NCBI GenBank assembly: GCA_030148805.1 | Contig: JASBSS010000007.1 | Span: 62,001-126,000, forward strand | DNA from: Thiogranum sp. | GTDB taxonomy: Bacteria; Pseudomonadota; Gammaproteobacteria; DSM-19610 | Length of the DNA: 64,000 bases | Direction: 5' to 3' | Shown: one piece after another, positions 1 to 64,000 of the stretch | How the letters are laid out: every line of letters begins with the position of its first letter | Numbering within the stretch: position 1 is the first letter of the stretch | Translations under genes and position numbers: made by a program | The notes under the pieces: model-generated | What the model was told of the DNA's origin: nothing | The model's database searches: none | The model's input: only the letters and a program-made list of their open reading frames with translations

Positions 1-360
1 GGTCCAGTGCCGCTCCAACGCCGCCGACGGTTCCGGCTCGTGGCTCGGCAAGCGCTCCAGGGGGTCGACGTCGCTGTCCTCGGCGCCGACGGCGTCCTGG
101 CGCAACGCCAGCGGGTTGCGCGACTGGCTGCGCGCGCGGTCGACGCCCAGGCGATAGAGCACGCGCGTCAGCCAGGGGCGCAGCTGCTCGACGGCCTCGA
201 GCTCGCGTTGGCGCGGATAAAGTTTCACCAGCAGATCCTGCACCAGGTCCTCGGCGTCCTCACGCGTGCCCGTCATCCGGTACGCGAAACGGTACAGATG
301 GTCGAGATGCGGGTACATTAGGGCCTCGAAAGCCGAGGCCGAAGTGCGTTTACGGAACAT
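1..360 (-). CDS. ECF-type RNA polymerase sigma factor, partial (C-terminus beyond the left edge)
   Basis: Reading the minus strand from the ATG that starts at base 360 gives 120 codons with no stop before the edge. The protein begins MFRKRTSASAFEALMYPHLD. Residues 10-60 carry a sigma region 2 signature (YRFAYRMTGTREDAEDLVQD, followed by LLVKLYPR), the segment that contacts core polymerase and the -10 element. The next part (LRPWLTRVLYRLGVDRARS) is the usual end of region 2. An acidic linker follows, and region 4 would lie outside the window. The partner anti-sigma factor, if any, is also outside. The start has no strong Shine-Dalgarno sequence but lies just downstream of a very AT-rich tract. 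The family call is secure; the regulon is unknown. Confidence 0.85.
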   Translation of the reverse strand, partial: MFRKRTSASAFEALMYPHLDHLYRFAYRMTGTREDAEDLVQDLLVKLYPRQRELEAVEQLRPWLTRVLYRLGVDRARSQSRNPLALRQDAVGAEDSDVDPLERLPSHEPEPSAALERHWT

Positions 361-417
361 TTGGTATTCTTGGTGGCATTCCTGATAAAAACACGACGGT
401 CAGGGGGAAACGGTTCC

Positions 418-468
418 CAAAAATTTATTTTTCAAAATAAAACAATATATTATATATTTTCACAAACG
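418..468. promoter_or_regulatory. AT-rich tract upstream of the ECF sigma gene
   Basis: About 50 bases made almost entirely of A and T, including a run of alternating TATAT, stand out in a high-GC background. They lie 60-110 bases upstream of the leftward sigma factor start and downstream of the leftward cytochrome gene. The likely role is a promoter or UP-element/nucleoid-protein site for the sigma gene. No single -35/-10 pair is clear enough to call. Confidence 0.35.
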
Positions 469-584
469 CTGGGGTGACGCTGCGTGCCAACATTTGGGCC
501 GGGCCAGCGACTGGGTTGGCGCTGGTACCGGTCAACCGGGCGAACCCCATCTGGCCAGGCGGGGCTCACTGGATCAGGCCAGGC

Positions 585-1031
585 TCAACGGCTGACGTCG
601 ACGCCGCCGCGCTGCTCCCAGGCGCTGTAGATCTTATCGTCCCACTGGCTCTGGAAATACGCAATCACGGCGTCGATCTGCGCCGGACTCAGCTGGTCGC
701 CGAACGGCGGCATCTTGCCCCCCAGCGGAATACCACCCCTGGCCACCGAGCGACGCAGGACGCTGAGGGTGTGATGCCAGGCATGTGCGCTGCCGTTGAG
801 CGGGGGCGGCGGATAGGAACCGTCGGGCAGGGTCTGACGCCAGTCGGCGGCCTTGCCCTCGGCCCTGGCGCCATGACAGGCCGCGCAGTGCTCGGCGAAC
901 AACCGGGCGCCGTCGCTGACCTGACCGGCGGTGTACCAGCGGCCGGCCACCTTGGCTTCCTCGCGCTGCTGGTCGCAACCGGCCAGCGCGCCGCCGAAAA
1001 TCAACAACAGGGGGAACCATCTTGGGGTCAT
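585..1031 (-). CDS. Monoheme c-type cytochrome lipoprotein
   Basis: The protein has 148 residues. The N-terminus is a lipoprotein signal (hydrophobic stretch ending LAGC at residues 16-19), so it should be anchored to a membrane on the periplasmic side. One heme-binding motif CAACH is at about residues 49-53, and a methionine in GGKMPPFGD near residue 107 is the probable sixth ligand. Size and spacing fit a class I cytochrome c acting as a small electron carrier. GAGGACAATGCGCC precedes the ATG, a good ribosome binding site. It stands alone between the sigma gene and tadA, so its redox partner cannot be inferred. Confidence 0.85.
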   Translation of the reverse strand: MTPRWFPLLLIFGGALAGCDQQREEAKVAGRWYTAGQVSDGARLFAEHCAACHGARAEGKAADWRQTLPDGSYPPPPLNGSAHAWHHTLSVLRRSVARGGIPLGGKMPPFGDQLSPAQIDAVIAYFQSQWDDKIYSAWEQRGGVDVSR

Positions 1032-1269
1032 GGCGCATTGTCCTCAGCGTGGTAGCAACGTGCCCTGGCGAACGACCGTAGGGGCTCGCCCACTGGCGTG
1101 GCAAGCTTTGCAGGTGCGCCGCGCACGGCAGCCTCGCGTGGCATCTTGCACCACGCCCCCGACGATAACAAGCGGGTTCTGAGCGCCAAGCGGGCCGCTG
1201 TCGCCGCGCCTGAGCGCTCGACCACCAGGCGCAAACATGGCTCGCCGAGCGCGGTGTCCGCCCGCGCCC

Positions 1270-1767
1270 CTAACCCCGCCGGGCACGGAAAAAGGCGCGC
1301 AGGCTGTGGGCGCAGTCGGCGTCGAGCACACCGGCGGTGACCTCGATGCGGTGATTGATTCCCGGGGTGCTCAAGGCCTGGCCGGCGCTATGGACCGCGC
1401 CGCGTTTCACATCGGCAGCCCCATAGACCAGGCGGCCGATGCGGGCGTGCAACATGGCGCCGGTGCACATCAGGCAGGGCTCGAGGGTGACATACAGGGT
1501 GGCACCGGTCAGGCGATAGTTGCCCAGTCGCCGCGCGGCGTCGCGCAGGGCGACGATTTCGGCGTGCGCGGTGGGGTCGACGCTGGAGATGGGTCGGTTC
1601 CAGCCTTCGCCGATCACCTCGCCCTCGTTGACGATCACACAGCCGACCGGCACTTCATCGCTGGCCTCGCCTTGCGCGGCCAGCGACAAAGCGTGGCGCA
1701 TCCAGTGAATGTCGCGCTCCTCGGACGGGAGGCCCTCCCTCGTCGGCGGGTGGGGCGAGCGGCTCAT
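1270..1767 (-). CDS. tadA: tRNA-specific adenosine deaminase TadA
   Basis: The product is a zinc-dependent deaminase that converts adenosine-34 to inosine in the anticodon of tRNA-Arg(ACG). The HAEIVAL motif supplies the zinc-binding histidine and catalytic glutamate, and the TLEPCLMCTGAM motif supplies the two zinc cysteines. GVIN-type and ARIGRLVYGA segments are also family-typical. The open frame extends 27 codons further upstream, but the ATG at 1767 is preceded directly by GGAGGGGGA and gives the usual family length (165 residues). The gene is standard housekeeping. The bases between it and the cytochrome hold no further gene that I can see. Confidence 0.95.
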   Translation of the reverse strand: MSRSPHPPTREGLPSEERDIHWMRHALSLAAQGEASDEVPVGCVIVNEGEVIGEGWNRPISSVDPTAHAEIVALRDAARRLGNYRLTGATLYVTLEPCLMCTGAMLHARIGRLVYGAADVKRGAVHSAGQALSTPGINHRIEVTAGVLDADCAHSLRAFFRARRG

Positions 1768-1980
1768 TCCCCCTCCGGTTTCGACGCCACGCGAAGATAG
1801 ACGCGAGTGGCAGATTGGACGCGACGCTTCATGAACCCTACGCGGCAAAGCCGTTTATACAAAGGCTAGTCGGTTCATGATACGTGAATTGTGTCGGTAC
1901 GAAAACGCGTAGCGGCGGCGGTACCAGGGTCCGCGCCCGCGCTCGCGCGCTCATGGGTCGCAACAACCCGCTCCGTCCCC

Positions 1981-2012
1981 TTGACTCCGTACCCGGGTAC
2001 GGCGGCTAGACT
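1981..2012 (+). promoter_or_regulatory. MerR-type mer promoter/operator
   Basis: A -35 box TTGACT and a -10 box TAGACT are separated by 20 bases. The spacer holds the perfect dyad CCGTACCCGGGTACGG, which matches the Tn501 mer operator except in the central four bases. A stretched 19-20 base spacer with the operator inside it is the hallmark of promoters untwisted by MerR-family activators. It drives merC-merA, whose first ATG is 38 bases further on. No merR gene lies next to it, which is unusual. Confidence 0.85.
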
Positions 2013-2049
2013 GCGTTCTGGCGTGAGACCGTTTTTGACAGGAGGCACG

Positions 2050-3944
<1,895 letters not shown>

Positions 3945-4236
3945 TTTACCGCCGATCGGTGGCACCGGCACGCCTGCCCCACGCCCAGAGGCACAAGCGC
4001 CCGCGGATCACTTGCCCGCGCCCGCGGGCGCGCGGGGTCAGGGGGGCCTAACGCGCAAGGTCCGGGGAGCCTGACCGGGGAGCCCGTTATGCAGCCCTAC
4101 CGTCCCATCTGTCGGCACCCGCGGACGCGCCGGCTCCGACGACCCCGAGGTGGCGATCCAGCCCCGCAGGACCCATTGGGACCCGCGAAGGAAGCGTGTC
4201 GAGCCCTGGAACCCTCAGAATGCGCGGGGAGCGCAG

Positions 4237-5391
4237 TCAGTTGCCGGGGGACGCCGTCAGTCCACCGTCTTCGCCGTCGCGCGCACCCGGGCAGCATTGG
4301 TCGTACGGCACCACGCCCGGGCGCGATTCGTACCAGCCGCGGGAACGGTTGACCACGGTCACCGCCGCCAGCATCACCGGCACCTCGATGAGCACGCCCA
4401 CCACCGTGGCCAGGGCCGCCCCGGACTGGAAACCGAACAGGGCGATCGCCGTGGCCACCGCCAGTTCGAAGAAATTGCTGGCGCCGATGAGCGCCGAGGG
4501 CCCCGCCACGCAGTGGGGCGAGCCTACGGCACGGTTGAGCAGATAGGCCAGGCCCGAGTTGAAAAACACCTGCAGCAGGATCGGCACCGCCAACAACGCG
4601 ATGACCAGCGGCTGGCCAACGATCTGTTCGCCCTGAAACCCGAACAGGAGAATCAGGGTCGCGAGCAGCGCCGTCAGGGACAGCGGGTGCAGGCGTTTCA
4701 ACGCGCGCTGCAGGCGCCGTTCACCCTGCGCCTGGGCAAGCAATCGCCGACGCCACAGGTTGGCGAGGACCAGCGGCACGAGGATATAGACCACCACCGA
4801 CAGCGCCAAGGTGTCCCACGGAACACTGATGGCCGACAGCCCCAGGAGCAAGCCGACGATCGGGGCGAAGGCGAACACCATGATCACGTCGTTGAGCGCC
4901 ACCTGGGTCAGCGTGAAATGCGGCTCACCCGCGGACAGATAACTCCAGACGAACACCATCGCGGTGCAGGGCGCGGCGGCGAGAATGATCAGGCCGGCGA
5001 TGTAGGCGTCGATCTCCCCGGCCGGCAGCCAGGGACGGAACAGGCCGCCGATGAACAGCCAGCCGAGCAACGCCATGGAGAAGGGCTTGACCGCCCAGTT
5101 CACCAGCAGGGTCACGCCGACGCCGCGCCAATGCCGGCGAACGCCGCCGAGCGAGCGCAGATCGACCTTCAGCAACATGGGGATGATCATCAACCAGACC
5201 AGCAGCGCCACCGGCAGATTGACGCGCGCCACCTCCAGCGCCCCGACCGCCTGGAAAGCGCCTTCGAGGAAATGTCCCAGCGCGATGCCGACGCCAATGC
5301 ATAAAACCACCCACACTGTCAGATAGCGTTCGAAAAAGCCCATCGGCGCGCCACCGGCCCTGCGCCCGGTGGTCTGGCACTGCACGCTCAC
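4237..5391 (-). CDS. acr3: ACR3-family arsenite efflux permease
   Basis: The protein is 384 residues with about ten transmembrane helices. It contains the ACR3 signature AAAPCTAMVFVWSYL with the essential cysteine, and the GASNFFELAVATAIALFG segment. It expels As(III), and possibly antimonite, using the proton gradient. The start shown is a GTG whose last bases overlap the arsC stop (GTGA). A downstream ATG at 5343 (MGFFERYLTVW) is the more common family start and is an alternative. The cysteine-containing C-terminal tail after NRSRGWYE is longer than usual. It is the last gene of the arsR-arsC-acr3 operon. Confidence 0.93.
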   Translation of the reverse strand: MSVQCQTTGRRAGGAPMGFFERYLTVWVVLCIGVGIALGHFLEGAFQAVGALEVARVNLPVALLVWLMIIPMLLKVDLRSLGGVRRHWRGVGVTLLVNWAVKPFSMALLGWLFIGGLFRPWLPAGEIDAYIAGLIILAAAPCTAMVFVWSYLSAGEPHFTLTQVALNDVIMVFAFAPIVGLLLGLSAISVPWDTLALSVVVYILVPLVLANLWRRRLLAQAQGERRLQRALKRLHPLSLTALLATLILLFGFQGEQIVGQPLVIALLAVPILLQVFFNSGLAYLLNRAVGSPHCVAGPSALIGASNFFELAVATAIALFGFQSGAALATVVGVLIEVPVMLAAVTVVNRSRGWYESRPGVVPYDQCCPGARDGEDGGLTASPGN

Positions 5392-5822
5392 GCCACGCTC
5401 TCCCGGCGAGCGGCCGCCAGCCGTTCGATCAGCGCGCGCACCCGCTCGCCGATGTCATCGCGACTGGCGCGGAACACCGCCATGATCTCGTCTTCGCCGC
5501 CCTCGGTCTTGGCCGGATCGAGCAACGGCCAATGTTCCTTTGCCACGCCGGCTGGCAGCGCGGGGCAGTGTTCGTCGGCGTGGCCACATACGGTCACCAC
5601 GCGGTCGGCCGCCGCCAGCATGGCGGCGCTGACCCGGGTCGAGACCTGGGCGGAAATATCGATGCCCACTTCCCGCATCACGGCGACGGCGCGCGCGTTC
5701 TGGCCGTGGGCTTCGATACCGGCCGAGTGCACGCGCAGCCACTCCGGGGCGAGATGTCTGGCCCAGCCCTCGGCCATCTGCGAGCGGCAGGCGTTGCCGG
5801 TACAGAGAAACAGCAGATTCAT
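5388..5822 (-). CDS. arsC: Thioredoxin-coupled arsenate reductase ArsC (low-molecular-weight phosphatase fold)
   Basis: The enzyme reduces arsenate to arsenite for export by the adjacent Acr3. The P-loop CTGNACRS provides the nucleophilic Cys7 and Cys12. The further pair in VCGHADEHC (residues 79 and 86) matches the relay cysteines of the thioredoxin-coupled family rather than the glutaredoxin type. GGAG six bases before ATG 5822 favours this start over the one four codons upstream. The length of 144 residues is typical. It sits between arsR (40-base gap) and acr3 (overlapping). Confidence 0.93.
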   Translation of the reverse strand: MNLLFLCTGNACRSQMAEGWARHLAPEWLRVHSAGIEAHGQNARAVAVMREVGIDISAQVSTRVSAAMLAAADRVVTVCGHADEHCPALPAGVAKEHWPLLDPAKTEGGEDEIMAVFRASRDDIGERVRALIERLAAARRESVA

Positions 5823-5861
5823 TTCGGTCTCCATGACAGGTCGCGGGCAGTCGCGAGGGGC

Positions 5862-6215
5862 TCAGGCACCACAGGCGCTGCCGGGGCGCTCGGACATCGA
5901 AACCAGTCTGGCACGGTCCTTCGTATAAGGAAGGCCCGGGCCCACCCCCTCCGCCGTGGCCGTCAACACGCCCCTTACCCACCCGGGCAGGGCCTCATGC
6001 AGCCGGTAGTAAACCCATAACCCCTGGCGCCGGTCGCCGACCAGACCGGCCTGACGGAGCTGGGCCAGGTGACGGGAGATCATCGGCTGGGACACCCGCA
6101 GCGCGTGGGTCAGCTCGCACACGCACAGCTCCGCCTCCTGCTGCAACAGCAACAGCGCGCGCAATCGCAAGGGATGGGCCATGGCGGCATACAGGGCATC
6201 GGCGCTGATTTTCAT
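5862..6215 (-). CDS. arsR: ArsR-family arsenic-responsive repressor
   Basis: This is a winged-helix repressor of 117 residues. The ELCVCEL segment (Cys31, Cys33) is the ArsR metal-binding box at the start of the recognition region. Binding of As(III) there releases DNA. VSQPMISRHLAQLRQAGLV is the helix-turn-helix, and RRQGLWVYYRL is the wing. It heads the arsR-arsC-acr3 operon and should autoregulate through the inverted repeat just upstream. An additional cysteine lies near the C-terminus. Confidence 0.93.
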   Translation of the reverse strand: MKISADALYAAMAHPLRLRALLLLQQEAELCVCELTHALRVSQPMISRHLAQLRQAGLVGDRRQGLWVYYRLHEALPGWVRGVLTATAEGVGPGLPYTKDRARLVSMSERPGSACGA

Positions 6216-6226
6216 GGAGCCCTATT

Positions 6227-6262
6227 ATATATGGTTAGTCATATATATTGTCAACCGTATAT
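6227..6262 (-). promoter_or_regulatory. ars promoter and ArsR operator
   Basis: Read on the minus strand, a TTGACA -35 and a TATATA -10 are 17 bases apart, ending close to the arsR ATG. The promoter is framed by inverted arms ATATACGGTT and AACCATATAT (nine of ten bases pair), a plausible ArsR dimer site occluding the promoter. The very AT-rich make-up contrasts with the flanking genes. Confidence 0.7.
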
Positions 6263-6285
6263 AATGGCAGCATCCTATCGCATCG

Positions 6286-6396
6286 ATGAAACGATCCGCG
6301 GGTCCGGTGCGTATTTTCAGCCTCGACGACATCGCGCAGGCGCACCGGCTGATGGAGACGAACCAGGCCAACGGCAAACTCGTGGTGACGCTGTAG
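6286..6396 (+). pseudogene. Remnant: C-terminus of a zinc-free quinone oxidoreductase/alcohol dehydrogenase (MDR family)
   Basis: A 36-codon frame ends with PVRIFSLDDIAQAHRLMETN followed by QANGKLVVTL and a stop. This matches the last about 30 residues of medium-chain quinone oxidoreductases, whose proteins end with a ...FPLEEAAEAHRLMESNxxxGKIVL pattern. The rest of the roughly 320-residue enzyme is absent, and the fragment starts directly beside the ars promoter. The most likely history is that insertion of the ars operon, or a deletion, removed the body of the gene. It is unlikely to be functional. Confidence 0.65.
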
Positions 6397-6436
6397 CGAA
6401 CGGAGCATACCGACTGGGCCACACCAGCGCTCCGGG

Positions 6437-7744
6437 TTACTTGGCGCGCGAGCTCGCCTTCGCTTCCGCGGCGCACCTGGCCGCGCGCGCGTACAACAGG
6501 GCGCGTTCGCGGGCATTGCGGGCGAGATCGGCGGCGCGCTGGAACTCGGCGCGCGCCTCGTCGAGGCGTTCCAGCTTTGCCAACAGGTCGCCGCGCACGC
6601 TCGGCAGCAGGTGGTAGTCTTTCAGCGCCGGCTCCCCGGCCAGGGTGTCGACCAGCGCCAGCGCCGCGGCGGGCCCGAAGGCCATGCCCACGGCCACGGC
6701 GCGGTTGAGCGCGACCACCGGCGAGGGCGCGGCCACCATCAACGCGTCGTAAAGCGCGACGATCCGCGACCAGTCGGTGGCCGCGGCAGTCGCGGCGCGC
6801 GCATGACAGGCGGCGATGGCCGCCTGCAAGGTGTAGGGACCGAAAGGGCCGGGGAGCGCTTCGGCCCGCGCCAGCGCCGCCAAGCCGCGGCGGATCAACG
6901 GCCGGTCCCAGCGGCTGCGATCCTGGTCGAGCAACAGGATCGGCTCGCCGGCGGCGTCCAGGCGCGCCGACAGACGCGAGGCCTGGATGTCCATCAGCGC
7001 GGCAAGACCCTGGACCTCGACTTCCTCGGGCAGCAGTTGCCGCAACAATTGTCCCAGGCGCCGCGCCTCGTCGCACAGCGCCGGGCGCATCCAGTCGTCG
7101 CCGGCGGTGGCGGCATAACCCTCGTTGAAGATCAGATACACCACCTCCAGCACGGAGGCGAGCCGCGCCTCAAGCGCCTCTCCGCGCGGCAGCTCGAACG
7201 GCACGTGCGCCGCGTTCAGGGTCCGCTTGGCGCGCACGATGCGCTGGGCGATGGTGGCCTCGCTCTTGAGGTAGGCGCGCGCGATCTCGGCGGTGGAAAG
7301 GCCGGCGACGACCTTCAACGTCAGGGCCGTACGCGCCGGCGCCGACAGCAGCGGGTGGCAGGCGGTGAACACCAGCCGCAGCACGCTGTCGCCGATGTCA
7401 TCGTCCAGCGCCGCGTCCAGCTGGGCCCGCTGTGCGGCCTCGCGCTCGGCCCGCGCCGCGCCCCACTCGGCCGCGAGCTGGCTGTGTTTGGGCGCGACAA
7501 TACGCTCGTGACGCAACCGATCGAGCGCGCGCCGGCGGGCGGCGGTGGTCAACCAGGCGCCCGGGTTGGCCGGGACGCCGGTGCGCGGCCAGGATTCGAG
7601 GGCGGCCACCAGCGCGTCCTGGGCAAAGTCCTCGGCCAGGCCCAGATCGCCGCTGAGTCGGGCCACCACCGCGACGACTTTCGCCGCCTCGATCCGCCAG
7701 ATGGCTGCGATCGTGTCAGCGACAGGGGACGATGCGTCGTTCAT
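6437..7744 (-). CDS. ECF42-type RNA polymerase sigma factor with long C-terminal extension
   Basis: The protein has 435 residues. Sigma region 2 occupies about residues 12-80 (LAEDFAQDALVAALESWP), and region 4 lies at about 115-175 (LTLKVVAGLSTAEIARAYL, then SEATIAQRIVRAK). A helical, TPR-like extension of about 250 residues follows (DEARAEFQRAADLARNARERALL), as in the ECF42 group, which has no anti-sigma factor and is paired with DGPF/YCII proteins. The two YCII genes and a PhnB-like gene lie directly upstream on the same strand, so the four genes probably form one unit that this sigma factor reads. The inducing signal is unknown. Confidence 0.88.
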   Translation of the reverse strand: MNDASSPVADTIAAIWRIEAAKVVAVVARLSGDLGLAEDFAQDALVAALESWPRTGVPANPGAWLTTAARRRALDRLRHERIVAPKHSQLAAEWGAARAEREAAQRAQLDAALDDDIGDSVLRLVFTACHPLLSAPARTALTLKVVAGLSTAEIARAYLKSEATIAQRIVRAKRTLNAAHVPFELPRGEALEARLASVLEVVYLIFNEGYAATAGDDWMRPALCDEARRLGQLLRQLLPEEVEVQGLAALMDIQASRLSARLDAAGEPILLLDQDRSRWDRPLIRRGLAALARAEALPGPFGPYTLQAAIAACHARAATAAATDWSRIVALYDALMVAAPSPVVALNRAVAVGMAFGPAAALALVDTLAGEPALKDYHLLPSVRGDLLAKLERLDEARAEFQRAADLARNARERALLYARAARCAAEAKASSRAK

Positions 7745-7804
7745 CGCGGGCTCCCGCCGGTCGGTGGCGGGCCACCTCGCCTCCGGTTCAGGCCGGGCAC
7801 CGCG

Positions 7805-8161
7805 TCAGCCGACGTGGCAGGGCGCGCACTCGCGCACCTCGACCGCGGCGAAACGCGCCGCCGGGCACTGCGCGGCCAGTTCGATGGCCTCATCCCGATC
7901 GGCGCAATCGATGAGGTAGAAGCCGCCGACCATTTCCTTGGCCTCGGCGAACGGACCATCGCGCAGCACCGATTCACCGTCGTGGCGCTGGACCCGCACC
8001 CCGTGCTTGTCCGGTCGCAACGACCGGCTCGCCAGCAGCTGCCCGCGCGCCGCCAACCCCTCACCGAAACGCACCATCTCGTCATACAGCGCGCGACCTT
8101 CCTCTTCGCCACGGCCTTCGCGGTCGGCACGCGCCTCGACAATCAGCAGCAGAAATTCCAT
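7805..8161 (-). CDS. YCII/DGPF-domain protein
   Basis: The small alpha/beta protein of 118 residues begins MEFLLLIVEARADREGRGEE. It carries the family segments VRDGPFAEAKEMVGGFYLID (the DGPF motif) and DRDEAIELAAQCPAA. YCII proteins are ferredoxin-like fold dimers. In this genomic setting they are the standard partner of ECF42 sigma factors, and their biochemical function is unproved. The frame is open further upstream, but this ATG gives the usual start. It ends in CAPCHVG, a short cysteine-containing tail. Confidence 0.85.
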   Translation of the reverse strand: MEFLLLIVEARADREGRGEEEGRALYDEMVRFGEGLAARGQLLASRSLRPDKHGVRVQRHDGESVLRDGPFAEAKEMVGGFYLIDCADRDEAIELAAQCPAARFAAVEVRECAPCHVG

Positions 8162-8252
8162 ACCTTCCCTCCCTAAGTGGCACCCACCGGAGTGGGTGGG
8201 CGTGATTATCCCCCGGGGGCGCATCGAGGCGCCACCGGGACCGGGCCGGCCG

Positions 8253-8642
8253 CTAGAGCAGCGTCACGGTCGCGGACGAATCCAGCTCCCCGGGCTCGTA
8301 CAGCAGCCTCACCTCGATCTGCGCCTGGCCGCCCTCGATGGCGGGATTGGGGTGGCGGCGGACCCACTCGCGCGCTTCCTCGCGGCCGCGCACCTCGATC
8401 AGCGTATAGCCGGCGACAAGTTCCCCGACCTGCGTGAACGGCCCTTCGGCAATGCGCCGTTGCGCGTCGGCGAAATGCACGCGCCAGCCGTCGCGGCTCG
8501 GTCTCAGGCCCGAGGCCTCGAGCAACACACCGGCCCGGGCAAGCTCCTCGTGGAAGGCCCGCATGCCGGCCGACGCGCTCGCGCCCGGCAGCACGCCCGC
8601 CTCCGAGCCCTCGGTCGCTTTGATGATGATCATGTAGCGCAT
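8253..8642 (-). CDS. YCII/DGPF-domain protein
   Basis: The protein is 129 residues. It begins MRYMIIIKATEGSEAG and has the family pattern AEGPFTQVGELVAGYTLIEV with EEAREWVRRHPNP. It is a second YCII protein in the ECF42 cluster, clearly related to its downstream neighbour but not a recent duplicate. Start ATG 8642 lies 14 bases after the stop of the PhnB-like gene and is preceded by GGAGGGTGTC. The reading frame is open upstream through that gene in another frame and should not be extended. Confidence 0.85.
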   Translation of the reverse strand: MRYMIIIKATEGSEAGVLPGASASAGMRAFHEELARAGVLLEASGLRPSRDGWRVHFADAQRRIAEGPFTQVGELVAGYTLIEVRGREEAREWVRRHPNPAIEGGQAQIEVRLLYEPGELDSSATVTLL

Positions 8643-8656
8643 GACACCCTCCTGCG

Positions 8657-9070
8657 TCATTGCGGAACGATCAACATCCAGCTCACGCCGAAGCGGTCGC
8701 TGAGCATGCCGAAACAGGGGGAGAAAAAGGTCTTCGTCAGCGGCATCTGCACACTGCCGTCCGCGGCCAGGGCGGCGAAGATATCGCCGGCGGCCTTGGC
8801 GTCGGACAGTTCGATGGAGAGCGAAAAACCCTGGAACGCCGGTGCGGTATCGGCACCGCAACCGTCGGAAGCCATCACCAGCGTCTCGCCGATCCGGAGC
8901 GCCGCGTGCATCACCTTGTCCTCCCAGCCGGCCGGCAGCGGCGTCGGTGGCGGCTCCGGACTCTCGCGATGGCGCAGCAGCATCACCCGTTCGGCGCCCA
9001 GGACGCGTTGATAGAAGTCGAGCGCCTCCTCGCAGCGCCCATTGAAAAACAGATAGGGTTCGATCTTCAT
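8657..9070 (-). CDS. PhnB-like VOC-superfamily protein
   Basis: The protein is 137 residues. It starts MKIEPYLFFNGRCEEALDFY and includes RVLGAERVMLL, GETLVMASDGCG and FFSPCFGMLSDRFGVSWML, all typical of the PhnB/3-demethylubiquinone-methyltransferase-like branch of the vicinal-oxygen-chelate fold. Members bind small ligands or metals, and the exact reaction is not known. GGAGGTTTCC precedes the ATG. It is the first gene of the ECF42 operon. Confidence 0.85.
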   Translation of the reverse strand: MKIEPYLFFNGRCEEALDFYQRVLGAERVMLLRHRESPEPPPTPLPAGWEDKVMHAALRIGETLVMASDGCGADTAPAFQGFSLSIELSDAKAAGDIFAALAADGSVQMPLTKTFFSPCFGMLSDRFGVSWMLIVPQ

Positions 9071-9415
9071 GGAAACCTCCTCAGTGAAACATGCAGCAAG
9101 GCCGCTCGCCAGGCGGATGCCCGGCGGTGGTTCGTTGACCGAACCCGATCACCGGGGCTCAGCGTGTCCCAGTGCCCAGCAACGGGCGGGGTGATCGGCG
9201 GCGTTCGCGGATACGACGTCTGACCGGTGTGCAAATCGACAGGTCCCGCAAGCCGTTCTCCCGATAACGGGAAATTCGACCGGCTTGCCGCAGGATCCTG
9301 AGGTAAAAGATAGACGGACTGAAAGCCGCCGGGGCGATGACGGCACGCCGCGCCGGGGCGAAGGCTGGCCGCGACGGCAGTCCGCGCTGCACGCGGCGGG
9401 CCGCCTCGCTCTCGG
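9071..9415. other. Intergenic stretch with one structured inverted repeat
   Basis: No gene is visible between the PhnB-like start and the HDOD stop. The only notable element is a nested inverted repeat at 9248-9288: outer arms GCAAGCCG/CGGCTTGC and inner TCCCG/CGGGA around an ATAA loop. It could end transcription of the HDOD gene, though no T-tract follows. Confidence 0.45.
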
Positions 9416-10300
9416 TCAGCTGTACTGACGGTATTCGGGGAAGAAGGTCTCCAGCGCCGCGTCGAGCTGGGATTCGGCGGCGAGGATCAGCGGCTCGACG
9501 ATGTCCGCGGACAGGCCGATCATCTCCCACGCCGCCGCGTCGATGGCGCCCAGATCGGGGCCGGCGTCAGCGATATCCATATCCTTGAGTTTTACCGACA
9601 GGTGCATGATGGCCGCCTCGAAGGCGAACTCCGCGGCCTGCGTGGGTTCGTTCTGATAGCGCACCGCCTCGATCCAGGCCGGCGGGAAATTCCAGCTCTG
9701 CATCAGGTGCGAGCCCACCTGGGCGGCGTCGCAACCGATGATTTCGCGCTCGACCAGGTGCAGCGGCCGGTCGTTCTGCCGCGCCACGATCAACGCCTCC
9801 TGGCTCTCCTCGGGCACGGCCTGATAGATGATCAGATGCCCCATGTCGTGCAGCAGGCTGGCGACGAAGAAGCGCTCGCCGTCGCCGGCTCTGCACTGGG
9901 CGACCAACAACCGCGCCAACAGCGCGCAGCGCAGGCTGTTGACCCAGAAATGCTGCATGCTCATCAGGTTCTCGGGAATGGAGGGGAAGCTCTTGCTGAT
10001 GGTGGCCGCCAGCACCAGATCGTGGATCTGCTGGGTGCCGAGCAGGCGCACGGCGGCGTTGAGCGTTTCCACGCGCGAGGGCGCGCCGAAAAAGGCGCTG
10101 TTGGCGACCTTGAGAATCCGCGCACAGATCGCCGGATCGTGCGCCAGCACCTCGGCCACGTCGCTGAGCGTCGAATTCGGGTCGTAGATCACACTTTTGA
10201 TCCGAACATAGATATCCGGCAGCGACACCAGCTCGCTGGTGCGGCTGACCAGCTCTTCGGGACTGACGTGGCTGGCACCGATAACGTGGGGTATTTCCAT
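9416..10300 (-). CDS. HDOD-domain signalling protein
   Basis: The protein is 294 residues and almost entirely one HDOD domain (about residues 15-215). Typical segments are LPDIYVRIKSVIYDPNSTLS, AHDPAICARILKVANSAFFG, AVRLLGTQQIHDLVL and FVASLLHDMGHLIIYQ. HDOD proteins are HD-like but usually lack phosphohydrolase activity and act as scaffolds in two-component and cyclic-di-GMP signalling. It is monocistronic. The C-terminal 80 residues are helical without a recognised domain. Confidence 0.88.
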   Translation of the reverse strand: MEIPHVIGASHVSPEELVSRTSELVSLPDIYVRIKSVIYDPNSTLSDVAEVLAHDPAICARILKVANSAFFGAPSRVETLNAAVRLLGTQQIHDLVLAATISKSFPSIPENLMSMQHFWVNSLRCALLARLLVAQCRAGDGERFFVASLLHDMGHLIIYQAVPEESQEALIVARQNDRPLHLVEREIIGCDAAQVGSHLMQSWNFPPAWIEAVRYQNEPTQAAEFAFEAAIMHLSVKLKDMDIADAGPDLGAIDAAAWEMIGLSADIVEPLILAAESQLDAALETFFPEYRQYS

Positions 10301-10739
10301 CTGGCTTGGACCGATTTCCGGAGATAGCCCCTAGGTCTTCGGTAAGACATACACAAAACTTTAAAGTGGGGCATTATCCGTACGAAAACCGGTTCCCTGC
10401 TCGACAATTGCGCTAGCCAAAACCAGATTAACAATGAAATACAATGCCTTAAACAGGAGAATTGAGCTTGTGTCACTGGAGCACAAGATCGCTTATCCTC
10501 CCAATCGGTTGATAATACCAGCAACGCGAAAGTATAACGTTGAGACTACTGCCAGGTCTCCGATGCCCAAATTCGACCGGCGCGGTAACCAGCGACCACG
10601 GGCGACTTATCCTTGTCGACGCAGGTGTGGTTTTACAATGGAATGAATTTCAGCTGTCATGGGCGCAATGCATCTGCATCCGGCTCGAGGTGTCGCGATG
10701 GCAGCGGAAAACCCCTTTTGTGCCAAAGCCTACGTAAAA
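10301..10739. other. Gene-free, lower-GC intergenic region
   Basis: No convincing coding region is seen. Short frames here lack ribosome binding sites and family features. The upstream region of the HDOD gene presumably contains its promoter, but no clear -35/-10 pair can be chosen. From here to about 12.9 kb the base composition is visibly less GC-rich than on either side. Confidence 0.5.
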
Positions 10740-10780
10740 CCCTCCTCTTAAAATAGCTACGTCGCTATTTTGGAGGAGGG
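10740..10780 (-). terminator. Long hairpin terminator of the VPIPA-CTERM gene
   Basis: Arms CCCTCCTC and GAGGAGGG enclose a second stem AAAATAGC/GCTATTTT around a six-base loop, separated by a small bulge. On the minus strand the hairpin is followed by TTTT, and it starts 14 bases after the stop codon of the leftward gene, the expected place for a Rho-independent terminator. Confidence 0.8.
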
Positions 10781-10793
10781 GTAGAGCACTATA

Positions 10794-11381
10794 TCAGCAG
10801 CGGATTGCACGACGGCGTTTCGCCATCGAGACAAGCCCAACCATGCCGGAGCCAAACAGCCAAATGGCAGCAGGGATCGGTACCACTGCGCCATGACTTC
10901 CACTAAAAGTCACGGTTCCACCGCCGCTAACTAGCTCAAGATAGAAGTCATACGAATCCCGATGTCCCTCAAGCGAAAGTAAATGCGGCGCTGACTGGCT
11001 CTGATCGCACACAACCCCATCAAGCGTAGCGGCAGAAAAAGTGCAACTACCAATGACGTTCGTGCCTGCGATTTCACCGAAATGCGGTCCTCCAAGATGC
11101 AGACCCGTCCACGTCAGGCTGAAGGTCGCCGGACCACCCCCAGGGTCGGGAATATATTCCTGATTGACTTCGGCCGACCACCATGATCCCACAGTGGTTT
11201 CTATATCCGGAGAAAGATCCGCGGTAAACGCATAGGTCGCACTGAAGGCCGTCTGACTTTCAGTGAAGCCGGTCAGCACCAAGCTGGCATTCGAAACCCC
11301 AGACATCACCGCTGAAACACCAAAGACACTCAACAGCCTAAGGACACTTCTCTTCATTTTGAACCCGTTTTTCATATTCAT
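10794..11381 (-). CDS. Secreted protein with VPIPA/PEP-CTERM-type sorting signal
   Basis: The protein is 195 residues. An N-terminal signal peptide ends near VSNA. The central part is serine/threonine/glycine-rich beta-type sequence without a recognised domain. It contains a cysteine pair (GSCTFSAATLDGVVCDQSQ). The C-terminus reads VVPIPAAIWLFGSGMVGLVS and then MAKRRR, the motif-helix-basic tail recognised by exosortase-type sorting enzymes of bacteria that make exopolysaccharide. It therefore probably reaches the cell surface or matrix. AGGTGGGGC precedes the ATG. It lies 61 bases downstream of another secreted-protein gene. Confidence 0.8.
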   Translation of the reverse strand: MNMKNGFKMKRSVLRLLSVFGVSAVMSGVSNASLVLTGFTESQTAFSATYAFTADLSPDIETTVGSWWSAEVNQEYIPDPGGGPATFSLTWTGLHLGGPHFGEIAGTNVIGSCTFSAATLDGVVCDQSQSAPHLLSLEGHRDSYDFYLELVSGGGTVTFSGSHGAVVPIPAAIWLFGSGMVGLVSMAKRRRAIRC

Positions 11382-11442
11382 GCCCCACCTTTATTATCTA
11401 AGCTTAATTCGACATCGAACAATTATGGCGCTTACCATTTTC

Positions 11443-12327
11443 TCACTTCAGAAAGCCGCTCAAAAACTCCTTCAAGGGCCCAATCGGTTGTGGCGAGAGA
11501 GGAACGCTGACCGGCACGGACTGTTCGCATTCATCGGTCAAACTTACGCAAGTCACCGTAATTTCAACGATATCAAAATTGGCATTAAATCCTTTGAAGG
11601 GTGCAGTTCTCATTGGACTCCCTCCTATCCCTACATCCCCATTTGTAACATCAGGAGCGGTATCCACGCGCAGAGGAACGGTCCCGCTCGGGTTATCCCC
11701 TAAACCTAGCGGGCCGGGCTGACCATCTCCATCGGTGTCGACGTCGGTCGTATCCCAAGTGGTGGTCACCACGACGGCAGGCCCTATAGGCATGGTTGTG
11801 GTCGTGCCGTCCGACTGGGTGATCACCGTGTTATCCGTCGGTGCAGTCATCATCCCCCTGATCACATCCCCAGGCGTGGAATTCATTAGGGCAGTGGTGA
11901 GATTACCCATATCCAGAACAATACTTACCGGAATTCCAACATTGCTTGACCAATCAAACAGCATATTACCCAGCAGCAAGGTATTGGTCGGGACATTCAT
12001 GACGCTAGCTACCGGGACAAAGTTCACGTTTCGCCCACTTGCTTGCTGCCCGAAGAAAGGAAACGGCTCAAAACTAGCCGAACCGGAAAGTCAGTCTAAG
12101 CCCATTTTCATAATCATTTTCCCATCAACCGGAGAGCGCCAGCCATTGAAGTTCGGCTCGTTAGAAAACGAAATATTTCTCACGAGGGTCCCGTCCGGCA
12201 GGGCCAAGGTCATATAGCCTTTGAAGTCCATTCCAAAACTCCACGCAGAAGCCTGTGCGCAAGCTAAGAGCGTTGAAGCAGCCATTGCGACAATAGATAA
12301 TTTTTTTCTTCTAGGCACCATTTTCAT
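11443..12327 (-). pseudogene. Secreted repeat-poor protein interrupted by one in-frame TGA
   Basis: From ATG 12327 (preceded by AGGAGG) the frame encodes a signal peptide (MKMVPRRKKLSIVAMAASTL, cleavage after ASA) and about 50 further residues. It meets TGA at 12091-12093 and then continues in the same frame to 11443 without another stop: LSGSASFEPFPFFGQQASGR, LLLGNMLFDWSSNVGIPVSI, TTTWDTTDVDTDGDGQPGP and a C-terminus GPLKEFLSGFLK. The two parts read as one protein of about 294 residues resembling secreted proteins found with PEP-CTERM systems. The simplest view is a nonsense mutation. Readthrough or recoding cannot be excluded, and a GTG at 12027 could restart the second part. Confidence 0.7.
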
Positions 12328-12929
12328 GATCGAGTTCCTCCTAAGGCCTTTTAGATTTTATTGACCAACCCCGTTTTCTGGGCGTCGCGGTAATTCAGTC
12401 GGCAACGGTATAACTCGATCCGTCTTCGCGACTTGGTACTTACCGTACGCCCAGATAGCAACTGAATACTACGAACTCTTTAAGAATATAATCCGCATCT
12501 CTCCTACACCGCTGTAGGACGCACACAACAGGCGGTCAAATTTTTAAGAGATTCAAAAACTAACCGGGGCTAACCGAAATCCCTTCAGCTCGTTGTTATA
12601 CAACACCAAATTCATTGGGACTGTCCACGGCGAAAGAGTTTGCCCGACAAAAAACATTGCGGCAGCCGGTCGCGACGTAAAAGAGGAGGAATAAGTCCCA
12701 CCTCTTTGGAGGAGTGACCCTGCCTCCAAAAGCCGTGGTCAATAGCGGTACCCCGGCCAGATCCACCGTCAATACTTCAAAACAACACGCTCCCGCAATA
12801 CGTCTGTCCACGCGACTCTATCGTATGGCTTTAATAGAAAATTAAGATTAGCTGAGCAAGGATTTAGCAACGCCAGCGCCGGGCGTTGCGTAGGCTTCAC
12901 CTCAGTCCAAGCCCATCGAGGAGAGCCCC
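12328..12929. other. 600-base intergenic region, low GC
   Basis: I see no gene here. It holds the upstream region of the leftward secreted-protein operon, with a perfect 18-base palindrome TCCTACACCGCTGTAGGA at 12502-12519 that may be a regulator site. Nearer the right end is a GCAACGCC/GGCGTTGC hairpin without a T-tract at about 12867-12889. Confidence 0.45.
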
Positions 12930-13427
12930 ATGAAAACGACATGCCTGCAAGTCACGCTGATCGCCGCCCTGGGCGGCGCCGCCGCGCTGGTCGACGCCGC
13001 CGCACCCGAGGATCCCCGAGTGCAGCGCGGTCGCTACCTGGTCATGACCAGCGGCTGCAACGACTGCCACACGCCCGGGTATATGGAAAAGGACGGTGAG
13101 GTTGAGGAGTCCGCGTGGCTGACCGGCAGCCCGGTGGGCTTCCAGGGCCCCTGGGGAACCACCTACCCGGTCAATCTGCGCCTGTACATGCAGGCCACCA
13201 CCGAGACGCGCTGGCTGGAGCGCGCCCGCCAGCCGATGCGCCCGCCCATGCCCTGGTTCAATCTCAAGGCGATGACCGATGGCGATCTGGAGGCGATTTT
13301 CCATTACGTGCGCGCCCTCGGGCCCGTGGGCGACCCGGCCCCGCCCGCCGCGCCGCCCGGCATCGACGTGACCACGCCCTACTTCGACTTCGCGCCGAAG
13401 AACCTGCCGCAGCAGGCACGCCAGTAA
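12930..13427 (+). CDS. Periplasmic monoheme cytochrome c
   Basis: The protein has 165 residues. It has a signal peptide (MKTTCLQVTLIAALGGAAAL, cleaved after VDAA) and one heme site, CNDCH, at about residues 43-47. The QRGRYLVMTSGCNDCHTPGY segment resembles cytochrome subunits of membrane-linked aldehyde or alcohol dehydrogenases and other small dehydrogenase partners. Methionines in RQPMRPPMPW may supply the axial ligand. GAGGAGAGCCCC precedes the ATG. Only 21 bases separate it from the following E1 alpha gene, suggesting co-transcription, although a periplasmic cytochrome and a cytoplasmic E1 cannot interact directly. Confidence 0.85.
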   Translation: MKTTCLQVTLIAALGGAAALVDAAAPEDPRVQRGRYLVMTSGCNDCHTPGYMEKDGEVEESAWLTGSPVGFQGPWGTTYPVNLRLYMQATTETRWLERARQPMRPPMPWFNLKAMTDGDLEAIFHYVRALGPVGDPAPPAAPPGIDVTTPYFDFAPKNLPQQARQ

Positions 13428-13448
13428 CCCCTGTACGGAGCCAAGGCC

Positions 13449-14411
13449 ATGAACGCATCACCCACCCAAACCCTGCTGCGTCAGTTCCAAACCCTGTTGT
13501 TGATCCGCAGTTGCGAGGAACAGCTGGTGGAACTCAACCGCCAGGGGGCGCCCGACACCTGTTCGAGCATCGGCCAGGAAGCGTGCGCGGTCGGCGTGAT
13601 CGACGCGCTCGAGGCGCGCGACCGCATCCTCACCAACCACCGCAGCGCCGCCCACCTGATCGCCCGCGGCGCGGATCCGAAACGCCTCTTCGCCGAGGTG
13701 CTCGGGCGCGTCGACGGCTACTGTGGTGGCCACAGCGGCACGCTGCACATCGCCGCGCGCGAGCTGGGCGTCGTGCTGACCTCGACCATCGTCGGCGGGG
13801 AGTTGTCGCTGGCCCCGGGAGTGGCGCTGGCGCAGAAAATGGGGCAAGGCGATCCCGGTGCGATCACCGCGGTGTTTTTCGGCGACGGCGCGGCCTGCGA
13901 GGGCATCTTCCACGAGGCGCTCAACCTCGCCGCGCAGTGGCAATTGCCGCTGCTGTTCGTGTGCGAGAACAACCAGTGGCAAGCCTACGTGCATCGCCTT
14001 GAGACCATGGCCGACAACGCCATCACGGCCTGGGCCGAGGGGCATGGCATCGTCACCGAAAGCATCGACGGCAACGACCTGGAAGCCGTGCACGCGGCGG
14101 CCACGCGCGCGGTCGCGGCCATCCGCGCCGACAGCCGACCCCGTTTCCTGGAGTTGCGCACCTACCGCCTGCGCGGCCACTCCGGCCAGGACGATCAGGC
14201 CTACGTCGACGCCGAGGAATTGCACCACTGGCAGTCGCGCGATCCCCTGCGGCGGCTGCAACAACGACTGACCGAGGCCGGACAACTCGATCCAAACACG
14301 CTTGAGGCGATGACGCGCGAGATCCGCTCCCGGGTCGAGGAGGCCGTGGCCTTCGCCCACGCCAGCCCGTGGCCCGACGTCGCGGCCCTGATCCACCCTG
14401 TCTACGCCTGA
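13449..14411 (+). CDS. Thiamine-diphosphate dehydrogenase E1 alpha subunit (acetoin/pyruvate dehydrogenase type)
   Basis: The protein is 320 residues. The thiamine-diphosphate/Mg motif GDGAACEGIFHEALNLAAQW followed by the conserved NNQW asparagine is at about residues 140-180. The GGHSGTLHIA and RTYRLRGHS segments are typical of E1 alpha of acetoin or 2-oxo acid dehydrogenases. With the beta subunit it would decarboxylate a 2-oxo acid or cleave acetoin and pass the acyl group to a lipoyl E2. No E2 or E3 gene is nearby, so the substrate cannot be assigned. Confidence 0.88.
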   Translation: MNASPTQTLLRQFQTLLLIRSCEEQLVELNRQGAPDTCSSIGQEACAVGVIDALEARDRILTNHRSAAHLIARGADPKRLFAEVLGRVDGYCGGHSGTLHIAARELGVVLTSTIVGGELSLAPGVALAQKMGQGDPGAITAVFFGDGAACEGIFHEALNLAAQWQLPLLFVCENNQWQAYVHRLETMADNAITAWAEGHGIVTESIDGNDLEAVHAAATRAVAAIRADSRPRFLELRTYRLRGHSGQDDQAYVDAEELHHWQSRDPLRRLQQRLTEAGQLDPNTLEAMTREIRSRVEEAVAFAHASPWPDVAALIHPVYA

Positions 14412-14431
14412 GAGAACAAGGAGCAACGACC

Positions 14432-15442
14432 ATGACCCGAATGACGACCGAACAAGCGCTGACCCAGGCGTTGCACGAGGAGATGCGGCGCGATGCGCGC
14501 GTGCTGCTGCTGGGCGAAGGCGCCGCCACCAAGCGCCCCGGGCTGGCGCGCGAGTTCGGCCCGGCGCGCGTGCGCAACACGCCGCTGGCCGAGGCGATCA
14601 TCGCCGGTACCGCCGTTGGCGCCGCCGCCAGCGGCCTGCGACCGGTGATCGACCTGCTGTTCGCGCCCTTTCTCACCTACGCCATGGATGCGCTGATCAA
14701 CAGCGCCGGCAAGCTGCGTTATCTCTCCGGCGGTCAGTGCGAATTTCCGCTGGTCGCACTGGCCATGACCGGCAGCGGCTGGTGCGTGGGCGGGCAGCAC
14801 AACCACAACCTGGAGGCGATGTTCGTGCACGCGCCGGGCCTGCAGGTGCTGATGCCCTCGACCCCGGCCGACAGCAAGGGCCTGCTCAAGGCGGCCATCC
14901 GCGAGCGCAACCCGGTGCTGTTTTTCATCGACCTGGGGTTGTTGCACCAGGAGGGCGAGGTCGCCGACGACCCCGAGGAGATCGTGCCCATCGGCGTCGC
15001 CGCGCTGCCCCGCCAGGGCACCGATGTCACCCTGGTCGGCTACGCCAAGACGGTGCCGGTGTGTCTGCAGGCGGCGGCCGAACTCGAACCCCACGGCGTC
15101 TCGGCCGAGGTCATCGATCTGCGCAGCCTCAAACCGCTGGACACGGCCTGCGTGCTGGACTCGGTGGCCAGGACCGGTCGCCTGATCGTGGTGCACGAGG
15201 CCAGCGGCCTGTGCGGGATCGCCGCCGAACTCGGGGCGTTGGCAGCCTCCCGGGCCTTCGGCGCCCTGCGCGCACCGGTGGTGCGCATCACCGGGCCGGA
15301 TGCGCCGGCGGCCTCCTCCTGGGCCCTGGAACAGGCCGCCGTGCCACAGGCTCAGGCCGTCGTGGACGCCGCGCTCGGGCTGATGGCGGAACCGCTCCGG
15401 CGTACGCCGGTGGTGGAGGACGCGTGGCGCGCCCAGGCGTGA
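14432..15442 (+). CDS. Thiamine-diphosphate dehydrogenase E1 beta subunit
   Basis: The protein is 336 residues from an ATG preceded by AAGGAGCAACGACC. The pyrimidine-binding domain carries LLGEGAATKRPGLAREFGP, VRNTPLAEAIIAGTAVGAAA and GQHNHNLEAMFVHAPGLQV. The C-terminal transketolase domain includes VTLVGYAKTVPVCLQAAAEL and EVIDLRSLKPLD. Most E1 beta proteins have a GARYGGQHSQ-type loop, here GSGWCVGGQHNHN, which differs slightly. It lies 20 bases after E1 alpha and forms the heterotetramer with it. An open frame continues upstream but overlaps the alpha gene. Confidence 0.88.
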   Translation: MTRMTTEQALTQALHEEMRRDARVLLLGEGAATKRPGLAREFGPARVRNTPLAEAIIAGTAVGAAASGLRPVIDLLFAPFLTYAMDALINSAGKLRYLSGGQCEFPLVALAMTGSGWCVGGQHNHNLEAMFVHAPGLQVLMPSTPADSKGLLKAAIRERNPVLFFIDLGLLHQEGEVADDPEEIVPIGVAALPRQGTDVTLVGYAKTVPVCLQAAAELEPHGVSAEVIDLRSLKPLDTACVLDSVARTGRLIVVHEASGLCGIAAELGALAASRAFGALRAPVVRITGPDAPAASSWALEQAAVPQAQAVVDAALGLMAEPLRRTPVVEDAWRAQA

Positions 15443-15584
15443 CGGCGTGCAGGCCCCTGCTTGCCGGCAGCGAGAGGAAACAGGGCCCAAGCGTCCACGC
15501 GCGGCGACCGCGATCAACCGAGTCATCGGCCGTTGGGCGCGGTTTGGCGCAGCGCGCCCGGCGTTGCCCCGGCGAGCCCGGCCC

Positions 15585-16931
15585 TCAGCGTCGCGGCACG
15601 TCCTCGAGCCGCAGCGGCCGTTCCACCCGCAACCGGAAACGGCCGCGACCGGTCTTCTCCAGGCCCAGACTGTGGCAGCGCTCGGCCAGCCGGCGCTGCA
15701 GCAGGATCAGCCGCGCCTCCAGGTTCTCGCTGAAATCGGGCAGACCCAGCTCGGGGTCGAGTCGCAGCTCGCGGTTGGTGAATTCGCTGCGGCCGTTGTC
15801 GAGGTAGTCACGCACCAGTTTGCGCAGGATCGCGCCGGCCACGCCCTTGATCAGATAGTCGTTGTCGATGAACACACTGTGGTCGACCGCGAAGTGCTTC
15901 AGTGTCAGCGGGCGTCCTTGCAGGCGCGGTGCGACCGGTGCCACGCGCCTGGCGTCCTCGGACTGGTCGGCGCCCTGGGACAGCAGTTCCATGGTCAGCG
16001 TGAGCTGCGCGGCCAGCACCATCAGCGCGTCCTCGTCTTCGTAGGTGAAGCGCATCTCCTGCGGGCTTTCGACGAACAGCACCCCGCGCAGGCGGTCGAC
16101 GTGCACCAGCGGCACCGCCAGCTGGCTGCCCGAGTCGCGCAGACCGGGAAACGGAATCTCGGTCTCCAGCGCCGCGCCGTCGCGGCTGTGCTGGAAACGC
16201 TCGCGCATGGCGCGACTGTAGAGGTATTCCTGGGCCGCGTAGCCGATACGGATCGGCGTGCGCTCACGGGCGGCCACGCCAATGATGCCTTCGCCCATGC
16301 GAATCTCGGAACCGATGCCGGATGCGGCGTAGCCGTGACTGGCGACCGTGTACAGACAGTCGCGTTCGCAATCGTGCATCAGTAGCATGGCGTGAGCGAT
16401 CTCGCAATGGCGTTGCAGCCCCAGCAGCGTCAGGTCGAACAGGCGTCCCAGATCCGGGCAACCGACCAACCCCGCCAGGCAGGCGCGCAGCCCGGGTAGC
16501 AGCTGCTGGCGCGGCGGGGCGGGCGCGGCGCACGCGCCGCCCACGCTGAAGACATCCAGCACCCGGTAGACATCCGACCCGCGTAACCGGAACACCTTGC
16601 TCATGCCGGTGTGCGACGCGATACCCGCGAGTTTGGCCTTCATCTTCTCGAACAACGGGCCTTCGGTCTCGGTGCGCAGATACTCCATCTGCAGCCGGTA
16701 ATGGGCCGCACTCACCGGGTCGACCACCTGCACCACGGCACGCGGATTTTCGAGAATGTTCCGGCGCGTGCTGTTGAAGAACTGGAAGGTCAAGGCGACA
16801 TGCGCCTCGTCGACGTAGTGCACCTGCGAGAGATAGGCGACATTCGGCGTCCCGTCGGCCGCCACGGTGGCGATCGCCGAGGGGATCGCGCCCTCGAAAC
16901 AGGCCCGGATATCGCGCAGACCGAGCGTCAT
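15585..16931 (-). CDS. Flavin-reductase-like split-barrel (PNPOx family) fused to GAF domain
   Basis: The protein is 448 residues. Residues 1-145 form a pyridoxamine-phosphate-oxidase-type split barrel (GAIPSAIATVAADGTPNVAY, VALTFQFFNSTRRNILENPR). A GAF domain follows at about 175-345 (HCEIAHAMLLMHDCERDCLY, IGSEIRMGEGIIGVAARERT, SQLAVPLVHVDRLRGVLFVE). The C-terminal 100 residues are helical (NDYLIKGVAGAILRKLVRDY and NRELRLDPELGLPDFSENLE). The set-up suggests a flavin- or heme-binding sensor rather than an enzyme of vitamin B6 synthesis. Start ATG 16931 overlaps the stop of the upstream partner. The longer open frame upstream is the other gene in another frame. Confidence 0.8.
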   Translation of the reverse strand: MTLGLRDIRACFEGAIPSAIATVAADGTPNVAYLSQVHYVDEAHVALTFQFFNSTRRNILENPRAVVQVVDPVSAAHYRLQMEYLRTETEGPLFEKMKAKLAGIASHTGMSKVFRLRGSDVYRVLDVFSVGGACAAPAPPRQQLLPGLRACLAGLVGCPDLGRLFDLTLLGLQRHCEIAHAMLLMHDCERDCLYTVASHGYAASGIGSEIRMGEGIIGVAARERTPIRIGYAAQEYLYSRAMRERFQHSRDGAALETEIPFPGLRDSGSQLAVPLVHVDRLRGVLFVESPQEMRFTYEDEDALMVLAAQLTLTMELLSQGADQSEDARRVAPVAPRLQGRPLTLKHFAVDHSVFIDNDYLIKGVAGAILRKLVRDYLDNGRSEFTNRELRLDPELGLPDFSENLEARLILLQRRLAERCHSLGLEKTGRGRFRLRVERPLRLEDVPRR

Positions 16932-17422
16932 CCCTTCGCCCGCAGCGGTGTGCCCGCTTCGGGCCCCGGTGTTTGATTGAATGCCGCGACCGGGGTGAAG
17001 CACAGTACTACCGCCTCCAGCTCCACCGGTGCGACAATGCCGCTGAGAAAGCGCTCGTCGAGACCGAAAGCAGCCAGTTCCTCCCGGAACCGGCGAGCGT
17101 AGGCACGCATCCGCTTGCGCTCGGCGACCCCGGCCGCCCCGAGCTCGGCCCGCCGACCCTTCAGTTGCAGGGTTTCGTGGGTCGCCGGACGCGTGAACAC
17201 GGCCGCCACCGGCGCACCGCCGCGAACATCGGCCACCACATTGCCGGAGAACGCCAGGGGCAGGTAAAGCGCGACCTCGGCGCCATCGGCGCTCACCCGG
17301 CAACCGTAGGCACGGGCGATGGACGGCACGCCTTGGGCGCCGCGGGAGGCTACGTTGATGGCCACTGAACCGGTGACGAAGCCCCGTTGCAGCCGGTCAA
17401 GATGCAGCGGCGCCTCGCTCAT
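16928..17422 (-). CDS. PNPOx-family split-barrel protein
   Basis: The protein is 164 residues. The sequence VTGSVAINVASRGAQGVPSI, followed by VSADGAEVALYLPLAFSGNV and AVFTRPATHETLQLKGRRAE, fits the flavin/F420/heme-binding split-barrel superfamily. The C-terminal half is helical and includes LDERFLSGIVAPVELEAVVL. Its stop overlaps the start of the GAF-fused relative by four bases, so the two are translated together and may form a complex. The substrate is unknown. Confidence 0.75.
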   Translation of the reverse strand: MSEAPLHLDRLQRGFVTGSVAINVASRGAQGVPSIARAYGCRVSADGAEVALYLPLAFSGNVVADVRGGAPVAAVFTRPATHETLQLKGRRAELGAAGVAERKRMRAYARRFREELAAFGLDERFLSGIVAPVELEAVVLCFTPVAAFNQTPGPEAGTPLRAKG

Positions 17423-17817
17423 CGGCCTGCAACGCCCTTCGTTTCACCGCCGCATGCCTGTATACGGGTCGGCGTTATTATCATTTTGGTCCCTGACACC
17501 CCCGCTACCTCCCCAGTTGGCAGCGACCTCGGCCCGGCGCAAGATTAATCCGCGCCTGCGGACTTGTAAATGGCCCGAGCCAGGGAAACGACCAAGGCCA
17601 CGACGAAGATGCTGGAGCAATTCGCAGACACCACCAGTGGTCATTCCAGCTCGTTCAGGGAAACGGGTCTACCCTCGTTGACGGCGGGCACCGGCCTTCG
17701 CCAGGCATTCGCGGAGGCCGACGCCACCGGCGGTCTGGGCCCCAGCGCGGTTACCCTCCGCGCGAGCGTGGGTTCGACCCATACCTCCAGCATAGTGCCC
17801 TGTGAAGAAAGAGGTTT
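17423..17817. other. Intergenic region without recognisable gene
   Basis: The region lies between the start of the split-barrel operon and the stop of the MATE gene. Short frames on both strands have no ribosome binding sites or family features. It presumably contains the leftward promoter of the split-barrel genes, but no convincing hexamers could be fixed. Confidence 0.4.
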
Positions 17818-19179
17818 TCAGCCGATCCGGGCCCGTAACGAGGGATACCGCAACCCCAGGGTCAGGGACCGCGCCAGGACGAAGACCAGCAATGACAGCC
17901 ATAATCCGTGCATGCCCAGCCAGGATGTCAGGGGCCACCAGACGGCCAGGAATGCTGCCACTGAAAGCAACGACGCGTTGCGCATGGCGCCGGTGGCGGT
18001 GGCGCCAATGAAAATGCCATCGAGCTGAAAGGCGGCGACCGATACCAGCACATAGCCGGCGGCGTAAGGCAGAAAGCGTCCAGCGCTGAGGCGCACGGCC
18101 GTCAAGTCCGTCAAGCCGGCGATAATCAGCGATCCGAAGACCAACAGCACCAGACTCAGCAAAAGCGCCGTGATGGCGGCGAGCTGACTGGAGGTGCGCA
18201 CCGACAGATCAAACAGATCGCGGCGCCCCGCGCCCTTGGCTCGACCGATCAACACTTCCGCGGCGTGAGCGAAGCCATCGAGAAAAAACGCGCTGAAGGC
18301 AATCAATTGCAGCAGGATGTGGGTGGCAGCCAGGACGACGTCGCCAAAGCGCGCGCTCTGATCCAGAAACCAGGCAAAACCGAACAGCAGCAACTGCGTG
18401 CGCAGCATGAGGTTGGCATTGGCACTCAGTGTCTGGCGCAGTTTCGCGACCTCGCCCATGCGCCGCCATGGCCAGAAGGATTCGGCCTCGCCGCGGCGCT
18501 GGTGCAACAGTCTGAAAACCGACCCGCCCGCATAAAGGATCGCCACCCACTCGGCGATGGCGGTGCCCGCGGCAATACCCGCCACTCCCCAGTCCAGCAC
18601 TCCGGCGAAAAGGATATCCAGGGCGATGTTGACGCCATTGAGCACCAGTTGCAGACGCAGCAACTTGCCGCTGTGTCCCAGTCCGATCAGCGTCCCCATC
18701 AACGCGTAAAGGGCCAGGCTGGCCGGCGCCGCCCAGATGCGGATGAACAGGTATTGCTGCGCCAACGTCTCCACCGACGCGCTGGCGCCGAGCAACCCGC
18801 CCGCGATCCAGGCGATCGGCCGCTGCAACAGAATCAGCCCCAGGCCGATACCGAACGCGCTCAACAGCGCCCGGCCAAGCGCGGCGCGCACCTCGGGTTC
18901 CTCGCCGGCGCCGTCGGCCTGGGCGACAAAGCCGGTCGTGCCCATGCGCAGGAAGCCGAAGCTCCAATAGAGAAAACTGAAAATGAGCGCGCCCAGGGCG
19001 ATGGCACCGAGATCCTGGCTGCTGCCGGTGTGACCGATGACGGCGGTGTCGACCAGACCGAGCAGGGGCACGCTGCTGTTGGCGAGAATGATAGGCCAGG
19101 TCAGCGCCCACACCCGCCGGCGGGTAGGATGCAGCACGGCGGAGGCGGCGCGCGACGGCGGGGATATGCCGGAACCCAC
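17818..19179 (-). CDS. MATE-family multidrug/toxin exporter (DinF-like)
   Basis: The protein is 453 residues with about twelve transmembrane segments in two six-helix halves. The first half has VWALTWPIILANSSVPLLGL, VDTAVIGHTG, and GFLRMGTTGFVAQADGAGEE. The second half begins near QTLSANANLMLRTQLLLFGF. The DinF branch exports small cationic or toxic compounds with H+ or Na+. The GTG at 19179 lies seven bases after the MarR stop and gives the usual family length. The frame is open further upstream but overlaps marR. It is co-transcribed with, and probably controlled by, that regulator. Confidence 0.88.
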   Translation of the reverse strand: MGSGISPPSRAASAVLHPTRRRVWALTWPIILANSSVPLLGLVDTAVIGHTGSSQDLGAIALGALIFSFLYWSFGFLRMGTTGFVAQADGAGEEPEVRAALGRALLSAFGIGLGLILLQRPIAWIAGGLLGASASVETLAQQYLFIRIWAAPASLALYALMGTLIGLGHSGKLLRLQLVLNGVNIALDILFAGVLDWGVAGIAAGTAIAEWVAILYAGGSVFRLLHQRRGEAESFWPWRRMGEVAKLRQTLSANANLMLRTQLLLFGFAWFLDQSARFGDVVLAATHILLQLIAFSAFFLDGFAHAAEVLIGRAKGAGRRDLFDLSVRTSSQLAAITALLLSLVLLVFGSLIIAGLTDLTAVRLSAGRFLPYAAGYVLVSVAAFQLDGIFIGATATGAMRNASLLSVAAFLAVWWPLTSWLGMHGLWLSLLVFVLARSLTLGLRYPSLRARIG

Positions 19180-19186
19180 CGCCCGA

Positions 19187-19633
19187 TCACCGCGCCACGC
19201 CGGGGATCCGGCCCAGCATGGCCGCCAACTGCCTGAGCTCCTTGTCGTTGAAGTACTGCTCGAAATGCGCGGCGATCGCGCCACCGTAGACCGGCCACAT
19301 CCGCTTGAGCAAGTCACGCCCGGCGGCCGTAATCCGCACCCGGGCGCCGCGTCCGTCCTCTTCGCAGACGTGACGTTGCAACAGGCCTTCCGCTTCCAGA
19401 CGATCGAGCAGGCGAGACAGGTTGTGTTTGTTCAACAACACCGCCGCGCCGATTTCGAACTGGCGCAACCCCCCGGCGCCGGCGCGCCGCAGTTCGAGCA
19501 ACACGTCGTACCAACGCAAGGGCGGCAACGACGCTTGCTTTAAATCCGCCTCGACGCGCTCCAGCAACACCTGCTGGGTACGTACCAGACGAGCCCAAGC
19601 CGTTAGGGTGATGGCATCCGGTTTGGGTTCCAT
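19187..19633 (-). CDS. MarR-family transcriptional regulator
   Basis: The protein is 148 residues from MEPKPDAITLTAWARLVRTQ. The winged helix is in the middle: GGLRQFEIGAAVLLNKHNLS, RLLDRLEAEGLL, then the wing CEEDGRGARVRITAAGRDLL. It should repress its own operon with the MATE exporter, and perhaps the divergent rhodanese gene, by binding the GTTGCA-type palindromes in the shared intergenic space. The frame is open upstream through that promoter region, where no start has a ribosome binding site. Confidence 0.88.
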   Translation of the reverse strand: MEPKPDAITLTAWARLVRTQQVLLERVEADLKQASLPPLRWYDVLLELRRAGAGGLRQFEIGAAVLLNKHNLSRLLDRLEAEGLLQRHVCEEDGRGARVRITAAGRDLLKRMWPVYGGAIAAHFEQYFNDKELRQLAAMLGRIPGVAR

Positions 19634-19656
19634 GCCGACAACGCTACCGCAGGATA

Positions 19657-19704
19657 GTTGCAGTTGCAACTTTGACTCATCCGGCATATAGTTGCAATTG
19701 CAAC
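19657..19704. promoter_or_regulatory. Two GTTGCAATTGCAAC-type operator palindromes
   Basis: A perfect palindrome GTTGCAATTGCAAC (19691-19704) and a near copy GTTGCAGTTGCAAC (19657-19670) lie 34 bases apart, about three helical turns, between the divergent marR and rhodanese starts. TTGCAA-type inverted repeats are common MarR-family operators. Confidence 0.75.
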
Positions 19705-19741
19705 CATATAGATTACCCCGAAACCCGATAGGAGAACGGTG

Positions 19742-20089
19742 ATGACAACATTCCGACGCATTCATCGAGAGGATATCCAGGCCCACCTCAAGGCCGGCAC
19801 GGTACTGCAACTGGTCGAGGCGCTACCGGAAAAACACTACCACGACGGCCACTTGCCGGGGGCAATACAACTGGGGCACGATCAAGTGCCGACCCTGGCA
19901 GGGGCCCGATTACCTGACAAGGATGCCTTCATCGTAGTCTATTGCGCCAGTGAGGCCTGCCAGAACTCGGGCCTGGCGGCCCGGGCGTTGGCGACCCTCG
20001 GCTACCGCAACGTCGCCGAATATGTCGAAGGCAAGCAGGATTGGGTGGCCGCCGGGTTGCCGCTGGAAACCGGTCGCGAATCGGCGTGA
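19742..20089 (+). CDS. Single-domain rhodanese-like sulfurtransferase
   Basis: The protein is 115 residues. The rhodanese fold is shown by LVEALPEKHYHDGHLPGAIQ, and the active-site loop is YCASEACQNSGLAARALATL, with the catalytic cysteine in YCASEA. It probably transfers sulfane sulfur in the cytoplasm. AGGAGAACGGTG precedes the ATG. It is divergent from the MarR/MATE operon and likely shares its operators. Confidence 0.88.
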   Translation: MTTFRRIHREDIQAHLKAGTVLQLVEALPEKHYHDGHLPGAIQLGHDQVPTLAGARLPDKDAFIVVYCASEACQNSGLAARALATLGYRNVAEYVEGKQDWVAAGLPLETGRESA

Positions 20090-20296
20090 ACGCGCACCAG
20101 CGGCACTTTAGCGCCGGTGCGCGGGACTCAGGAGCCCTTCGCCTTCAGGGCGAGACCACCGCCACCATAGTGCTGAGGAAAAGGTCGGACCTGGGCCGGG
20201 GAAAAGATTCGCGGGAGCACAGCTGGGCGGCGTGAGCTCGACGACCTGAGCGCACCGCGCGGTCAGCGACGATCCTGGCCCTGGAAAATGGCGACC

Positions 20297-23200
20297 TTAG
20301 CCCGACGGCAACCGGACGATGAACTCCGCGCCCCGGTTGTCCCCTTCGCTGCGTACCTCGACGGAACCGCCATGCAACTCCACCAGCGTGCGGACCAGCG
20401 CCAGGCCCAGACCCAGGCCACCGTCGGAGCGCACCCGCGTTTCGTGCGCCTGGGCGAACAGATCGAACACCGTCGGCAAGGCCTCCGGCGAAATGCCGCA
20501 GCCGGAATCACGCACGCGTATGATGGCTTCAGCCCCGTCGGTAGCCGCTTCGATTTCGATGCGCCCACCCGGCTCGGTGAACTTGGCCGCGTTGTTGAGT
20601 AGATTCGAGACCACCTGGGCCAAACGCATACGGTCGCCGCGCAGGTTTATCGGTGCTTCCGGGACCCGCGTCACGAGCTCGTGCCGACGCGCGTTGAGTG
20701 CCGGCAGGCTCAACTCCACGGCGCTCGCAACCACCTCCTGCACGCAGATTACTGTGGGCTTCAACTCGATCTTGCCGCGCGTGATGCGCGAAACGTCCAT
20801 CAGGTCATCCACCAGACGGGTCAGATGCGCCGTCTGACGGTCCAGTATCTGTTGCGTGCGAACGAGTTTCGCGTCGTCGAATTGCGCCAGGCCCAGCAAC
20901 TGCACGGCGCTGCGGATGGGCGCCAGGGGATTGCGCAACTCGTGCGCCAGCATCGCCAGGAATTCGTCCTTGCGTCGGTCGGCTTCGCGCAAGCGTCGCG
21001 CCTGTTCCCGCACCTTTGCGCTCACCCGCTCGTGCTCGGTGATTTCCTCCGCCACCACGTTCACCCCGATGACCTCGCCGCGCTCGTTGCGCAAGGGATG
21101 GTAGCTTTGCAGCCAGATGCGCTCGCTGTCGCCGGTGCGGCTGACACCGGAGATCTTTCGTCCGACCACTGGCAGGGCGCGCGCGATCACCCCAGCGATG
21201 ACCTCCTCCAGCTCGTCGGCCAGATGGGGGACGATTTCGCGCAGCGTGCGGCCGATATGCGCCGGTGCCGGCAAACCGTTGATTTCGGCCATACGATCGT
21301 TGATCCGCACATAACGCAGCTCCCGGTCGATGACGCACAAGCCGATGGGGGCCGTATCGTAGGTCGTCTGGATTTCCGCGAGCTGCCGGCGGGCGGCCGC
21401 CTCACTCTGGCGCAGCGCCTCGCGGGCACTTTCGCGCAGCTGTTTCAGCTGCAGGTTGACGCCGACCCGTGCCAGCAACTCACGCGCGGAAAAGGGCTTT
21501 ACCATGTAATCGTCCGCGCCGGCCTCCAGACCATCGACACGCGATTCCTCACCGGCTCGCGCCGAGAGCAGGAGCACCGGAATCTCGCGCAGCGCCGGAT
21601 CGGCGCGCAGGGCCCGCAACAATCCGAATCCATCCAGCTTCGGCATCATGACATCGGTGAGCACCAGGTCGGGCGGTTGCCGCCGCGCTGCGGCCAGCGC
21701 CGCTTCGCCGTCGCCGACGCTCTCAACCTGGTAGTGAGTGCGCAGCAACCGCGCCACGTACTCGCACATGTCGCGGTTGTCGTCGGCGAGCAATACCCGC
21801 GGCGCGTCGGCCGGAGCCGGCGATGCCTGGATCCCTCCCAGGTCGGCGTCCACGGCGTCGGCGGGGAACTCGTCGGCCACGTCCGGCAACCAGCGCAGAA
21901 CCTCGGCCAGCGCGGGCTCGAGCTGGCTGCGTTCGTCACGACGCGGCGGCGGTGCCTGACATTGATCCTTCGGCAGGTGCTCTGCGCCCAGGGGAAGGGT
22001 GACGGTAAAACAGGTCCCCTCTCCCACGGTGCTCTGCAGCTCGACGTCGCCGCCGTGCAGTGACACCAACTCCTTGACCAGGGCCAGGCCGATGCCGGAG
22101 CCTTCGTGGGTGCGCGACTGCACGCCGCGAACCTGGTGAAAGCGGTCGAAGACCTTGTCGAGTTCGGAGGCGGGAATGCCAACCCCGGTATCCGCCACGC
22201 TCAGTTTCACGCACCCGGGCGCGGCGATCAAGCGCACGGCGATTTCGCCGGCGAAAGTGAATTTAACCGCGTTGGAAAGCAGGTTGAGGATGATTTTCTC
22301 CCAATGCGCGGTGTCGACATACACCGGCTCGGGCAGCGCGGGAAAATCCAGCACCAGCTGCAATCCCGCTTTGTCGATGGCCGAACGGAAGTTGCTCGCC
22401 AGATCCAGCGTGAGCCGGCGCAGGTCTACCGGTGCGAAGCGGGCGTTGACGCGTCCGGCTTCGATACGGGAAAAATCGAGCAACGCATTCACCAGCCTGA
22501 GCAGGCGCAAACCGTTTCGGTGCACCAGTTCGAGTCGCTCGCGCTGTGCCGGCGGCAGGGGTTCGCCGCGGTCGGCCAGCATATCCTCGGCGGGTCCGAG
22601 CATGAGCGTCAACGGGGTGCGGAACTCGTGGCTGATATTGCTGAAGAACTCGGTTTTGACCCGGTCCAGTTCGGCCAGGGCCTCGGCGCGGCGACGCGCC
22701 GCGGTGTAAGCCGATGCGTTGGCGATCCCCGTGGCGATGTGACTCGCCACCAGGTCGAAAAAGCCCAGGTATTCGGCGTTGCGCACACGGCGGGGACTGA
22801 GCCCTACCACCAACAGCCCGGCGAGGTGCTCTTCTCCGGCGGCGGACAAAGGCAGCACCAGCGCCGACTCGGGCGACTCCGGCCATACCCCGCCGGGCAG
22901 GGTCCCGAACCGGGTCGCATCCAGGCGCACGGTTGCGGTATCGCCGCTGACGGCCACGGACCGCAACGGCCAGGGACAGACTTGGGCCGCGGGCTCGTCC
23001 AGCTCCACCTGCTCGGGTCCAGCAGGCGTTGCAGCGGAAAAACCAGACGAGGCCACCCGACGCGCTCGCCTGCCCTCCTCGGAGAGCAGATATACCATGG
23101 CAAAGGGCACATCGGACAGATTCTGCGCCAGAATCTCCATGGCCCCTGCGCATACCGCCTCGACATCGGAGGCATCGGCGGCCCGCGCGCCCAGGTCGCG

Positions 23201-23713
23201 CAGGGTCTGCAAGCGCCGCTCACCCATCACGCGCTCGGTGGTTTCGGTGCAGGCACAGAACACGCCGCTGACGCCGCATTCATCGATGATCGGGCTATAG
23301 GAGAAGGTGAAATACACTTCTTCGCGTGGCAGGTTCCGATCCATGATCAGCATCAGATCCTCGGACCAGGTCGGCTCGCCGGTGGCGAACACCCCATCGG
23401 CCATCGGGCCCACCACATCCCAGATCTCACGCCAGCACTCGCGCGCCGAACAACCGAGCCACATGGGATGTTTGGTACTGCCCAACACCGGTATGTAGGC
23501 GTCGTTGTAGAACATGGTGAGGTCGTCGCCCCACCAGACGAACATGGGAAAATTGGAATTCAAGCAAATACTGACAGCGGTGCGCAACGTCGGCGACCAC
23601 TGCTGCGGAGGGCCTACCGCGGTGGCGCTCCAGTCCAGCGCCCGCATGCGCGCACCCATGTCGCCGCCGCCGACCAGGCAATGCGCCGCCGCATCCACGT
23701 CCATCGCGATCAT
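20297..23713 (-). CDS. Double hybrid sensor histidine kinase (PAS-GAF-HK-REC-PAS-HK)
   Basis: The protein is 1138 residues with no clear membrane segment. Domains in order: PAS-like input (about 20-165), GAF (170-335), HisKA with phospho-acceptor His362 (FFSNISHEFRTPLTLML) and ATPase to about 575, receiver with Asp687 (PDLVLTDVMMPKLDGFG), PAS (780-895), then a second HisKA with His924 (AMLAHELRNPLAPIRSA) and ATPase to the end. The kinase, receiver, kinase order suggests an internal phosphorelay. A GGAGG box precedes the ATG. The protein is a paralogue of the larger kinase encoded at 44.8-49.9 kb. No cognate regulator is adjacent. Confidence 0.92.
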   Translation of the reverse strand: MIAMDVDAAAHCLVGGGDMGARMRALDWSATAVGPPQQWSPTLRTAVSICLNSNFPMFVWWGDDLTMFYNDAYIPVLGSTKHPMWLGCSARECWREIWDVVGPMADGVFATGEPTWSEDLMLIMDRNLPREEVYFTFSYSPIIDECGVSGVFCACTETTERVMGERRLQTLRDLGARAADASDVEAVCAGAMEILAQNLSDVPFAMVYLLSEEGRRARRVASSGFSAATPAGPEQVELDEPAAQVCPWPLRSVAVSGDTATVRLDATRFGTLPGGVWPESPESALVLPLSAAGEEHLAGLLVVGLSPRRVRNAEYLGFFDLVASHIATGIANASAYTAARRRAEALAELDRVKTEFFSNISHEFRTPLTLMLGPAEDMLADRGEPLPPAQRERLELVHRNGLRLLRLVNALLDFSRIEAGRVNARFAPVDLRRLTLDLASNFRSAIDKAGLQLVLDFPALPEPVYVDTAHWEKIILNLLSNAVKFTFAGEIAVRLIAAPGCVKLSVADTGVGIPASELDKVFDRFHQVRGVQSRTHEGSGIGLALVKELVSLHGGDVELQSTVGEGTCFTVTLPLGAEHLPKDQCQAPPPRRDERSQLEPALAEVLRWLPDVADEFPADAVDADLGGIQASPAPADAPRVLLADDNRDMCEYVARLLRTHYQVESVGDGEAALAAARRQPPDLVLTDVMMPKLDGFGLLRALRADPALREIPVLLLSARAGEESRVDGLEAGADDYMVKPFSARELLARVGVNLQLKQLRESAREALRQSEAAARRQLAEIQTTYDTAPIGLCVIDRELRYVRINDRMAEINGLPAPAHIGRTLREIVPHLADELEEVIAGVIARALPVVGRKISGVSRTGDSERIWLQSYHPLRNERGEVIGVNVVAEEITEHERVSAKVREQARRLREADRRKDEFLAMLAHELRNPLAPIRSAVQLLGLAQFDDAKLVRTQQILDRQTAHLTRLVDDLMDVSRITRGKIELKPTVICVQEVVASAVELSLPALNARRHELVTRVPEAPINLRGDRMRLAQVVSNLLNNAAKFTEPGGRIEIEAATDGAEAIIRVRDSGCGISPEALPTVFDLFAQAHETRVRSDGGLGLGLALVRTLVELHGGSVEVRSEGDNRGAEFIVRLPSG

Positions 23714-24103
23714 CAGACCTCCGGTTATCGTCCACGCAGCTTACTGTAGTCGCGACGGTCCGCCTAGCGCGGTTGAAGACGCTGTCAGTCTACGCCTACA
23801 CACCGGGGCGTGGCCACCCGCCGAAGCCGCCCGTTATTAGAAGTGGGGGCGCCCCCTGACGGCCGGCAAGAGCCGCCGAGAACTCCGGCCCCGCGCGATC
23901 CCAATGCCGTGACCGTCCTCTTCGTCGCGTACAGTACCTCATCATTGGTTGCTCGGCCGAATGACGCGGTGATTCCGTAACACGGAAAACCGGCAATGCC
24001 GGGGCCGAAACCGAGCGAAAGCTCGCTGGCGTCATTTGAGTTACACGGCTTAAAGGGAATGTCTTATTATAGATCCCCGCCCCCTAGACAGGAGGAGAAT
24101 CCC
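23714..24103. promoter_or_regulatory. Divergent intergenic region with three consecutive short inverted repeats
   Basis: Between the kinase and the EF-hand peptide gene lie three inverted repeats in a row: TTCCGT-AAC-ACGGAA (23972-23986), CCGGC-AAT-GCCGG (23989-24001) and CGAGC-GAAA-GCTCG (about 24011-24024). An AT-rich TATTATAGAT element follows, about 40 bases before the ATG at 24104. They could be regulator sites or a folded leader RNA. I recognise no known riboswitch class. Confidence 0.5.
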
Positions 24104-24517
24104 ATGACACAGAAATCCACGATCCACCCGTTAACGGTAGTCTTGGGCGCTGCGTTCACTGTGACTCTGGTCCACAGCGGCAGCCTCAGCGCCGCCGACA
24201 ATCCCTTCGGCATGAAAACACTGTCCCGGGGCTACCTGCTACTGGCGGATAACAAAACCGGTGAAGGACGGTGCGGAGGCGGCGAAAGCGGCAAGCATGG
24301 CGAGGGCAGGTGCGGGTTGTCACGCATGGACAGCGACGGCGACGGCAAAGTCACCAAAAGCGAATTCATGGCCGGGCATGAAAAGATGTTCGAGCATATG
24401 GACCAGAACGCCGATGGCGTGATCGATCAGGCCGAAGGCGATGCCCACATGAAGCACATGATGGAATCCATGAAAGCCGGCAAGAGTAGCGAAGGCAAAT
24501 GCGGCGGCGCGAAATAA
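24104..24517 (+). CDS. HvfA-like precursor peptide with EGxCG motifs and a pair of EF-hands
   Basis: The protein is 137 residues, starting after AGGAGGAGAATCCC. The N-terminus (MTQKSTIHPLTVVLGAAFTV to about residue 30) is a signal-type leader, followed by ADNPFGMKTLSRGYLLLAD, which resembles HvfA-family leaders of modified copper-binding peptides. EGRCG occurs at 54-58 and 67-71 and EGKCG at 130-134. HvfA-type motifs of this kind are converted to oxazolone/thioamide by DUF692 enzymes with a partner. Between them sit two EF-hand loops (Asp76-Glu87 and Asp100-Glu111). No DUF692 or partner gene is in the window. The role is inferred; an EF-hand metal-binding secreted protein is the cautious alternative. 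Confidence 0.7.
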   Translation: MTQKSTIHPLTVVLGAAFTVTLVHSGSLSAADNPFGMKTLSRGYLLLADNKTGEGRCGGGESGKHGEGRCGLSRMDSDGDGKVTKSEFMAGHEKMFEHMDQNADGVIDQAEGDAHMKHMMESMKAGKSSEGKCGGAK

Positions 24518-24760
24518 GCGACCGTCATTGGCCGCTGCAGGGAGCGGCGACGAGCTGGACCCAGGCGGTGAGCGGTCGCGAGGCGGGCCCGCGGTCGACG
24601 GCCAACCGGCGGACTTGCCGGATGACCGCGCGCACCCGGTCGATATGACGCAAGTACTTGACCGGCGATGACCCCCGGCACGACCATCGATCGGTTAGCG
24701 CGCGAGCGCGGTGGCGCTATCACATCGACGCAGGCCTGACCTACGCTACGGCCGTGCCCC

Positions 24761-25201
24761 CTACCAGCTCTTATAGGGCAGGAACTTGCCGCTCATGGTG
24801 ACTTTGACGCGGTCGCCCGCCGGGTTCTCCTCCCTGGCGATATCCATCGAAAAGTCGATCGCCGACATGATGCCGTCGCCGAATTTTTCGTGGATCAATT
24901 CCTTGATGGTCTCGCCGTAGACGCCGACGAGTTCATACCAACGGTAGATCACCGGATCGGTAGGCACCGCCTTGTCCCAATGTTTGTGCGGATACGACTG
25001 CAAGGCGGCGGAAACCTCGCCCGGCAGCTTCAGGACCTCGCAGAGCCTGTCGGCAGCCGGCGACCGCAGGCTGTTCATCCCCAGGCAGGCGGAAGTCAGA
25101 AAGACCGGCGACAGGCCGACCTGTGCTGCGAGCTGTTCCCAACCGAGCCCAGCGGTTTGCTTGGCCTGGATGATTGCTGCGCTCATTTCACGTTTGTTCA
25201 T
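24761..25201 (-). CDS. cynS: Cyanase (cyanate hydratase) CynS
   Basis: The enzyme converts cyanate and bicarbonate to carbamate, giving ammonia and CO2. It has 146 residues. The N-terminal helical domain is MSAAIIQAKQTAGLGWEQLA. The catalytic region is VIYRWYELVGVYGETIKELI followed by GDGIMSAIDFSMDI, with the conserved Arg, Glu and Ser. GAGGAGAAATCGC precedes the ATG. It is the last gene of an operon with a formate/nitrite channel and a fused phosphatase/kinase (59-base gap), suggesting that the channel may supply anions or bicarbonate to it. Confidence 0.95.
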   Translation of the reverse strand: MNKREMSAAIIQAKQTAGLGWEQLAAQVGLSPVFLTSACLGMNSLRSPAADRLCEVLKLPGEVSAALQSYPHKHWDKAVPTDPVIYRWYELVGVYGETIKELIHEKFGDGIMSAIDFSMDIAREENPAGDRVKVTMSGKFLPYKSW

Positions 25202-25260
25202 GCGATTTCTCCTCTGGGTATCGGGGACGGACGGTATGGACGGATTGGCATGGCTCGGGG

Positions 25261-27060
25261 TCAGGCGTGCAGTCCGGGATGCGTGACCACCAGGGCGAGG
25301 ACCAGCAGAAACAGCGTCAACGACAACAGCTTCCAGAACAACAGCGGGTGGCGCTCGATCAATGGCGCGCCGCGCGCGGCGACCAACGCCGGATTGGGAT
25401 GGCGCAGGTCGTGGAGAAACTCCGACAGGGTGTCGTAGCGCTTCGACGGATTGGGATGCACGGCTTTCCTCACACAGCCGTCGACCCACTGGGGTATGGC
25501 ACGGTCGCGATTCCCGAGCGGACGATAGCGAAGTTTACGTTGCGCGGCTCGGCTGGTGGCCCGCGCCACACCGGCGCCATACGGAAGGCGGCCGCTGAGC
25601 ATCTGGTAACAGATCACGCCAAGGGCAAACTGGTCGGAGCGCGGCGTCCCCGGCTCGCCGAGAAAATACTCCGGCGCGGTATACTGGGCGGTGCCAAGGC
25701 GTTGTTGCCGCCCCATGGGCCCGCCCGACTCGGCGATTCCGGCAACCCGCACCGAGCCGAAGTCGATGAGCTTGATCCCCCCATGGCGGTCGATCATGAT
25801 GTTGGCCGGACGCAGATCCTGATGGATCATCTCCTGGCGGTGCAACGCGCGCAGTCCCTTGACGATCTGCTCGACGATGCCACGCACGCGCTCCAGCGGC
25901 GGCCGCGGATTGTCGCGCATCCATTGCTCGAGCGTCTGTCCCTCGACGTACTCGAACACGGTGTACAACGCGCTGCGCCGCCCGCCGTCGGACGGCGCCT
26001 TGAGCAGATGCGGATTGTCCAACCGGCGGGCGACCCACTCCTCGGTCAGGAAGCGTTCCAGATAGTCCGGATTGTCGCGCTGGTCGACCGACGGTGTCTT
26101 CACGACCACCGGGCGCCGGGTGTTCAGCTCGTCGGCCAGATACACATGGCTGCGGGCGCTGCTGTGGATATTGCGCAGAATGCGGTACCCATCGAGCAGG
26201 CTGTTCGCCCTCAATGCCGGGGGGAACGGCAGGAGCGCGGCCCGCTCGCCAACCACGTCCAGCTCCGGTACCGGCAGTTGATCGACGCGCACGATCTGGA
26301 TGGTCAGATTGTCCGTGCTGCCGTTGCGCCGGGCGCGATCGACGATCCGCCGCGCGGCAAGATCCAGATTATCCCCGTGCTCGCGGATGACCCTGGCGAT
26401 ATCGCGCTCGGAGACGTGTTCGTAAACCCCGTCGGTCATCAGCACCAGTGTCGCCCCCTCCTCGACGTTGTAGCGTCGGTAGTCCAGCTCCAGCCGCTCG
26501 CGCATGCCCAGGGCACGGCTCAGGTAGCTCTTGTCGTGGGCCACCCAGAGGCGGTGTTCTTCGGTCAGCGGTTCCAGGCGCTCGCCGCTGAGATAGGCGA
26601 TGCGCGCGTCGCCGATGTGGAACACGTGGGCGCTGGTGGCCTTGAGAACGACGGCGCTGAACGTGCAGACATAACCGCGGTTCAGGTCGAAACGATGCGG
26701 GCCGTGGCGGGACTGGGCGTACAACCAGGAGTTGATGGCCGCGAGCACACGGTGAACCGCCGTTTTGACCGACCAGGCTTCCGCGGTGGCGTAGTAGTCG
26801 GTGATAAAACTCTTGACCGCCGTCTCCGCCGCGACCTGACTGACCTCGCTGCTGCTGATACCGTCGGCCAGCGCGACTACGACACCCTTGCGCGCCAGCA
26901 ACGAACCGCGGGGATGGACGCAACCGTGGAAATCCTGGTTGACGTCCTTAGCCCCCTTGTCGGAACACTGCCCGACCTCGATTCGCAGCGCGTTACCCGC
27001 CTTCAGGGCGTCTGGCGCACGCGGTGCCCTGCCCGCTGCCACTGCGCATCCGCCGATCAA
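25261..27060 (-). CDS. Bifunctional PP2C-type phosphatase / Ser-Thr protein kinase
   Basis: The protein is 599 residues. Residues about 25-260 are a PP2C phosphatase (DKGAKDVNQDF, VVALADGISSSEVSQVAAET, VFHIGDARIAYL, LVLMTDGVYEHV, STDNLTIQIV). About 290-550 are a kinase with VVVKTPS lysine, the catalytic loop IHQDLRPANIM (HQD in place of HRD) and LIDFGSVRV. A single transmembrane helix is at the C-terminus. The start appears to be TTG overlapping the stop of the channel gene (TTGA). The same fused architecture is known beside nitrate/nitrite transport genes in pseudomonads, so it may control nitrogen-anion uptake. Confidence 0.9.
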   Translation of the reverse strand: MIGGCAVAAGRAPRAPDALKAGNALRIEVGQCSDKGAKDVNQDFHGCVHPRGSLLARKGVVVALADGISSSEVSQVAAETAVKSFITDYYATAEAWSVKTAVHRVLAAINSWLYAQSRHGPHRFDLNRGYVCTFSAVVLKATSAHVFHIGDARIAYLSGERLEPLTEEHRLWVAHDKSYLSRALGMRERLELDYRRYNVEEGATLVLMTDGVYEHVSERDIARVIREHGDNLDLAARRIVDRARRNGSTDNLTIQIVRVDQLPVPELDVVGERAALLPFPPALRANSLLDGYRILRNIHSSARSHVYLADELNTRRPVVVKTPSVDQRDNPDYLERFLTEEWVARRLDNPHLLKAPSDGGRRSALYTVFEYVEGQTLEQWMRDNPRPPLERVRGIVEQIVKGLRALHRQEMIHQDLRPANIMIDRHGGIKLIDFGSVRVAGIAESGGPMGRQQRLGTAQYTAPEYFLGEPGTPRSDQFALGVICYQMLSGRLPYGAGVARATSRAAQRKLRYRPLGNRDRAIPQWVDGCVRKAVHPNPSKRYDTLSEFLHDLRHPNPALVAARGAPLIERHPLLFWKLLSLTLFLLVLALVVTHPGLHA

Positions 27061-27944
27061 ACGCTGGCTTTCAACGTCGCCGATGGCGCGTCATCGCCCG
27101 ATTCGACCGCCAGCGGCACCTGGTCGCGGTGGTCTTTCAAGATACGCTCGGGACTGGTGCGCACGTGGGTGAAATACAGCGGCAGACCCACGAAGACGAA
27201 ACCACCCACGAGATTACCCAGTGCGGTGGGTAGTTCGTTCCAGATGATGTATTCCATGAAGGTGAAGCCGCCACCCATGATCATCGAAAAGGGGAACAGG
27301 AACATGTTGACGATGGAGTGCTCGAAGCCCATGAAGAAGAACAACATGATCGGCATCCACATGGCCGCCATCTTGCCGGTGGCCGAGCTGGAAATCATGG
27401 CGCCCACCACCCCCATGGAAACCATCCAGTTGCACAACATGCCGCGGATAAAGATGGTGAACCAACCCTCGACACCGAATGCCTTGTAGCCCAGGGTACG
27501 GGCCTCCCCGATATGGGACACCTTGGCGGCAATGGCGCCCCCATCGGTATTGTAACCGTACGTCAGGATGAACGACATCATGAATGCCACCGACAACGCG
27601 CCGGCGAAGTTGCCGACGAAGACCAACCCCCAGTTCCTAAGAACCTGCCCCACGGTCACCCCGGGGCGCTTGTCGAGCAGCGCCAACGGAACCAGCGTGA
27701 ACACGCCCGTGAGCAGATCGAACTTCATCAGGTACAGCATGATGAAACCGACCGGGAACAGCACCGCGCCGACAAGCGGCGAGCCGGTCTTGGTGGCGAC
27801 GGTGATGGCGAATACAGCGGCCAGGGCCAGAATCGCGCCAGCCATGAATGCCCGGATCAGCGTATCCTTGGCAGACATGTAGACTTTGGATTCCCCCTGA
27901 TCGACCATCTTGGTAACGAATTCACTGGGTTCTAGATATGACAC
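27057..27944 (-). CDS. Formate/nitrite transporter family channel
   Basis: The product is 295 residues from a GTG preceded by GAGGGAGC, giving the usual start SYLEPSEFVTKMVDQGESKV. The frame is open 25 codons upstream. Six transmembrane segments and the family loops DTLIRAFMAGAILALAAVFA, GNFAGALSVAFMMSF, GMLCNWMVSMGVVG and FFFMGFEHSIVNMFLFP are seen, including the gating and selectivity histidine in GFEHS. It conducts small monovalent anions such as nitrite or formate. Being first in the operon with cynS, cyanate or bicarbonate transport is also possible but unproved. Confidence 0.9.
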   Translation of the reverse strand: MSYLEPSEFVTKMVDQGESKVYMSAKDTLIRAFMAGAILALAAVFAITVATKTGSPLVGAVLFPVGFIMLYLMKFDLLTGVFTLVPLALLDKRPGVTVGQVLRNWGLVFVGNFAGALSVAFMMSFILTYGYNTDGGAIAAKVSHIGEARTLGYKAFGVEGWFTIFIRGMLCNWMVSMGVVGAMISSSATGKMAAMWMPIMLFFFMGFEHSIVNMFLFPFSMIMGGGFTFMEYIIWNELPTALGNLVGGFVFVGLPLYFTHVRTSPERILKDHRDQVPLAVESGDDAPSATLKASV

Positions 27945-28108
27945 GGAAAGCTCCCTCTCAACTATGATTTGCGCGTTCGCGACAGAATTTGCCCCAGGCA
28001 CGACCTTGCGCTCCGCCACTGCCGCCGCCCGGCGCGCAGGCCCCTGGTGATCTCGAATCGCAGGGAGTCAATTACCGTGCCAATTCCTAATGCACTGAAT
28101 TTGTGCGG

Positions 28109-28133
28109 TTTTGGCAAAAACCCTTTGCCAAAA
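28109..28133. repeat. Perfect 10-base inverted repeat in a divergent promoter region
   Basis: TTTTGGCAAA and TTTGCCAAAA are separated by five bases. It lies between the leftward channel-kinase-cyanase operon and the rightward response regulator gene, a position suited to an operator for either. The GG-to-GC spacing is two bases too long for a sigma-54 promoter. Confidence 0.55.
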
Positions 28134-28309
28134 TCCGGGCTTGAACGCACCAAATTGGCCAGACTTGCACGAACGTGGGGCGGCCGACGGCCCATTGCGT
28201 GGCACGGCGGGCGGGCATGGCGGCCGCACTGCCCGGACTTTTCCCGTGATACGATTCCCTCGCCGACCGGCTTCCCTTACCGCCCATTTTTCGTCCAGGA
28301 CGCATGGCC

Positions 28310-29299
28310 ATGGCGACACAAATACTGATCTGTGACGATTCCCGCTTTGCCTGCAAGCAACTCGCCCGCTCGCTGCCAAAGCACTGGGACGCTGCGATCC
28401 GTTTCGCTGGCAACGGCGAGGAGGCACTCGCGATCATTCGTGCCGGCCAGGCCGAACTGCTGTTCCTGGACCTCAACATGCCGGTCATGGACGGGTATCG
28501 GGTACTGGAGATCATCCGCAAGGAGGATCTGCCCACCCTGGTGATCGTGGTTTCGGGCGACGTCCAACCCGAAGCGCAGGCCCGGGTGCGGAAACTGGGG
28601 GCACTTGCCTTCATCAAGAAACCCGTCGACCCTCGCTTGGTGCAGACCCTATTGAGCGAGTACGGCATCGAGATTGAACATAGCGCCGGGCGGAGCGAAC
28701 CGGATATCGACATCAGCCAAGGCGACTGCTACCAGGAAATCGCCAATGTCGCGATGGGCCGCGCCGCGGATCTGCTGGCGCGCGTGCTGGGCGCGTTCGT
28801 GCGCCTGCCGGTGCCCAGGGTGAGCATGGCCACCATTCCCGAGCTGCGACAACTATTGGCAAAAGTGGACCGGGAGGCTGGTGTCATCGCCGCCAACCAG
28901 GGTTTCATCGGCGCCGGCATCGCTGGGGAAGCGTTTCTGCTGCTCGACCCATCCGATCTGCCTGACATCGCCGAGCTGCTCAAGTACCGGGCCGCCCTTA
29001 CCGCGCAGGCAGAGCTGGAACTGCTGATGGATCTGTCCGGAATCCTGATCGCCGCCTGCCTCAACGGCATTGCCCATCAGCTGGATATCAGCTTCAGCCA
29101 GGGACCACCCACCGTCTGGCGCCGCGGTGACAGACTCGGCGAACGGGTCGAACTCAACGTCTCGCACTGGGAAAAGGTATTGACCGTGGAAATCGAGTAC
29201 CTCATCGAGACAAAGGATATTCGCTGCACGCTGGTGCTGCTCTTTACCGAAGACTCCCTTCCCGCGCTCGACGAAAGAGTCTCCTATATCAGCCTCTGA
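28310..29299 (+). CDS. Response regulator with CheC/CheX-like C-terminal domain
   Basis: The protein is 329 residues. The receiver domain occupies 1-125, with the acidic pair in ICDDSRF, phospho-acceptor Asp54 (LLFLDLNMPVMDG), VVSG and the KKP lysine. The C-terminal 200 residues (ELRQLLAKVDREAGVIAANQ, GFIGAGIAGEAFLLLDPSDL, ELELLMDLSGILIAACLNGI) resemble CheC/CheX phosphatase-type domains of chemotaxis. The second ATG is used here because AGGA is at the right distance. It is followed after nine bases by a diguanylate cyclase gene, so the pair probably links phosphorylation to cyclic-di-GMP. Confidence 0.85.
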   Translation: MATQILICDDSRFACKQLARSLPKHWDAAIRFAGNGEEALAIIRAGQAELLFLDLNMPVMDGYRVLEIIRKEDLPTLVIVVSGDVQPEAQARVRKLGALAFIKKPVDPRLVQTLLSEYGIEIEHSAGRSEPDIDISQGDCYQEIANVAMGRAADLLARVLGAFVRLPVPRVSMATIPELRQLLAKVDREAGVIAANQGFIGAGIAGEAFLLLDPSDLPDIAELLKYRAALTAQAELELLMDLSGILIAACLNGIAHQLDISFSQGPPTVWRRGDRLGERVELNVSHWEKVLTVEIEYLIETKDIRCTLVLLFTEDSLPALDERVSYISL

Positions 29300-29308
29300 A
29301 CGCCTGAC

Positions 29309-30286
29309 ATGGACAAGCACGGCATCGGCAATATCCACTGGCAGCTCGACATGCTACAGACCATCGACGTCGGCCTGGTCGTGGTCGACCGCGACTACAG
29401 TATCAAACTGTGGAACGGCTTCATGGCCAATCACAGCGGGCTTTCCCCCACCTCGGCACTGGGACGGAACCTCTTCGAGCTGTTTCCCGATATCGCGCCG
29501 GAGTGGTTCAAGCGCAAAGCGGAATCGGTCTTTTTGCTCAAGAACCGCAGTTTCTGCCACTGGGAACAGCGCCCCTATCTGTTTCGCTTCAAGCCCTACC
29601 GGCCGATCACCGGTATCGCTGAATTCATGTACCAGAATATCACCCTGATCCCGATCTCTTCGGCCGACGGACGGATCGACCAATTGGGTATTATCGTCTA
29701 CGATGTAACCGACACCGCGGTGGGAAAACGACAATTGCGCCAGGCCAACGAACAACTGGCGAGGCTGAGCCGCACCGACAGTCTCACTCAACTGAACAAC
29801 CGCGGGTACTGGGAGCAGGCGGTCGCACGGGAATACCTGCGTACGCTGCGCACCGGCTCCCAGGCGTGCCTGGTGATGTTCGATATCGACCATTTCAAAC
29901 GGGTCAACGACGAGTATGGCCATCCGGCCGGCGATGCCGCGATTCGCCGTACCGCCCAAATGCTCAACGACACCATCAGGGCGACCGATATCGCCGGGCG
30001 CTACGGCGGCGAGGAGTTCGGCATCGTGCTCGTGGATACCGATACCGAAGGCGCACGGGTGCTGACCGAGCGTTTGCGCAAGGCGGTCGAGACGATGACC
30101 GTCGAACACGAGCAACAGAGAATCCGCTTCACCATCAGCCTTGGGATCGCACCGTTGCGGGGCGATCTCCCCGGTTACGAACAATGGATCGCGCGCGCCG
30201 ATCAGGCGCTCTATCAGGCCAAGCAGGCGGGACGCAACCGAGTGGTGATATTCCAAGTGCCCGCCCACGACCCGCAGGGGGCATGA
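29309..30286 (+). CDS. PAS-GGDEF diguanylate cyclase
   Basis: The protein is 325 residues. A PAS sensor domain is at about 12-135 (TIDVGLVVVDRDYSIKLWNG) and a short coil at 138-155. The GGDEF domain follows, with the active motif GGEEF at 233-237 and an inhibitory I-site RATD at 224-227, exactly five residues upstream. It should therefore synthesise cyclic-di-GMP with product inhibition. No membrane segments are seen. It lies immediately after the CheC-like response regulator and is probably controlled by it. Confidence 0.93.
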   Translation: MDKHGIGNIHWQLDMLQTIDVGLVVVDRDYSIKLWNGFMANHSGLSPTSALGRNLFELFPDIAPEWFKRKAESVFLLKNRSFCHWEQRPYLFRFKPYRPITGIAEFMYQNITLIPISSADGRIDQLGIIVYDVTDTAVGKRQLRQANEQLARLSRTDSLTQLNNRGYWEQAVAREYLRTLRTGSQACLVMFDIDHFKRVNDEYGHPAGDAAIRRTAQMLNDTIRATDIAGRYGGEEFGIVLVDTDTEGARVLTERLRKAVETMTVEHEQQRIRFTISLGIAPLRGDLPGYEQWIARADQALYQAKQAGRNRVVIFQVPAHDPQGA

Positions 30287-30523
30287 CGCCCGCTGCCCGT
30301 GGCGCCGTCCGTACGGACAGACCGCCACGCACTGGACATCACAGAGAGTGGAGTATCGATAACCGCGAGTCCGTTGAGTACACGGGATACCCCGCGCGAT
30401 TCGTCGCGGCGGAGCTTAAATGAACGCGGCCACCGCCGCCTCCCTCGGCCACGCCCCTCGTGCAAACCCCTGAATTACCCTACACATATACGATTTTCGA
30501 TGCAAAACCAATAATTCATCGAT

Positions 30524-30552
30524 TTGAATAAAGACTCCCTCCCGGGCATACT
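30524..30552 (+). promoter_or_regulatory. Probable sulP promoter
   Basis: TTGAAT and CATACT are 17 bases apart in a lower-GC patch about 70 bases before the SulP start. The rest of the 340-base gap between the cyclase and the transporter shows no gene. Confidence 0.5.
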
Positions 30553-30623
30553 GCGCCGTTGGATCACGCCCGGACTTCGACGACGACACCATGAGGTCTC
30601 GCCTCAGAGGCGAGGAACGAAGT

Positions 30624-32762
30624 ATGCACGCGTTACTTTATAATCTAATGCCCTTCCTGCGCTGGTTTCCGATGACCCGGGACGGCCTGCGCGCCGACCT
30701 GTTCGCCGGCGTCACGGTGGCCCTGGTGCTGGTGCCGCAAAGCATGGCCTACGCCCAGCTGGCGGGCCTGCCGGTGGTGTATGGACTGTACGCCTCCTTC
30801 GTGCCGGTGATCGTCGCCTCGCTCTGGGGCTCGTCCAGTCAGTTGCACACCGGGCCCGTGGCCATGCTCTCGTTGATGAGCGCCGCCGCGCTGATCCCCT
30901 TCGCCAGCCCCGGGAGCGCCGACTTCATCGAACTGTCGATCATGCTGGCGCTGATGGTCGGGGTGCTGCGCCTGGCGCTGGGACTGTTTCGCCTGGGCGC
31001 CATCGTCAATCTACTCTCCAGCCCCGTGATCGTCGGCTTCACCAACGCCGCGGCCCTGATCATCGGCCTGTCACAGTTGAGCAAGGTGATCGGCGTGCCC
31101 TTCCCGCGCACCGACACCTATCTGGAGGATCTGGCGCGCGTGGTGATGCAGATCCCTGAAATGCATTTCAGTACCGCCGGCTTTGCCATCGCCGCCTGGC
31201 TGCTGATCGTCGTACTGCGCAAGAAAGTGCCCTCGATGCCGGGGGTGCTGGCGGCCGTGGTGTTGGCCACGCTGGTCAGCGCCCTGATCGGTTACGAGGA
31301 AAAGCTGGACATCGCCAGCGAGCAAATCCAGGATCCCGCAGTGGTCGGCGCCGTGCGTGCCTACGACGACGCCCACCGCCGCATCGGCGAACTCACCGAC
31401 GAACTGGCCGAGCTGAACCGACGCGCCGACGAACTGGAGGCCAAGGGCGGCCTGGAACGCATCGAGCAGGCGGCCAACCTGCGCGCCCACGGCGTGGTGA
31501 TCAAACAGCAGCTCAAACAGCTGAAGGCGGAAAACACCCAGCGCCGCGTCAGCCTGCACGCGATGAGCCTGGCGAGTGTCACCACCCCGGACGGTCAGCA
31601 GCACTTCTATCCGCGCAAGCGGGTCCCCGAGGGGCTGGAGGCCGACGCCAACGTCTGGCGCTTTGACGGCGTGAACGAGAGCGACGTGGTGCTCTCGGCG
31701 GGCGGCGCGGTGGTCGGCAAGATCCCGGAGGGGCTACCCAGCCTGGCGGTGCCCACGGTGCACTGGGAACTGCTGTTCGCCCTGTTGCCCGCGGCCATTG
31801 TCATGGCGCTGATCGGTTTCATGGAAGCGACCTCCATCTCCAAGGCCATCGCCACCAGCACCGGTGAGCGCGTCGACACCAGCAAGGAGCTGGTCGGCCA
31901 GGGCCTGGCGAACATCGCCGGCAGTTTCTTCGGCTCGTATACCGTCAGCGGTTCGTTTTCGCGCTCGGCGGTGGCCGCGCGCACCGGCGCCAAGACCGGC
32001 CTGTTCGCCATCATCAGCGCGCTGGCGGTGGTGATGGTATTGCTGTTTTTCACCGCCTACCTGTACCACCTGCCACAGGCCGTACTGGCGGTGATCGTGA
32101 TGATGGCGGTGTTCAGCCTGATCCGCATCCAACCGCTGCTGCAGGCATGGAAGGTGGACCGGGTCAGCGCGTCGATCGGCATCATCACCTTCGTGGCGAC
32201 CCTGCTGATGGCGCCCTCGATCGCCAACGGCATCCTGCTGGGGGTGGCGCTGACCGTGCTCCACTACCTGATCCGTGTCATGAAACCGCGCGCCGAAATC
32301 GTCTCGCGCAAAGCCGACGGCACGCTGGGCGGGATTCGCGCCCACGGGCTGGAACCGCTCAGCGAAAGCTTCGTGCCGGTGCGCTTCGACGGCTCGCTGA
32401 GCTTCATCAACGTCGCCTACTTCGAGGACATCATCCTGGAGGCGCACAGCGAATACCCCAATGCGCAGGTCATTCTGGTAGTGGCCAGCGGCATCAACGA
32501 CATCGACGCCTCCGGCGAGGAGAAGATCCGCGAAATCGCCAAGCGCCTGCGCGATGTCGGCGTCACCCTGGTCTTCAGCAGCCTCAAGCACCAGGTGTGG
32601 AAAGTGCTGGTACGCAGCGGGCTGGTCGAAGAGCTGGGCATGGACTGCTTCTATCCCGACAAGCAGACGGCGCTCAAGACCTTGTGCCAGCGCTACGGCG
32701 GTCGTTGCCGGGAGATGGGGATGGGCGCACCGGAGGAAGGCGCGGTGACTGCGGAGGCCTGA
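30624..32762 (+). CDS. SulP-family anion transporter with coiled-coil insert and STAS domain
   Basis: The protein is 712 residues from the ATG after GAGGAACGAAGT. The SulP membrane domain begins LRADLFAGVTVALVLVPQSM and includes GLYASFVPVIVASLWGSSSQ and SSPVIVGFTNAAALIIGLSQ. The domain continues at FMEATSISKAIATSTGERVD. A cytoplasmic STAS domain occupies about 560-690 (PVRFDGSLSFINVAYFEDII). Unusually, residues about 224-365 form a charged coiled coil (RIGELTDELAELNRRADELE and VIKQQLKQLKAENTQRRVSL) plus a small beta segment. In other SulP proteins only a short loop separates membrane helices here. The substrate is probably sulfate or bicarbonate; the sequence does not decide. Confidence 0.9.
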   Translation: MHALLYNLMPFLRWFPMTRDGLRADLFAGVTVALVLVPQSMAYAQLAGLPVVYGLYASFVPVIVASLWGSSSQLHTGPVAMLSLMSAAALIPFASPGSADFIELSIMLALMVGVLRLALGLFRLGAIVNLLSSPVIVGFTNAAALIIGLSQLSKVIGVPFPRTDTYLEDLARVVMQIPEMHFSTAGFAIAAWLLIVVLRKKVPSMPGVLAAVVLATLVSALIGYEEKLDIASEQIQDPAVVGAVRAYDDAHRRIGELTDELAELNRRADELEAKGGLERIEQAANLRAHGVVIKQQLKQLKAENTQRRVSLHAMSLASVTTPDGQQHFYPRKRVPEGLEADANVWRFDGVNESDVVLSAGGAVVGKIPEGLPSLAVPTVHWELLFALLPAAIVMALIGFMEATSISKAIATSTGERVDTSKELVGQGLANIAGSFFGSYTVSGSFSRSAVAARTGAKTGLFAIISALAVVMVLLFFTAYLYHLPQAVLAVIVMMAVFSLIRIQPLLQAWKVDRVSASIGIITFVATLLMAPSIANGILLGVALTVLHYLIRVMKPRAEIVSRKADGTLGGIRAHGLEPLSESFVPVRFDGSLSFINVAYFEDIILEAHSEYPNAQVILVVASGINDIDASGEEKIREIAKRLRDVGVTLVFSSLKHQVWKVLVRSGLVEELGMDCFYPDKQTALKTLCQRYGGRCREMGMGAPEEGAVTAEA

Positions 32763-33143
32763 ATGCGGCCATGTCGCGCCACACCTGACCGCTGCGGCTT
32801 GCGAGCGAAAATGCGGCCTGTCTCTATCCGGCAGAATTCGGCGCTCGTCCCACGCCCCGCTCAGAATGAACCGGATTTCAACAGCCTAGCGCCGGTGTAA
32901 AACCGGCTCAGGCGGTACTCGCGCTGGCGATCGACACCTAGAGCACAGCTATCGGATCCGGACCGGGATAGCGCGTAGGCCCTCGCCGCCGCCCTATTCC
33001 CCTCCAATCTTCCAGCGCACAAGTTGGAGCGGCCCGGCCGGACAACCCCACTTTTATCCAATCCGATGATGGTCAAAGAAAAATAGAAATCCGACCCCCA
33101 AGCCGCGGGCGTTAGAAAAACGAAAAAAAGCCGTTCGCATGCC
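32763..33143. other. Intergenic region with no recognised gene
   Basis: Short frames on either strand have no family features. The stretch becomes A-rich (GAAAAACGAAAAAAAG) just before the marR promoter. No clear Rho-independent terminator for the transporter gene was found. Confidence 0.4.
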
Positions 33144-33172
33144 TTGACTATAGTTCACATACGAACTATATT
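33144..33172 (+). promoter_or_regulatory. marR promoter with overlapping operator
   Basis: TTGACT and TATATT lie 17 bases apart. The inverted repeat TATAGTTC-ACATAC-GAACTATA (33149-33170) fills the spacer and overlaps both boxes, so a bound MarR dimer would block polymerase. The ATG of marR is 30 bases downstream. Confidence 0.8.
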
Positions 33173-33201
33173 TACACCCACATTCAACCCCGATCATAGC
33201 C

Positions 33202-33648
33202 ATGAGCCGCTACGACACCGACAAGATCCTGGGCGAACCCTGGTTGCCACTGATGCGGGAACTGGTATGGGCCTATCAAGCCTTTTCCCAGTACTCCAAT
33301 CAGCATGTGAAAAGCCTGGGCCTGACGCCGCCTCAGTTCGATGTCATCGCCACCCTGGGCAATACCGAGGGCCTGCCGTTCAAGGAGCTGGGCGAGAAGA
33401 CCTTGATCACCAAAGGTTCGCTCACGGGCATCGTCGATCGCATGGAACGCCAGGGCTGGATACAACGGGTGACTTCCCATGAAGACCGCCGTTCGACCCT
33501 GGCCCGTCTGACCCCCAAGGGCCAGAAACTGTTCCAACAGGTGTTTCCGCAGCATCTGGAGCATTTGGCAAGCGCATTCAAACGCCTCGATGGGACCGAC
33601 CGCTCACAGCTGATCGCCCAGTTGAGAAAATTGCGGCAATGCTTTTAA
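33202..33648 (+). CDS. MarR-family transcriptional regulator
   Basis: The protein is 148 residues. The winged helix-turn-helix spans the middle: LTPPQFDVIATLGNTEGLPF, KELGEKTLITKGSLTGIVDR, MERQGWIQRVTSHEDRRSTL with the DRR wing. It is expected to repress itself through the inverted repeat at its own promoter. A related half-site in the next promoter suggests that it also controls the YceI, membrane-protein and dioxygenase genes downstream. The ligand is unknown. Many relatives sense phenolic compounds, which would suit the neighbouring dioxygenase. Confidence 0.88.
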   Translation: MSRYDTDKILGEPWLPLMRELVWAYQAFSQYSNQHVKSLGLTPPQFDVIATLGNTEGLPFKELGEKTLITKGSLTGIVDRMERQGWIQRVTSHEDRRSTLARLTPKGQKLFQQVFPQHLEHLASAFKRLDGTDRSQLIAQLRKLRQCF

Positions 33649-33652
33649 AGCT

Positions 33653-33680
33653 TTGCCTATTTAATACGTATACGTACTAT
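33653..33680 (+). promoter_or_regulatory. Promoter with palindromic spacer, probable second MarR target
   Basis: TTGCCT and TACTAT are 16 bases apart. The spacer and -10 include the perfect palindrome TACGTATACGTA (33665-33676). ATACGTACTAT here matches ATACGAACTAT in the marR operator at ten of eleven bases. It lies just after the marR stop and before the yceI gene. Confidence 0.55.
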
Positions 33681-33958
33681 CTATAGACGAACAGATAACC
33701 GGAGTCCATGACCATGCCGTACCCACTCTGCCCCCCTTCCCGAGCACACCCGACGACACAGGGTGCGCCGTTCTTCGCCCGACCCCGATTTGCGCCCCGG
33801 GTGCCGCGCGCAGTGTCAGGGGGAGGACCCAAAATCGGAAATTCCGGGTGCCCGGAAGGTCGCCTGGCGCGACTACCCCGCGCCCCGGAGTTCCATCGTC
33901 GCGCGACACGCGCACACCCCCAAGTCGTGTAAAACCCCCAATGCAAGGAGAGACCATC

Positions 33959-34549
33959 ATGCAAACACGTATCAAGACAGCCATTGCCGGCCTGACCCTC
34001 ATCGCTGCGCTCGGCGCCGCACCGCTCTACGCGGACCCGGCGGCAGCGGGAACCTATAAGATCGATCCTCAGCACACCAGTGTCCACTTTCAGGTGAACC
34101 ATCTGGGGTTCAGTGAAGTGGTGGGGCGTTTCAACGACCTCTCGGGCAAGATCCACTTGCAACCCAACGGCAAGTCCAGCGTCGACGTGGAGATCCAGAC
34201 GGCCAGCGTGGATACGAATTACGACAAACGTGACGATCATCTGCGCAGCCCGGACTTCTTCAACGCGAAACTCTACCCCGTCATCCGCTTCACCTCTGAG
34301 AAGGTGTCGTTCAACAAAAACGGCGAACCCGAAAAACTCACCGGCGAACTCACGCTGCACGGAAAGACCAGACCGGTGACACTGAGTATCCAACCGGTAG
34401 GGGCCGGCGACGACCCCTGGGGCGGGTATCGCGTAGGGTACAAGGCCACGGGCGTCATCAAACGCTCCGACTACGGCATGAATTTCATGCAGGGCGGCAT
34501 CGGTGATGACATCGCCATCGACCTGAACATCGAAGCCATCAAAATCTAG
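33959..34549 (+). CDS. YceI-family periplasmic protein
   Basis: The protein is 196 residues. It has a signal peptide (MQTRIKTAIAGLTLIAALGA, cleaved after YADPAAA region) and a single YceI lipocalin-like barrel: GTYKIDPQHTSVHFQVNHLG, VDVEIQTASVDTNYDKRDDH, LRSPDFFNAKLYPVIRFTSE, and YGMNFMQGGIGDDIAIDLNI. The family binds isoprenoid chains such as polyprenols or quinones in the periplasm. AAGGAGAGACCATC precedes the ATG. The roughly 300 bases between marR and this gene contain its promoter but no credible gene. The short frame there starting at 33708 looks like chance. Confidence 0.92.
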   Translation: MQTRIKTAIAGLTLIAALGAAPLYADPAAAGTYKIDPQHTSVHFQVNHLGFSEVVGRFNDLSGKIHLQPNGKSSVDVEIQTASVDTNYDKRDDHLRSPDFFNAKLYPVIRFTSEKVSFNKNGEPEKLTGELTLHGKTRPVTLSIQPVGAGDDPWGGYRVGYKATGVIKRSDYGMNFMQGGIGDDIAIDLNIEAIKI

Positions 34550-34601
34550 GCCGAGGGCGCGCCCGGCCCGGTCGCCGGGCGCGCACCCGCGTATCGACGC
34601 C

Positions 34602-35369
34602 ATGAATACTATCGCCCAACTTCTGCTACCGGCTTTGATTCTGCCCGCGCTATTCTCGTTCAGCCTGCTGGGGCTGGGCAGGCGCCACCCCGCCGTCCAC
34701 AAGGTGCTGATTCTGGCCTGGCTGCCGTCCTATCTCTGGATCAACGGCGTGCCGGAGTTCCTGTCGCGCGACGCCACCCATTGGTTGTGGTTGGTGGCGC
34801 TGCTGGCCGCCGCAGCGGCGTTCCTCCAGCGCCGCGCTCCGCGCAGCGCGGCGCAGACGGCGCTATTGCTCGCCGGTCTGCTGACCGTCGTCTGGCCTCT
34901 CGCCCACTTGCTCACAGCGGGGTTCGCACTGGGCCTCGGCGCGACCCTGCTGATCGGCGCGTCGCTCCATTACTTCGCCGACCACCGCTCCTCCCTGCCG
35001 GTAACGACCACCGCCGTAAGCCTGGCCGGTCTCGGTCTGGTGTCAGCGTTCGGGGGCAGCCTGCTCGTAGGCCAGTTGGCGATTGCGCTGGCGGTGCTCC
35101 TGAGCGGGTTCTCGCTGGTTGAAATCTTCCGCCTGCCGTTGCGAGACCGGTTCCCGCTCGAACTTCTGGGGCCCTTGTTCACCCTCTACCTGGTGTTGCT
35201 GCTCATCGGGCAGGTCTACGCCGACCTGCCGCTCGGCCCGGTGGCGCTGTTGCTCATCGCGCCGGCGGCCGGTGTGGTGCCGCGCTGGCGCTACGGCGTG
35301 CTGGTCAGTGCGGCGCTGGCCGTTGCCGCGCTAGCGTGGTCACTGGCAGGCGGTAGCGCCGCAAGCTAA
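34602..35369 (+). CDS. Uncharacterised polytopic membrane protein
   Basis: The protein is 255 residues with about seven or eight hydrophobic segments spread over its length and only short charged loops. Conserved-looking features include HKVLILAWLPSYLWINGVPE in the first loop and LHYFADHRSSLPVTTTAVSL in the middle. I do not recognise the family. It lies 52 bases after yceI and 11 bases before the dioxygenase, so it is likely co-transcribed with both. Confidence 0.7.
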   Translation: MNTIAQLLLPALILPALFSFSLLGLGRRHPAVHKVLILAWLPSYLWINGVPEFLSRDATHWLWLVALLAAAAAFLQRRAPRSAAQTALLLAGLLTVVWPLAHLLTAGFALGLGATLLIGASLHYFADHRSSLPVTTTAVSLAGLGLVSAFGGSLLVGQLAIALAVLLSGFSLVEIFRLPLRDRFPLELLGPLFTLYLVLLLIGQVYADLPLGPVALLLIAPAAGVVPRWRYGVLVSAALAVAALAWSLAGGSAAS

Positions 35370-35380
35370 GCCAGGCCTGC

Positions 35381-36148
35381 ATGTCCCTGCCCGCTCTGTT
35401 CATCAGCCACGGCGCACCGGACATCGCGATCCGGGACACGCCCGCGACCCGGGTGCTGCGACAACTGGGCGAAAGCCTGGGGGCGGTCGAAGCCATCGTC
35501 GTGGCCAGTGCGCATTGGTTGAGCGCCCGGCCATTACTCTCGGCACAAAGGCAACCGCGAACACTGCACGATTTCTACTGGGGGCCGGACGCGGAACTGT
35601 ATCAGATGGAATATCCGGCCAAGGGGCATCCGCGCCTGGCCGCGGAAATCGCCGCTGGGCTCCTGGACCAGGGCATCGGCGCGGGTATCGACGTTCACCG
35701 GGGCATGGACCACGGCGTCTGGACGCCGCTGGTCCATCTGCGGCCCGACGCCGATATTCCGGTGGTGGCGCTTTCCACCCAACCGCAGCGGGGAGCAGAG
35801 CATCACCTGGCGCTCGGGCGGGCCCTCGCTCCGCTCAGGGACCAGGGCGTGCTGATCATCGCCAGCGGCGCGATCACCCACAATCTGCGCGGCATCGGGA
35901 CGGCGTCCGCACACGCCCATGCCCTAGAGTTCTCACAATGGGCCAAAGAAAAGATTGAGGGCCGGTCGCTGAACGCGCTGCTGAACTACGTCAGCGAAGC
36001 CCCCCATGCGGCGACCAACCACCCGACACCGGAGCATTTTTTGCCGCTGTTTGTGGCCCTGGGAGCCGCCGAGGAGGGACCCTGGAGCCGCCTGCATACC
36101 AGTTGGACCCATGGTGTCCTGGCGATGGACATCTACCGCTTTGGCTAG
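35381..36148 (+). CDS. ygiD: LigB-type extradiol dioxygenase (4,5-DOPA dioxygenase-like, YgiD)
   Basis: The protein is 255 residues of the class III extradiol ring-cleavage fold. Probable metal and catalytic histidines are in LFISHGAPDI, VVASAHWLS, TLHDFYWGP, RGMDHGVWTPL and SGAITHNLRG. Relatives open the ring of catechols such as DOPA using Fe(II) or Zn(II). It ends convergently with the lysR gene, sharing four bases (CTAG). Its place in the MarR-controlled group suggests a response to catechols or quinones. Confidence 0.88.
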   Translation: MSLPALFISHGAPDIAIRDTPATRVLRQLGESLGAVEAIVVASAHWLSARPLLSAQRQPRTLHDFYWGPDAELYQMEYPAKGHPRLAAEIAAGLLDQGIGAGIDVHRGMDHGVWTPLVHLRPDADIPVVALSTQPQRGAEHHLALGRALAPLRDQGVLIIASGAITHNLRGIGTASAHAHALEFSQWAKEKIEGRSLNALLNYVSEAPHAATNHPTPEHFLPLFVALGAAEEGPWSRLHTSWTHGVLAMDIYRFG

Positions 36149-37038
36149 TTCAGCATCCAGTCCCCGCTGAAACGGATCGCCAGTTCATCGATGAACAAAC
36201 GGACCTTGGCGGAAAGATATTTGCGGTGCGAATAGACGGCGCACAGGCCCAATTCGGGAATTTTGAAATCTTCGAGAATCACCTGCACGGTTCCCGCGGC
36301 GATGTCGTTGTCGATGACGAATCTGGGACATACGGAAACCCCGTGATCCCGCAGCACCAGCTCCCTGACGGCGATCGCGCTGTTGACCACGTATTTTCCG
36401 ACAATGTTGAGCTTCTCGTCGACGTCTTCGAACCCCCAACAACCGCCACCGCGGAAATTGGAATCGATAACACACTGATGGTGCGCCAGGTCCCGCGGGT
36501 GCTCCGGTTTCCCATGGCGCTGCAGGTATCCGGTGGATGCGCAGACGACAAGCGGAATATTGCACAGGCGCTTGGCCACCAGACAGGAATCCTGCAGATC
36601 CGCGATCCGCAGCGCCAGGTCAAAACCCTCTTCGACCAGATCGACGACGCGGTCGGTCAAGGCCATATTGAAGTCGATTTCGGGGTACTTGCGCGAGAAC
36701 TCGGAGACCACCTGCATGACGTAGCGCTCCGCGAAGGTCGTCGGTGCGCTGATGTACAGTTTCCCCTTCGGCTTGCTATGGGTCTCGTGAGCGGCGTTCT
36801 CCAGCTCATCGAGTTGCTCCAGCAGTTGCAGGCTCCCTTCGTAGTAGTTACGCCCGACGCTGGTCAGGTTGATCTGCCGGGTCGTGCGTTGCAGCAGGCG
36901 GACGTTCAACTCGTTCTCCAGCTGTGCGACGTATTTACTGAGCAGCGTTTTGGAGATGTTGGTCTTGCGCTCAGCACTGGAAAATCCGCCGGCCTCCACG
37001 ACCGATACGAACGCCCGAATACAAGTCAGCTTATCCAT
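36145..37038 (-). CDS. LysR-family transcriptional regulator
   Basis: The protein is 297 residues. The N-terminal helix-turn-helix (MDKLTCIRAFVSVVEAGGFS, TNISKTLLSKYVAQLENELN, VRLLQRTTRQINLTSVGRNY) is followed by a LysR substrate-binding domain (GKLYISAPTTFAERYVMQVV, ADLQDSCLVAKRLCNIPLVV). It belongs to the CrgA-like branch, which often controls divergently transcribed oxidoreductases. Here the divergent gene is a Xi-class glutathione transferase, the probable target. Confidence 0.9.
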   Translation of the reverse strand: MDKLTCIRAFVSVVEAGGFSSAERKTNISKTLLSKYVAQLENELNVRLLQRTTRQINLTSVGRNYYEGSLQLLEQLDELENAAHETHSKPKGKLYISAPTTFAERYVMQVVSEFSRKYPEIDFNMALTDRVVDLVEEGFDLALRIADLQDSCLVAKRLCNIPLVVCASTGYLQRHGKPEHPRDLAHHQCVIDSNFRGGGCWGFEDVDEKLNIVGKYVVNSAIAVRELVLRDHGVSVCPRFVIDNDIAAGTVQVILEDFKIPELGLCAVYSHRKYLSAKVRLFIDELAIRFSGDWMLN

Positions 37039-37056
37039 GCCACTAGCCTCTTATTG

Positions 37057-37085
37057 TCTATATTTTTGCAACAGACTATCAACAA
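37057..37085 (-). promoter_or_regulatory. Probable lysR promoter
   Basis: On the minus strand TTGTTG and TATAGA are 17 bases apart, 20 bases before the lysR ATG. The 327-base divergent gap to the glutathione transferase gene otherwise shows no gene, and no clear T-N11-A LysR box could be singled out. Confidence 0.5.
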
Positions 37086-37365
37086 ATGATCCCATTGTGT
37101 AACGCCGAAAGTCGAATATGATGGTAATCAAGGGTTGCGCAACGCCCAAGACCGGCGAAAAGCCGATCTGGCCGAGCACCCATTGGACGCCGAACGGAGC
37201 CGGCAGCATCGCCAGGATCCGCGTCCAGGACCGCGGGAAACCGGCATCCGCCCTGGTACCGCTTGGTGTTCACCGTCGAGCGACAGGACCGGGGACGACG
37301 CGAGACCCACAAGCGCGGTCACGCCGTAACGGCAAGCGGGGGGAGGCGAATCGAGGATTAGAGAT

Positions 37366-38361
37366 ATGTTGATAAATGGTAAATGGGCAAAAGATTTTCA
37401 ACCGGTTCAGGACGAAGACGAGCAAGGACGCTTCCTCCGGCAAGCATCGCGCTTCCGCAATTGGATCACGCCGGACGGTTCGGCTGGACCGACCGGCACC
37501 GACGGCTTTGCCGCGGCGACGCAGCGCTATCACCTCTACGTGGCACTGATATGCCCCTGGGCCAGCCGCACGCTGATGGCGCGCAAGCTCAAGCAACTGG
37601 AACGCGTCGTCTCAGTCACTGTCGTCGAACCCTTTCTGTACGACCAATGCTGGCGTTTCGGCAGCTACCCGGGCTCCCAGCCCGATCCCCTCTACGGTTA
37701 CGAGTGGGTACACCAGCTCTATACGAAGGCCGACCCGCATTATACCGGCCAGGTAACGGTACCCGTTCTCTGGGACAAGAAAACCCATACCATTGTCAAC
37801 AACGAGTCGGCCGATATCGTCAGAATGTTCAACAGTGCCTTTGGCGCGCTGGCCGACGAGCGCGTCGACCTCTATCCCGAAGCCTTGCGCGAGGAAATCG
37901 ACTGGATCAACGAACGTCTCTACCAAAGCTTCAACAACGGCGTCTATCAAGCCGGGTTCGCCACCAGCCAGTTCGCCTACGAGGAAGCCGTCGCCCGGGT
38001 GTTCGACTCCCTGGATTTTCTCGAAAACCGCTTGCGAGGCAGAAAATTCCTGGTGGGCGAGCGGTTGACCGAGGCCGATATCCGCGTGTTCGTGACATTG
38101 ATCCGTTTTGACGTCGCCTACTACGGCCTGTTCAAGACCAATCTCGCCCATATCCGGGACTATCCCCGTGTTCACGCCTACCTGCGCAGGATATACGCGA
38201 TCCCGGGCATTTCGGAAACCGTGAACTTCGAGCACATAAAGCAGGGCTACTATTCCATCAAGGCCTTGAATCCCACCGGGATCGTACCGAAGGGCCCGCG
38301 CCTGGACCACCTGACAATCCCGGCCAGCGAAAACCCGGATACCTGGGCCATCGCCAAATAG
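37366..38361 (+). CDS. Xi-class glutathione transferase (glutathionyl-hydroquinone reductase)
   Basis: The protein is 331 residues. The thioredoxin-like domain contains YHLYVALICPWASRTLMARK with the catalytic cysteine of the CPWA motif. The family signature of tyrosines and tryptophans follows: NNESADIVRMFNSAF, NGVYQAGFATSQFAYEEAV, LRRIYAIPGISETVNFEHIK. Xi-class enzymes reduce glutathionyl-hydroquinones and thereby recycle quinones bound to glutathione. GAGG lies nine bases before the ATG. It is divergent from lysR and close to catechol-related genes. Confidence 0.92.
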   Translation: MLINGKWAKDFQPVQDEDEQGRFLRQASRFRNWITPDGSAGPTGTDGFAAATQRYHLYVALICPWASRTLMARKLKQLERVVSVTVVEPFLYDQCWRFGSYPGSQPDPLYGYEWVHQLYTKADPHYTGQVTVPVLWDKKTHTIVNNESADIVRMFNSAFGALADERVDLYPEALREEIDWINERLYQSFNNGVYQAGFATSQFAYEEAVARVFDSLDFLENRLRGRKFLVGERLTEADIRVFVTLIRFDVAYYGLFKTNLAHIRDYPRVHAYLRRIYAIPGISETVNFEHIKQGYYSIKALNPTGIVPKGPRLDHLTIPASENPDTWAIAK

Positions 38362-38406
38362 GCCGTCGCCACCGGGCGGGGCCGCGCGATTCCTTCGCCG
38401 CCCGCC

Positions 38407-39864
38407 CTACTTCCCGAGAAAGCGTCCGATATCCACATCCTGGAAGTGGGCGCGACGGAAGCGCTCCTTGAGTCGGAACGGGACGGTGCAGTCGAAAATC
38501 GTTTTACAGGAGGTCCCGGCCGCCGGCAGCAGCGGATTGAACTCCGGCGTCTGCGACGGATCCAGCGGATGGCAGCGCACGCCCGGGATGAACACCGTGT
38601 TCACATCGCCCTGATAGCGGGTGGTCATCGCCCACAGGACATCGTTGGTATCGAAAATATCGACGTCGGGGTCGACGAGAATAATATGCTTGAGCTCGGA
38701 GAACGCGGCGAAGGCGGCGAGCGCGGCCTGACGCTGCCTGCCTTCGTCATGAATGGACAGCTTGTCGAACTGCATGATCGCCAGGTATTTACCGCCCCCG
38801 GCCGAATGCGCGTAGATATTCTTCAGACGACCCGGCATCGCCGCCTCCACGTGGGCGAGAATACTTGCTTCGGTGGGAATGCCGGCAAGGTTGGTGTGCT
38901 CCTCCCCGGGCCCGATGATCGTCTGCAGGATGGCGTCCCGGCGGGTGGTGACGGCGGTGACCCGGATCACCGGCAATGCCTGTTGCGCCTCACCCATGTA
39001 ACCGGGAAACTCCGGCATGGCGTAACCGGTGTCGGTGTTGGCATCTTCCCGGACACGCTCGCCGGGCAGGATCTCCCCCTCGATGACCACTTCGGCCTGC
39101 GCGATCGCCTTGGCGGCGACCGTCTTGCAGTTCACCAGCTCCACCGCGCGTTTTCTGAGCCCGCCGCCGATGGTCAGCTCGTCGAAGCCAAGCGGAGTGG
39201 TGGGAGGCTCGAAGCAGGCGCCGACATAGAGTGCCGGATCCAGCCCCATGTTGATCGAGACCGGCAACGGTCGACCGGCTTTTTCCGCCTTCATGCGGAA
39301 CTGGTCGATATGCCTGCCGGGAACGAAATACACACTCAGGCGGTCGGGCCCCTGCACGCAAAGGCGGTGGATGGTCACATCGGCCTCCCCCGTTTCCGGG
39401 TCCTCGGCGCGAATCAGCCCCATGTTGAAATACGGCCCCGCGTCCGCGGCGGTATTGGTGGGCGCCGGGAGCAAGGTGCGTATATCCAACGGCGCCGCGT
39501 GCACCACTTCCTGGCAGGGAGCCGGGCCGGTGATGGTGACCGGATTGATGCGATGCTTCAGCGCTTCCAACAATGCGAACGGCAATCGCTCCTTGGTCGT
39601 TCCCAGGAGCAAGGCGGTGCGCTCGCGGCTGGCCATCACACCGGTTATGACCGACAGGTCGTGGTTCTTCACCTTTTTGAACAGCATCGCCGGCCCGATC
39701 CGGGTCGGCGGTTCGACGGGCGTGCCGGCTCCGATATGTCGATAGACCCCCGCCAGTTCACCCGCCGGATCGACTTCGACGTCGGTCGAGAGCAACTGCC
39801 CGGGGTGCTGGGCGAGGAGCGCGATGGCAGAGCGTAAATCGTGGACTTCGGAGGCGGTGGTCAT
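38407..39864 (-). CDS. UbiD-family prenyl-FMN-dependent decarboxylase
   Basis: The protein is 485 residues. Family segments include KKVKNHDLSVITGVMASRER, TLLPAPTNTAADAGPYFNMG, ADVTIHRLCVQGPDRLSVYF, the conserved region VIEGEILPGERVREDANTDT and HIILVDPDVDIFDTNDVLWA. UbiD-type enzymes decarboxylate aromatic or unsaturated acids with prenylated FMN supplied by UbiX. No ubiX is in the window. It is the last gene of an operon with dehydroquinate synthase and a candidate dehydroshikimate dehydratase, so protocatechuate to catechol is a reasonable but untested reaction. Confidence 0.9.
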   Translation of the reverse strand: MTTASEVHDLRSAIALLAQHPGQLLSTDVEVDPAGELAGVYRHIGAGTPVEPPTRIGPAMLFKKVKNHDLSVITGVMASRERTALLLGTTKERLPFALLEALKHRINPVTITGPAPCQEVVHAAPLDIRTLLPAPTNTAADAGPYFNMGLIRAEDPETGEADVTIHRLCVQGPDRLSVYFVPGRHIDQFRMKAEKAGRPLPVSINMGLDPALYVGACFEPPTTPLGFDELTIGGGLRKRAVELVNCKTVAAKAIAQAEVVIEGEILPGERVREDANTDTGYAMPEFPGYMGEAQQALPVIRVTAVTTRRDAILQTIIGPGEEHTNLAGIPTEASILAHVEAAMPGRLKNIYAHSAGGGKYLAIMQFDKLSIHDEGRQRQAALAAFAAFSELKHIILVDPDVDIFDTNDVLWAMTTRYQGDVNTVFIPGVRCHPLDPSQTPEFNPLLPAAGTSCKTIFDCTVPFRLKERFRRAHFQDVDIGRFLGK

Positions 39865-40000
39865 GATTGAAACATCCTGTTGTCGCTATTGATTCCATGG
39901 GATGAAGTATAGCGACACGACCATCGAGGGTCCACAGAGGAACCCTGACGCGACCGCGGGTACGCGTCCCAGGATGCGCGCCCGCCGCCGGCGCCGAGAC

Positions 40001-41086
40001 TCAGGCGCACGCGACGACCTGTTCGACCACGCCAGGCTCGAACCCCGAATCCAAGCAAGCCTCGCCGATCCCCTGGAGCAACACCAGACGCAATACGCCC
40101 TGGTGAACTTTCTTATCCTGCTGCATGAGCGCCATGACCTGGCGACGGCTCAGGCCCTGCGGCGGGGAAACGGGCAGACCGGCCGCCCGCAACAACGAGC
40201 GGATCCGCCTGGCGTCGCCCTCTGTGAGCAACCCCAGGTGGGACGACATGTCCGCCGCCATGCTCATGCCGATGGCGACGGCCTCTCCGTGCAGCACATT
40301 GCCGTAGCCGGCGGCCGCTTCTATAGCATGGCCAAAAGTGTGCCCCAGATTCAGCAGTGCCCTGCGTCCGTATTCACGTTCATCCTGTGCGATCAGGCGC
40401 GCCTTGTTGCGGCAGCAGCGCGCGATACACGAGCATAGAGCAGTCCGGTCACGTGCCATCAGGTCATCCATATTCTCCCATAGCCAATGGAAGAACTCGC
40501 GATCATCGATCAACGCGTATTTGATGACTTCCGCCATGCCGGCCGAGAACTCCCGGCCCGGCAACGTCGTCAGAGTGTCGATGTCGATCACGACACCGGA
40601 GGGTTGATGAAAGGCGCCAATCATATTCTTTCCCAACGGGTGGTTGACGCCTGTCTTGCCACCGACCGAGGAGTCCACCTGTGAGAGCAACGTGGTGGGA
40701 ACCTGAATCAGCGCCACCCCCCGTTGGTAGCAGGCGGCCGCGAAACCGCCCATGTCACCGATGACGCCCCCGCCCAGCGCCAGTACCGTACAGTCGCGAT
40801 GAAAGCGCTGCTGCAACAGCCGATCGAGGATCCCAGTTACGCTGGCCAGCGTCTTGTGGCGCTCACCGTCAGGCAGAACCGCCGTGTCGATTTCGTACCC
40901 TTTCAACGCCGATTTCACTTTTCGCAGGTACAGCGCCGCCACCGTCTCATTCGTAACCACCATGACCTGGGTGGAACGAATGAATGGCGCGTAACTGTCG
41001 CCCCGAGAAATCAACCCCGACCCGAGCAAAATGGGGTAGCTGCGCGCACCCAGTTCGACCTTGATCACCGTATCGGTTCTGTTCAC
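40001..41086 (-). CDS. aroB: 3-dehydroquinate synthase
   Basis: The enzyme is NAD- and metal-dependent and converts DAHP to 3-dehydroquinate. It has about 361 residues. Typical segments are VVTNETVAALYLRKVKSALK, DRDC-equivalent HRDCTVLALGGGVIGDMGGF, AACYQRGVALIQVPTTLLSQ, VDSSVGGKTGVNHPLGKNMI and LNLGHTFGHAIEAAAGYGNV, the latter with metal-binding histidines. Two GTG codons in tandem are possible starts; the second is better spaced from GGGAG. It sits in an operon with a (broken) DAHP synthase and tailoring enzymes rather than with aroK, so it is probably a pathway-dedicated second copy. Confidence 0.93.
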   Translation of the reverse strand: MNRTDTVIKVELGARSYPILLGSGLISRGDSYAPFIRSTQVMVVTNETVAALYLRKVKSALKGYEIDTAVLPDGERHKTLASVTGILDRLLQQRFHRDCTVLALGGGVIGDMGGFAAACYQRGVALIQVPTTLLSQVDSSVGGKTGVNHPLGKNMIGAFHQPSGVVIDIDTLTTLPGREFSAGMAEVIKYALIDDREFFHWLWENMDDLMARDRTALCSCIARCCRNKARLIAQDEREYGRRALLNLGHTFGHAIEAAAGYGNVLHGEAVAIGMSMAADMSSHLGLLTEGDARRIRSLLRAAGLPVSPPQGLSRRQVMALMQQDKKVHQGVLRLVLLQGIGEACLDSGFEPGVVEQVVACA

Positions 41087-41204
41087 CACTTCTCTCCCTG
41101 ACTCGGGCAACCCGGGCGGTGGCCGGCCACCGCGACCGGTCCGGATGGCGCGCTGTAGGCGAGCGCCCGCGTTGCCCCACGACCCTAAAAAAACCGGCGC
41201 CCGA

Positions 41205-42282
41205 TCAAGCAGCCGCCACGCCGTCGAACTCGGCATTCGCCACGCGACGCTCACGCACCGCCTCGGCGAGCGTCCTGAGCGCGTGCTCGGTATCCTCCCA
41301 GTCGATGCAGGCGTCGGTTATGCTCTGCCCGTAGACCAAGGCGCTGCCCGGGACATAATCCTGCCTGCCTTCTTCGAGATTGCTCTCCAGCATCACCCCG
41401 ACGATTTTCTCTTCGCCGAAGGATATCTGGCGCGCGAGATCCATCACCACCTTGAGTTGGTTCTTATGCAGCTTGCGGCTGTTCCCGTGACTGCAATCGA
41501 CCATGATCCCGGAGTTCAATCTGGCGGCCTCCAGCGCGCGCGCCGTGGCCACCGGCACCTCCACGTAGGATGATATGCCCGTCACTATTGCCTGTGGTCG
41601 TGAAAACGCCGGTCGCACCGGATGCAGTAAGCGAGATGAGGCGGTGCTTGTGACGCGCCGCCACCATTGCGTCGACGGCGACCTGGATACTGCCGTTGGT
41701 GGCGTTCTTGAATCCCACGGGGCAGGACAAACCGGAAGCCATTTCACGGTGAACCTGGCTCTCCGTGGTGCGCGCACCAATGGCCGCCCAGCTGATCAGG
41801 TCGGCAATGTACTGCGGCGTCATCAGGTCGAGGAACTCGCTCGCCGCCGGCAGACCGATCTCGGCGATATCCAGCAAGAGTCGACGGGCGATACGCAGCC
41901 CCTTGTCGATATCGCATTCACCACTCAGATCCGGGTCGTTGATCAGCCCTTTCCAGCCCACAGTCGTGCGGGGCTTCTCGAAATAGACCCGCATCACGAC
42001 GTGCAAGTCCTCTTCCAGCTCGTCGCGCAGAAACTTGAGCCGTCTGGCGTATTCGATTGCTGCCTCTGGATCATGTATCGAACAGGGGCCGACGATCACC
42101 ACCAGGCGATCATCCTGTCGGTGCAAAATATTGTGAATTTGATTCCTGGCATCCCTGACCTTCTTCGCGAGTACCGGCGTGACCGGCAATGCCGAGAGCA
42201 ACTCCGGGAATGAGCTTATTTCCTCGACGGAGTCGATTCTGAGGTTTTCGACCCTTACTCCTACGCTATTGAGAGATTCCAT
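41205..42282 (-). pseudogene. aroG: Class I DAHP synthase, frameshifted by an internal deletion
   Basis: The enzyme condenses phosphoenolpyruvate and erythrose 4-phosphate. From ATG 42282 the frame is intact through IVGPCSIHDPEAAIEYARRL, RVYFEKPRTTVGWKGLINDP and VFTTTGNSDGHIILRGG, then runs into unrelated sequence. The family continues in the -1 frame as ATARALEAARLNSGIMVDCS, HGNSRK, GVMLESNLEEGRQDY and SITDACIDWEDT to 41205. Only seven bases lie between HIILRGG and ATARALE. E. coli AroG has about ten residues there, including the PNY motif. A deletion of roughly 23 bases therefore both removed that loop and shifted the frame. The gene should be inactive unless this is a sequencing error. Confidence 0.85.
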
Positions 42283-42321
42283 GATAGTTCCCCTATTACC
42301 TGTTTGACCAAGACCCGTGCG

Positions 42322-43200
42322 CTATGCCGCCTTCTGGTGCGGCGCCGGATACATACCCATGAAACAGTCGCGCTGCTGCACCAGATGGGCGACCGCGCCG
42401 TCGATGCTGTCCTGCGGAACGAGGAAGTCCTCGAGCGCATAGGCGCCGTGATAACCGTTTCCGTCCAGCAGCGTGAGCAGATGCCGCCAATCGACCATTC
42501 CCTTGTCGATCGTCGACCAGCCCCACTGCCAGGAGCCGTCCACCGGCGTCCAGGAGGTGTTCTTTACGTGCACGTTGTTGATATGTTCCTGGACCAGCTT
42601 GATACCGAACTCCCAGTCCTCCTTCCCTTCCACCACCATGTTGGCCGGATCGAAGGTAAGCGCCAGGTATCGCGGATCCAGATCGCTCAGCAGGAAATAG
42701 GCGCTGCTGAAGCTGCTCATCACGGTTCCCCAATGCAACTCGAGCAGCACCTTCAAGCCTCTGGCCCTGGCTTTACGCTCAATGTCCTTGAGTACTGTCC
42801 GAAGCGCGACCATCAACTCGGCCGGCTGCCGGCTGGGTTCGTAAGAAGGCAGCAATTCACGGATGTTCGCCTGCCGGGACACCGATGCGTGGCAACTACG
42901 CGGCAACACCAGTCGCAGCTTGGGAACACCCATCTTGCGACACACGTCGAGCATACGATCGACATTCACCGTGTCTTCGATGGGCAGGTAGCTGTTGAGC
43001 ACCTGGACCTCGATGTTCTTTGTTTCGAGTTTGTGCATCACCTCGAGCCCGCGTTGCTCGAGCTCGTCCAGACTCCTGTGTCCGTACTCGTGAACGCGCA
43101 ATTCGATCGCATCGAACTGCGCCTCCTCGGCGATGGTGGCCATGGCCTCAAAGTCGAAGCCGGGAAGTACCGCGCTGCAAAGATTCATTTTTGGCAACAT
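42322..43200 (-). CDS. Sugar phosphate isomerase/epimerase-family TIM barrel, candidate 3-dehydroshikimate dehydratase
   Basis: The protein is 292 residues with a xylose-isomerase-like barrel. Probable metal-binding positions are in FDAIELRVHEYG, LKVLLELHWG, LALTFDPANMVVEG, NNVHVKNTSW and GAYALEDF. Members include AsbF/QuiC-type 3-dehydroshikimate dehydratases, which form protocatechuate, as well as sugar epimerases. Its position as first gene of an operon with DAHP synthase, dehydroquinate synthase and a UbiD decarboxylase makes the dehydratase role attractive but unproved. AGGAGACAGAGAC precedes the ATG. Confidence 0.75.
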   Translation of the reverse strand: MLPKMNLCSAVLPGFDFEAMATIAEEAQFDAIELRVHEYGHRSLDELEQRGLEVMHKLETKNIEVQVLNSYLPIEDTVNVDRMLDVCRKMGVPKLRLVLPRSCHASVSRQANIRELLPSYEPSRQPAELMVALRTVLKDIERKARARGLKVLLELHWGTVMSSFSSAYFLLSDLDPRYLALTFDPANMVVEGKEDWEFGIKLVQEHINNVHVKNTSWTPVDGSWQWGWSTIDKGMVDWRHLLTLLDGNGYHGAYALEDFLVPQDSIDGAVAHLVQQRDCFMGMYPAPHQKAA

Positions 43201-43648
43201 GTCTCTGTCTCCTGGATAAACTGGGTTTGGATTTCCGCTGCGGCCGCTCCCGAGTGTCCGATGTGGCCGTGGGAAAAATTATTGGAAATGGACGCGGTTC
43301 TTACAATCGGGTAAACGTGGAAGGAATGTTTCCGGAACAGAAACGCTGGGCGCGACAATGACGGGTCACGACCGGGAGCGCAACGGCGATGCGCGCCGCA
43401 CAGGCATGGTGCACCGCCTCCGGAAAGCACACTTAACCGACGAACCCGGCGCCCCATGGTCAAAGATCCGATCAATCTGGCGCCGGCTTCCAGCACTCTA
43501 ACGGCATGGACATGCCAGCGTCGGTCCCAGGCTGGCTTGGCGACGCGTGATCCTCTCCAGCACGCATCGCCACGGGCTGAAACAGCCGACCCTCTACGCA
43601 GATCAGGTGTCCGCGCAGATCAGATTCGTCCAGCGAAGACCTTGGTTC
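43201..43648. other. Divergent intergenic region between the aromatic operon and tetR
   Basis: No gene is recognised. Frames across it have no start with a ribosome binding site or family features. It should contain the leftward promoter of the isomerase-DAHP synthase-aroB-ubiD operon, but no unambiguous hexamers were found. Confidence 0.4.
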
Positions 43649-43677
43649 TTGACATATTAGGACAATTGACCTACTGT
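43649..43677 (+). promoter_or_regulatory. tetR promoter with overlapping operator-like repeat
   Basis: TTGACA and TACTGT are 17 bases apart. The imperfect palindrome TAGGACAATTGACCTA (43658-43673) lies between and over them, suggesting autoregulation by the TetR protein encoded 80 bases downstream. Confidence 0.6.
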
Positions 43678-43758
43678 CTACTCCGCCCTGAGATTGCGGG
43701 ATGCAGGGTGATAGCCGTTCAGATTCTCTGCGCACACTCAGGTCCAGGAGACTCATTC

Positions 43759-44367
43759 TTGAGCGACGCCAAGACCACTCGCGATCAGATCGTCGAAGCC
43801 GCCGACGAGCTGTTTTATCGACAGGGCTACGAATACACCTCGTTCGCCGACATTGCATCCGCGGTTCGCATCTCCCGCGGCAACTTCTACTATCACTTCA
43901 AGACCAAGGATGACATTCTTGCGGCGGTCATCGAGTCGCGCCTGAGCGCAACGGGCAAGCTACTGCAACAGTGGCAAGAGACGGGGCAAAGCGCCGAGGA
44001 CCGCATTCGCAGTTTCATCGAAATCCTGCTGACGAACCGCGAAAAAATAAAACTTTACGGTTGCCCGGTAGGCACGCTGTGCGGCGAACTCGGCAAAATC
44101 GGGCATTCGGCACAAGCCGATGCCAAGCGCCTATTCACATTGTTTCGGATCTGGCTGCGAGGTCAGTTCCGGCAGCTCGGCCGCCGCCGCGACGCCGACC
44201 AACTGGCCCTGCACTTATTGGCCCGCAGCCAGGGCGTTGCCACCCTCGCTAGCGCTTTTCGCGACGACGGATTCATCCGACGGGAGGTCAAGCTGCTGCA
44301 TGCCTGGGTTGATGACTGCGCGCGCAACGCCGCGCGCTCCAAGCCAGCCGGCTCCACCAACAGCTAA
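43759..44367 (+). CDS. TetR-family transcriptional regulator
   Basis: The protein is 202 residues from a TTG preceded by AGGAG. The N-terminal helix-turn-helix is TRDQIVEAADELFYRQGYEY then TSFADIASAVRISRGNFYYH and FKTKDDILAAVI. The ligand-binding half contains a cysteine-bearing segment YGCPVGTLCGELGKIGHSAQ, as in quinone- or aldehyde-responsive relatives. A longer frame upstream crosses the promoter and is rejected. It is divergent from the aromatic operon and in line with a YCII gene, and may regulate both. Confidence 0.88.
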   Translation: MSDAKTTRDQIVEAADELFYRQGYEYTSFADIASAVRISRGNFYYHFKTKDDILAAVIESRLSATGKLLQQWQETGQSAEDRIRSFIEILLTNREKIKLYGCPVGTLCGELGKIGHSAQADAKRLFTLFRIWLRGQFRQLGRRRDADQLALHLLARSQGVATLASAFRDDGFIRREVKLLHAWVDDCARNAARSKPAGSTNS

Positions 44368-44393
44368 GACATCATCCTACGGGAGACAAACCA

Positions 44394-44681
44394 ATGTTTA
44401 TCGTATTGTTGAAATTCTCCGAGCAGAAGAACAAGGCCGCTGAGTTCATGGACGGGCACAACGACTGGCTCAAGCGCGGCTTTGCCGACCAGGTATTTCT
44501 GCTGGCGGGCAGCTTGCAACCGAGACGCGGCGGCGCCATCGTGGCCCACAACACCAGTTCCTCGGCCCTTGCCGCGCGGGTGAACGAAGACCCTTTTGTG
44601 ACCGAGGGGATCGTGAGCGCGGAGATACTCGAAGTCGATCCCGCCAAAACCGACGACAGGCTCGCATTTCTGCTCGGTTGA
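44394..44681 (+). CDS. YCII-family protein
   Basis: The protein is 95 residues and starts MFIVLLKFSEQKNKAAEFMD. It contains KRGFADQVFLLAGSLQPRRG and DPFVTEGIVSAEILEVDPAK, the pattern of short YciI proteins, which share a fold with muconolactone isomerase. ACGGGAGACAAACC precedes the ATG, 26 bases after the tetR stop, so the two are co-transcribed. A role in handling an aromatic breakdown product is possible but only inferred from position. Confidence 0.82.
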   Translation: MFIVLLKFSEQKNKAAEFMDGHNDWLKRGFADQVFLLAGSLQPRRGGAIVAHNTSSSALAARVNEDPFVTEGIVSAEILEVDPAKTDDRLAFLLG

Positions 44682-44846
44682 GCATACCGCAACCGGCTTT
44701 GGCGGAGCCGCGATTCTCTCTTCGACATGAAAGACGAACAGGTTCGGGCGCGCGCTCACGGCGACGGTGAGGCATTCCCCCGCTTCCGCCGACGCGCCCC
44801 CTCGTCTGAAAACGCGTACCGCCGGGGATGGCGCCGGCCGCCCCGC

Positions 44847-47800
44847 CTAGGAACACGAAGCGGCGTTGGCCAAGAGACCTTTCAACGCTGCGATATCTAC
44901 AGGCTTGGCCAAGTGGTGATCGAAGCCGGCCTTCTTCGAGCGCTCATGATGGTTTTTATCGCTCCAGCCGGTTTGAGCGACGAAAATGGTTCCCGCCAGC
45001 TCCGGCATGCGTTTCATAAGTCTGCAGACTTCGTAGCCGTCCATCTCCGGCATGCCGATATCGAGCAATGCGATTGCCGGGACAAATTCCGCGGCGACCT
45101 CCAGCGCGGCGCAGCCGCTGTGGACGCTGCGCACGTCGTGACCGAGCAGCTCCACGATCGAGGCCAATGTCTTTGCCGATTCCTTGTTATCGTCGACGAC
45201 GAGAACCCGCAATGCCCGCTCGGTTTGTTGCGGCGGCTCGATACCCACACTCTCCGGCTGCACCGATTCGCGCCGGCTCAATGGCAAATGCACGCTGAAA
45301 CAACTGCCTTTCCCCAACCCTTCGCTGTGGGCCTCGACACGACCGCCGTGGAGCTTCACCAGCTGATCGACCAGCGTCAAACCGATGCCAAGGCCGCCCT
45401 GCGAGCGCCCCAACGAGCTTTCCACCTGCGTGAACATCTCAAAGACCGTTGGCAACTGGCTCGGCGGAATCCCGATACCGTTGTCCTCAACGCTGATAAC
45501 AGCCTCCGACCCCTCGATTCGCGCCTTCAATTCGATCACCCCGCCTTCCTGGGTATATTTGGCGGCGTTGTTCAGGATATTGGAAAAGACCTGGGATAGC
45601 CGCGCCGTATCACCGTCCAACCAGAGGCTCTCACTGGCAAGCGAGATGACCAGCCTCTGAGAGCGCTGTTCGATCACGGAGTTCACCGTCTCGACTGCGG
45701 TGGCCACGATATCCGAGAGCGCAATTCTTTCCTTGCGCAATTCGATCTTGCCGCGGGTGATTCGCGACAAGTCCAAAAGATCATCGACCAGCCGGACCAA
45801 TAGCTCCAGCTGACGACCGATGATGGCGTGCATCTCCCCGGCGGCCTTGGGATCGTCGCTCATTCGCATGATATGCAACGCGTTGGCGATCGGCGCCAGC
45901 GGGTTGCGCAACTCGTGCGCCAGCGTCGCCAGAAACTCGTCCTTCCGCCTGTCGGCCTGGCGTAGCGCCGCGGCATTGGCTTTCAGCTTTTCTTCCGCCG
46001 CCTTGCGCAGGCGCATGTCAATGGTCTTGTCGATAATGAGCGCCGCGGTACCGCCGAGGATCTCCACCACCTGCATGTCCTCGGCGGAAGGAGAGTCTAT
46101 TTTTCTCGGGTAATACAGAGCAAAAGTTCCCAGAACCTTTCTCTCCGAGGAGATAATCGGCACCGACCAGCAGGCGCGCAAGCCGTGCGCCAGGGCGATA
46201 TCCTTGAAATCAGCCCACAGCGGGTCGTTTTCTATGTCGCCAACAATTACTGTTTCCCCTTTGAAGGCAGCCGTGCCACAGGAGCCTACCGCGGGACCTA
46301 TTCGTATGCCGTCGATCGCCTGGTTATAACTTTCGGGCAGGCCTGGCGCCGCGCCATGGATCAGGCGCTGCCCAGCGTCATCCAGCAGCAAGACCGAGGC
46401 TGTCACCTCTTCCTTGGACTGGAGTTCGACAGTATGGATGAACACCTCGAGGATTTCCTTCAAAGGCGCACCGCTTATGCTCAACTCCAACGCCTTCTTC
46501 TGACCTTCCAATACCGCCTCGATGCGCTTGCGCTCGCTCACATCGCTGGCGGCTCCGAACCATTCGGCGATTTCCCCCTTCTCGTCCAGCAACGGGAGTG
46601 CCCGGGAAAAGGTCCAGCCCAGCGTGCCGTCGGTGCGAAACACTCTGTGCTCCAGCTCGAAGACGCTCTTTTTGCGGATGGCGGCCTCGATAGCGGCCAT
46701 CACCGTCGGCTGGTCCTCGGGATGAATATACTTCTGCAGCCAGGTACTGCTGGTGTCATCCGTATCGGCAAGGAATTCGCGTCCCTGGAGATGGTACATC
46801 TCCCGCCAGTCGGGACTCATGCGATAGACGACGTCCGAGCTAGCGGTGACCAACGCCCTGAAGCGTTCCTCGGCCCGCTTGATATCGGTGATATCGCGCG
46901 TCGTTCCCGCGATCGATTCCACTTCCCCCGCCTCGTTGAGCACGGGCACGAATATATAATCGTAAATCCGCCGCCCGAGCGTGGCGTGGGGGAACGACAC
47001 TTCGCCGCGGATCGGCCGCTTGGTGGCCACGACCTGGTCGATCTCCCGCTCGTGCATGTGCGCGTGCCAGGGCTCGTAGCCGATTTCCAGAAGACGCTTG
47101 CCCACGGACTCCTCCAGGGTGCGCCCCCACATCTCCAGCAAGGCCTCGTTGGCAAATGTAAAACGGTAATCGAGGTCAAACACGTATACCAGGTCGGGGG
47201 TGCTGGAAATGATCGTATCGTACAGCCGTCTTTGCCGCTCCGACTCGGCGGTCAGCGCCTTGAGCGACTCTTCCGCCAACTTGCGATCGTGCACATCGAA
47301 GACGCAACCGACAAAGCCCAGGAAACCGCCCCGCTCATCGAAACGCGGCATGCCGGCATCGATCGCCCACCGATATCCACCATCCTTTCCGCGCAGACGA
47401 TAATCGATACTGAAACCTTCTCGCTTTTGGTTGGCCGCGAGAAAGATTCCCCGGGCCTGCTCAAGGTCGTCCGGGTGCACCTTGTTGAGCCAGCCGAAGC
47501 CGAGATCGTCTCCCGGCGTGCCGCCGGTGTATTCATACCACTGTTTGCTCAAATACTCACAGGCGCCGTCCGGGCCGGTGATCCAGAGGATCGCCGGACT
47601 GCTGTCGGCGATGATACGGAAGTGCTCCTCCTGCTGACGCCGCTCCTGCGCCTTGTTCAACAGAGAGTCGACCCGCGCGCTCAGCTCGCGCGCGCTGAAA
47701 GGCTTGACCAGATAGTCGTCCGCGCCTGCTTCGATGCCCTCGATCTCCGCCTCCTGACCAGCCCTCGCCGAAAGAAGAATCACCGGGATATCGCGCAGCT

Positions 47801-49886
47801 CGGGATCCCCCCGCAACATCTTCAATAAGCCGAAGCCGTCGAGGCGCGGCATCATCACGTCGGACACAATCAGATCCGGACGCTGAGTCCGGGCCGCTTC
47901 CCAGGCGGCCTGCCCGTCGGCCACCACGGTTACCCCGTAGCGGGCGAGCAGAATACGTTGCACATAATCGCGCATGTCCGCGTTGTCGTCGGCGAGCAAT
48001 ACATGGAATCGCTTGCCCTGGGTCTGGCTTTCGACGGCGACCGGCTGCGACGGGTTATCGGCCGGCAACCAACGCAAGGCTTCCTCGACAAACGCCTCGG
48101 CGCGGGTGGCGGTCGAGGCCAGGCTCCTCGCGGCACCGATGCGCTCGGAAGGCAGATGCGCCGATCCCATGGGCACTTGAACGGTGAAGGTCGTGCCCTG
48201 TTGCGGAACGCTTTCCACCCGGATGGAGCCGGCGTGCAGTTTGACCAATTCCTTGACCAGCGCGAGCCCGATACCAGTACCCTCATGGGTACGGCCCCGC
48301 GCCTGCTCCACCCGGTGGAAGCGTTCGAAAATATGCGGCAGCTCTTCGGCCGGTATACCAATACCGGTGTCGCTGACCTGGAGTACAGCCTGGGCGTCCC
48401 GAACGCGCAGGGTCACCGTGATACCGCCCTCGAAAGTGAACTTGAAGGCGTTGGAGAGCAGGTTGAACACGATCTTCTCCCAGATATCCCGGTCGACATA
48501 GATTTTCTCCGGCAATGGCGGACAATCTATCACCAGCTCCAACCCGGCTTTTTCGCAGGCCGAGCGGAAATTGCTCGCCAAATCGGAGGTGAGGACGGAG
48601 AGGTCGGTGGGCACATAGGAGGCCTGCGTACGACCTGCCTCGACGCGGGAGAAATCGAGCAGACTGTTGACCAGCTTGAGGAGGCGAAGCCCATTGCGAT
48701 GCGCGATTTCAAGTTCGGCACGATCCCTGGCGCCGAGCCCGGGCTGGCGCAACGTCTCCTCCAGCGGTCCCAGCATCAGCGTCAGCGGTGTGCGAAACTC
48801 ATGGGACACATTGGAAAAAAACAGGGTCTTGGCTTTGTCGATCTCCGCCAGCGCCTCGGCGCGATTGCGCTCCTCCTCGTAGGCCTGCGCGTTGGCGATG
48901 GCGGTGGCGATATGACTGGCGACGACGCTGAAGAAAGCACGATATTGGGAGTCCAGATGCCGCCTGGGGTTGACGCCCGCCACCAGGAACCCGGCCGGGC
49001 GGGCCTGGCCCGGCAGCGCCAGCGGGAGAATGATGGCGTGCCTTGTCGGCTCCGGCCACGACCCCGTAGGCAAGTCCACCGCATCGAGGGCGGGGCCGCT
49101 GACCTCCAGGCTTTCGCCGGTCTCGAATACCGTACCCAGCGGCCAGAGGCTGGTACCCGCGGCTTCCCGTAGATCGATCTTTTCCGGCGCGGCCTGCGGA
49201 AGATTCTGGATATTGGAGGCTGCGACCAAAACGGCTGCTTCGCTCTTGTCGGTCAAATAAATCAGCGCAAAGGGCACATCGGCGAGGTTGTTTTCGAGGA
49301 TGGTCGCACTTTGGATACAGGCGTCGGCGGTTTCCTTGGCCTTCTGGCCATGAGCCCCCAGATCGGTCAAGGTGCGCAGCCGTCTTTCGCTGAGCACCCG
49401 ATCCGTGGTTTCGACGACGGCGTTGAAAATCCCCTCCACCTGTCCGCTTTCTCCTTGGATCGGGCTGAAGGTGAAATTGAAGTAGCACTCTTCCGTGTAG
49501 CCATGGCGGTTCATCGCCAGCAACTGGTCTTCGGCCCACACCCCTTCCCCCGTCGTGAAAACCTTATGGAACAGAGGGTCGATTTCGTCCCAGATTTCGG
49601 GCCAGACCTCCTTGGCCGGCCGGCTCAGCGCCCAGGGATGCTTGTTACCGAGAATCGGCGCCCAGTCGTCGTTGTAGACCAGCGCCCGTTTCGCTCCCCA
49701 GTAGAGAGCGATGGGATAGCGGGAGTTGAGCATGATGCTGGTGGCGGATCTCAAGCTCTGAGGCCACTCGGAAACCGGTCCGAAAGAGGTCCTGGACCAA
49801 TCCTTCTGGCGCATGAGCCCGCCCATCTCCCCACCCCGGGCGAAAAGCTGGGAAGTCAAAACGACTTTGCTCCTCTCGGTGCTCAT
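44847..49886 (-). CDS. Multi-PAS double hybrid histidine kinase
   Basis: The protein is 1679 residues with no obvious membrane segment. Domains in order: PAS-like (about 20-165), GAF (170-335), HisKA with His362 (FFSNVSHEFRTPLTLML) and ATPase to about 575, receiver with Asp676 (DLIVSDVMMPRLDGFG), three PAS domains (about 755-1135), and a second GAF (about 1140-1310, GSCGTAAFKGETVIVGDIEN). Then follow a second HisKA (ATLAHELRNPLAPIANA) with ATPase, and a C-terminal receiver with Asp1609 (AIALLDIGMPEMDGYE). The first 750 residues align end to end with the kinase at 20.3-23.7 kb. It should run an intramolecular phosphorelay. The target is unknown. Confidence 0.92.
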   Translation of the reverse strand: MSTERSKVVLTSQLFARGGEMGGLMRQKDWSRTSFGPVSEWPQSLRSATSIMLNSRYPIALYWGAKRALVYNDDWAPILGNKHPWALSRPAKEVWPEIWDEIDPLFHKVFTTGEGVWAEDQLLAMNRHGYTEECYFNFTFSPIQGESGQVEGIFNAVVETTDRVLSERRLRTLTDLGAHGQKAKETADACIQSATILENNLADVPFALIYLTDKSEAAVLVAASNIQNLPQAAPEKIDLREAAGTSLWPLGTVFETGESLEVSGPALDAVDLPTGSWPEPTRHAIILPLALPGQARPAGFLVAGVNPRRHLDSQYRAFFSVVASHIATAIANAQAYEEERNRAEALAEIDKAKTLFFSNVSHEFRTPLTLMLGPLEETLRQPGLGARDRAELEIAHRNGLRLLKLVNSLLDFSRVEAGRTQASYVPTDLSVLTSDLASNFRSACEKAGLELVIDCPPLPEKIYVDRDIWEKIVFNLLSNAFKFTFEGGITVTLRVRDAQAVLQVSDTGIGIPAEELPHIFERFHRVEQARGRTHEGTGIGLALVKELVKLHAGSIRVESVPQQGTTFTVQVPMGSAHLPSERIGAARSLASTATRAEAFVEEALRWLPADNPSQPVAVESQTQGKRFHVLLADDNADMRDYVQRILLARYGVTVVADGQAAWEAARTQRPDLIVSDVMMPRLDGFGLLKMLRGDPELRDIPVILLSARAGQEAEIEGIEAGADDYLVKPFSARELSARVDSLLNKAQERRQQEEHFRIIADSSPAILWITGPDGACEYLSKQWYEYTGGTPGDDLGFGWLNKVHPDDLEQARGIFLAANQKREGFSIDYRLRGKDGGYRWAIDAGMPRFDERGGFLGFVGCVFDVHDRKLAEESLKALTAESERQRRLYDTIISSTPDLVYVFDLDYRFTFANEALLEMWGRTLEESVGKRLLEIGYEPWHAHMHEREIDQVVATKRPIRGEVSFPHATLGRRIYDYIFVPVLNEAGEVESIAGTTRDITDIKRAEERFRALVTASSDVVYRMSPDWREMYHLQGREFLADTDDTSSTWLQKYIHPEDQPTVMAAIEAAIRKKSVFELEHRVFRTDGTLGWTFSRALPLLDEKGEIAEWFGAASDVSERKRIEAVLEGQKKALELSISGAPLKEILEVFIHTVELQSKEEVTASVLLLDDAGQRLIHGAAPGLPESYNQAIDGIRIGPAVGSCGTAAFKGETVIVGDIENDPLWADFKDIALAHGLRACWSVPIISSERKVLGTFALYYPRKIDSPSAEDMQVVEILGGTAALIIDKTIDMRLRKAAEEKLKANAAALRQADRRKDEFLATLAHELRNPLAPIANALHIMRMSDDPKAAGEMHAIIGRQLELLVRLVDDLLDLSRITRGKIELRKERIALSDIVATAVETVNSVIEQRSQRLVISLASESLWLDGDTARLSQVFSNILNNAAKYTQEGGVIELKARIEGSEAVISVEDNGIGIPPSQLPTVFEMFTQVESSLGRSQGGLGIGLTLVDQLVKLHGGRVEAHSEGLGKGSCFSVHLPLSRRESVQPESVGIEPPQQTERALRVLVVDDNKESAKTLASIVELLGHDVRSVHSGCAALEVAAEFVPAIALLDIGMPEMDGYEVCRLMKRMPELAGTIFVAQTGWSDKNHHERSKKAGFDHHLAKPVDIAALKGLLANAASCS

Positions 49887-50667
49887 CCGTCAGGCCGCTT
49901 CGTCAACAGGGGCCAACGGAAGAAGCAGCGACAGGGAGATAGCGGGGCATTGGAGCGTTTCCCCATAACTCAACCCAATACCCGGGGGCGAAAAACGAGG
50001 CGACATCGCCCCACCCGCTCTCCCCCGATTTTTCGACCGCGCCATCAGGCAATCGACAAGCCTCGACCATGACATCATCTTCCTATCTCGACGGGGTGGT
50101 AAACGGGATGCCTCTGGAGAGCCGGCCCGGCGCGGACGCAAACCGCCACGTCTCATAAAACCGGCCTCTGACTCCTGTACGCTCTGCTATTTCACCATGC
50201 CCACGAAAGCCTGGATACAGCTTTTGCTATAGCGACTCGCGCCTGGAGGTCCGAAAGATGATTTGCTTCTTGTAAGCCCGCTGCGTTTCCCGCCCATCCC
50301 CTTGAACGGCAAGCCTAAGTATATTGGTTTCCGCCCTCCCGGCAACCGCCGCGTAGCCAGGAACCTTAGCGGAAGCAGGGTCGCGAAAACGACGCCGAAC
50401 GGTGGCCTCTAACACAAGACATGCCCACGCCCCTGGTGGATATCCCCTGAATTTATACTGAAACCTGCGCTGCCGTCGCGGCACGCTGCGACCCGTCGCC
50501 CTTCAACGACGCACGTCGGTCATCGCTCCTACGGCAACGAGGCGGGCGCGGCGGCGGCTCTTCAACGGTCGAGACAAACCGCGGCGTCAACCGCGTGGCA
50601 GAGACGCGCAAGGGGCTGCGCCGGTCTGGCGAACCGGCAGCCCCGGGGCAATGGTCGGTCGGTGTCC
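49887..50667. other. Gene-free region of about 780 bases
   Basis: Several short frames occur on both strands but none has a credible start, composition or family feature. It lies upstream of the leftward giant kinase and beyond the terminator of the secreted phosphoesterase. A functional small RNA cannot be excluded from sequence alone. Confidence 0.4.
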
Positions 50668-50697
50668 AAAAAAATGGCCGGGTCAGACGACCCGGCC
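50668..50697 (-). terminator. Rho-independent terminator of the phosphoesterase gene
   Basis: A perfect nine-base stem GGCCGGGTC/GACCCGGCC with a four-base loop is followed on the minus strand by ATTTTTTT. It begins about 23 bases after the leftward stop codon. It is the clearest terminator in the window. Confidence 0.92.
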
Positions 50698-50719
50698 GCG
50701 GCACGCGCCTTGGCGCCGG

Positions 50720-52531
50720 CTAGCGATCGAAACGCGCGGGACGGTAGCCGCGTTTGGGCGCATCCCGGTGCTCCTGCCCACGCGAAAAGTCGAACAGGTT
50801 CATCAGGTCACCCACCGCCGGTGCGTTGACCGGACGGTAAGGGTCGTCGTCCTCGGCGATCGGATTGGGCAGATTGTCTCGGCTACGCGCCGACAAGGTG
50901 CCCAGCCCCCAGTTGCGCTCGATGAATTTGATCACCGAGGCGTGATCGTAGTAGGTATGGTCGACCTGGCCTTTCTTGGCGAATGGCGACACTGCGATCA
51001 GCGGAATGCGCGTACCGTCGCCGAAGAAGTCGATCGGCTGGATATAGCCGGAGTCGTAATAGCCGCCGCCTTCGTCGGTGGTGATCAGGACGGCGGTTCT
51101 CGCCCAGAGCTTCCTGTTGGACTGCACCCGAGCGATGAGATCGGTGACGAACTGCTCGAACTGCGACAGGGTCGCGTTGGCCGGATGCCCTGCCATGCTC
51201 TCGTACGGGCGCACGAAGGCCACCGCCGGCAACTCGCCGCTGGAGACATCGCCATAGAACTGCTCAACACCCTGGAGATTGTCCTTCAGCGAAGTCGTCA
51301 TGATGCTGCTGAAGCCCGTCAGTGGATCACAGATGCCGCAATACTCGTCGGTCGGCGCAGCGTTGGGCAGGCGCCCGCCGCTGTAGTATTTCCAACTGAC
51401 GCCCTTGGCCGCCAGCGCGTCGGCGATCGTCGGGACGGTCTGCGGCGGCAGGGTGTACTGATCCGCGCCGAGGGCTGCCGGCGTCCCGTCGTAGTGGTAG
51501 CCAAGGCTGTAGTTGTTGACCAGATAATAGGTGTTGGCGGCGCAATTGCCGTCACGGAACGGGCGGTATGCGAGCGAATGCAGGTAATCGTCGATGGCGG
51601 CGACGCCGGGCTGGGTGCTGTCGGCGCAATTGACATAGGAGCCGCCGCGATAACCGTCCTCGCTGTACCAGTTGTTCAGGCCCGGCTGCGGATCGGGATT
51701 CTCGATCTGATTCGAGGGCGGGACATCCCGACGGCCATTGTCGTTGTGATAGGCGACATCAGCGGTGACCAGCGCGATGAAGTTGGCTCCCGTGCCGCCC
51801 ATGATCGCCTGATGATAGTTGTCGCTGATCGCGTAGTCATCCGCCAGGGCCTTGAGGCCGGAGACGTCGCCGGCACTCATGTTGTAGAAACCCATCGATT
51901 CGCCGCCCTGGTTGGGCTGGGTGGGCGTGGGCGAGAAGCCGTCGTTGCTGGGACCGATGCTGGCGGTGGTGGCCACCCAGGGGAAAAGATCGTTGCGGCC
52001 CAGGTCGTACTGCTGCCACATCTGGAAGAAGCGATGCATGGGGTCGCCGGTGTGAGCGTCGGCGGACACATAGCGGGTGATCGGGAACGGCCCGTTGGGC
52101 AGATCGGCGGGAAAACGCTCGTCCGGCACGTTCTGCGGCAGGCCGGTGGCATAAGTGGTGTTCGGCTGCGGCAGGGTGGCGTAGGCGCCGGTGTGCTGCG
52201 GATCGATGCGGTAGACGTCGATGTCGCTGGCCTGTTGCTGCGCCGCGGCGGCGAAGTTGGGACCTGGCGTGCCGTCGGCGTTGATGATGCCCTTGGACAA
52301 GAGATTGTCGATATGCTGTCCGCGCCGCGGCTGATAGCCGGCGAACAGATTGTCGAAGGTATGGTTTTCACCCACGACCACGATGAGATGCTCGATGGGG
52401 GTGGCGGTCCGCTGACCGTCGTGCTCGTTAGCGTGCTCACCGGCCATGACCAACGGAGAGAAAACGCATTGTCCGATAAGGGATAGACCGACTGCCGCCG
52501 CCAGGGGTTTCCGCGAGTGCTTGAACTTCAT
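50720..52531 (-). CDS. Secreted phosphoesterase (phospholipase C / acid phosphatase AcpA type)
   Basis: The protein is 603 residues. The ATG 52531 has CAGGAG upstream and begins a signal peptide (MKFKHSRKPLAAAVGLSLIG, cleaved after VMAGEHA region). The catalytic start motif is HLIVVVGENHTFDNLFAGY. It is followed by DDYAISDNYHQAIMGGTGAN, FVRPYESMAGHPANATLSQF and VLITTDEGGGYYDSGYIQP, then RIPLIAVSPFAKKGQVDHTY, as in the phosphoesterase family PF04185. It should hydrolyse phosphate esters in the periplasm or outside. Longer upstream frame has no start signal. It is monocistronic with its own terminator. Confidence 0.9.
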   Translation of the reverse strand: MKFKHSRKPLAAAVGLSLIGQCVFSPLVMAGEHANEHDGQRTATPIEHLIVVVGENHTFDNLFAGYQPRRGQHIDNLLSKGIINADGTPGPNFAAAAQQQASDIDVYRIDPQHTGAYATLPQPNTTYATGLPQNVPDERFPADLPNGPFPITRYVSADAHTGDPMHRFFQMWQQYDLGRNDLFPWVATTASIGPSNDGFSPTPTQPNQGGESMGFYNMSAGDVSGLKALADDYAISDNYHQAIMGGTGANFIALVTADVAYHNDNGRRDVPPSNQIENPDPQPGLNNWYSEDGYRGGSYVNCADSTQPGVAAIDDYLHSLAYRPFRDGNCAANTYYLVNNYSLGYHYDGTPAALGADQYTLPPQTVPTIADALAAKGVSWKYYSGGRLPNAAPTDEYCGICDPLTGFSSIMTTSLKDNLQGVEQFYGDVSSGELPAVAFVRPYESMAGHPANATLSQFEQFVTDLIARVQSNRKLWARTAVLITTDEGGGYYDSGYIQPIDFFGDGTRIPLIAVSPFAKKGQVDHTYYDHASVIKFIERNWGLGTLSARSRDNLPNPIAEDDDPYRPVNAPAVGDLMNLFDFSRGQEHRDAPKRGYRPARFDR

Positions 52532-52990
52532 AACAACGCTCCTGTTCGCAAAGGATGGAAGTGGGGACTGCTCGACCGGCGATGTCGCATTCCGGTCGCA
52601 GGCGATTATTGGCCCCCACTGTGACCACGTGATGTCCGGTGCATGAAGGCGCGTTAGGATTTGTGAGGAATATAATAAGAACAAATTCGCGAAAACCGGT
52701 CTTGCCGTCGCCACCGGACCTGGGATACCCGCGTTTCGCCGCGACAATGTCGTGCCTGCCTGCCCGCGCCATGCAGCGGCCCCGAAAATGCCGAATGAAC
52801 CGTTGCCCATAGCCGCCGGAGTTCCGGTTTTGGCGCGCGCCCGCCGGTGCGATAGGAGAACACCCGCAGCGACATCGCTTCCGTGGCACGTCCATGCTCG
52901 GTTACCATTGGCTCGGCCATGATCGCCGACACCCGCCGAGTCGGATCATGCCATTCGTATCCATTGACAGTCGGGGCACAGGAGCGGCCA
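52532..52990. other. Divergent intergenic region
   Basis: The region separates the leftward phosphoesterase and the rightward small membrane protein. No gene is recognised. Frames reading through from either neighbour lack ribosome binding sites. The promoters of both genes must lie here but are not obvious. Confidence 0.4.
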
Positions 52991-53335
52991 ATGGTTTTAT
53001 CGGTAATCTTTCTTTTCACGCTCACCGCGTTGCTCGGTGTGGCCATGGTGGTGCTTGGGGTGGGCTATCGTCGCAGTTCAGGGGCGCTTGCCATGGGCCA
53101 CGCCAGCCTGGCCCTGCTGGCGTTCTCGCTGTTGGTCGTGCATCTGCTGCGCAGCCCCATCGACAAGCTCTACAACAACGCCGCTCTGCTGTTGTTTCTG
53201 GGCATCTGCGGCGGTGTGGTTTTGTTCCTGTTGCGCGACGGGCGCAAGCCGCCGCAAATGTTCGTCGTCGGCCTGCACGCACTGATGGCACTCGCCGGCC
53301 TGCTGCTGCTGGTGTACGGTTACATGGCCCGCTGA
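52991..53335 (+). CDS. Small membrane protein, four predicted helices
   Basis: The protein is 114 residues from an ATG preceded by AGGAGCGGCCA. Four hydrophobic segments span it (MVLSVIFLFTLTALLGVAMV; HASLALLAFSLLVVHLL; AALLLFLGICGGVVLFLL; LHALMALAGLLLLVYGYMA). The loop RDGRKPPQMFVVGLHA lies between helices three and four. I do not recognise the family. It converges on the ZIP-like gene. Confidence 0.75.
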   Translation: MVLSVIFLFTLTALLGVAMVVLGVGYRRSSGALAMGHASLALLAFSLLVVHLLRSPIDKLYNNAALLLFLGICGGVVLFLLRDGRKPPQMFVVGLHALMALAGLLLLVYGYMAR

Positions 53336-53399
53336 AAGCATGCCGCAGGGCAATTCCCTCTCCGACTCACCGCCGGCCCACCCTTCCAGGCCGGGTATT

Positions 53400-54134
53400 T
53401 CACAGCGACAACAATGCGGCGTAGCCGAACACGCCAAGCACGAACGGCAACAAGCGGCTCTGGCGTTCCTGTGGCAACTCCTCTTTGAGCACGTTCAGGA
53501 TGACGCCCCCGGCGAGCAGGGCAAACAACAGGCCCACGGCCGCCATGCTGATCTGCGTAGCGAGACCGAGCAGCCAGCCCGCGAGAATCGCCGCAGCCAG
53601 TATCCAGCGACCGGTACGGCGATAGGCCACCTTGTGATCACGGCGCAACCCGTAATCGTTGACCAGGAAATGCAGCGTCATGGCCACGGCGTAAAACACC
53701 AGGCCGCGCAGATCCTGCTCTTCCCGGTGCACCAGCAGATAGCCGATCAGACCGTTGTAAAGCGCGAAAGAGACGATATGCAGCCAGAAGACGCCCTTGC
53801 CGGCGGGTGACCCGGGCTCGTTCTGCCCGCTGACACCAGCGCTCGCCCCTGCCCGCCGGATCATGCGCTCCAGCGCGTAGAAAATCGTCAAGCCAATGAG
53901 CGCCACGAGATACGCATGATGCTCCAGCCAACCCGCGACCGGCCAGACGTCCGCCAGGTTGGCCTGGGCGGCTTCCAACTCCGGAAAGATATGCAGGAAT
54001 ACGTAGGCGACCGATATTCCACCGGCGAAAGACAGCCAGCGGCTGCGTGGCAGGCCATCCAGGAAGCGCAGCCTTCCCGCGAAGAGATGTGAGCAAACAA
54101 AAAGCGCGACGGCCAAGCTCTGCAACATGAACAT
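53400..54134 (-). CDS. ZIP-like polytopic membrane protein
   Basis: The protein is 244 residues with about seven or eight transmembrane helices. The segment FAGGISVAYVFLHIFPELEA and the later HFLVNDYGLRRDHKVAY recall the helix motifs of ZIP metal transporters, but the canonical HxxxE pairs are not clearly both present. The loop GASAGVSGQNEPGSPAGKG is likely cytoplasmic. Metal transport is possible; the assignment is tentative. It stands alone, converging with the small membrane protein. Confidence 0.55.
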   Translation of the reverse strand: MFMLQSLAVALFVCSHLFAGRLRFLDGLPRSRWLSFAGGISVAYVFLHIFPELEAAQANLADVWPVAGWLEHHAYLVALIGLTIFYALERMIRRAGASAGVSGQNEPGSPAGKGVFWLHIVSFALYNGLIGYLLVHREEQDLRGLVFYAVAMTLHFLVNDYGLRRDHKVAYRRTGRWILAAAILAGWLLGLATQISMAAVGLLFALLAGGVILNVLKEELPQERQSRLLPFVLGVFGYAALLSL

Positions 54135-54245
54135 TTGACGCGCCCCGGCTAGTGGACGGGTGAAGGGCGAGAACCGCGGGAAAGGTCGTTGCGATAGAAT
54201 AAAGGCTCGTTTCCCTGGCCGTCAACCAGGGACCCGCGAGCGCTT

Positions 54246-54971
54246 TCAGTCATAGAGGTTGCGTTCCCAGAGCGCGTGCCGCGCCGCGAGCTCGTCTTTG
54301 ACGAAACCGATGCGAGGACCATTCGCCCTGAGACCGATGACCTCCGTCCCCCGAGGATCGAGACGGAAATCCACGGCGTAGAGACGTAGCGGCACCTCAC
54401 CCTGGAACTGCGTCACCCAGTAGCGTAGCCAGCGCGCTCCCCCGACATCGCTCACCGCCTCCCATTGCCCCCCGTAGACCGCCTCGAGCACCGCCAGCGG
54501 AAGCGGATGCCGGAGATCCGCCCGTGCCGAGACCACCCGATGCGCCTGATACGGATCGGCGGGCATTTCCGATCCGGTTCTCTCCGGTGCGCGCCTGACC
54601 ACCAGCCGCTCCACCCCGCCCTGCGCCTGAAGCTCCATGCGGCTGAAGGCCGAGGCCGAGAGCGGCAGTCCGCGCGCCTGGAGATCCGGCGGCGCCCACC
54701 CGGGCCCCGAGCCAGGGCGATATCGCAGCCGCCAATCGCCCGTGACCGACAAGCCGCCAAGCGTAGTCGCGGCGAACCGGTCCTCCCTCGCCGCGTCCCG
54801 CTGAACAATCGCGGGCGGCCCCAACACCTGCACCACCCGATCGACCCGCGACTCCAGCAGCGCGACCCCGGCAATGGCCAGCATCTGCTCGTAGTGCATC
54901 GCCAGGATGCTACTCGGCGCGAGCCAGCCGCAACAGACCATCAGGCACGGCGCTAAGGTTCTCCCGCGCAC
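54246..54971 (-). CDS. Uncharacterised exported protein of the SoxB-like/HupE operon
   Basis: The protein is 241 residues. It begins with a GTG two bases past the HupE stop, so it is translated with it. The signal peptide is MRGRTLAPCLMVCCGWLAPS, cleaved near ILA. The mature part has no recognised domain. Notable segments are MELQAQGGVERLVVRRAPER, DPYQAHRVVSARADLRHPLP and QGEVPLRLYAVDFRLDPRGT. It probably works in the periplasm with the two upstream gene products. Confidence 0.7.
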   Translation of the reverse strand: MRGRTLAPCLMVCCGWLAPSSILAMHYEQMLAIAGVALLESRVDRVVQVLGPPAIVQRDAAREDRFAATTLGGLSVTGDWRLRYRPGSGPGWAPPDLQARGLPLSASAFSRMELQAQGGVERLVVRRAPERTGSEMPADPYQAHRVVSARADLRHPLPLAVLEAVYGGQWEAVSDVGGARWLRYWVTQFQGEVPLRLYAVDFRLDPRGTEVIGLRANGPRIGFVKDELAARHALWERNLYD

Positions 54972-54973
54972 CT

Positions 54974-56119
54974 TCAGGCCAACCCCTTCAACAGCCCAGC
55001 AAACGATCCCAGCGGCAGGCGATCGAACAACCAGGCCATGCCGGCGAGACCGGTGGCGAATGACGCGAATTTGATCGCCGACGAGCGCCAGGGCCGACAG
55101 CGCGCCAATCCGAGCAACAACAGAAACGGGGCGACGATCAACAGCTGCCCCGCCTCGATACCCAGATTGAAGGCGAACAGCGAGCTGATCAGTTCCTCTT
55201 TGGCAATACTGATTTCACGCAAGACCCCGACGAATCCCAAGCCGTGAACCAGGCCAAAGGCGAACACCAGCAACGTGCGATGGCGTACCTGCCTGGCAAA
55301 CAGGTTTTCAAGCGCGACGTAGAGGATGCTAAAAGCGATCAGGGGTTCGACAATCACCGCCGGCAGGGACACCAGACCGAAAAATGCCAGGCCCAGGGTC
55401 ACGCTGTGGGCCACGGTGAACGCGGTGACCACCTTCAGGGTATCGCGCCAACCGGTGGTGGCGAGTATCACCGTAAGGATGAACAGGACGTGGTCCAGCC
55501 CCGTCAATATATGCTCCACCCCCAATTTGAAGAAGCGCCAGACGCGCGCCAACAGCAAGGGAGGCGCGGCGGCGACCGGCAGGTCGGCACGCGGATGTTT
55601 CGCCTCCAGCAACGCCTCGCCCAACACCTTGTCCAGGGCGTCGGGGCGGACCAGGCGGACGACCTGGACGTGGCGGTCATCGACATCCAGCAGCGCCTCG
55701 CTGTCGATCGTCAGCGCGCTGACCGGCAGCGGGCAGTGGAACCTCAGGTGGACCAGGCTGTTGCCGGATGGCAGCCGGGAGAACGGTGACATGCTCACCA
55801 GCGCGCAGGCCGACCCGGCGCTGCTCAATCGCAACGCGCGGTTGAAATAGTCGCGATAATAGTCCAGCTCGGAAGTGGCGAACATCAATGGTCGCAGCTG
55901 GGCCGGTACCCGCAGATAGTAATCGACGGTGTTGCTGCCGTCGACGGTGACCACCGCGTTGCTCACGCTGCCGATGGATTCGTGCGCCGCCAGGGGTTGC
56001 GTCAGCGCGCACAGGACCAGCAACGCCAACCGGCCGGCCCACCGGGCGAGCCCCGCAGCGCTGCAAGCGCCCCGGGCACCCAAGCCTCGGGTGGGGCTAC
56101 GGCCTGCCCGCTTAATCAA
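54974..56119 (-). CDS. HupE/UreJ-type membrane protein with exported N-terminal domain
   Basis: The protein is 381 residues. After a signal peptide (cleavage after QPLAA) a periplasmic domain of about 140 residues is followed by a HupE/UreJ_2 membrane domain: FFKLGVEHILTGLDHVLFIL, TAFTVAHSVTLGLAFFGLVS, ALENLFARQVRHRTLLVFAF and GLVHGLGFVGVLREISIAKE, rich in intramembrane histidines. Relatives are linked to nickel or other metal handling. The start is a TTG overlapping the end of the upstream gene by eight bases. The N-terminal positively charged stretch is longer than normal, so a downstream start is possible. Confidence 0.85.
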   Translation of the reverse strand: MIKRAGRSPTRGLGARGACSAAGLARWAGRLALLVLCALTQPLAAHESIGSVSNAVVTVDGSNTVDYYLRVPAQLRPLMFATSELDYYRDYFNRALRLSSAGSACALVSMSPFSRLPSGNSLVHLRFHCPLPVSALTIDSEALLDVDDRHVQVVRLVRPDALDKVLGEALLEAKHPRADLPVAAAPPLLLARVWRFFKLGVEHILTGLDHVLFILTVILATTGWRDTLKVVTAFTVAHSVTLGLAFFGLVSLPAVIVEPLIAFSILYVALENLFARQVRHRTLLVFAFGLVHGLGFVGVLREISIAKEELISSLFAFNLGIEAGQLLIVAPFLLLLGLARCRPWRSSAIKFASFATGLAGMAWLFDRLPLGSFAGLLKGLA

Positions 56120-57797
56120 GCTCCACCGTACGATCGTCCAGCACCGGCGAGATCATCTGCACCTGTTTGATGTAATTGACGATCTCGTCGACCGCTGTGG
56201 TATCGGGGACGACCTCGGCGGTTTCCGGGAACGGCGGCGGCGGCGTGGTGGAAGCGAAACTGTAGAGCTTTTCCATGTAGACGGGGTTGACCACCGTGTC
56301 CACCACCATCGGGTCGCCGTCGACGGTCAAATCGACCAGCTTCTGGTCCTGCGGCGCATCGGGCCGATAGGTGTAGCGAACCTTCTCGTTCCAGCGCATC
56401 ACATCGCCGCCGGGCCATTGATAAGGATCCGGGCCGAACTGCTGGTTGAGCAGGGTGTTGAGGACGTTGCGCACGAATTTGCCGGGTACCATGCCCACAT
56501 AGACCTTGTTGTCACCCCAGTTCGGCGACACCATGTTCCAGACATCGCCCACGGTGATCACACCAGGGATAATGGTCTCCCCGTAGCGAATGCCGCGAAA
56601 ATGACAGAGTTGCGCGCCGAAGATCTGGGTATAGGTGTCGCAGAGAAAGTTCGCCATGTTCGACTGGGTCTCCCCACGGCGCCAGATCAGCGTGGAGGTG
56701 GTGCCGATTTCCTCTTCCAGCATGCGTTTGAACGGCGCGTAGGCCTTTTGTGCCAGGCGCAAGACCTTGCGATCGGGCTTCACGTCCTTGCTGACGATGC
56801 GATGGATTTCGCTGTCGGCGAGGGTGATTTCGCCGTTGGGCTCCACGCGTACGTCCAGCTGGCCGAGATAGACACCGTGCGACCCGGCCTGGGTGACGAT
56901 CACCTGGCGTCCGTCGGCGCCTTGGAGCACCTTGGGATCGAGAAAGATGTCGTGCGAGTGACCGCCCAGAATCACGTCGATGCCGGCTTGAAGGGTGGCG
57001 AACTTCTCGTCCTGAAGTTTGCCGAAGTGCGACATCGCGACCACCAGATCCGGCTTGTAGGTGGCACGCAACTGCGCCACCAACGCGCTGACCTCGGCCG
57101 CCACCTCGAAGCCCTGCGGGGAGCCGTTGGGCGCGCACTGGATACCGGTGCAGAAGGCGCCGCCCAGATCCACCAGGGGGTGAACCAGCCCCAGCAGGAT
57201 CACGCGCTTGGTGGGCAGGTCCTTGACCAGGAACGGCGGGTAGACCAGTTCACCGCGCTGCTCGGGGGTGTTCTGCTCGCTCTCGGAGTAGCGCAAGGTG
57301 GTGGCGACGGTGGGGAAGTCGATCATGTCGACCACCCGCAGGAAATCGTCCCGCCCATAGGCGAAGTCGCGGTTGCCCGGTACCCAGGCGTCGTAGCCGA
57401 TGGCGTTCAGAACCGGGATCACCCGCTCGCCGCGGGTGATCTGCGCCACCGGCGAGCCGTCGAAGGTATCACCGGAATCCGTCAGCATGGCGTTCACGCG
57501 TCCGTGCCTGAGCCTTTTGGCCAGCGTTGCGATCTGCGCGTAGCCCCCCAACTTGCCTTCCGTGGCGGCGATGCCCGCGTACTGATCGACGTTCTCGGGT
57601 TCGGCGTGATAGACCGGCAAGAAGAAACCATGGGTATCGTTCGTCCACAGCAGCCTGATCTCGTCGGGACGCCCGGCCTTGCCGGCGTCGGCGGGCCGCG
57701 CCGCCTGGGCGAGTTGTGCCGCCAGCAGAGTGGACAGGATCATCAGCAGACCCAGGGCCGGCCGCCGATGGCATAAGTTCGTCGCTCGCAGCTTCAT
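56112..57797 (-). CDS. SoxB-like / 5'-nucleotidase-family metallophosphatase
   Basis: The protein is 561 residues with a signal peptide (cleaved after LAQA). The metallophosphatase core has NDTHG at 53-57, the metal ligand region LTDSGDTFDG, and MSHFGK and GGHSHDIFLD. A C-terminal nucleotidase-type domain contains WRRGETQSNMANFLCDTYTQ and VTVGDVWNMVSP. The spacing and PVYHAEPENVDQYAG recall SoxB thiosulfohydrolase. The block that is GNHE in nucleotidases is GNRDF here, so the usual catalytic histidine is arginine. The substrate is uncertain. It is first gene of the three-gene operon. Confidence 0.78.
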   Translation of the reverse strand: MKLRATNLCHRRPALGLLMILSTLLAAQLAQAARPADAGKAGRPDEIRLLWTNDTHGFFLPVYHAEPENVDQYAGIAATEGKLGGYAQIATLAKRLRHGRVNAMLTDSGDTFDGSPVAQITRGERVIPVLNAIGYDAWVPGNRDFAYGRDDFLRVVDMIDFPTVATTLRYSESEQNTPEQRGELVYPPFLVKDLPTKRVILLGLVHPLVDLGGAFCTGIQCAPNGSPQGFEVAAEVSALVAQLRATYKPDLVVAMSHFGKLQDEKFATLQAGIDVILGGHSHDIFLDPKVLQGADGRQVIVTQAGSHGVYLGQLDVRVEPNGEITLADSEIHRIVSKDVKPDRKVLRLAQKAYAPFKRMLEEEIGTTSTLIWRRGETQSNMANFLCDTYTQIFGAQLCHFRGIRYGETIIPGVITVGDVWNMVSPNWGDNKVYVGMVPGKFVRNVLNTLLNQQFGPDPYQWPGGDVMRWNEKVRYTYRPDAPQDQKLVDLTVDGDPMVVDTVVNPVYMEKLYSFASTTPPPPFPETAEVVPDTTAVDEIVNYIKQVQMISPVLDDRTVELD

Positions 57798-58041
57798 TGA
57801 ATCGTCTCCTTATGGAAGACCCGCCAATCGCGTGATAGGGGCACCGTTTCTTAGTTAAGCACGGAGGGAACGAGTGACTACCCGTGACGATGGCGGGTGA
57901 AGCCGCTGGCAACCCCTCTGACGTCCGGGGTTGCATGAGCGAAAGAGTGTCAATTCCTCGGAACCGGTGTACCCCTCGGCCTAAGCCCCTAACCTGTAAC
58001 ACCTTCCCCCGCGAGTGATCCGTTCCAGGCTGGCCGTGAAC

Positions 58042-58674
58042 CTAGCCTCCGGGACGCGCGTGGTTTTGCAAGAACTCCACGATTGCCCGGATCGCCGCTT
58101 CGCTCGGTGGTTGTTTATGCATGGCCGACATGTTTTGGCGCATGCGTGCGACGACGCCCGGCCATTCGTCCCGCGTATGTTGGCGCGGATCGGGCAGCAC
58201 ATGGCATTGCGAACAGACGTCACGATAAGCACGGCCGGGCGGTGAATCGAGATTCGGATAATTTTCCGGGTCTATTGGTCGCTGGGCATGTTTTTTCAGG
58301 TATTCGGTTATGAGTTTCAATTCACCGTCGTTGGGAACGAAAATTCCCATCTGCCCGCCCATCATCGGTTGCATCATGCGCATGCGCGCGTACATGCGTT
58401 CGACGACCGCAGGCCATTCGGCTGCGATGTGCAAACCCGGTCCAGGCAGGTTATGACACTGACTGCAATAGCGCTGGACAAGATGAGCCTGGGGAGAATC
58501 CGGCTCCGGCAGCAGTTCGGGATCGATACCGGGCGGTAATACGTCACCCATCATCCGCTGCATCATATCGCGCATACTGTCCATTTGCGCCCAGCTCAGT
58601 CCTGCGAACAAAACCAGCGGCAGCAGCAACAAAAAGAAGCGAAAGCCCAGGAATTCAAAACGTAACGCCTTCAT
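58042..58674 (-). CDS. Diheme c-type cytochrome
   Basis: The protein is 210 residues from an ATG preceded by GAGGAGTTCT. It has a signal peptide or N-terminal anchor (FLGFRFFLLLLPLVLFAGLS). Two similar heme units follow: CSQCHNLPGPGLHIAAEWPA, then VVERMYARM, and CSQCHVLPDPRQHTRDEWPG, then VVARMRQNM. Each has CxxCH followed by a W-P-x-V-V-x-R-M helix, so the protein is an internal duplication. It is a periplasmic electron carrier. The gap of 244 bases between this gene and the SoxB-like start shows no other gene. Confidence 0.87.
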   Translation of the reverse strand: MKALRFEFLGFRFFLLLLPLVLFAGLSWAQMDSMRDMMQRMMGDVLPPGIDPELLPEPDSPQAHLVQRYCSQCHNLPGPGLHIAAEWPAVVERMYARMRMMQPMMGGQMGIFVPNDGELKLITEYLKKHAQRPIDPENYPNLDSPPGRAYRDVCSQCHVLPDPRQHTRDEWPGVVARMRQNMSAMHKQPPSEAAIRAIVEFLQNHARPGG

Positions 58675-59005
58675 AGAACTCCTCGTCGATTTGAAGACGC
58701 TCTTTCCGCGTCTACCGACAGCACCGAATGCAGGATGCACGCCAAGTCACAATCCGACACGGATCCGCTCCAATGTCGCATGGCAGCGATCGGGGGCGCA
58801 TTTCACTGTCCATTTTTCAGACAAAGCTGTAGCAAAACAGATCAGCGCAACGGGCTACAGCCCAACAATTGCCGCTGTTGCCACGTTTCGCGGCCAGTCC
58901 CTGCTGGTGCCGAACTTGCATGTCAGTGTGAACCCGGTCACTTGCTGGTACGGCTGGCGTGGCAGATTCCTGCTGATTGGTCCCGATCTCGAGGAGAAAA
59001 CGATC
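58675..59005. other. Divergent intergenic region
   Basis: The region lies between the diheme cytochrome and a glutathione transferase. No gene is recognised. A frame runs through it into the transferase, but the good ribosome binding site is at the internal ATG. Confidence 0.4.
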
Positions 59006-59668
59006 ATGAACAAGTTGCAACTCTACAGCGCCGACGTCTGCCCCTTCGCCTATCGGGTCAGGCTCTGCCTGCACGAAAAGGCCATTGAGCACGAGCTGAT
59101 CCCCATCAATCTTGACAACATTCCGGACTGGTACTACGAGTTGTCACCCACGGGTCGCGCACCGCTGCTCAGACTGGGCGAACACCTCATCTGGGAAAGC
59201 CTGGTGATGAACGAGTTTCTCGAGGACGCCTATCCTGAGCGCCCCCTGTTGCCCAAAGACCCGGTGGCGAGGGCCCATGCGCGTATCTGGATCGACTACT
59301 GCAACTCCACCTTCCAACCCAGTTTCTGCGGCCTGGTGTTCGAACTGGATGAAAGCAAGCATGAGGCCATCAGGACGGCGCTGCGTGAGAGCCTGAAAGT
59401 CATCGATGCCGCCCTGGCGGAATCGTCCTCGGGACCGTTTTGGCTGGGGGAAGAGCTCAGTCTGGTGGATATCACCTTTTATCCTTTCTTTGAGCATGCA
59501 CCGGTTCTGGCGCGGTATCGCAGTTTCGAAATGCCGACCGATCACGAAAACATCAACCGCTGGCTCGCGGCAATGCGGGCACGCCGATCGGTTCGGGACA
59601 ACGCGCGCGATGCGGACTTCTATCTTCAGGCCTATAAACCCTATCTGGATGGGACTATCGGCAAATGA
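59006..59668 (+). CDS. Glutathione S-transferase family protein
   Basis: The protein is 220 residues from the ATG after GAGGAGAAAACGATC. The thioredoxin-like half is MNKLQLYSADVCPFAYRVRL with CPFAYR at the active site, LSPTGRAPLLRLGEHLIWES and the conserved ESLVMNEFLEDAYP. The helical half is LGEELSLVDITFYPFFEHAP. The CPFA site suggests an Omega- or dehydroascorbate-reductase-like enzyme with a catalytic cysteine. The physiological substrate is unknown. Confidence 0.88.
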   Translation: MNKLQLYSADVCPFAYRVRLCLHEKAIEHELIPINLDNIPDWYYELSPTGRAPLLRLGEHLIWESLVMNEFLEDAYPERPLLPKDPVARAHARIWIDYCNSTFQPSFCGLVFELDESKHEAIRTALRESLKVIDAALAESSSGPFWLGEELSLVDITFYPFFEHAPVLARYRSFEMPTDHENINRWLAAMRARRSVRDNARDADFYLQAYKPYLDGTIGK

Positions 59669-59844
59669 CCCCCGATCGTGTCGCTCGCCGGCTGGACCGT
59701 ACCCGCGTCGCACCCGGGTGACCGGCACCGCCGGCAGAATCTTCCTGCGGGTAGCGCCATCGAATCCGCCACCTGATTAGGAACCCGACCTGCTCGGCAC
59801 ATCCCCGCCCTCCCGTCCGCGCAATGGCTGATGACGCCTAGCGA

Positions 59845-59864
59845 TACTGTATGCATAATCAGTA
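59845..59864 (+). promoter_or_regulatory. LexA (SOS) box
   Basis: TACTGTATGCATAATCAGTA matches the gammaproteobacterial LexA box TACTGT(AT)4ACAGTA at 16 of 20 positions, with the essential CTG-N10-CAG. It ends three bases before the ATG of the radical SAM/UDG remnant, so a bound LexA would cover the start region. The internal CATAAT may be the -10 box. Confidence 0.85.
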
Positions 59865-59867
59865 TCC

Positions 59868-60548
59868 ATGGATATCTTGCGCAAACTCGCCATCCTGGCC
59901 GACGCGGCCAAGTACGATGCCTCCTGCGCCTCCGGTGGCGGTACGCGCCGCAACTCCTTGTCGGGAAGGGGTATTGGCTCAACCGAGAGCATGGGTATCT
60001 GTCATTCCTACGCACCGGATGGACGATGCATTTCCTTGCTGAAAATCCTGCTCACCAATTTCTGCAAGTACGAATGCGCCTATAGCGTGAACCGCAATTC
60101 GTCCGCCAAGCCGCGCGCCCGGTTCTCCGTCGAGGAGGTCGTGCAACTGACCCTGGATTTCTACCGTCGTAACTATATCGAAGGCCTGTTTCTGAGCAGC
60201 GGCGTCATCCGCGACCCCGATTACACCATGGAGCAGCTCGTGGAGGTCGCGCGGCGCTTGCGCCTGGAGCACGACTTTCGCGGCTACATCCATCTAAAAA
60301 CGATTCCAGACGCCGACGGCGATCTGGGCAGTACCGCCGCCAGCGCGGTGCTGGGAGGCAGTTTTCGCCTGGCCGACCGCCGTGGTGAAATCTTTCGGCG
60401 TGACAGGTATCTAGTGTTGGTGACCTATCACCCTGCCTATGTGTTACGGCTGGCCCACGGGCGGGCCAAGGCGGCTGCCTTCGAGGCCCTGTGCGGGGAC
60501 TTCACGCTCGCAGGGAAGCTGACATCGGAGTCCCGGCTCCGGCCGTGA
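59868..60548 (+). pseudogene. Fusion remnant: DNA-repair radical SAM protein N-terminus joined to uracil-DNA glycosylase C-terminus
   Basis: The frame is 226 codons. Residues 1-150 (ILADAAKYDASCASGGGTRR, GICHSYAPDGRCISLLKILL, GLFLSSGVIRDPDYTMEQLV, RGYIHLKTIPDAD) match the N-terminus of the putative DNA modification/repair radical SAM family that is normally linked to a UDG gene. The radical SAM cluster motif is degraded: Cys66-x3-Cys70-x2-Ser73 instead of a third cysteine. From about residue 152 (LGSTAASAVLGGSFRLADRR, LVLVTYHPAYVLRL) it is the end of a family 4/5-type UDG. A deletion that fused two neighbouring genes explains this. Radical SAM activity is unlikely. Confidence 0.78.
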
Positions 60549-60816
60549 ATGGAGTTGATTTTTGTTAATGAGGTTTGGGTCTCCACGGACTAGAGTGCTT
60601 CCAGCAACTGCCTCGTACCCTCTTCTGGCGGCCGTTGCGCAGGGGGATCAAGCTGGGCGCCCAGATGCGTACCGTCGGCTAGACGCCTCCGGATGTTTGC
60701 CTCCCAAGCCGAACCCTGGCTTCGGAAGAAGAAAAAAGAGGGGGGGGGAGCCGGGGAGATAACCCGGGCTATTCAAAACTGCAAGATGTAACGAAGGGAT
60801 CAGTTAAGGAGGCATC

Positions 60817-61020
60817 ATGAAGTTCATCGGACTGATCTGTCTGGTGGCCTTGCTCGCTTCGTGCGCGGGTCATGACAGAAGAGAGGACAGACGCGAAGAC
60901 CGTCGCGAGGATCGCCAGGATCGTCGGCACGACGAGGTGGAAAGTCAGTATAATCAGGGCCTCGATCGGTACCCGGTGAGGACTTACGCGGCAAGCCGGT
61001 ATCCTGCGGTTTCCTCTTAA
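60817..61020 (+). CDS. Small lipoprotein with RRED repeats
   Basis: The protein is 67 residues from the ATG after AAGGAGGCATC. The lipoprotein signal MKFIGLICLVALLASC ends at Cys16. Then follow tandem RRED units (residues about 21-33) running into RQDRRHDEVE, a highly charged helix, and a tyrosine-rich tail (YNQGLDRYPVRTYAASRYPA). The function is unknown. Such small envelope lipoproteins often arise by repeat expansion. It appears monocistronic. The 268 bases upstream contain a run of nine G but no gene. Confidence 0.75.
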   Translation: MKFIGLICLVALLASCAGHDRREDRREDRREDRQDRRHDEVESQYNQGLDRYPVRTYAASRYPAVSS

Positions 61021-61181
61021 TGCAGGCCGCGCCCTCGACCTAGGCGATCAGCGTTGTGTTTCAGGCACCGCTTGCACCGGAGCGCGAGGATACGCACATG
61101 TCTTCACCCCGGCCAGGGCGATCGTTGTCAACCGGGGGGTGCAATAATTACCGCGTGGCGCCTGCGCGGCGCAGTTCGCAC

Positions 61182-61210
61182 TTGACGCATGGTCGATATT
61201 GATTTAATGA
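61182..61210 (+). promoter_or_regulatory. Possible promoter of the cysteine-containing uncharacterised gene
   Basis: TTGACG and TAATGA are 17 bases apart, about 50 bases before the ATG at 61262. The sequence around it is less GC-rich than the neighbourhood. Confidence 0.4.
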
Positions 61211-61261
61211 TAATCCAATCGAGCGGCCCACAACGCCTCAACGAAGCCCAGGATCTGGATC

Positions 61262-62008
61262 ATGCGGTACACAATTTCAGTTCGGGGAAAGACCGAGGAT
61301 ATTCCGATCATTCCGTTCCTGGCAAAGAATTATCCGGGAATTTCGTCCAGCGAGATCGACAGTGTATTCGGTTTTCTCGAAAAATCGACCCTCTACGGGG
61401 GACGTCCGTTCACCGAACCCCAGATCAGCGATGCCGATGTGCAAGCGCTGTATTCGTATGGCATTGGAGTACGGATTCCGCTCACCAATCACTATGCAAC
61501 ACGGGCGGAGTACGAGGAAAATCGCCGACTCCTGGAAAAATACCACCGCCAGGGCAATGCGGTCATCGTCACGAATGACGAGCTAGCGTCGTGGATACGA
61601 GAGGAATTTCCACTCTATAAGATCGAAGCGAGCGTGATTAAGAATATTGACAGTTATCGCGACATCGATAACGCATTCACACGCTACGATACGGTGGTCC
61701 TACCAATGCGACTGAACCAAGACCTTGACTTCTTACGTGGGATCCGGGGGAAAAATCGTATCACCCTGTTTGCCAACGCCGGCTGTGCGCTGACCTGCCC
61801 CTCGAAGATCTGTTATCCGGCGATCTCCAAAATGAATAAGTACAAGGGCGGCGAGTTCAAGTGTTCGCAATCACTCAAGTACCGCGAACTCCACGGTATG
61901 GTGGACTTCGATCTGGAGGAACTTGAAAGCTTGGGGTTTCACCGCTTCAAATTACTGCGCGCTAAGCCCGCGACTATTGCCGGCTTTAAGGGTGTAACCG
62001 GATTCTGA
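61262..62008 (+). CDS. Uncharacterised protein with cysteine cluster, possibly U32-peptidase-like barrel
   Basis: The protein is 248 residues. It begins MRYTISVRGKTEDIPIIPFL. The first half includes YSYGIGVRIPLTNHYATRAE and VIVTNDELASWIREEFPLYK. The second half has EASVIKNIDSYRDIDNAFTR, YDTVVLPMRLNQDLDFLRGI and the cluster RITLFANAGCALTCPSKICY, with a further cysteine in KGGEFKCSQ. A strand followed by NAGC-x3-CP-x3-C is reminiscent of the iron-sulfur site in U32-type TIM barrels such as UbiU/UbiV, but I cannot assign it firmly. The codon make-up is less GC-rich than most genes here. Confidence 0.6.
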   Translation: MRYTISVRGKTEDIPIIPFLAKNYPGISSSEIDSVFGFLEKSTLYGGRPFTEPQISDADVQALYSYGIGVRIPLTNHYATRAEYEENRRLLEKYHRQGNAVIVTNDELASWIREEFPLYKIEASVIKNIDSYRDIDNAFTRYDTVVLPMRLNQDLDFLRGIRGKNRITLFANAGCALTCPSKICYPAISKMNKYKGGEFKCSQSLKYRELHGMVDFDLEELESLGFHRFKLLRAKPATIAGFKGVTGF

Positions 62009-62090
62009 CACCGACACGTGACGCCAAGACCCTTGCTCCAACACCCGTATCTGGCTGCCGAATCACCCTGACATTCCTGGAATCGGAAGG

Positions 62091-63044
62091 TCAGGCTAGT
62101 TGCTCCGTGGCGCCAAACCAGAAAGCCAGATCTTTGTTCAGAAATTCCTCTGCCGTCATGTAGTGGGACCCGTCACAGGAGAAGTTAAGACCGATCATGC
62201 CATTTACCAGGTTGATCGAACCCGATCGCAGGTATATCACGTCGTCGGCATAGCGCAATTCCTTCATGTAGTTCAACGCCGCGGCCACCTGCGCCTCCCC
62301 GACGAGCGCATTCTCGGGATAGGAACAGCGCGGATAGAGCAGCAGCAACTCCGGATCCAGCAACTGGTCGATACTGTGCAGCCGGTAATTGTAAGGGTCT
62401 TTATGTTCCCAAAAGGTGGCTCGCGCACCCGAGAAGTGCAACTTGACATGAAAGACGCCGTGTTGAGTTAACATCTTCTCGACCTGCCTGAGCACTTCGT
62501 CAATACGCTCATCCACGAGACTTTGACTGCGCTGTTGTGAAAACAGCGCGGACCGGATCGCGGGGTCGCCCTTGTACTGGCCCCATTTCTCCTGCTGGGG
62601 TGCCTGCACCGCTTCGAGATCGAGCGCTTGCAGCTCAAAGTCAGCGATGACGAATCCCAACAACTCGACACCTCTACGCACCGCATGCACCGCCGAGATG
62701 CAGGGTTCGTGCGAACATCGACTGATGTAGGCATTCGACAACATGAAGCCCTGGTAGGGCAATGCCCCTTGCAAATAGGGCCTGTTGGTCAAATTTTGTC
62801 CTCTGAGCCCGGGATCGATACCGGACGGACCGACATTGGCGGAAAGCTGTAGCCCCTCGGCATCCAGGGCATATAACAAACTGGACGAGGGCAGATGCCG
62901 CTGTCCCTCCACCAGACAATGATCCAATCTCCGTGCATCCGGCCACACCGCACTGCAATCCGCCGCCAGCCGTGACAAAGGGTCCGCGACAAGCCCCGCC
63001 AAGAATTCTTTTTTATGCGATACGGCCTCTTTGAACCAACTCAC
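62091..63044 (-). CDS. PDC/Cache sensor-domain protein without output domain
   Basis: The protein is about 317 residues from a GTG preceded by AAGGTCGG. The N-terminal half shows the Cache pattern: SSLLYALDAEGLQLSANVGP, GLRGQNLTNRPYLQGALPYQ, GFMLSNAYISRCSHEPCISA and VRRGVELLGFVIADFELQAL. The C-terminal half (VFHVKLHFSGARATFWEHKD, LHSIDQLLDPELLLLYPRCS, VIYLRSGSINLVNGMIGLNF) has no output domain I know. There is no signal peptide or membrane segment from this start, so it would be cytoplasmic. Frame further upstream is poor. Confidence 0.7.
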   Translation of the reverse strand: MSWFKEAVSHKKEFLAGLVADPLSRLAADCSAVWPDARRLDHCLVEGQRHLPSSSLLYALDAEGLQLSANVGPSGIDPGLRGQNLTNRPYLQGALPYQGFMLSNAYISRCSHEPCISAVHAVRRGVELLGFVIADFELQALDLEAVQAPQQEKWGQYKGDPAIRSALFSQQRSQSLVDERIDEVLRQVEKMLTQHGVFHVKLHFSGARATFWEHKDPYNYRLHSIDQLLDPELLLLYPRCSYPENALVGEAQVAAALNYMKELRYADDVIYLRSGSINLVNGMIGLNFSCDGSHYMTAEEFLNKDLAFWFGATEQLA

Positions 63045-63432
63045 GTTTGCCGACCTTGAAAGACCAAAATAAGATGGAAAGCAAGATCCAGGCCACCAGC
63101 CAGGAGAACTGTTGGTCACGCCACTGCATGACTCTGAACCACCAAAGTAAGCGCGACGCTTTCGAAGGATCAGGGGGGAAGCGAGGTGGCGGCAGTCGAC
63201 TTCGGTGTTAGCGGCTGCACGCTGGTGCGTGCGCACGCGGGGCTGCACGCAATTGGCGCCGGATATGCCGCCAGGCCATCACCCGTTGTTCGAACCAGGC
63301 AAGCCAGCCAAACCTCGATTGTGCGGCAGGGGCGGTCTTCACCTTGCCCCTACCTTGCTATCGAGGTTGCAAGAAAACCCAAGGATTCATTGCACCGTGC
63401 GGCGTGCAACACCTCGGATTGCCAAGCGTGGA
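63045..63432. other. Intergenic region with a long imperfect hairpin
   Basis: No gene is recognised between the Cache protein and dabA. An inverted repeat with outer arms AACCTCGAT (63311-63319) and ATCGAGGTT (63360-63368) encloses a second pair, GGGGC/GCCCC. It lies about 65 bases past the dabA stop on the leftward strand and could end transcription, but no T-tract follows. Confidence 0.5.
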
Positions 63433-64000
63433 TCAGCTTGCAGGATTACCCGCGACGCCGCTTGCCTGTCGCACCCGAACAGACCCTGGGCAAACCCCGG
63501 CCTCGTCCTCGGCCCCGGGTTTCTGCCAGGGTTCCCAGTGACCGTGCCGCACACGGCGCCACGCCCCGCCCTCGTCATCGATACGAAACAAATGCAACCA
63601 GCCGTTGTCCACCAGTTGGTGCACCAGTTCGTGACGGGCGATGACCTCGTCCATGGCCTCGGCGGGCGCTTCGATGAACACACTCAGGCGCAGCGGTTCG
63701 TGCACCCAGGTCCGGCCATTGTGCAGCGACTGCATGGGCAATCCCACCCGCAGATCGCCGCCATTTCCTTCCAGTACGCCGATGGCGCCGCCGACGATGT
63801 TGTGCAGGACCTTGTTGCCGCTGCCGAAGCGTTGGTGGTCCACCACCGAGCCGTAGTACTGCATGTTGATCCAGTTGGCGACCACCATGGGCGCGGTCAT
63901 GATCAGCTCCAGCACCTTGAACCCGGCATCGCCGCGCCACTGATATTCGTGCAGGAAGGCACGCCCGCCCAGATCCATGTGATGGCTGCGGGAGCGGGGC
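63433..64000 (-). CDS. dabA: DabA-type inorganic carbon transporter subunit (DUF2309), C-terminal part
   Basis: The right edge cuts the gene, which would start outside. The visible 189 residues include [86 protein letters not shown] and [20 protein letters not shown], the highly conserved end of DUF2309 proteins. DabA is a beta-carbonic-anhydrase-like cytoplasmic subunit that works with the proton-conducting membrane subunit DabB to trap CO2 as bicarbonate, which points to an autotroph. The dabB gene is not in view and probably lies upstream, beyond the edge. Confidence 0.92.

Follow-up and report, generated by a model that had tools for sequence, protein, structure and literature searches.

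The gene and its product

The window, by which we mean the whole 64-kb stretch of DNA analysed, carries a stand-alone gene for an HvfA-type precursor protein with a pair of EF-hands (Table 1). The open reading frame starts with an ATG at 24104 and ends with a stop codon at 24515-24517. If translation began at another in-frame ATG, at 23996, the product would have 173 residues; the shorter start, giving 137 residues, is favoured because the starts of the orthologues coincide with it. The parts of the protein are arranged in the order Sec-type leader, EGRCG, EGRCG, EF-hand loop 1, EF-hand loop 2 and EGKCG. The cysteine motifs are spaced rather than joined in a tandem EGKCGEGKCG, and the C-terminal motif is single and isolated. 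A search of the protein against PHROGs returned zero matches. The gene is flanked by a large sensor histidine kinase gene, divergent upstream, and by a cyanate lyase gene, convergent downstream. The cyanate lyase (Pfam-checked) stands in a minus-strand row at 24761-28019 with a fused phosphatase/protein kinase-like ORF and a formate/nitrite-transporter-like ORF. A weak KCG-model match at 35267-35332 of the window was dismissed as a low-complexity frame without EGxCG motifs.

Table 1. Positions in the window of the precursor gene and its parts
Feature	Position	Strand	Basis or remark
HvfA-type precursor gene, stand-alone, with EF-hand pair	24104..24517	+	137 aa; ORF, genus orthologues, dN/dS mostly 0.1-0.2
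Ribosome-binding site AGGAGGAG	24090..24097	+	Direct sequence reading
Leader, aa 1-50: predicted Sec-type signal peptide and HvfA-like segment NPFGMKTLSRGYLLLA (aa 33-48)	24104..24253	+	Shuffle test, alignment
EGRCG motif 1, aa 54-58	24263..24277	+	Sequence, genome pattern search
EGRCG motif 2, aa 67-71	24302..24316	+	Cys 6 residues before first EF-hand ligand
EF-hand loop 1 DSDGDGKVTKSE, aa 76-87	24329..24364	+	Pfam PF00036/PF13202/PF13405 above cut-off
EF-hand loop 2 DQNADGVIDQAE, aa 100-111	24401..24436	+	Two Pfam EF-hand stretches; conserved ligand columns
EGKCG motif 3, aa 130-134, C-terminal of the EF-hands	24491..24505	+	Sequence

The initial annotation had described two well-formed EF-hand loops between the second and third motifs, and both proved complete: each consists of 12 residues with every ligand position filled (DxDxDGxVxxxE in loop 1, DxNxDGxIxxxE in loop 2), and the protein scores above the Pfam cut-offs for EF-hand_1 (36.1 bits, E 3.2e-9) and PF13202 (32.9 bits), with two stretches matched in each case. 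AlphaFold2 gave a poor model of the protein, with a mean pLDDT of 55.9 and a pTM of 0.30. The EF-hand part (approximately residues 71-120) alone attains a pLDDT of 65-76, and confidence in the flanks is low. Within window 24302-24331, the second EGRCG ends four residues ahead of the first EF-hand ligand, where the entering helix of an EF-hand is expected. The same spacing was found again in most aligned members, and a modified cysteine at this motif could affect the calcium site.

Likeness to HvfA was more difficult to capture with profile models. EF-hand models were matched above cut-off, whereas both NCBIfam models for HvfA remained below theirs, with 15.2 of 19.5 bits for KCGExKCG_twice and 10.8 of 95 bits for the HvfA equivalog. 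The HvfA proteins of the same genome likewise fall below the equivalog cut-off, and the orthologue of genome G008, with 29.0 bits, passes the KCGExKCG domain model and not the equivalog. The leader was therefore compared directly. Residues 1-50 scored 79 and 66 against the leaders of the two HvfA proteins of the same genome, on contigs C5 and C17, and none of 2000 shuffles reached either score; for the genome's BufA2 leader, the score did not rise above chance. The stretch following the predicted cleavage site scored 52 against the C5 HvfA (best of 2000 shuffles, 32) and 34 against the C17 HvfA, a value reached by 2 of 2000 shuffles. Judged from these alignment scores, the leader shares ancestry with those of its genome's HvfA proteins, and by the same similarity it is predicted to be a Sec-type signal peptide with an HvfA-like leader. 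The HvfA-like leader and the EGRCG, EGRCG and EGKCG motifs of the initial annotation were thus both recovered, the leader surpassing all 2000 shuffles against either HvfA.

Modification enzymes and related genes

RiPP enzymes usually modify the precursor encoded beside them. No homologue of the MNIO (DUF692) enzymes was found within the 64-kb window, which bears out the initial reading on this point. The genome encodes three MNIOs, all on contigs other than that of the window. Those at C5:105840 and C17:27527 both score above the NCBIfam HvfB cut-off and lie in the gene orders HvfA-MNIO-DUF2063-DoxX and DoxX-HvfA-MNIO-DUF2063, respectively. The third, at C5:12983, comes just after a BufA2-type bufferin gene (locus L001 on C5; bufferin 1100-1378, MNIO 1498-2310), so that the genome holds systems of both the bufferin and the oxazolin type. 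The lack of any DUF692/HvfC pair in the genome, named at the outset as the result that would count against an HvfA-like precursor, was not what the search returned: there are two complete HvfA/HvfB/HvfC/DoxX sets in addition to the BufA2-type set. MNIO genes are present in 222 of 369 sampled genomes of the class (60%) and in 19 of 20 of the family; at this base rate in the class, the co-occurrence of chimaera and MNIO is real but weak evidence.

Orthologues of the EF-hand chimaera occur in 11 genomes of the genus, including its own, and eight have intact motifs; the seven other intact proteins are 54-67% identical to the window protein. All 11 genomes encode an MNIO. Among the intact members, most pairwise dN/dS values (Nei-Gojobori) fall at 0.1-0.2, which indicates that the gene is under selection; in several pairs the synonymous changes approach saturation. 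The cysteine of motif 2 is kept in all eight. The EG has disappeared from most motifs of the three remaining members (L026, L027 and L028, in G009, G001 and G005), which keep the CG and the EF-hands and whose genomes still have an MNIO; these members are possibly drifting away from modification. No MNIO was found near the orthologue in the 10 other genus regions read, several of which are on short contigs. A conserved gene neighbourhood was rejected: close genomes have a small number of gene pairs in common, and no neighbour is consistently shared by the orthologues and the window. Genome G008 consists of one contig rated 100% complete, and its single MNIO lies beside an ordinary HvfA, with about 558 kb separating it from the chimaera; in this genome modification could only occur in trans. 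Together with the conservation of the unlinked precursor, this makes G008 a clean case for asking whether one HvfBC pair serves separate loci.

Four other families include six genomes (G031; G062 and G202; G151 and G263; G383) in which a gene for the same EF-hand architecture immediately precedes an MNIO, and a DUF2063 gene comes next wherever the locus is long enough to read. Such proteins therefore appear to be cognate precursors there. In G063, G203 and G350 the chimaera is again without MNIO linkage. Of the 19 aligned members, 15 have an EGKCG after the second EF-hand and all have a C-terminal CG; the EF-hand ligands rank with the best conserved positions of the alignment. A single origin of the fusion could not be upheld, as the tree from about 52 leader columns is mostly without resolution; its label counts are not used here, since the automatic labels wrongly grouped L029, L079 and L083, which are EF-hand members, with the plain HvfA proteins.

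In most genomes of the genus, hvfA is preceded by an ECF-sigma-like element, GGAAMYTTT-N13-GGTCGTA or a close variant, at fixed spacing. It occurs once in the genome under study, at 1007-1035 of L002 (G000:C5:105346-105374), and also ahead of hvfA in L030, L031, L036, L037, L039 and L047. Neither the C17 hvfA nor the chimaera genes have this element upstream. Shared regulation of the chimaera and the hvf operons was consequently rejected, and the two may not be co-expressed.

Comparison with known systems

The initial annotation regarded the fusion of an HvfA-like peptide with EF-hands as undescribed, but EF-hand chimaeras of EGKCG precursors, as well as precursors without linked MNIO genes, had been reported by Antoine et al. 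2025 (PMC12452194). The gene is one more example of this fusion type, and the system is of a known kind. With the published Buf_EGKCG/EF-hand chimaeras it shares a signal-peptide-like N-terminal helix, a short EGKCG region without 17-residue repeats and two EF-hand_5 domains (PMC12452194). These were described with the EF-hands C-terminal of the EGKCG domain, whereas the window protein adds an EGKCG after them; the comparison is with the description, and there may be no real difference (PMC12452194). We did not find described in that work EF-hands flanked by motifs at both ends, chimaera promoters differing from those of hvf operons, or a genus-wide stand-alone orthologue including one in a complete one-MNIO genome (PMC12452194). 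As the published family includes unlinked precursors (PMC12452194), adjoining MNIO and DUF2063 genes are usual for HvfA precursors and not required.

With the HvfA/oxazolin and fontiphorin precursors (captophorin class) the protein has in common a Sec-type leader, an NPFxMxxLSxGY-like segment, as in the HvfA proteins of its own genus, EGxCG motifs, and an MNIO with a DUF2063 partner in the same genome. It differs from them in the EF-hand insertion, in the few and spaced motifs, in EGRCG replacing EGKCG at two sites and in being encoded apart from the enzymes. The BufA2 bufferin of the same genome (L001) belongs, like it, to the Sec-exported MNIO substrates, but shows no leader similarity and has a different cysteine pattern. 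Periplasmic proteins of the EfhP type are bacterial, have a proposed part in calcium handling and share the EF-hand pair; to our knowledge, neither EGxCG motifs nor an HvfA leader have been reported for them. Antoine et al. themselves drew the comparison with EfhP (PMC12452194).

The chemistry first assumed, oxazolone/thioamide formation, has since been revised: the modification of HvfA was reassigned to 5-thiooxazole (PMC13097082, PMC13419390), which is accordingly the expected product. Modification of HvfA by HvfBC takes place in the cytoplasm, ahead of export, and works much better on the full-length precursor than on a version lacking the signal peptide (PMC13419390). FonBC accepts Arg at the Lys position, tolerates single leader substitutions, and modifies a two-repeat substrate and not a one-repeat substrate (PMC13097082). 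By analogy, the two EGRCG cysteines are plausible HvfBC substrates, and the isolated third cysteine may remain unmodified given the inactivity of FonBC on a single repeat.

Proposed action of the protein and alternatives

We consider it probable that the gene encodes a stand-alone precursor of the oxazolin/captophorin type with an inserted EF-hand pair, which is modified in trans by HvfBC to give a periplasmic copper- and calcium-binding peptide. Of the two possibilities first raised, a precursor modified in trans or a metal-binding protein with a borrowed motif, the former is the better on circumstantial evidence. For the window protein we infer trans recognition, modification, metal binding and a functional role of calcium. 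An HvfB-HvfC complex from another locus of the genome would act in the cytoplasm, where it would recognise the leader by its likeness to that of HvfA and turn EGxCG cysteines into 5-thiooxazoles, after which Sec export would be followed by removal of the signal peptide. Calcium is low in the cytoplasm and higher in the periplasm, so the EF-hand pair may remain unfolded through modification and Sec passage and fold only after export. In the periplasm the pair would bind Ca2+ and fold, and the flexible thiooxazole-bearing arms on either side of it would bind copper. The chimaera offers a test case for the action of an MNIO on a protein with a folded domain within it and, if modified, would tie copper handling to calcium within one peptide. 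A bolder version seems unlikely, namely a calcium-gated copper peptide in which HvfBC acts in trans on the flexible, calcium-free precursor, folding on calcium binding after export brings the flanking thiooxazoles together into one copper site, and expression is set apart from the hvf operon.

The protein might instead be an unmodified, HvfA-derived periplasmic metal-binding protein that has kept the leader as a signal peptide, with cysteines acting as plain thiol ligands for copper and EF-hands binding calcium. This is less probable, yet it would fit the consistent lack of MNIO linkage within the genus, the eroded EG beside persisting CG in L026-L028, the promoter unlike that of the hvf operon and the suggestion that unlinked precursors may go unmodified (Antoine et al., PMC12452194). 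It accounts poorly for the retention of both the EGxCG motifs and the post-cleavage leader segment in eight genus members, as a mere signal peptide would need neither, and for the MNIO-operon-linked relatives in four other families. A periplasmic protein mainly for calcium binding or calcium response, comparable to EfhP and with the EGxCG motifs as secondary leftovers, appears improbable: the cysteine motifs are retained on either side of the EF-hands in most members, even though both loops are complete, their ligands are among the best conserved positions and the EF-hands are the best-kept part of the degenerate members. The EF-hands of lanmodulin have a proline at loop position 2. A lanthanide-binding protein of that kind is highly improbable here, as the best PDB sequence match, lanmodulin (E 1.6e-6), is limited to the EF-hand stretch, the NCBIfam LanM match is weak and far below cut-off (26.3 of 135 bits), and neither of the two loops has a proline at that position.
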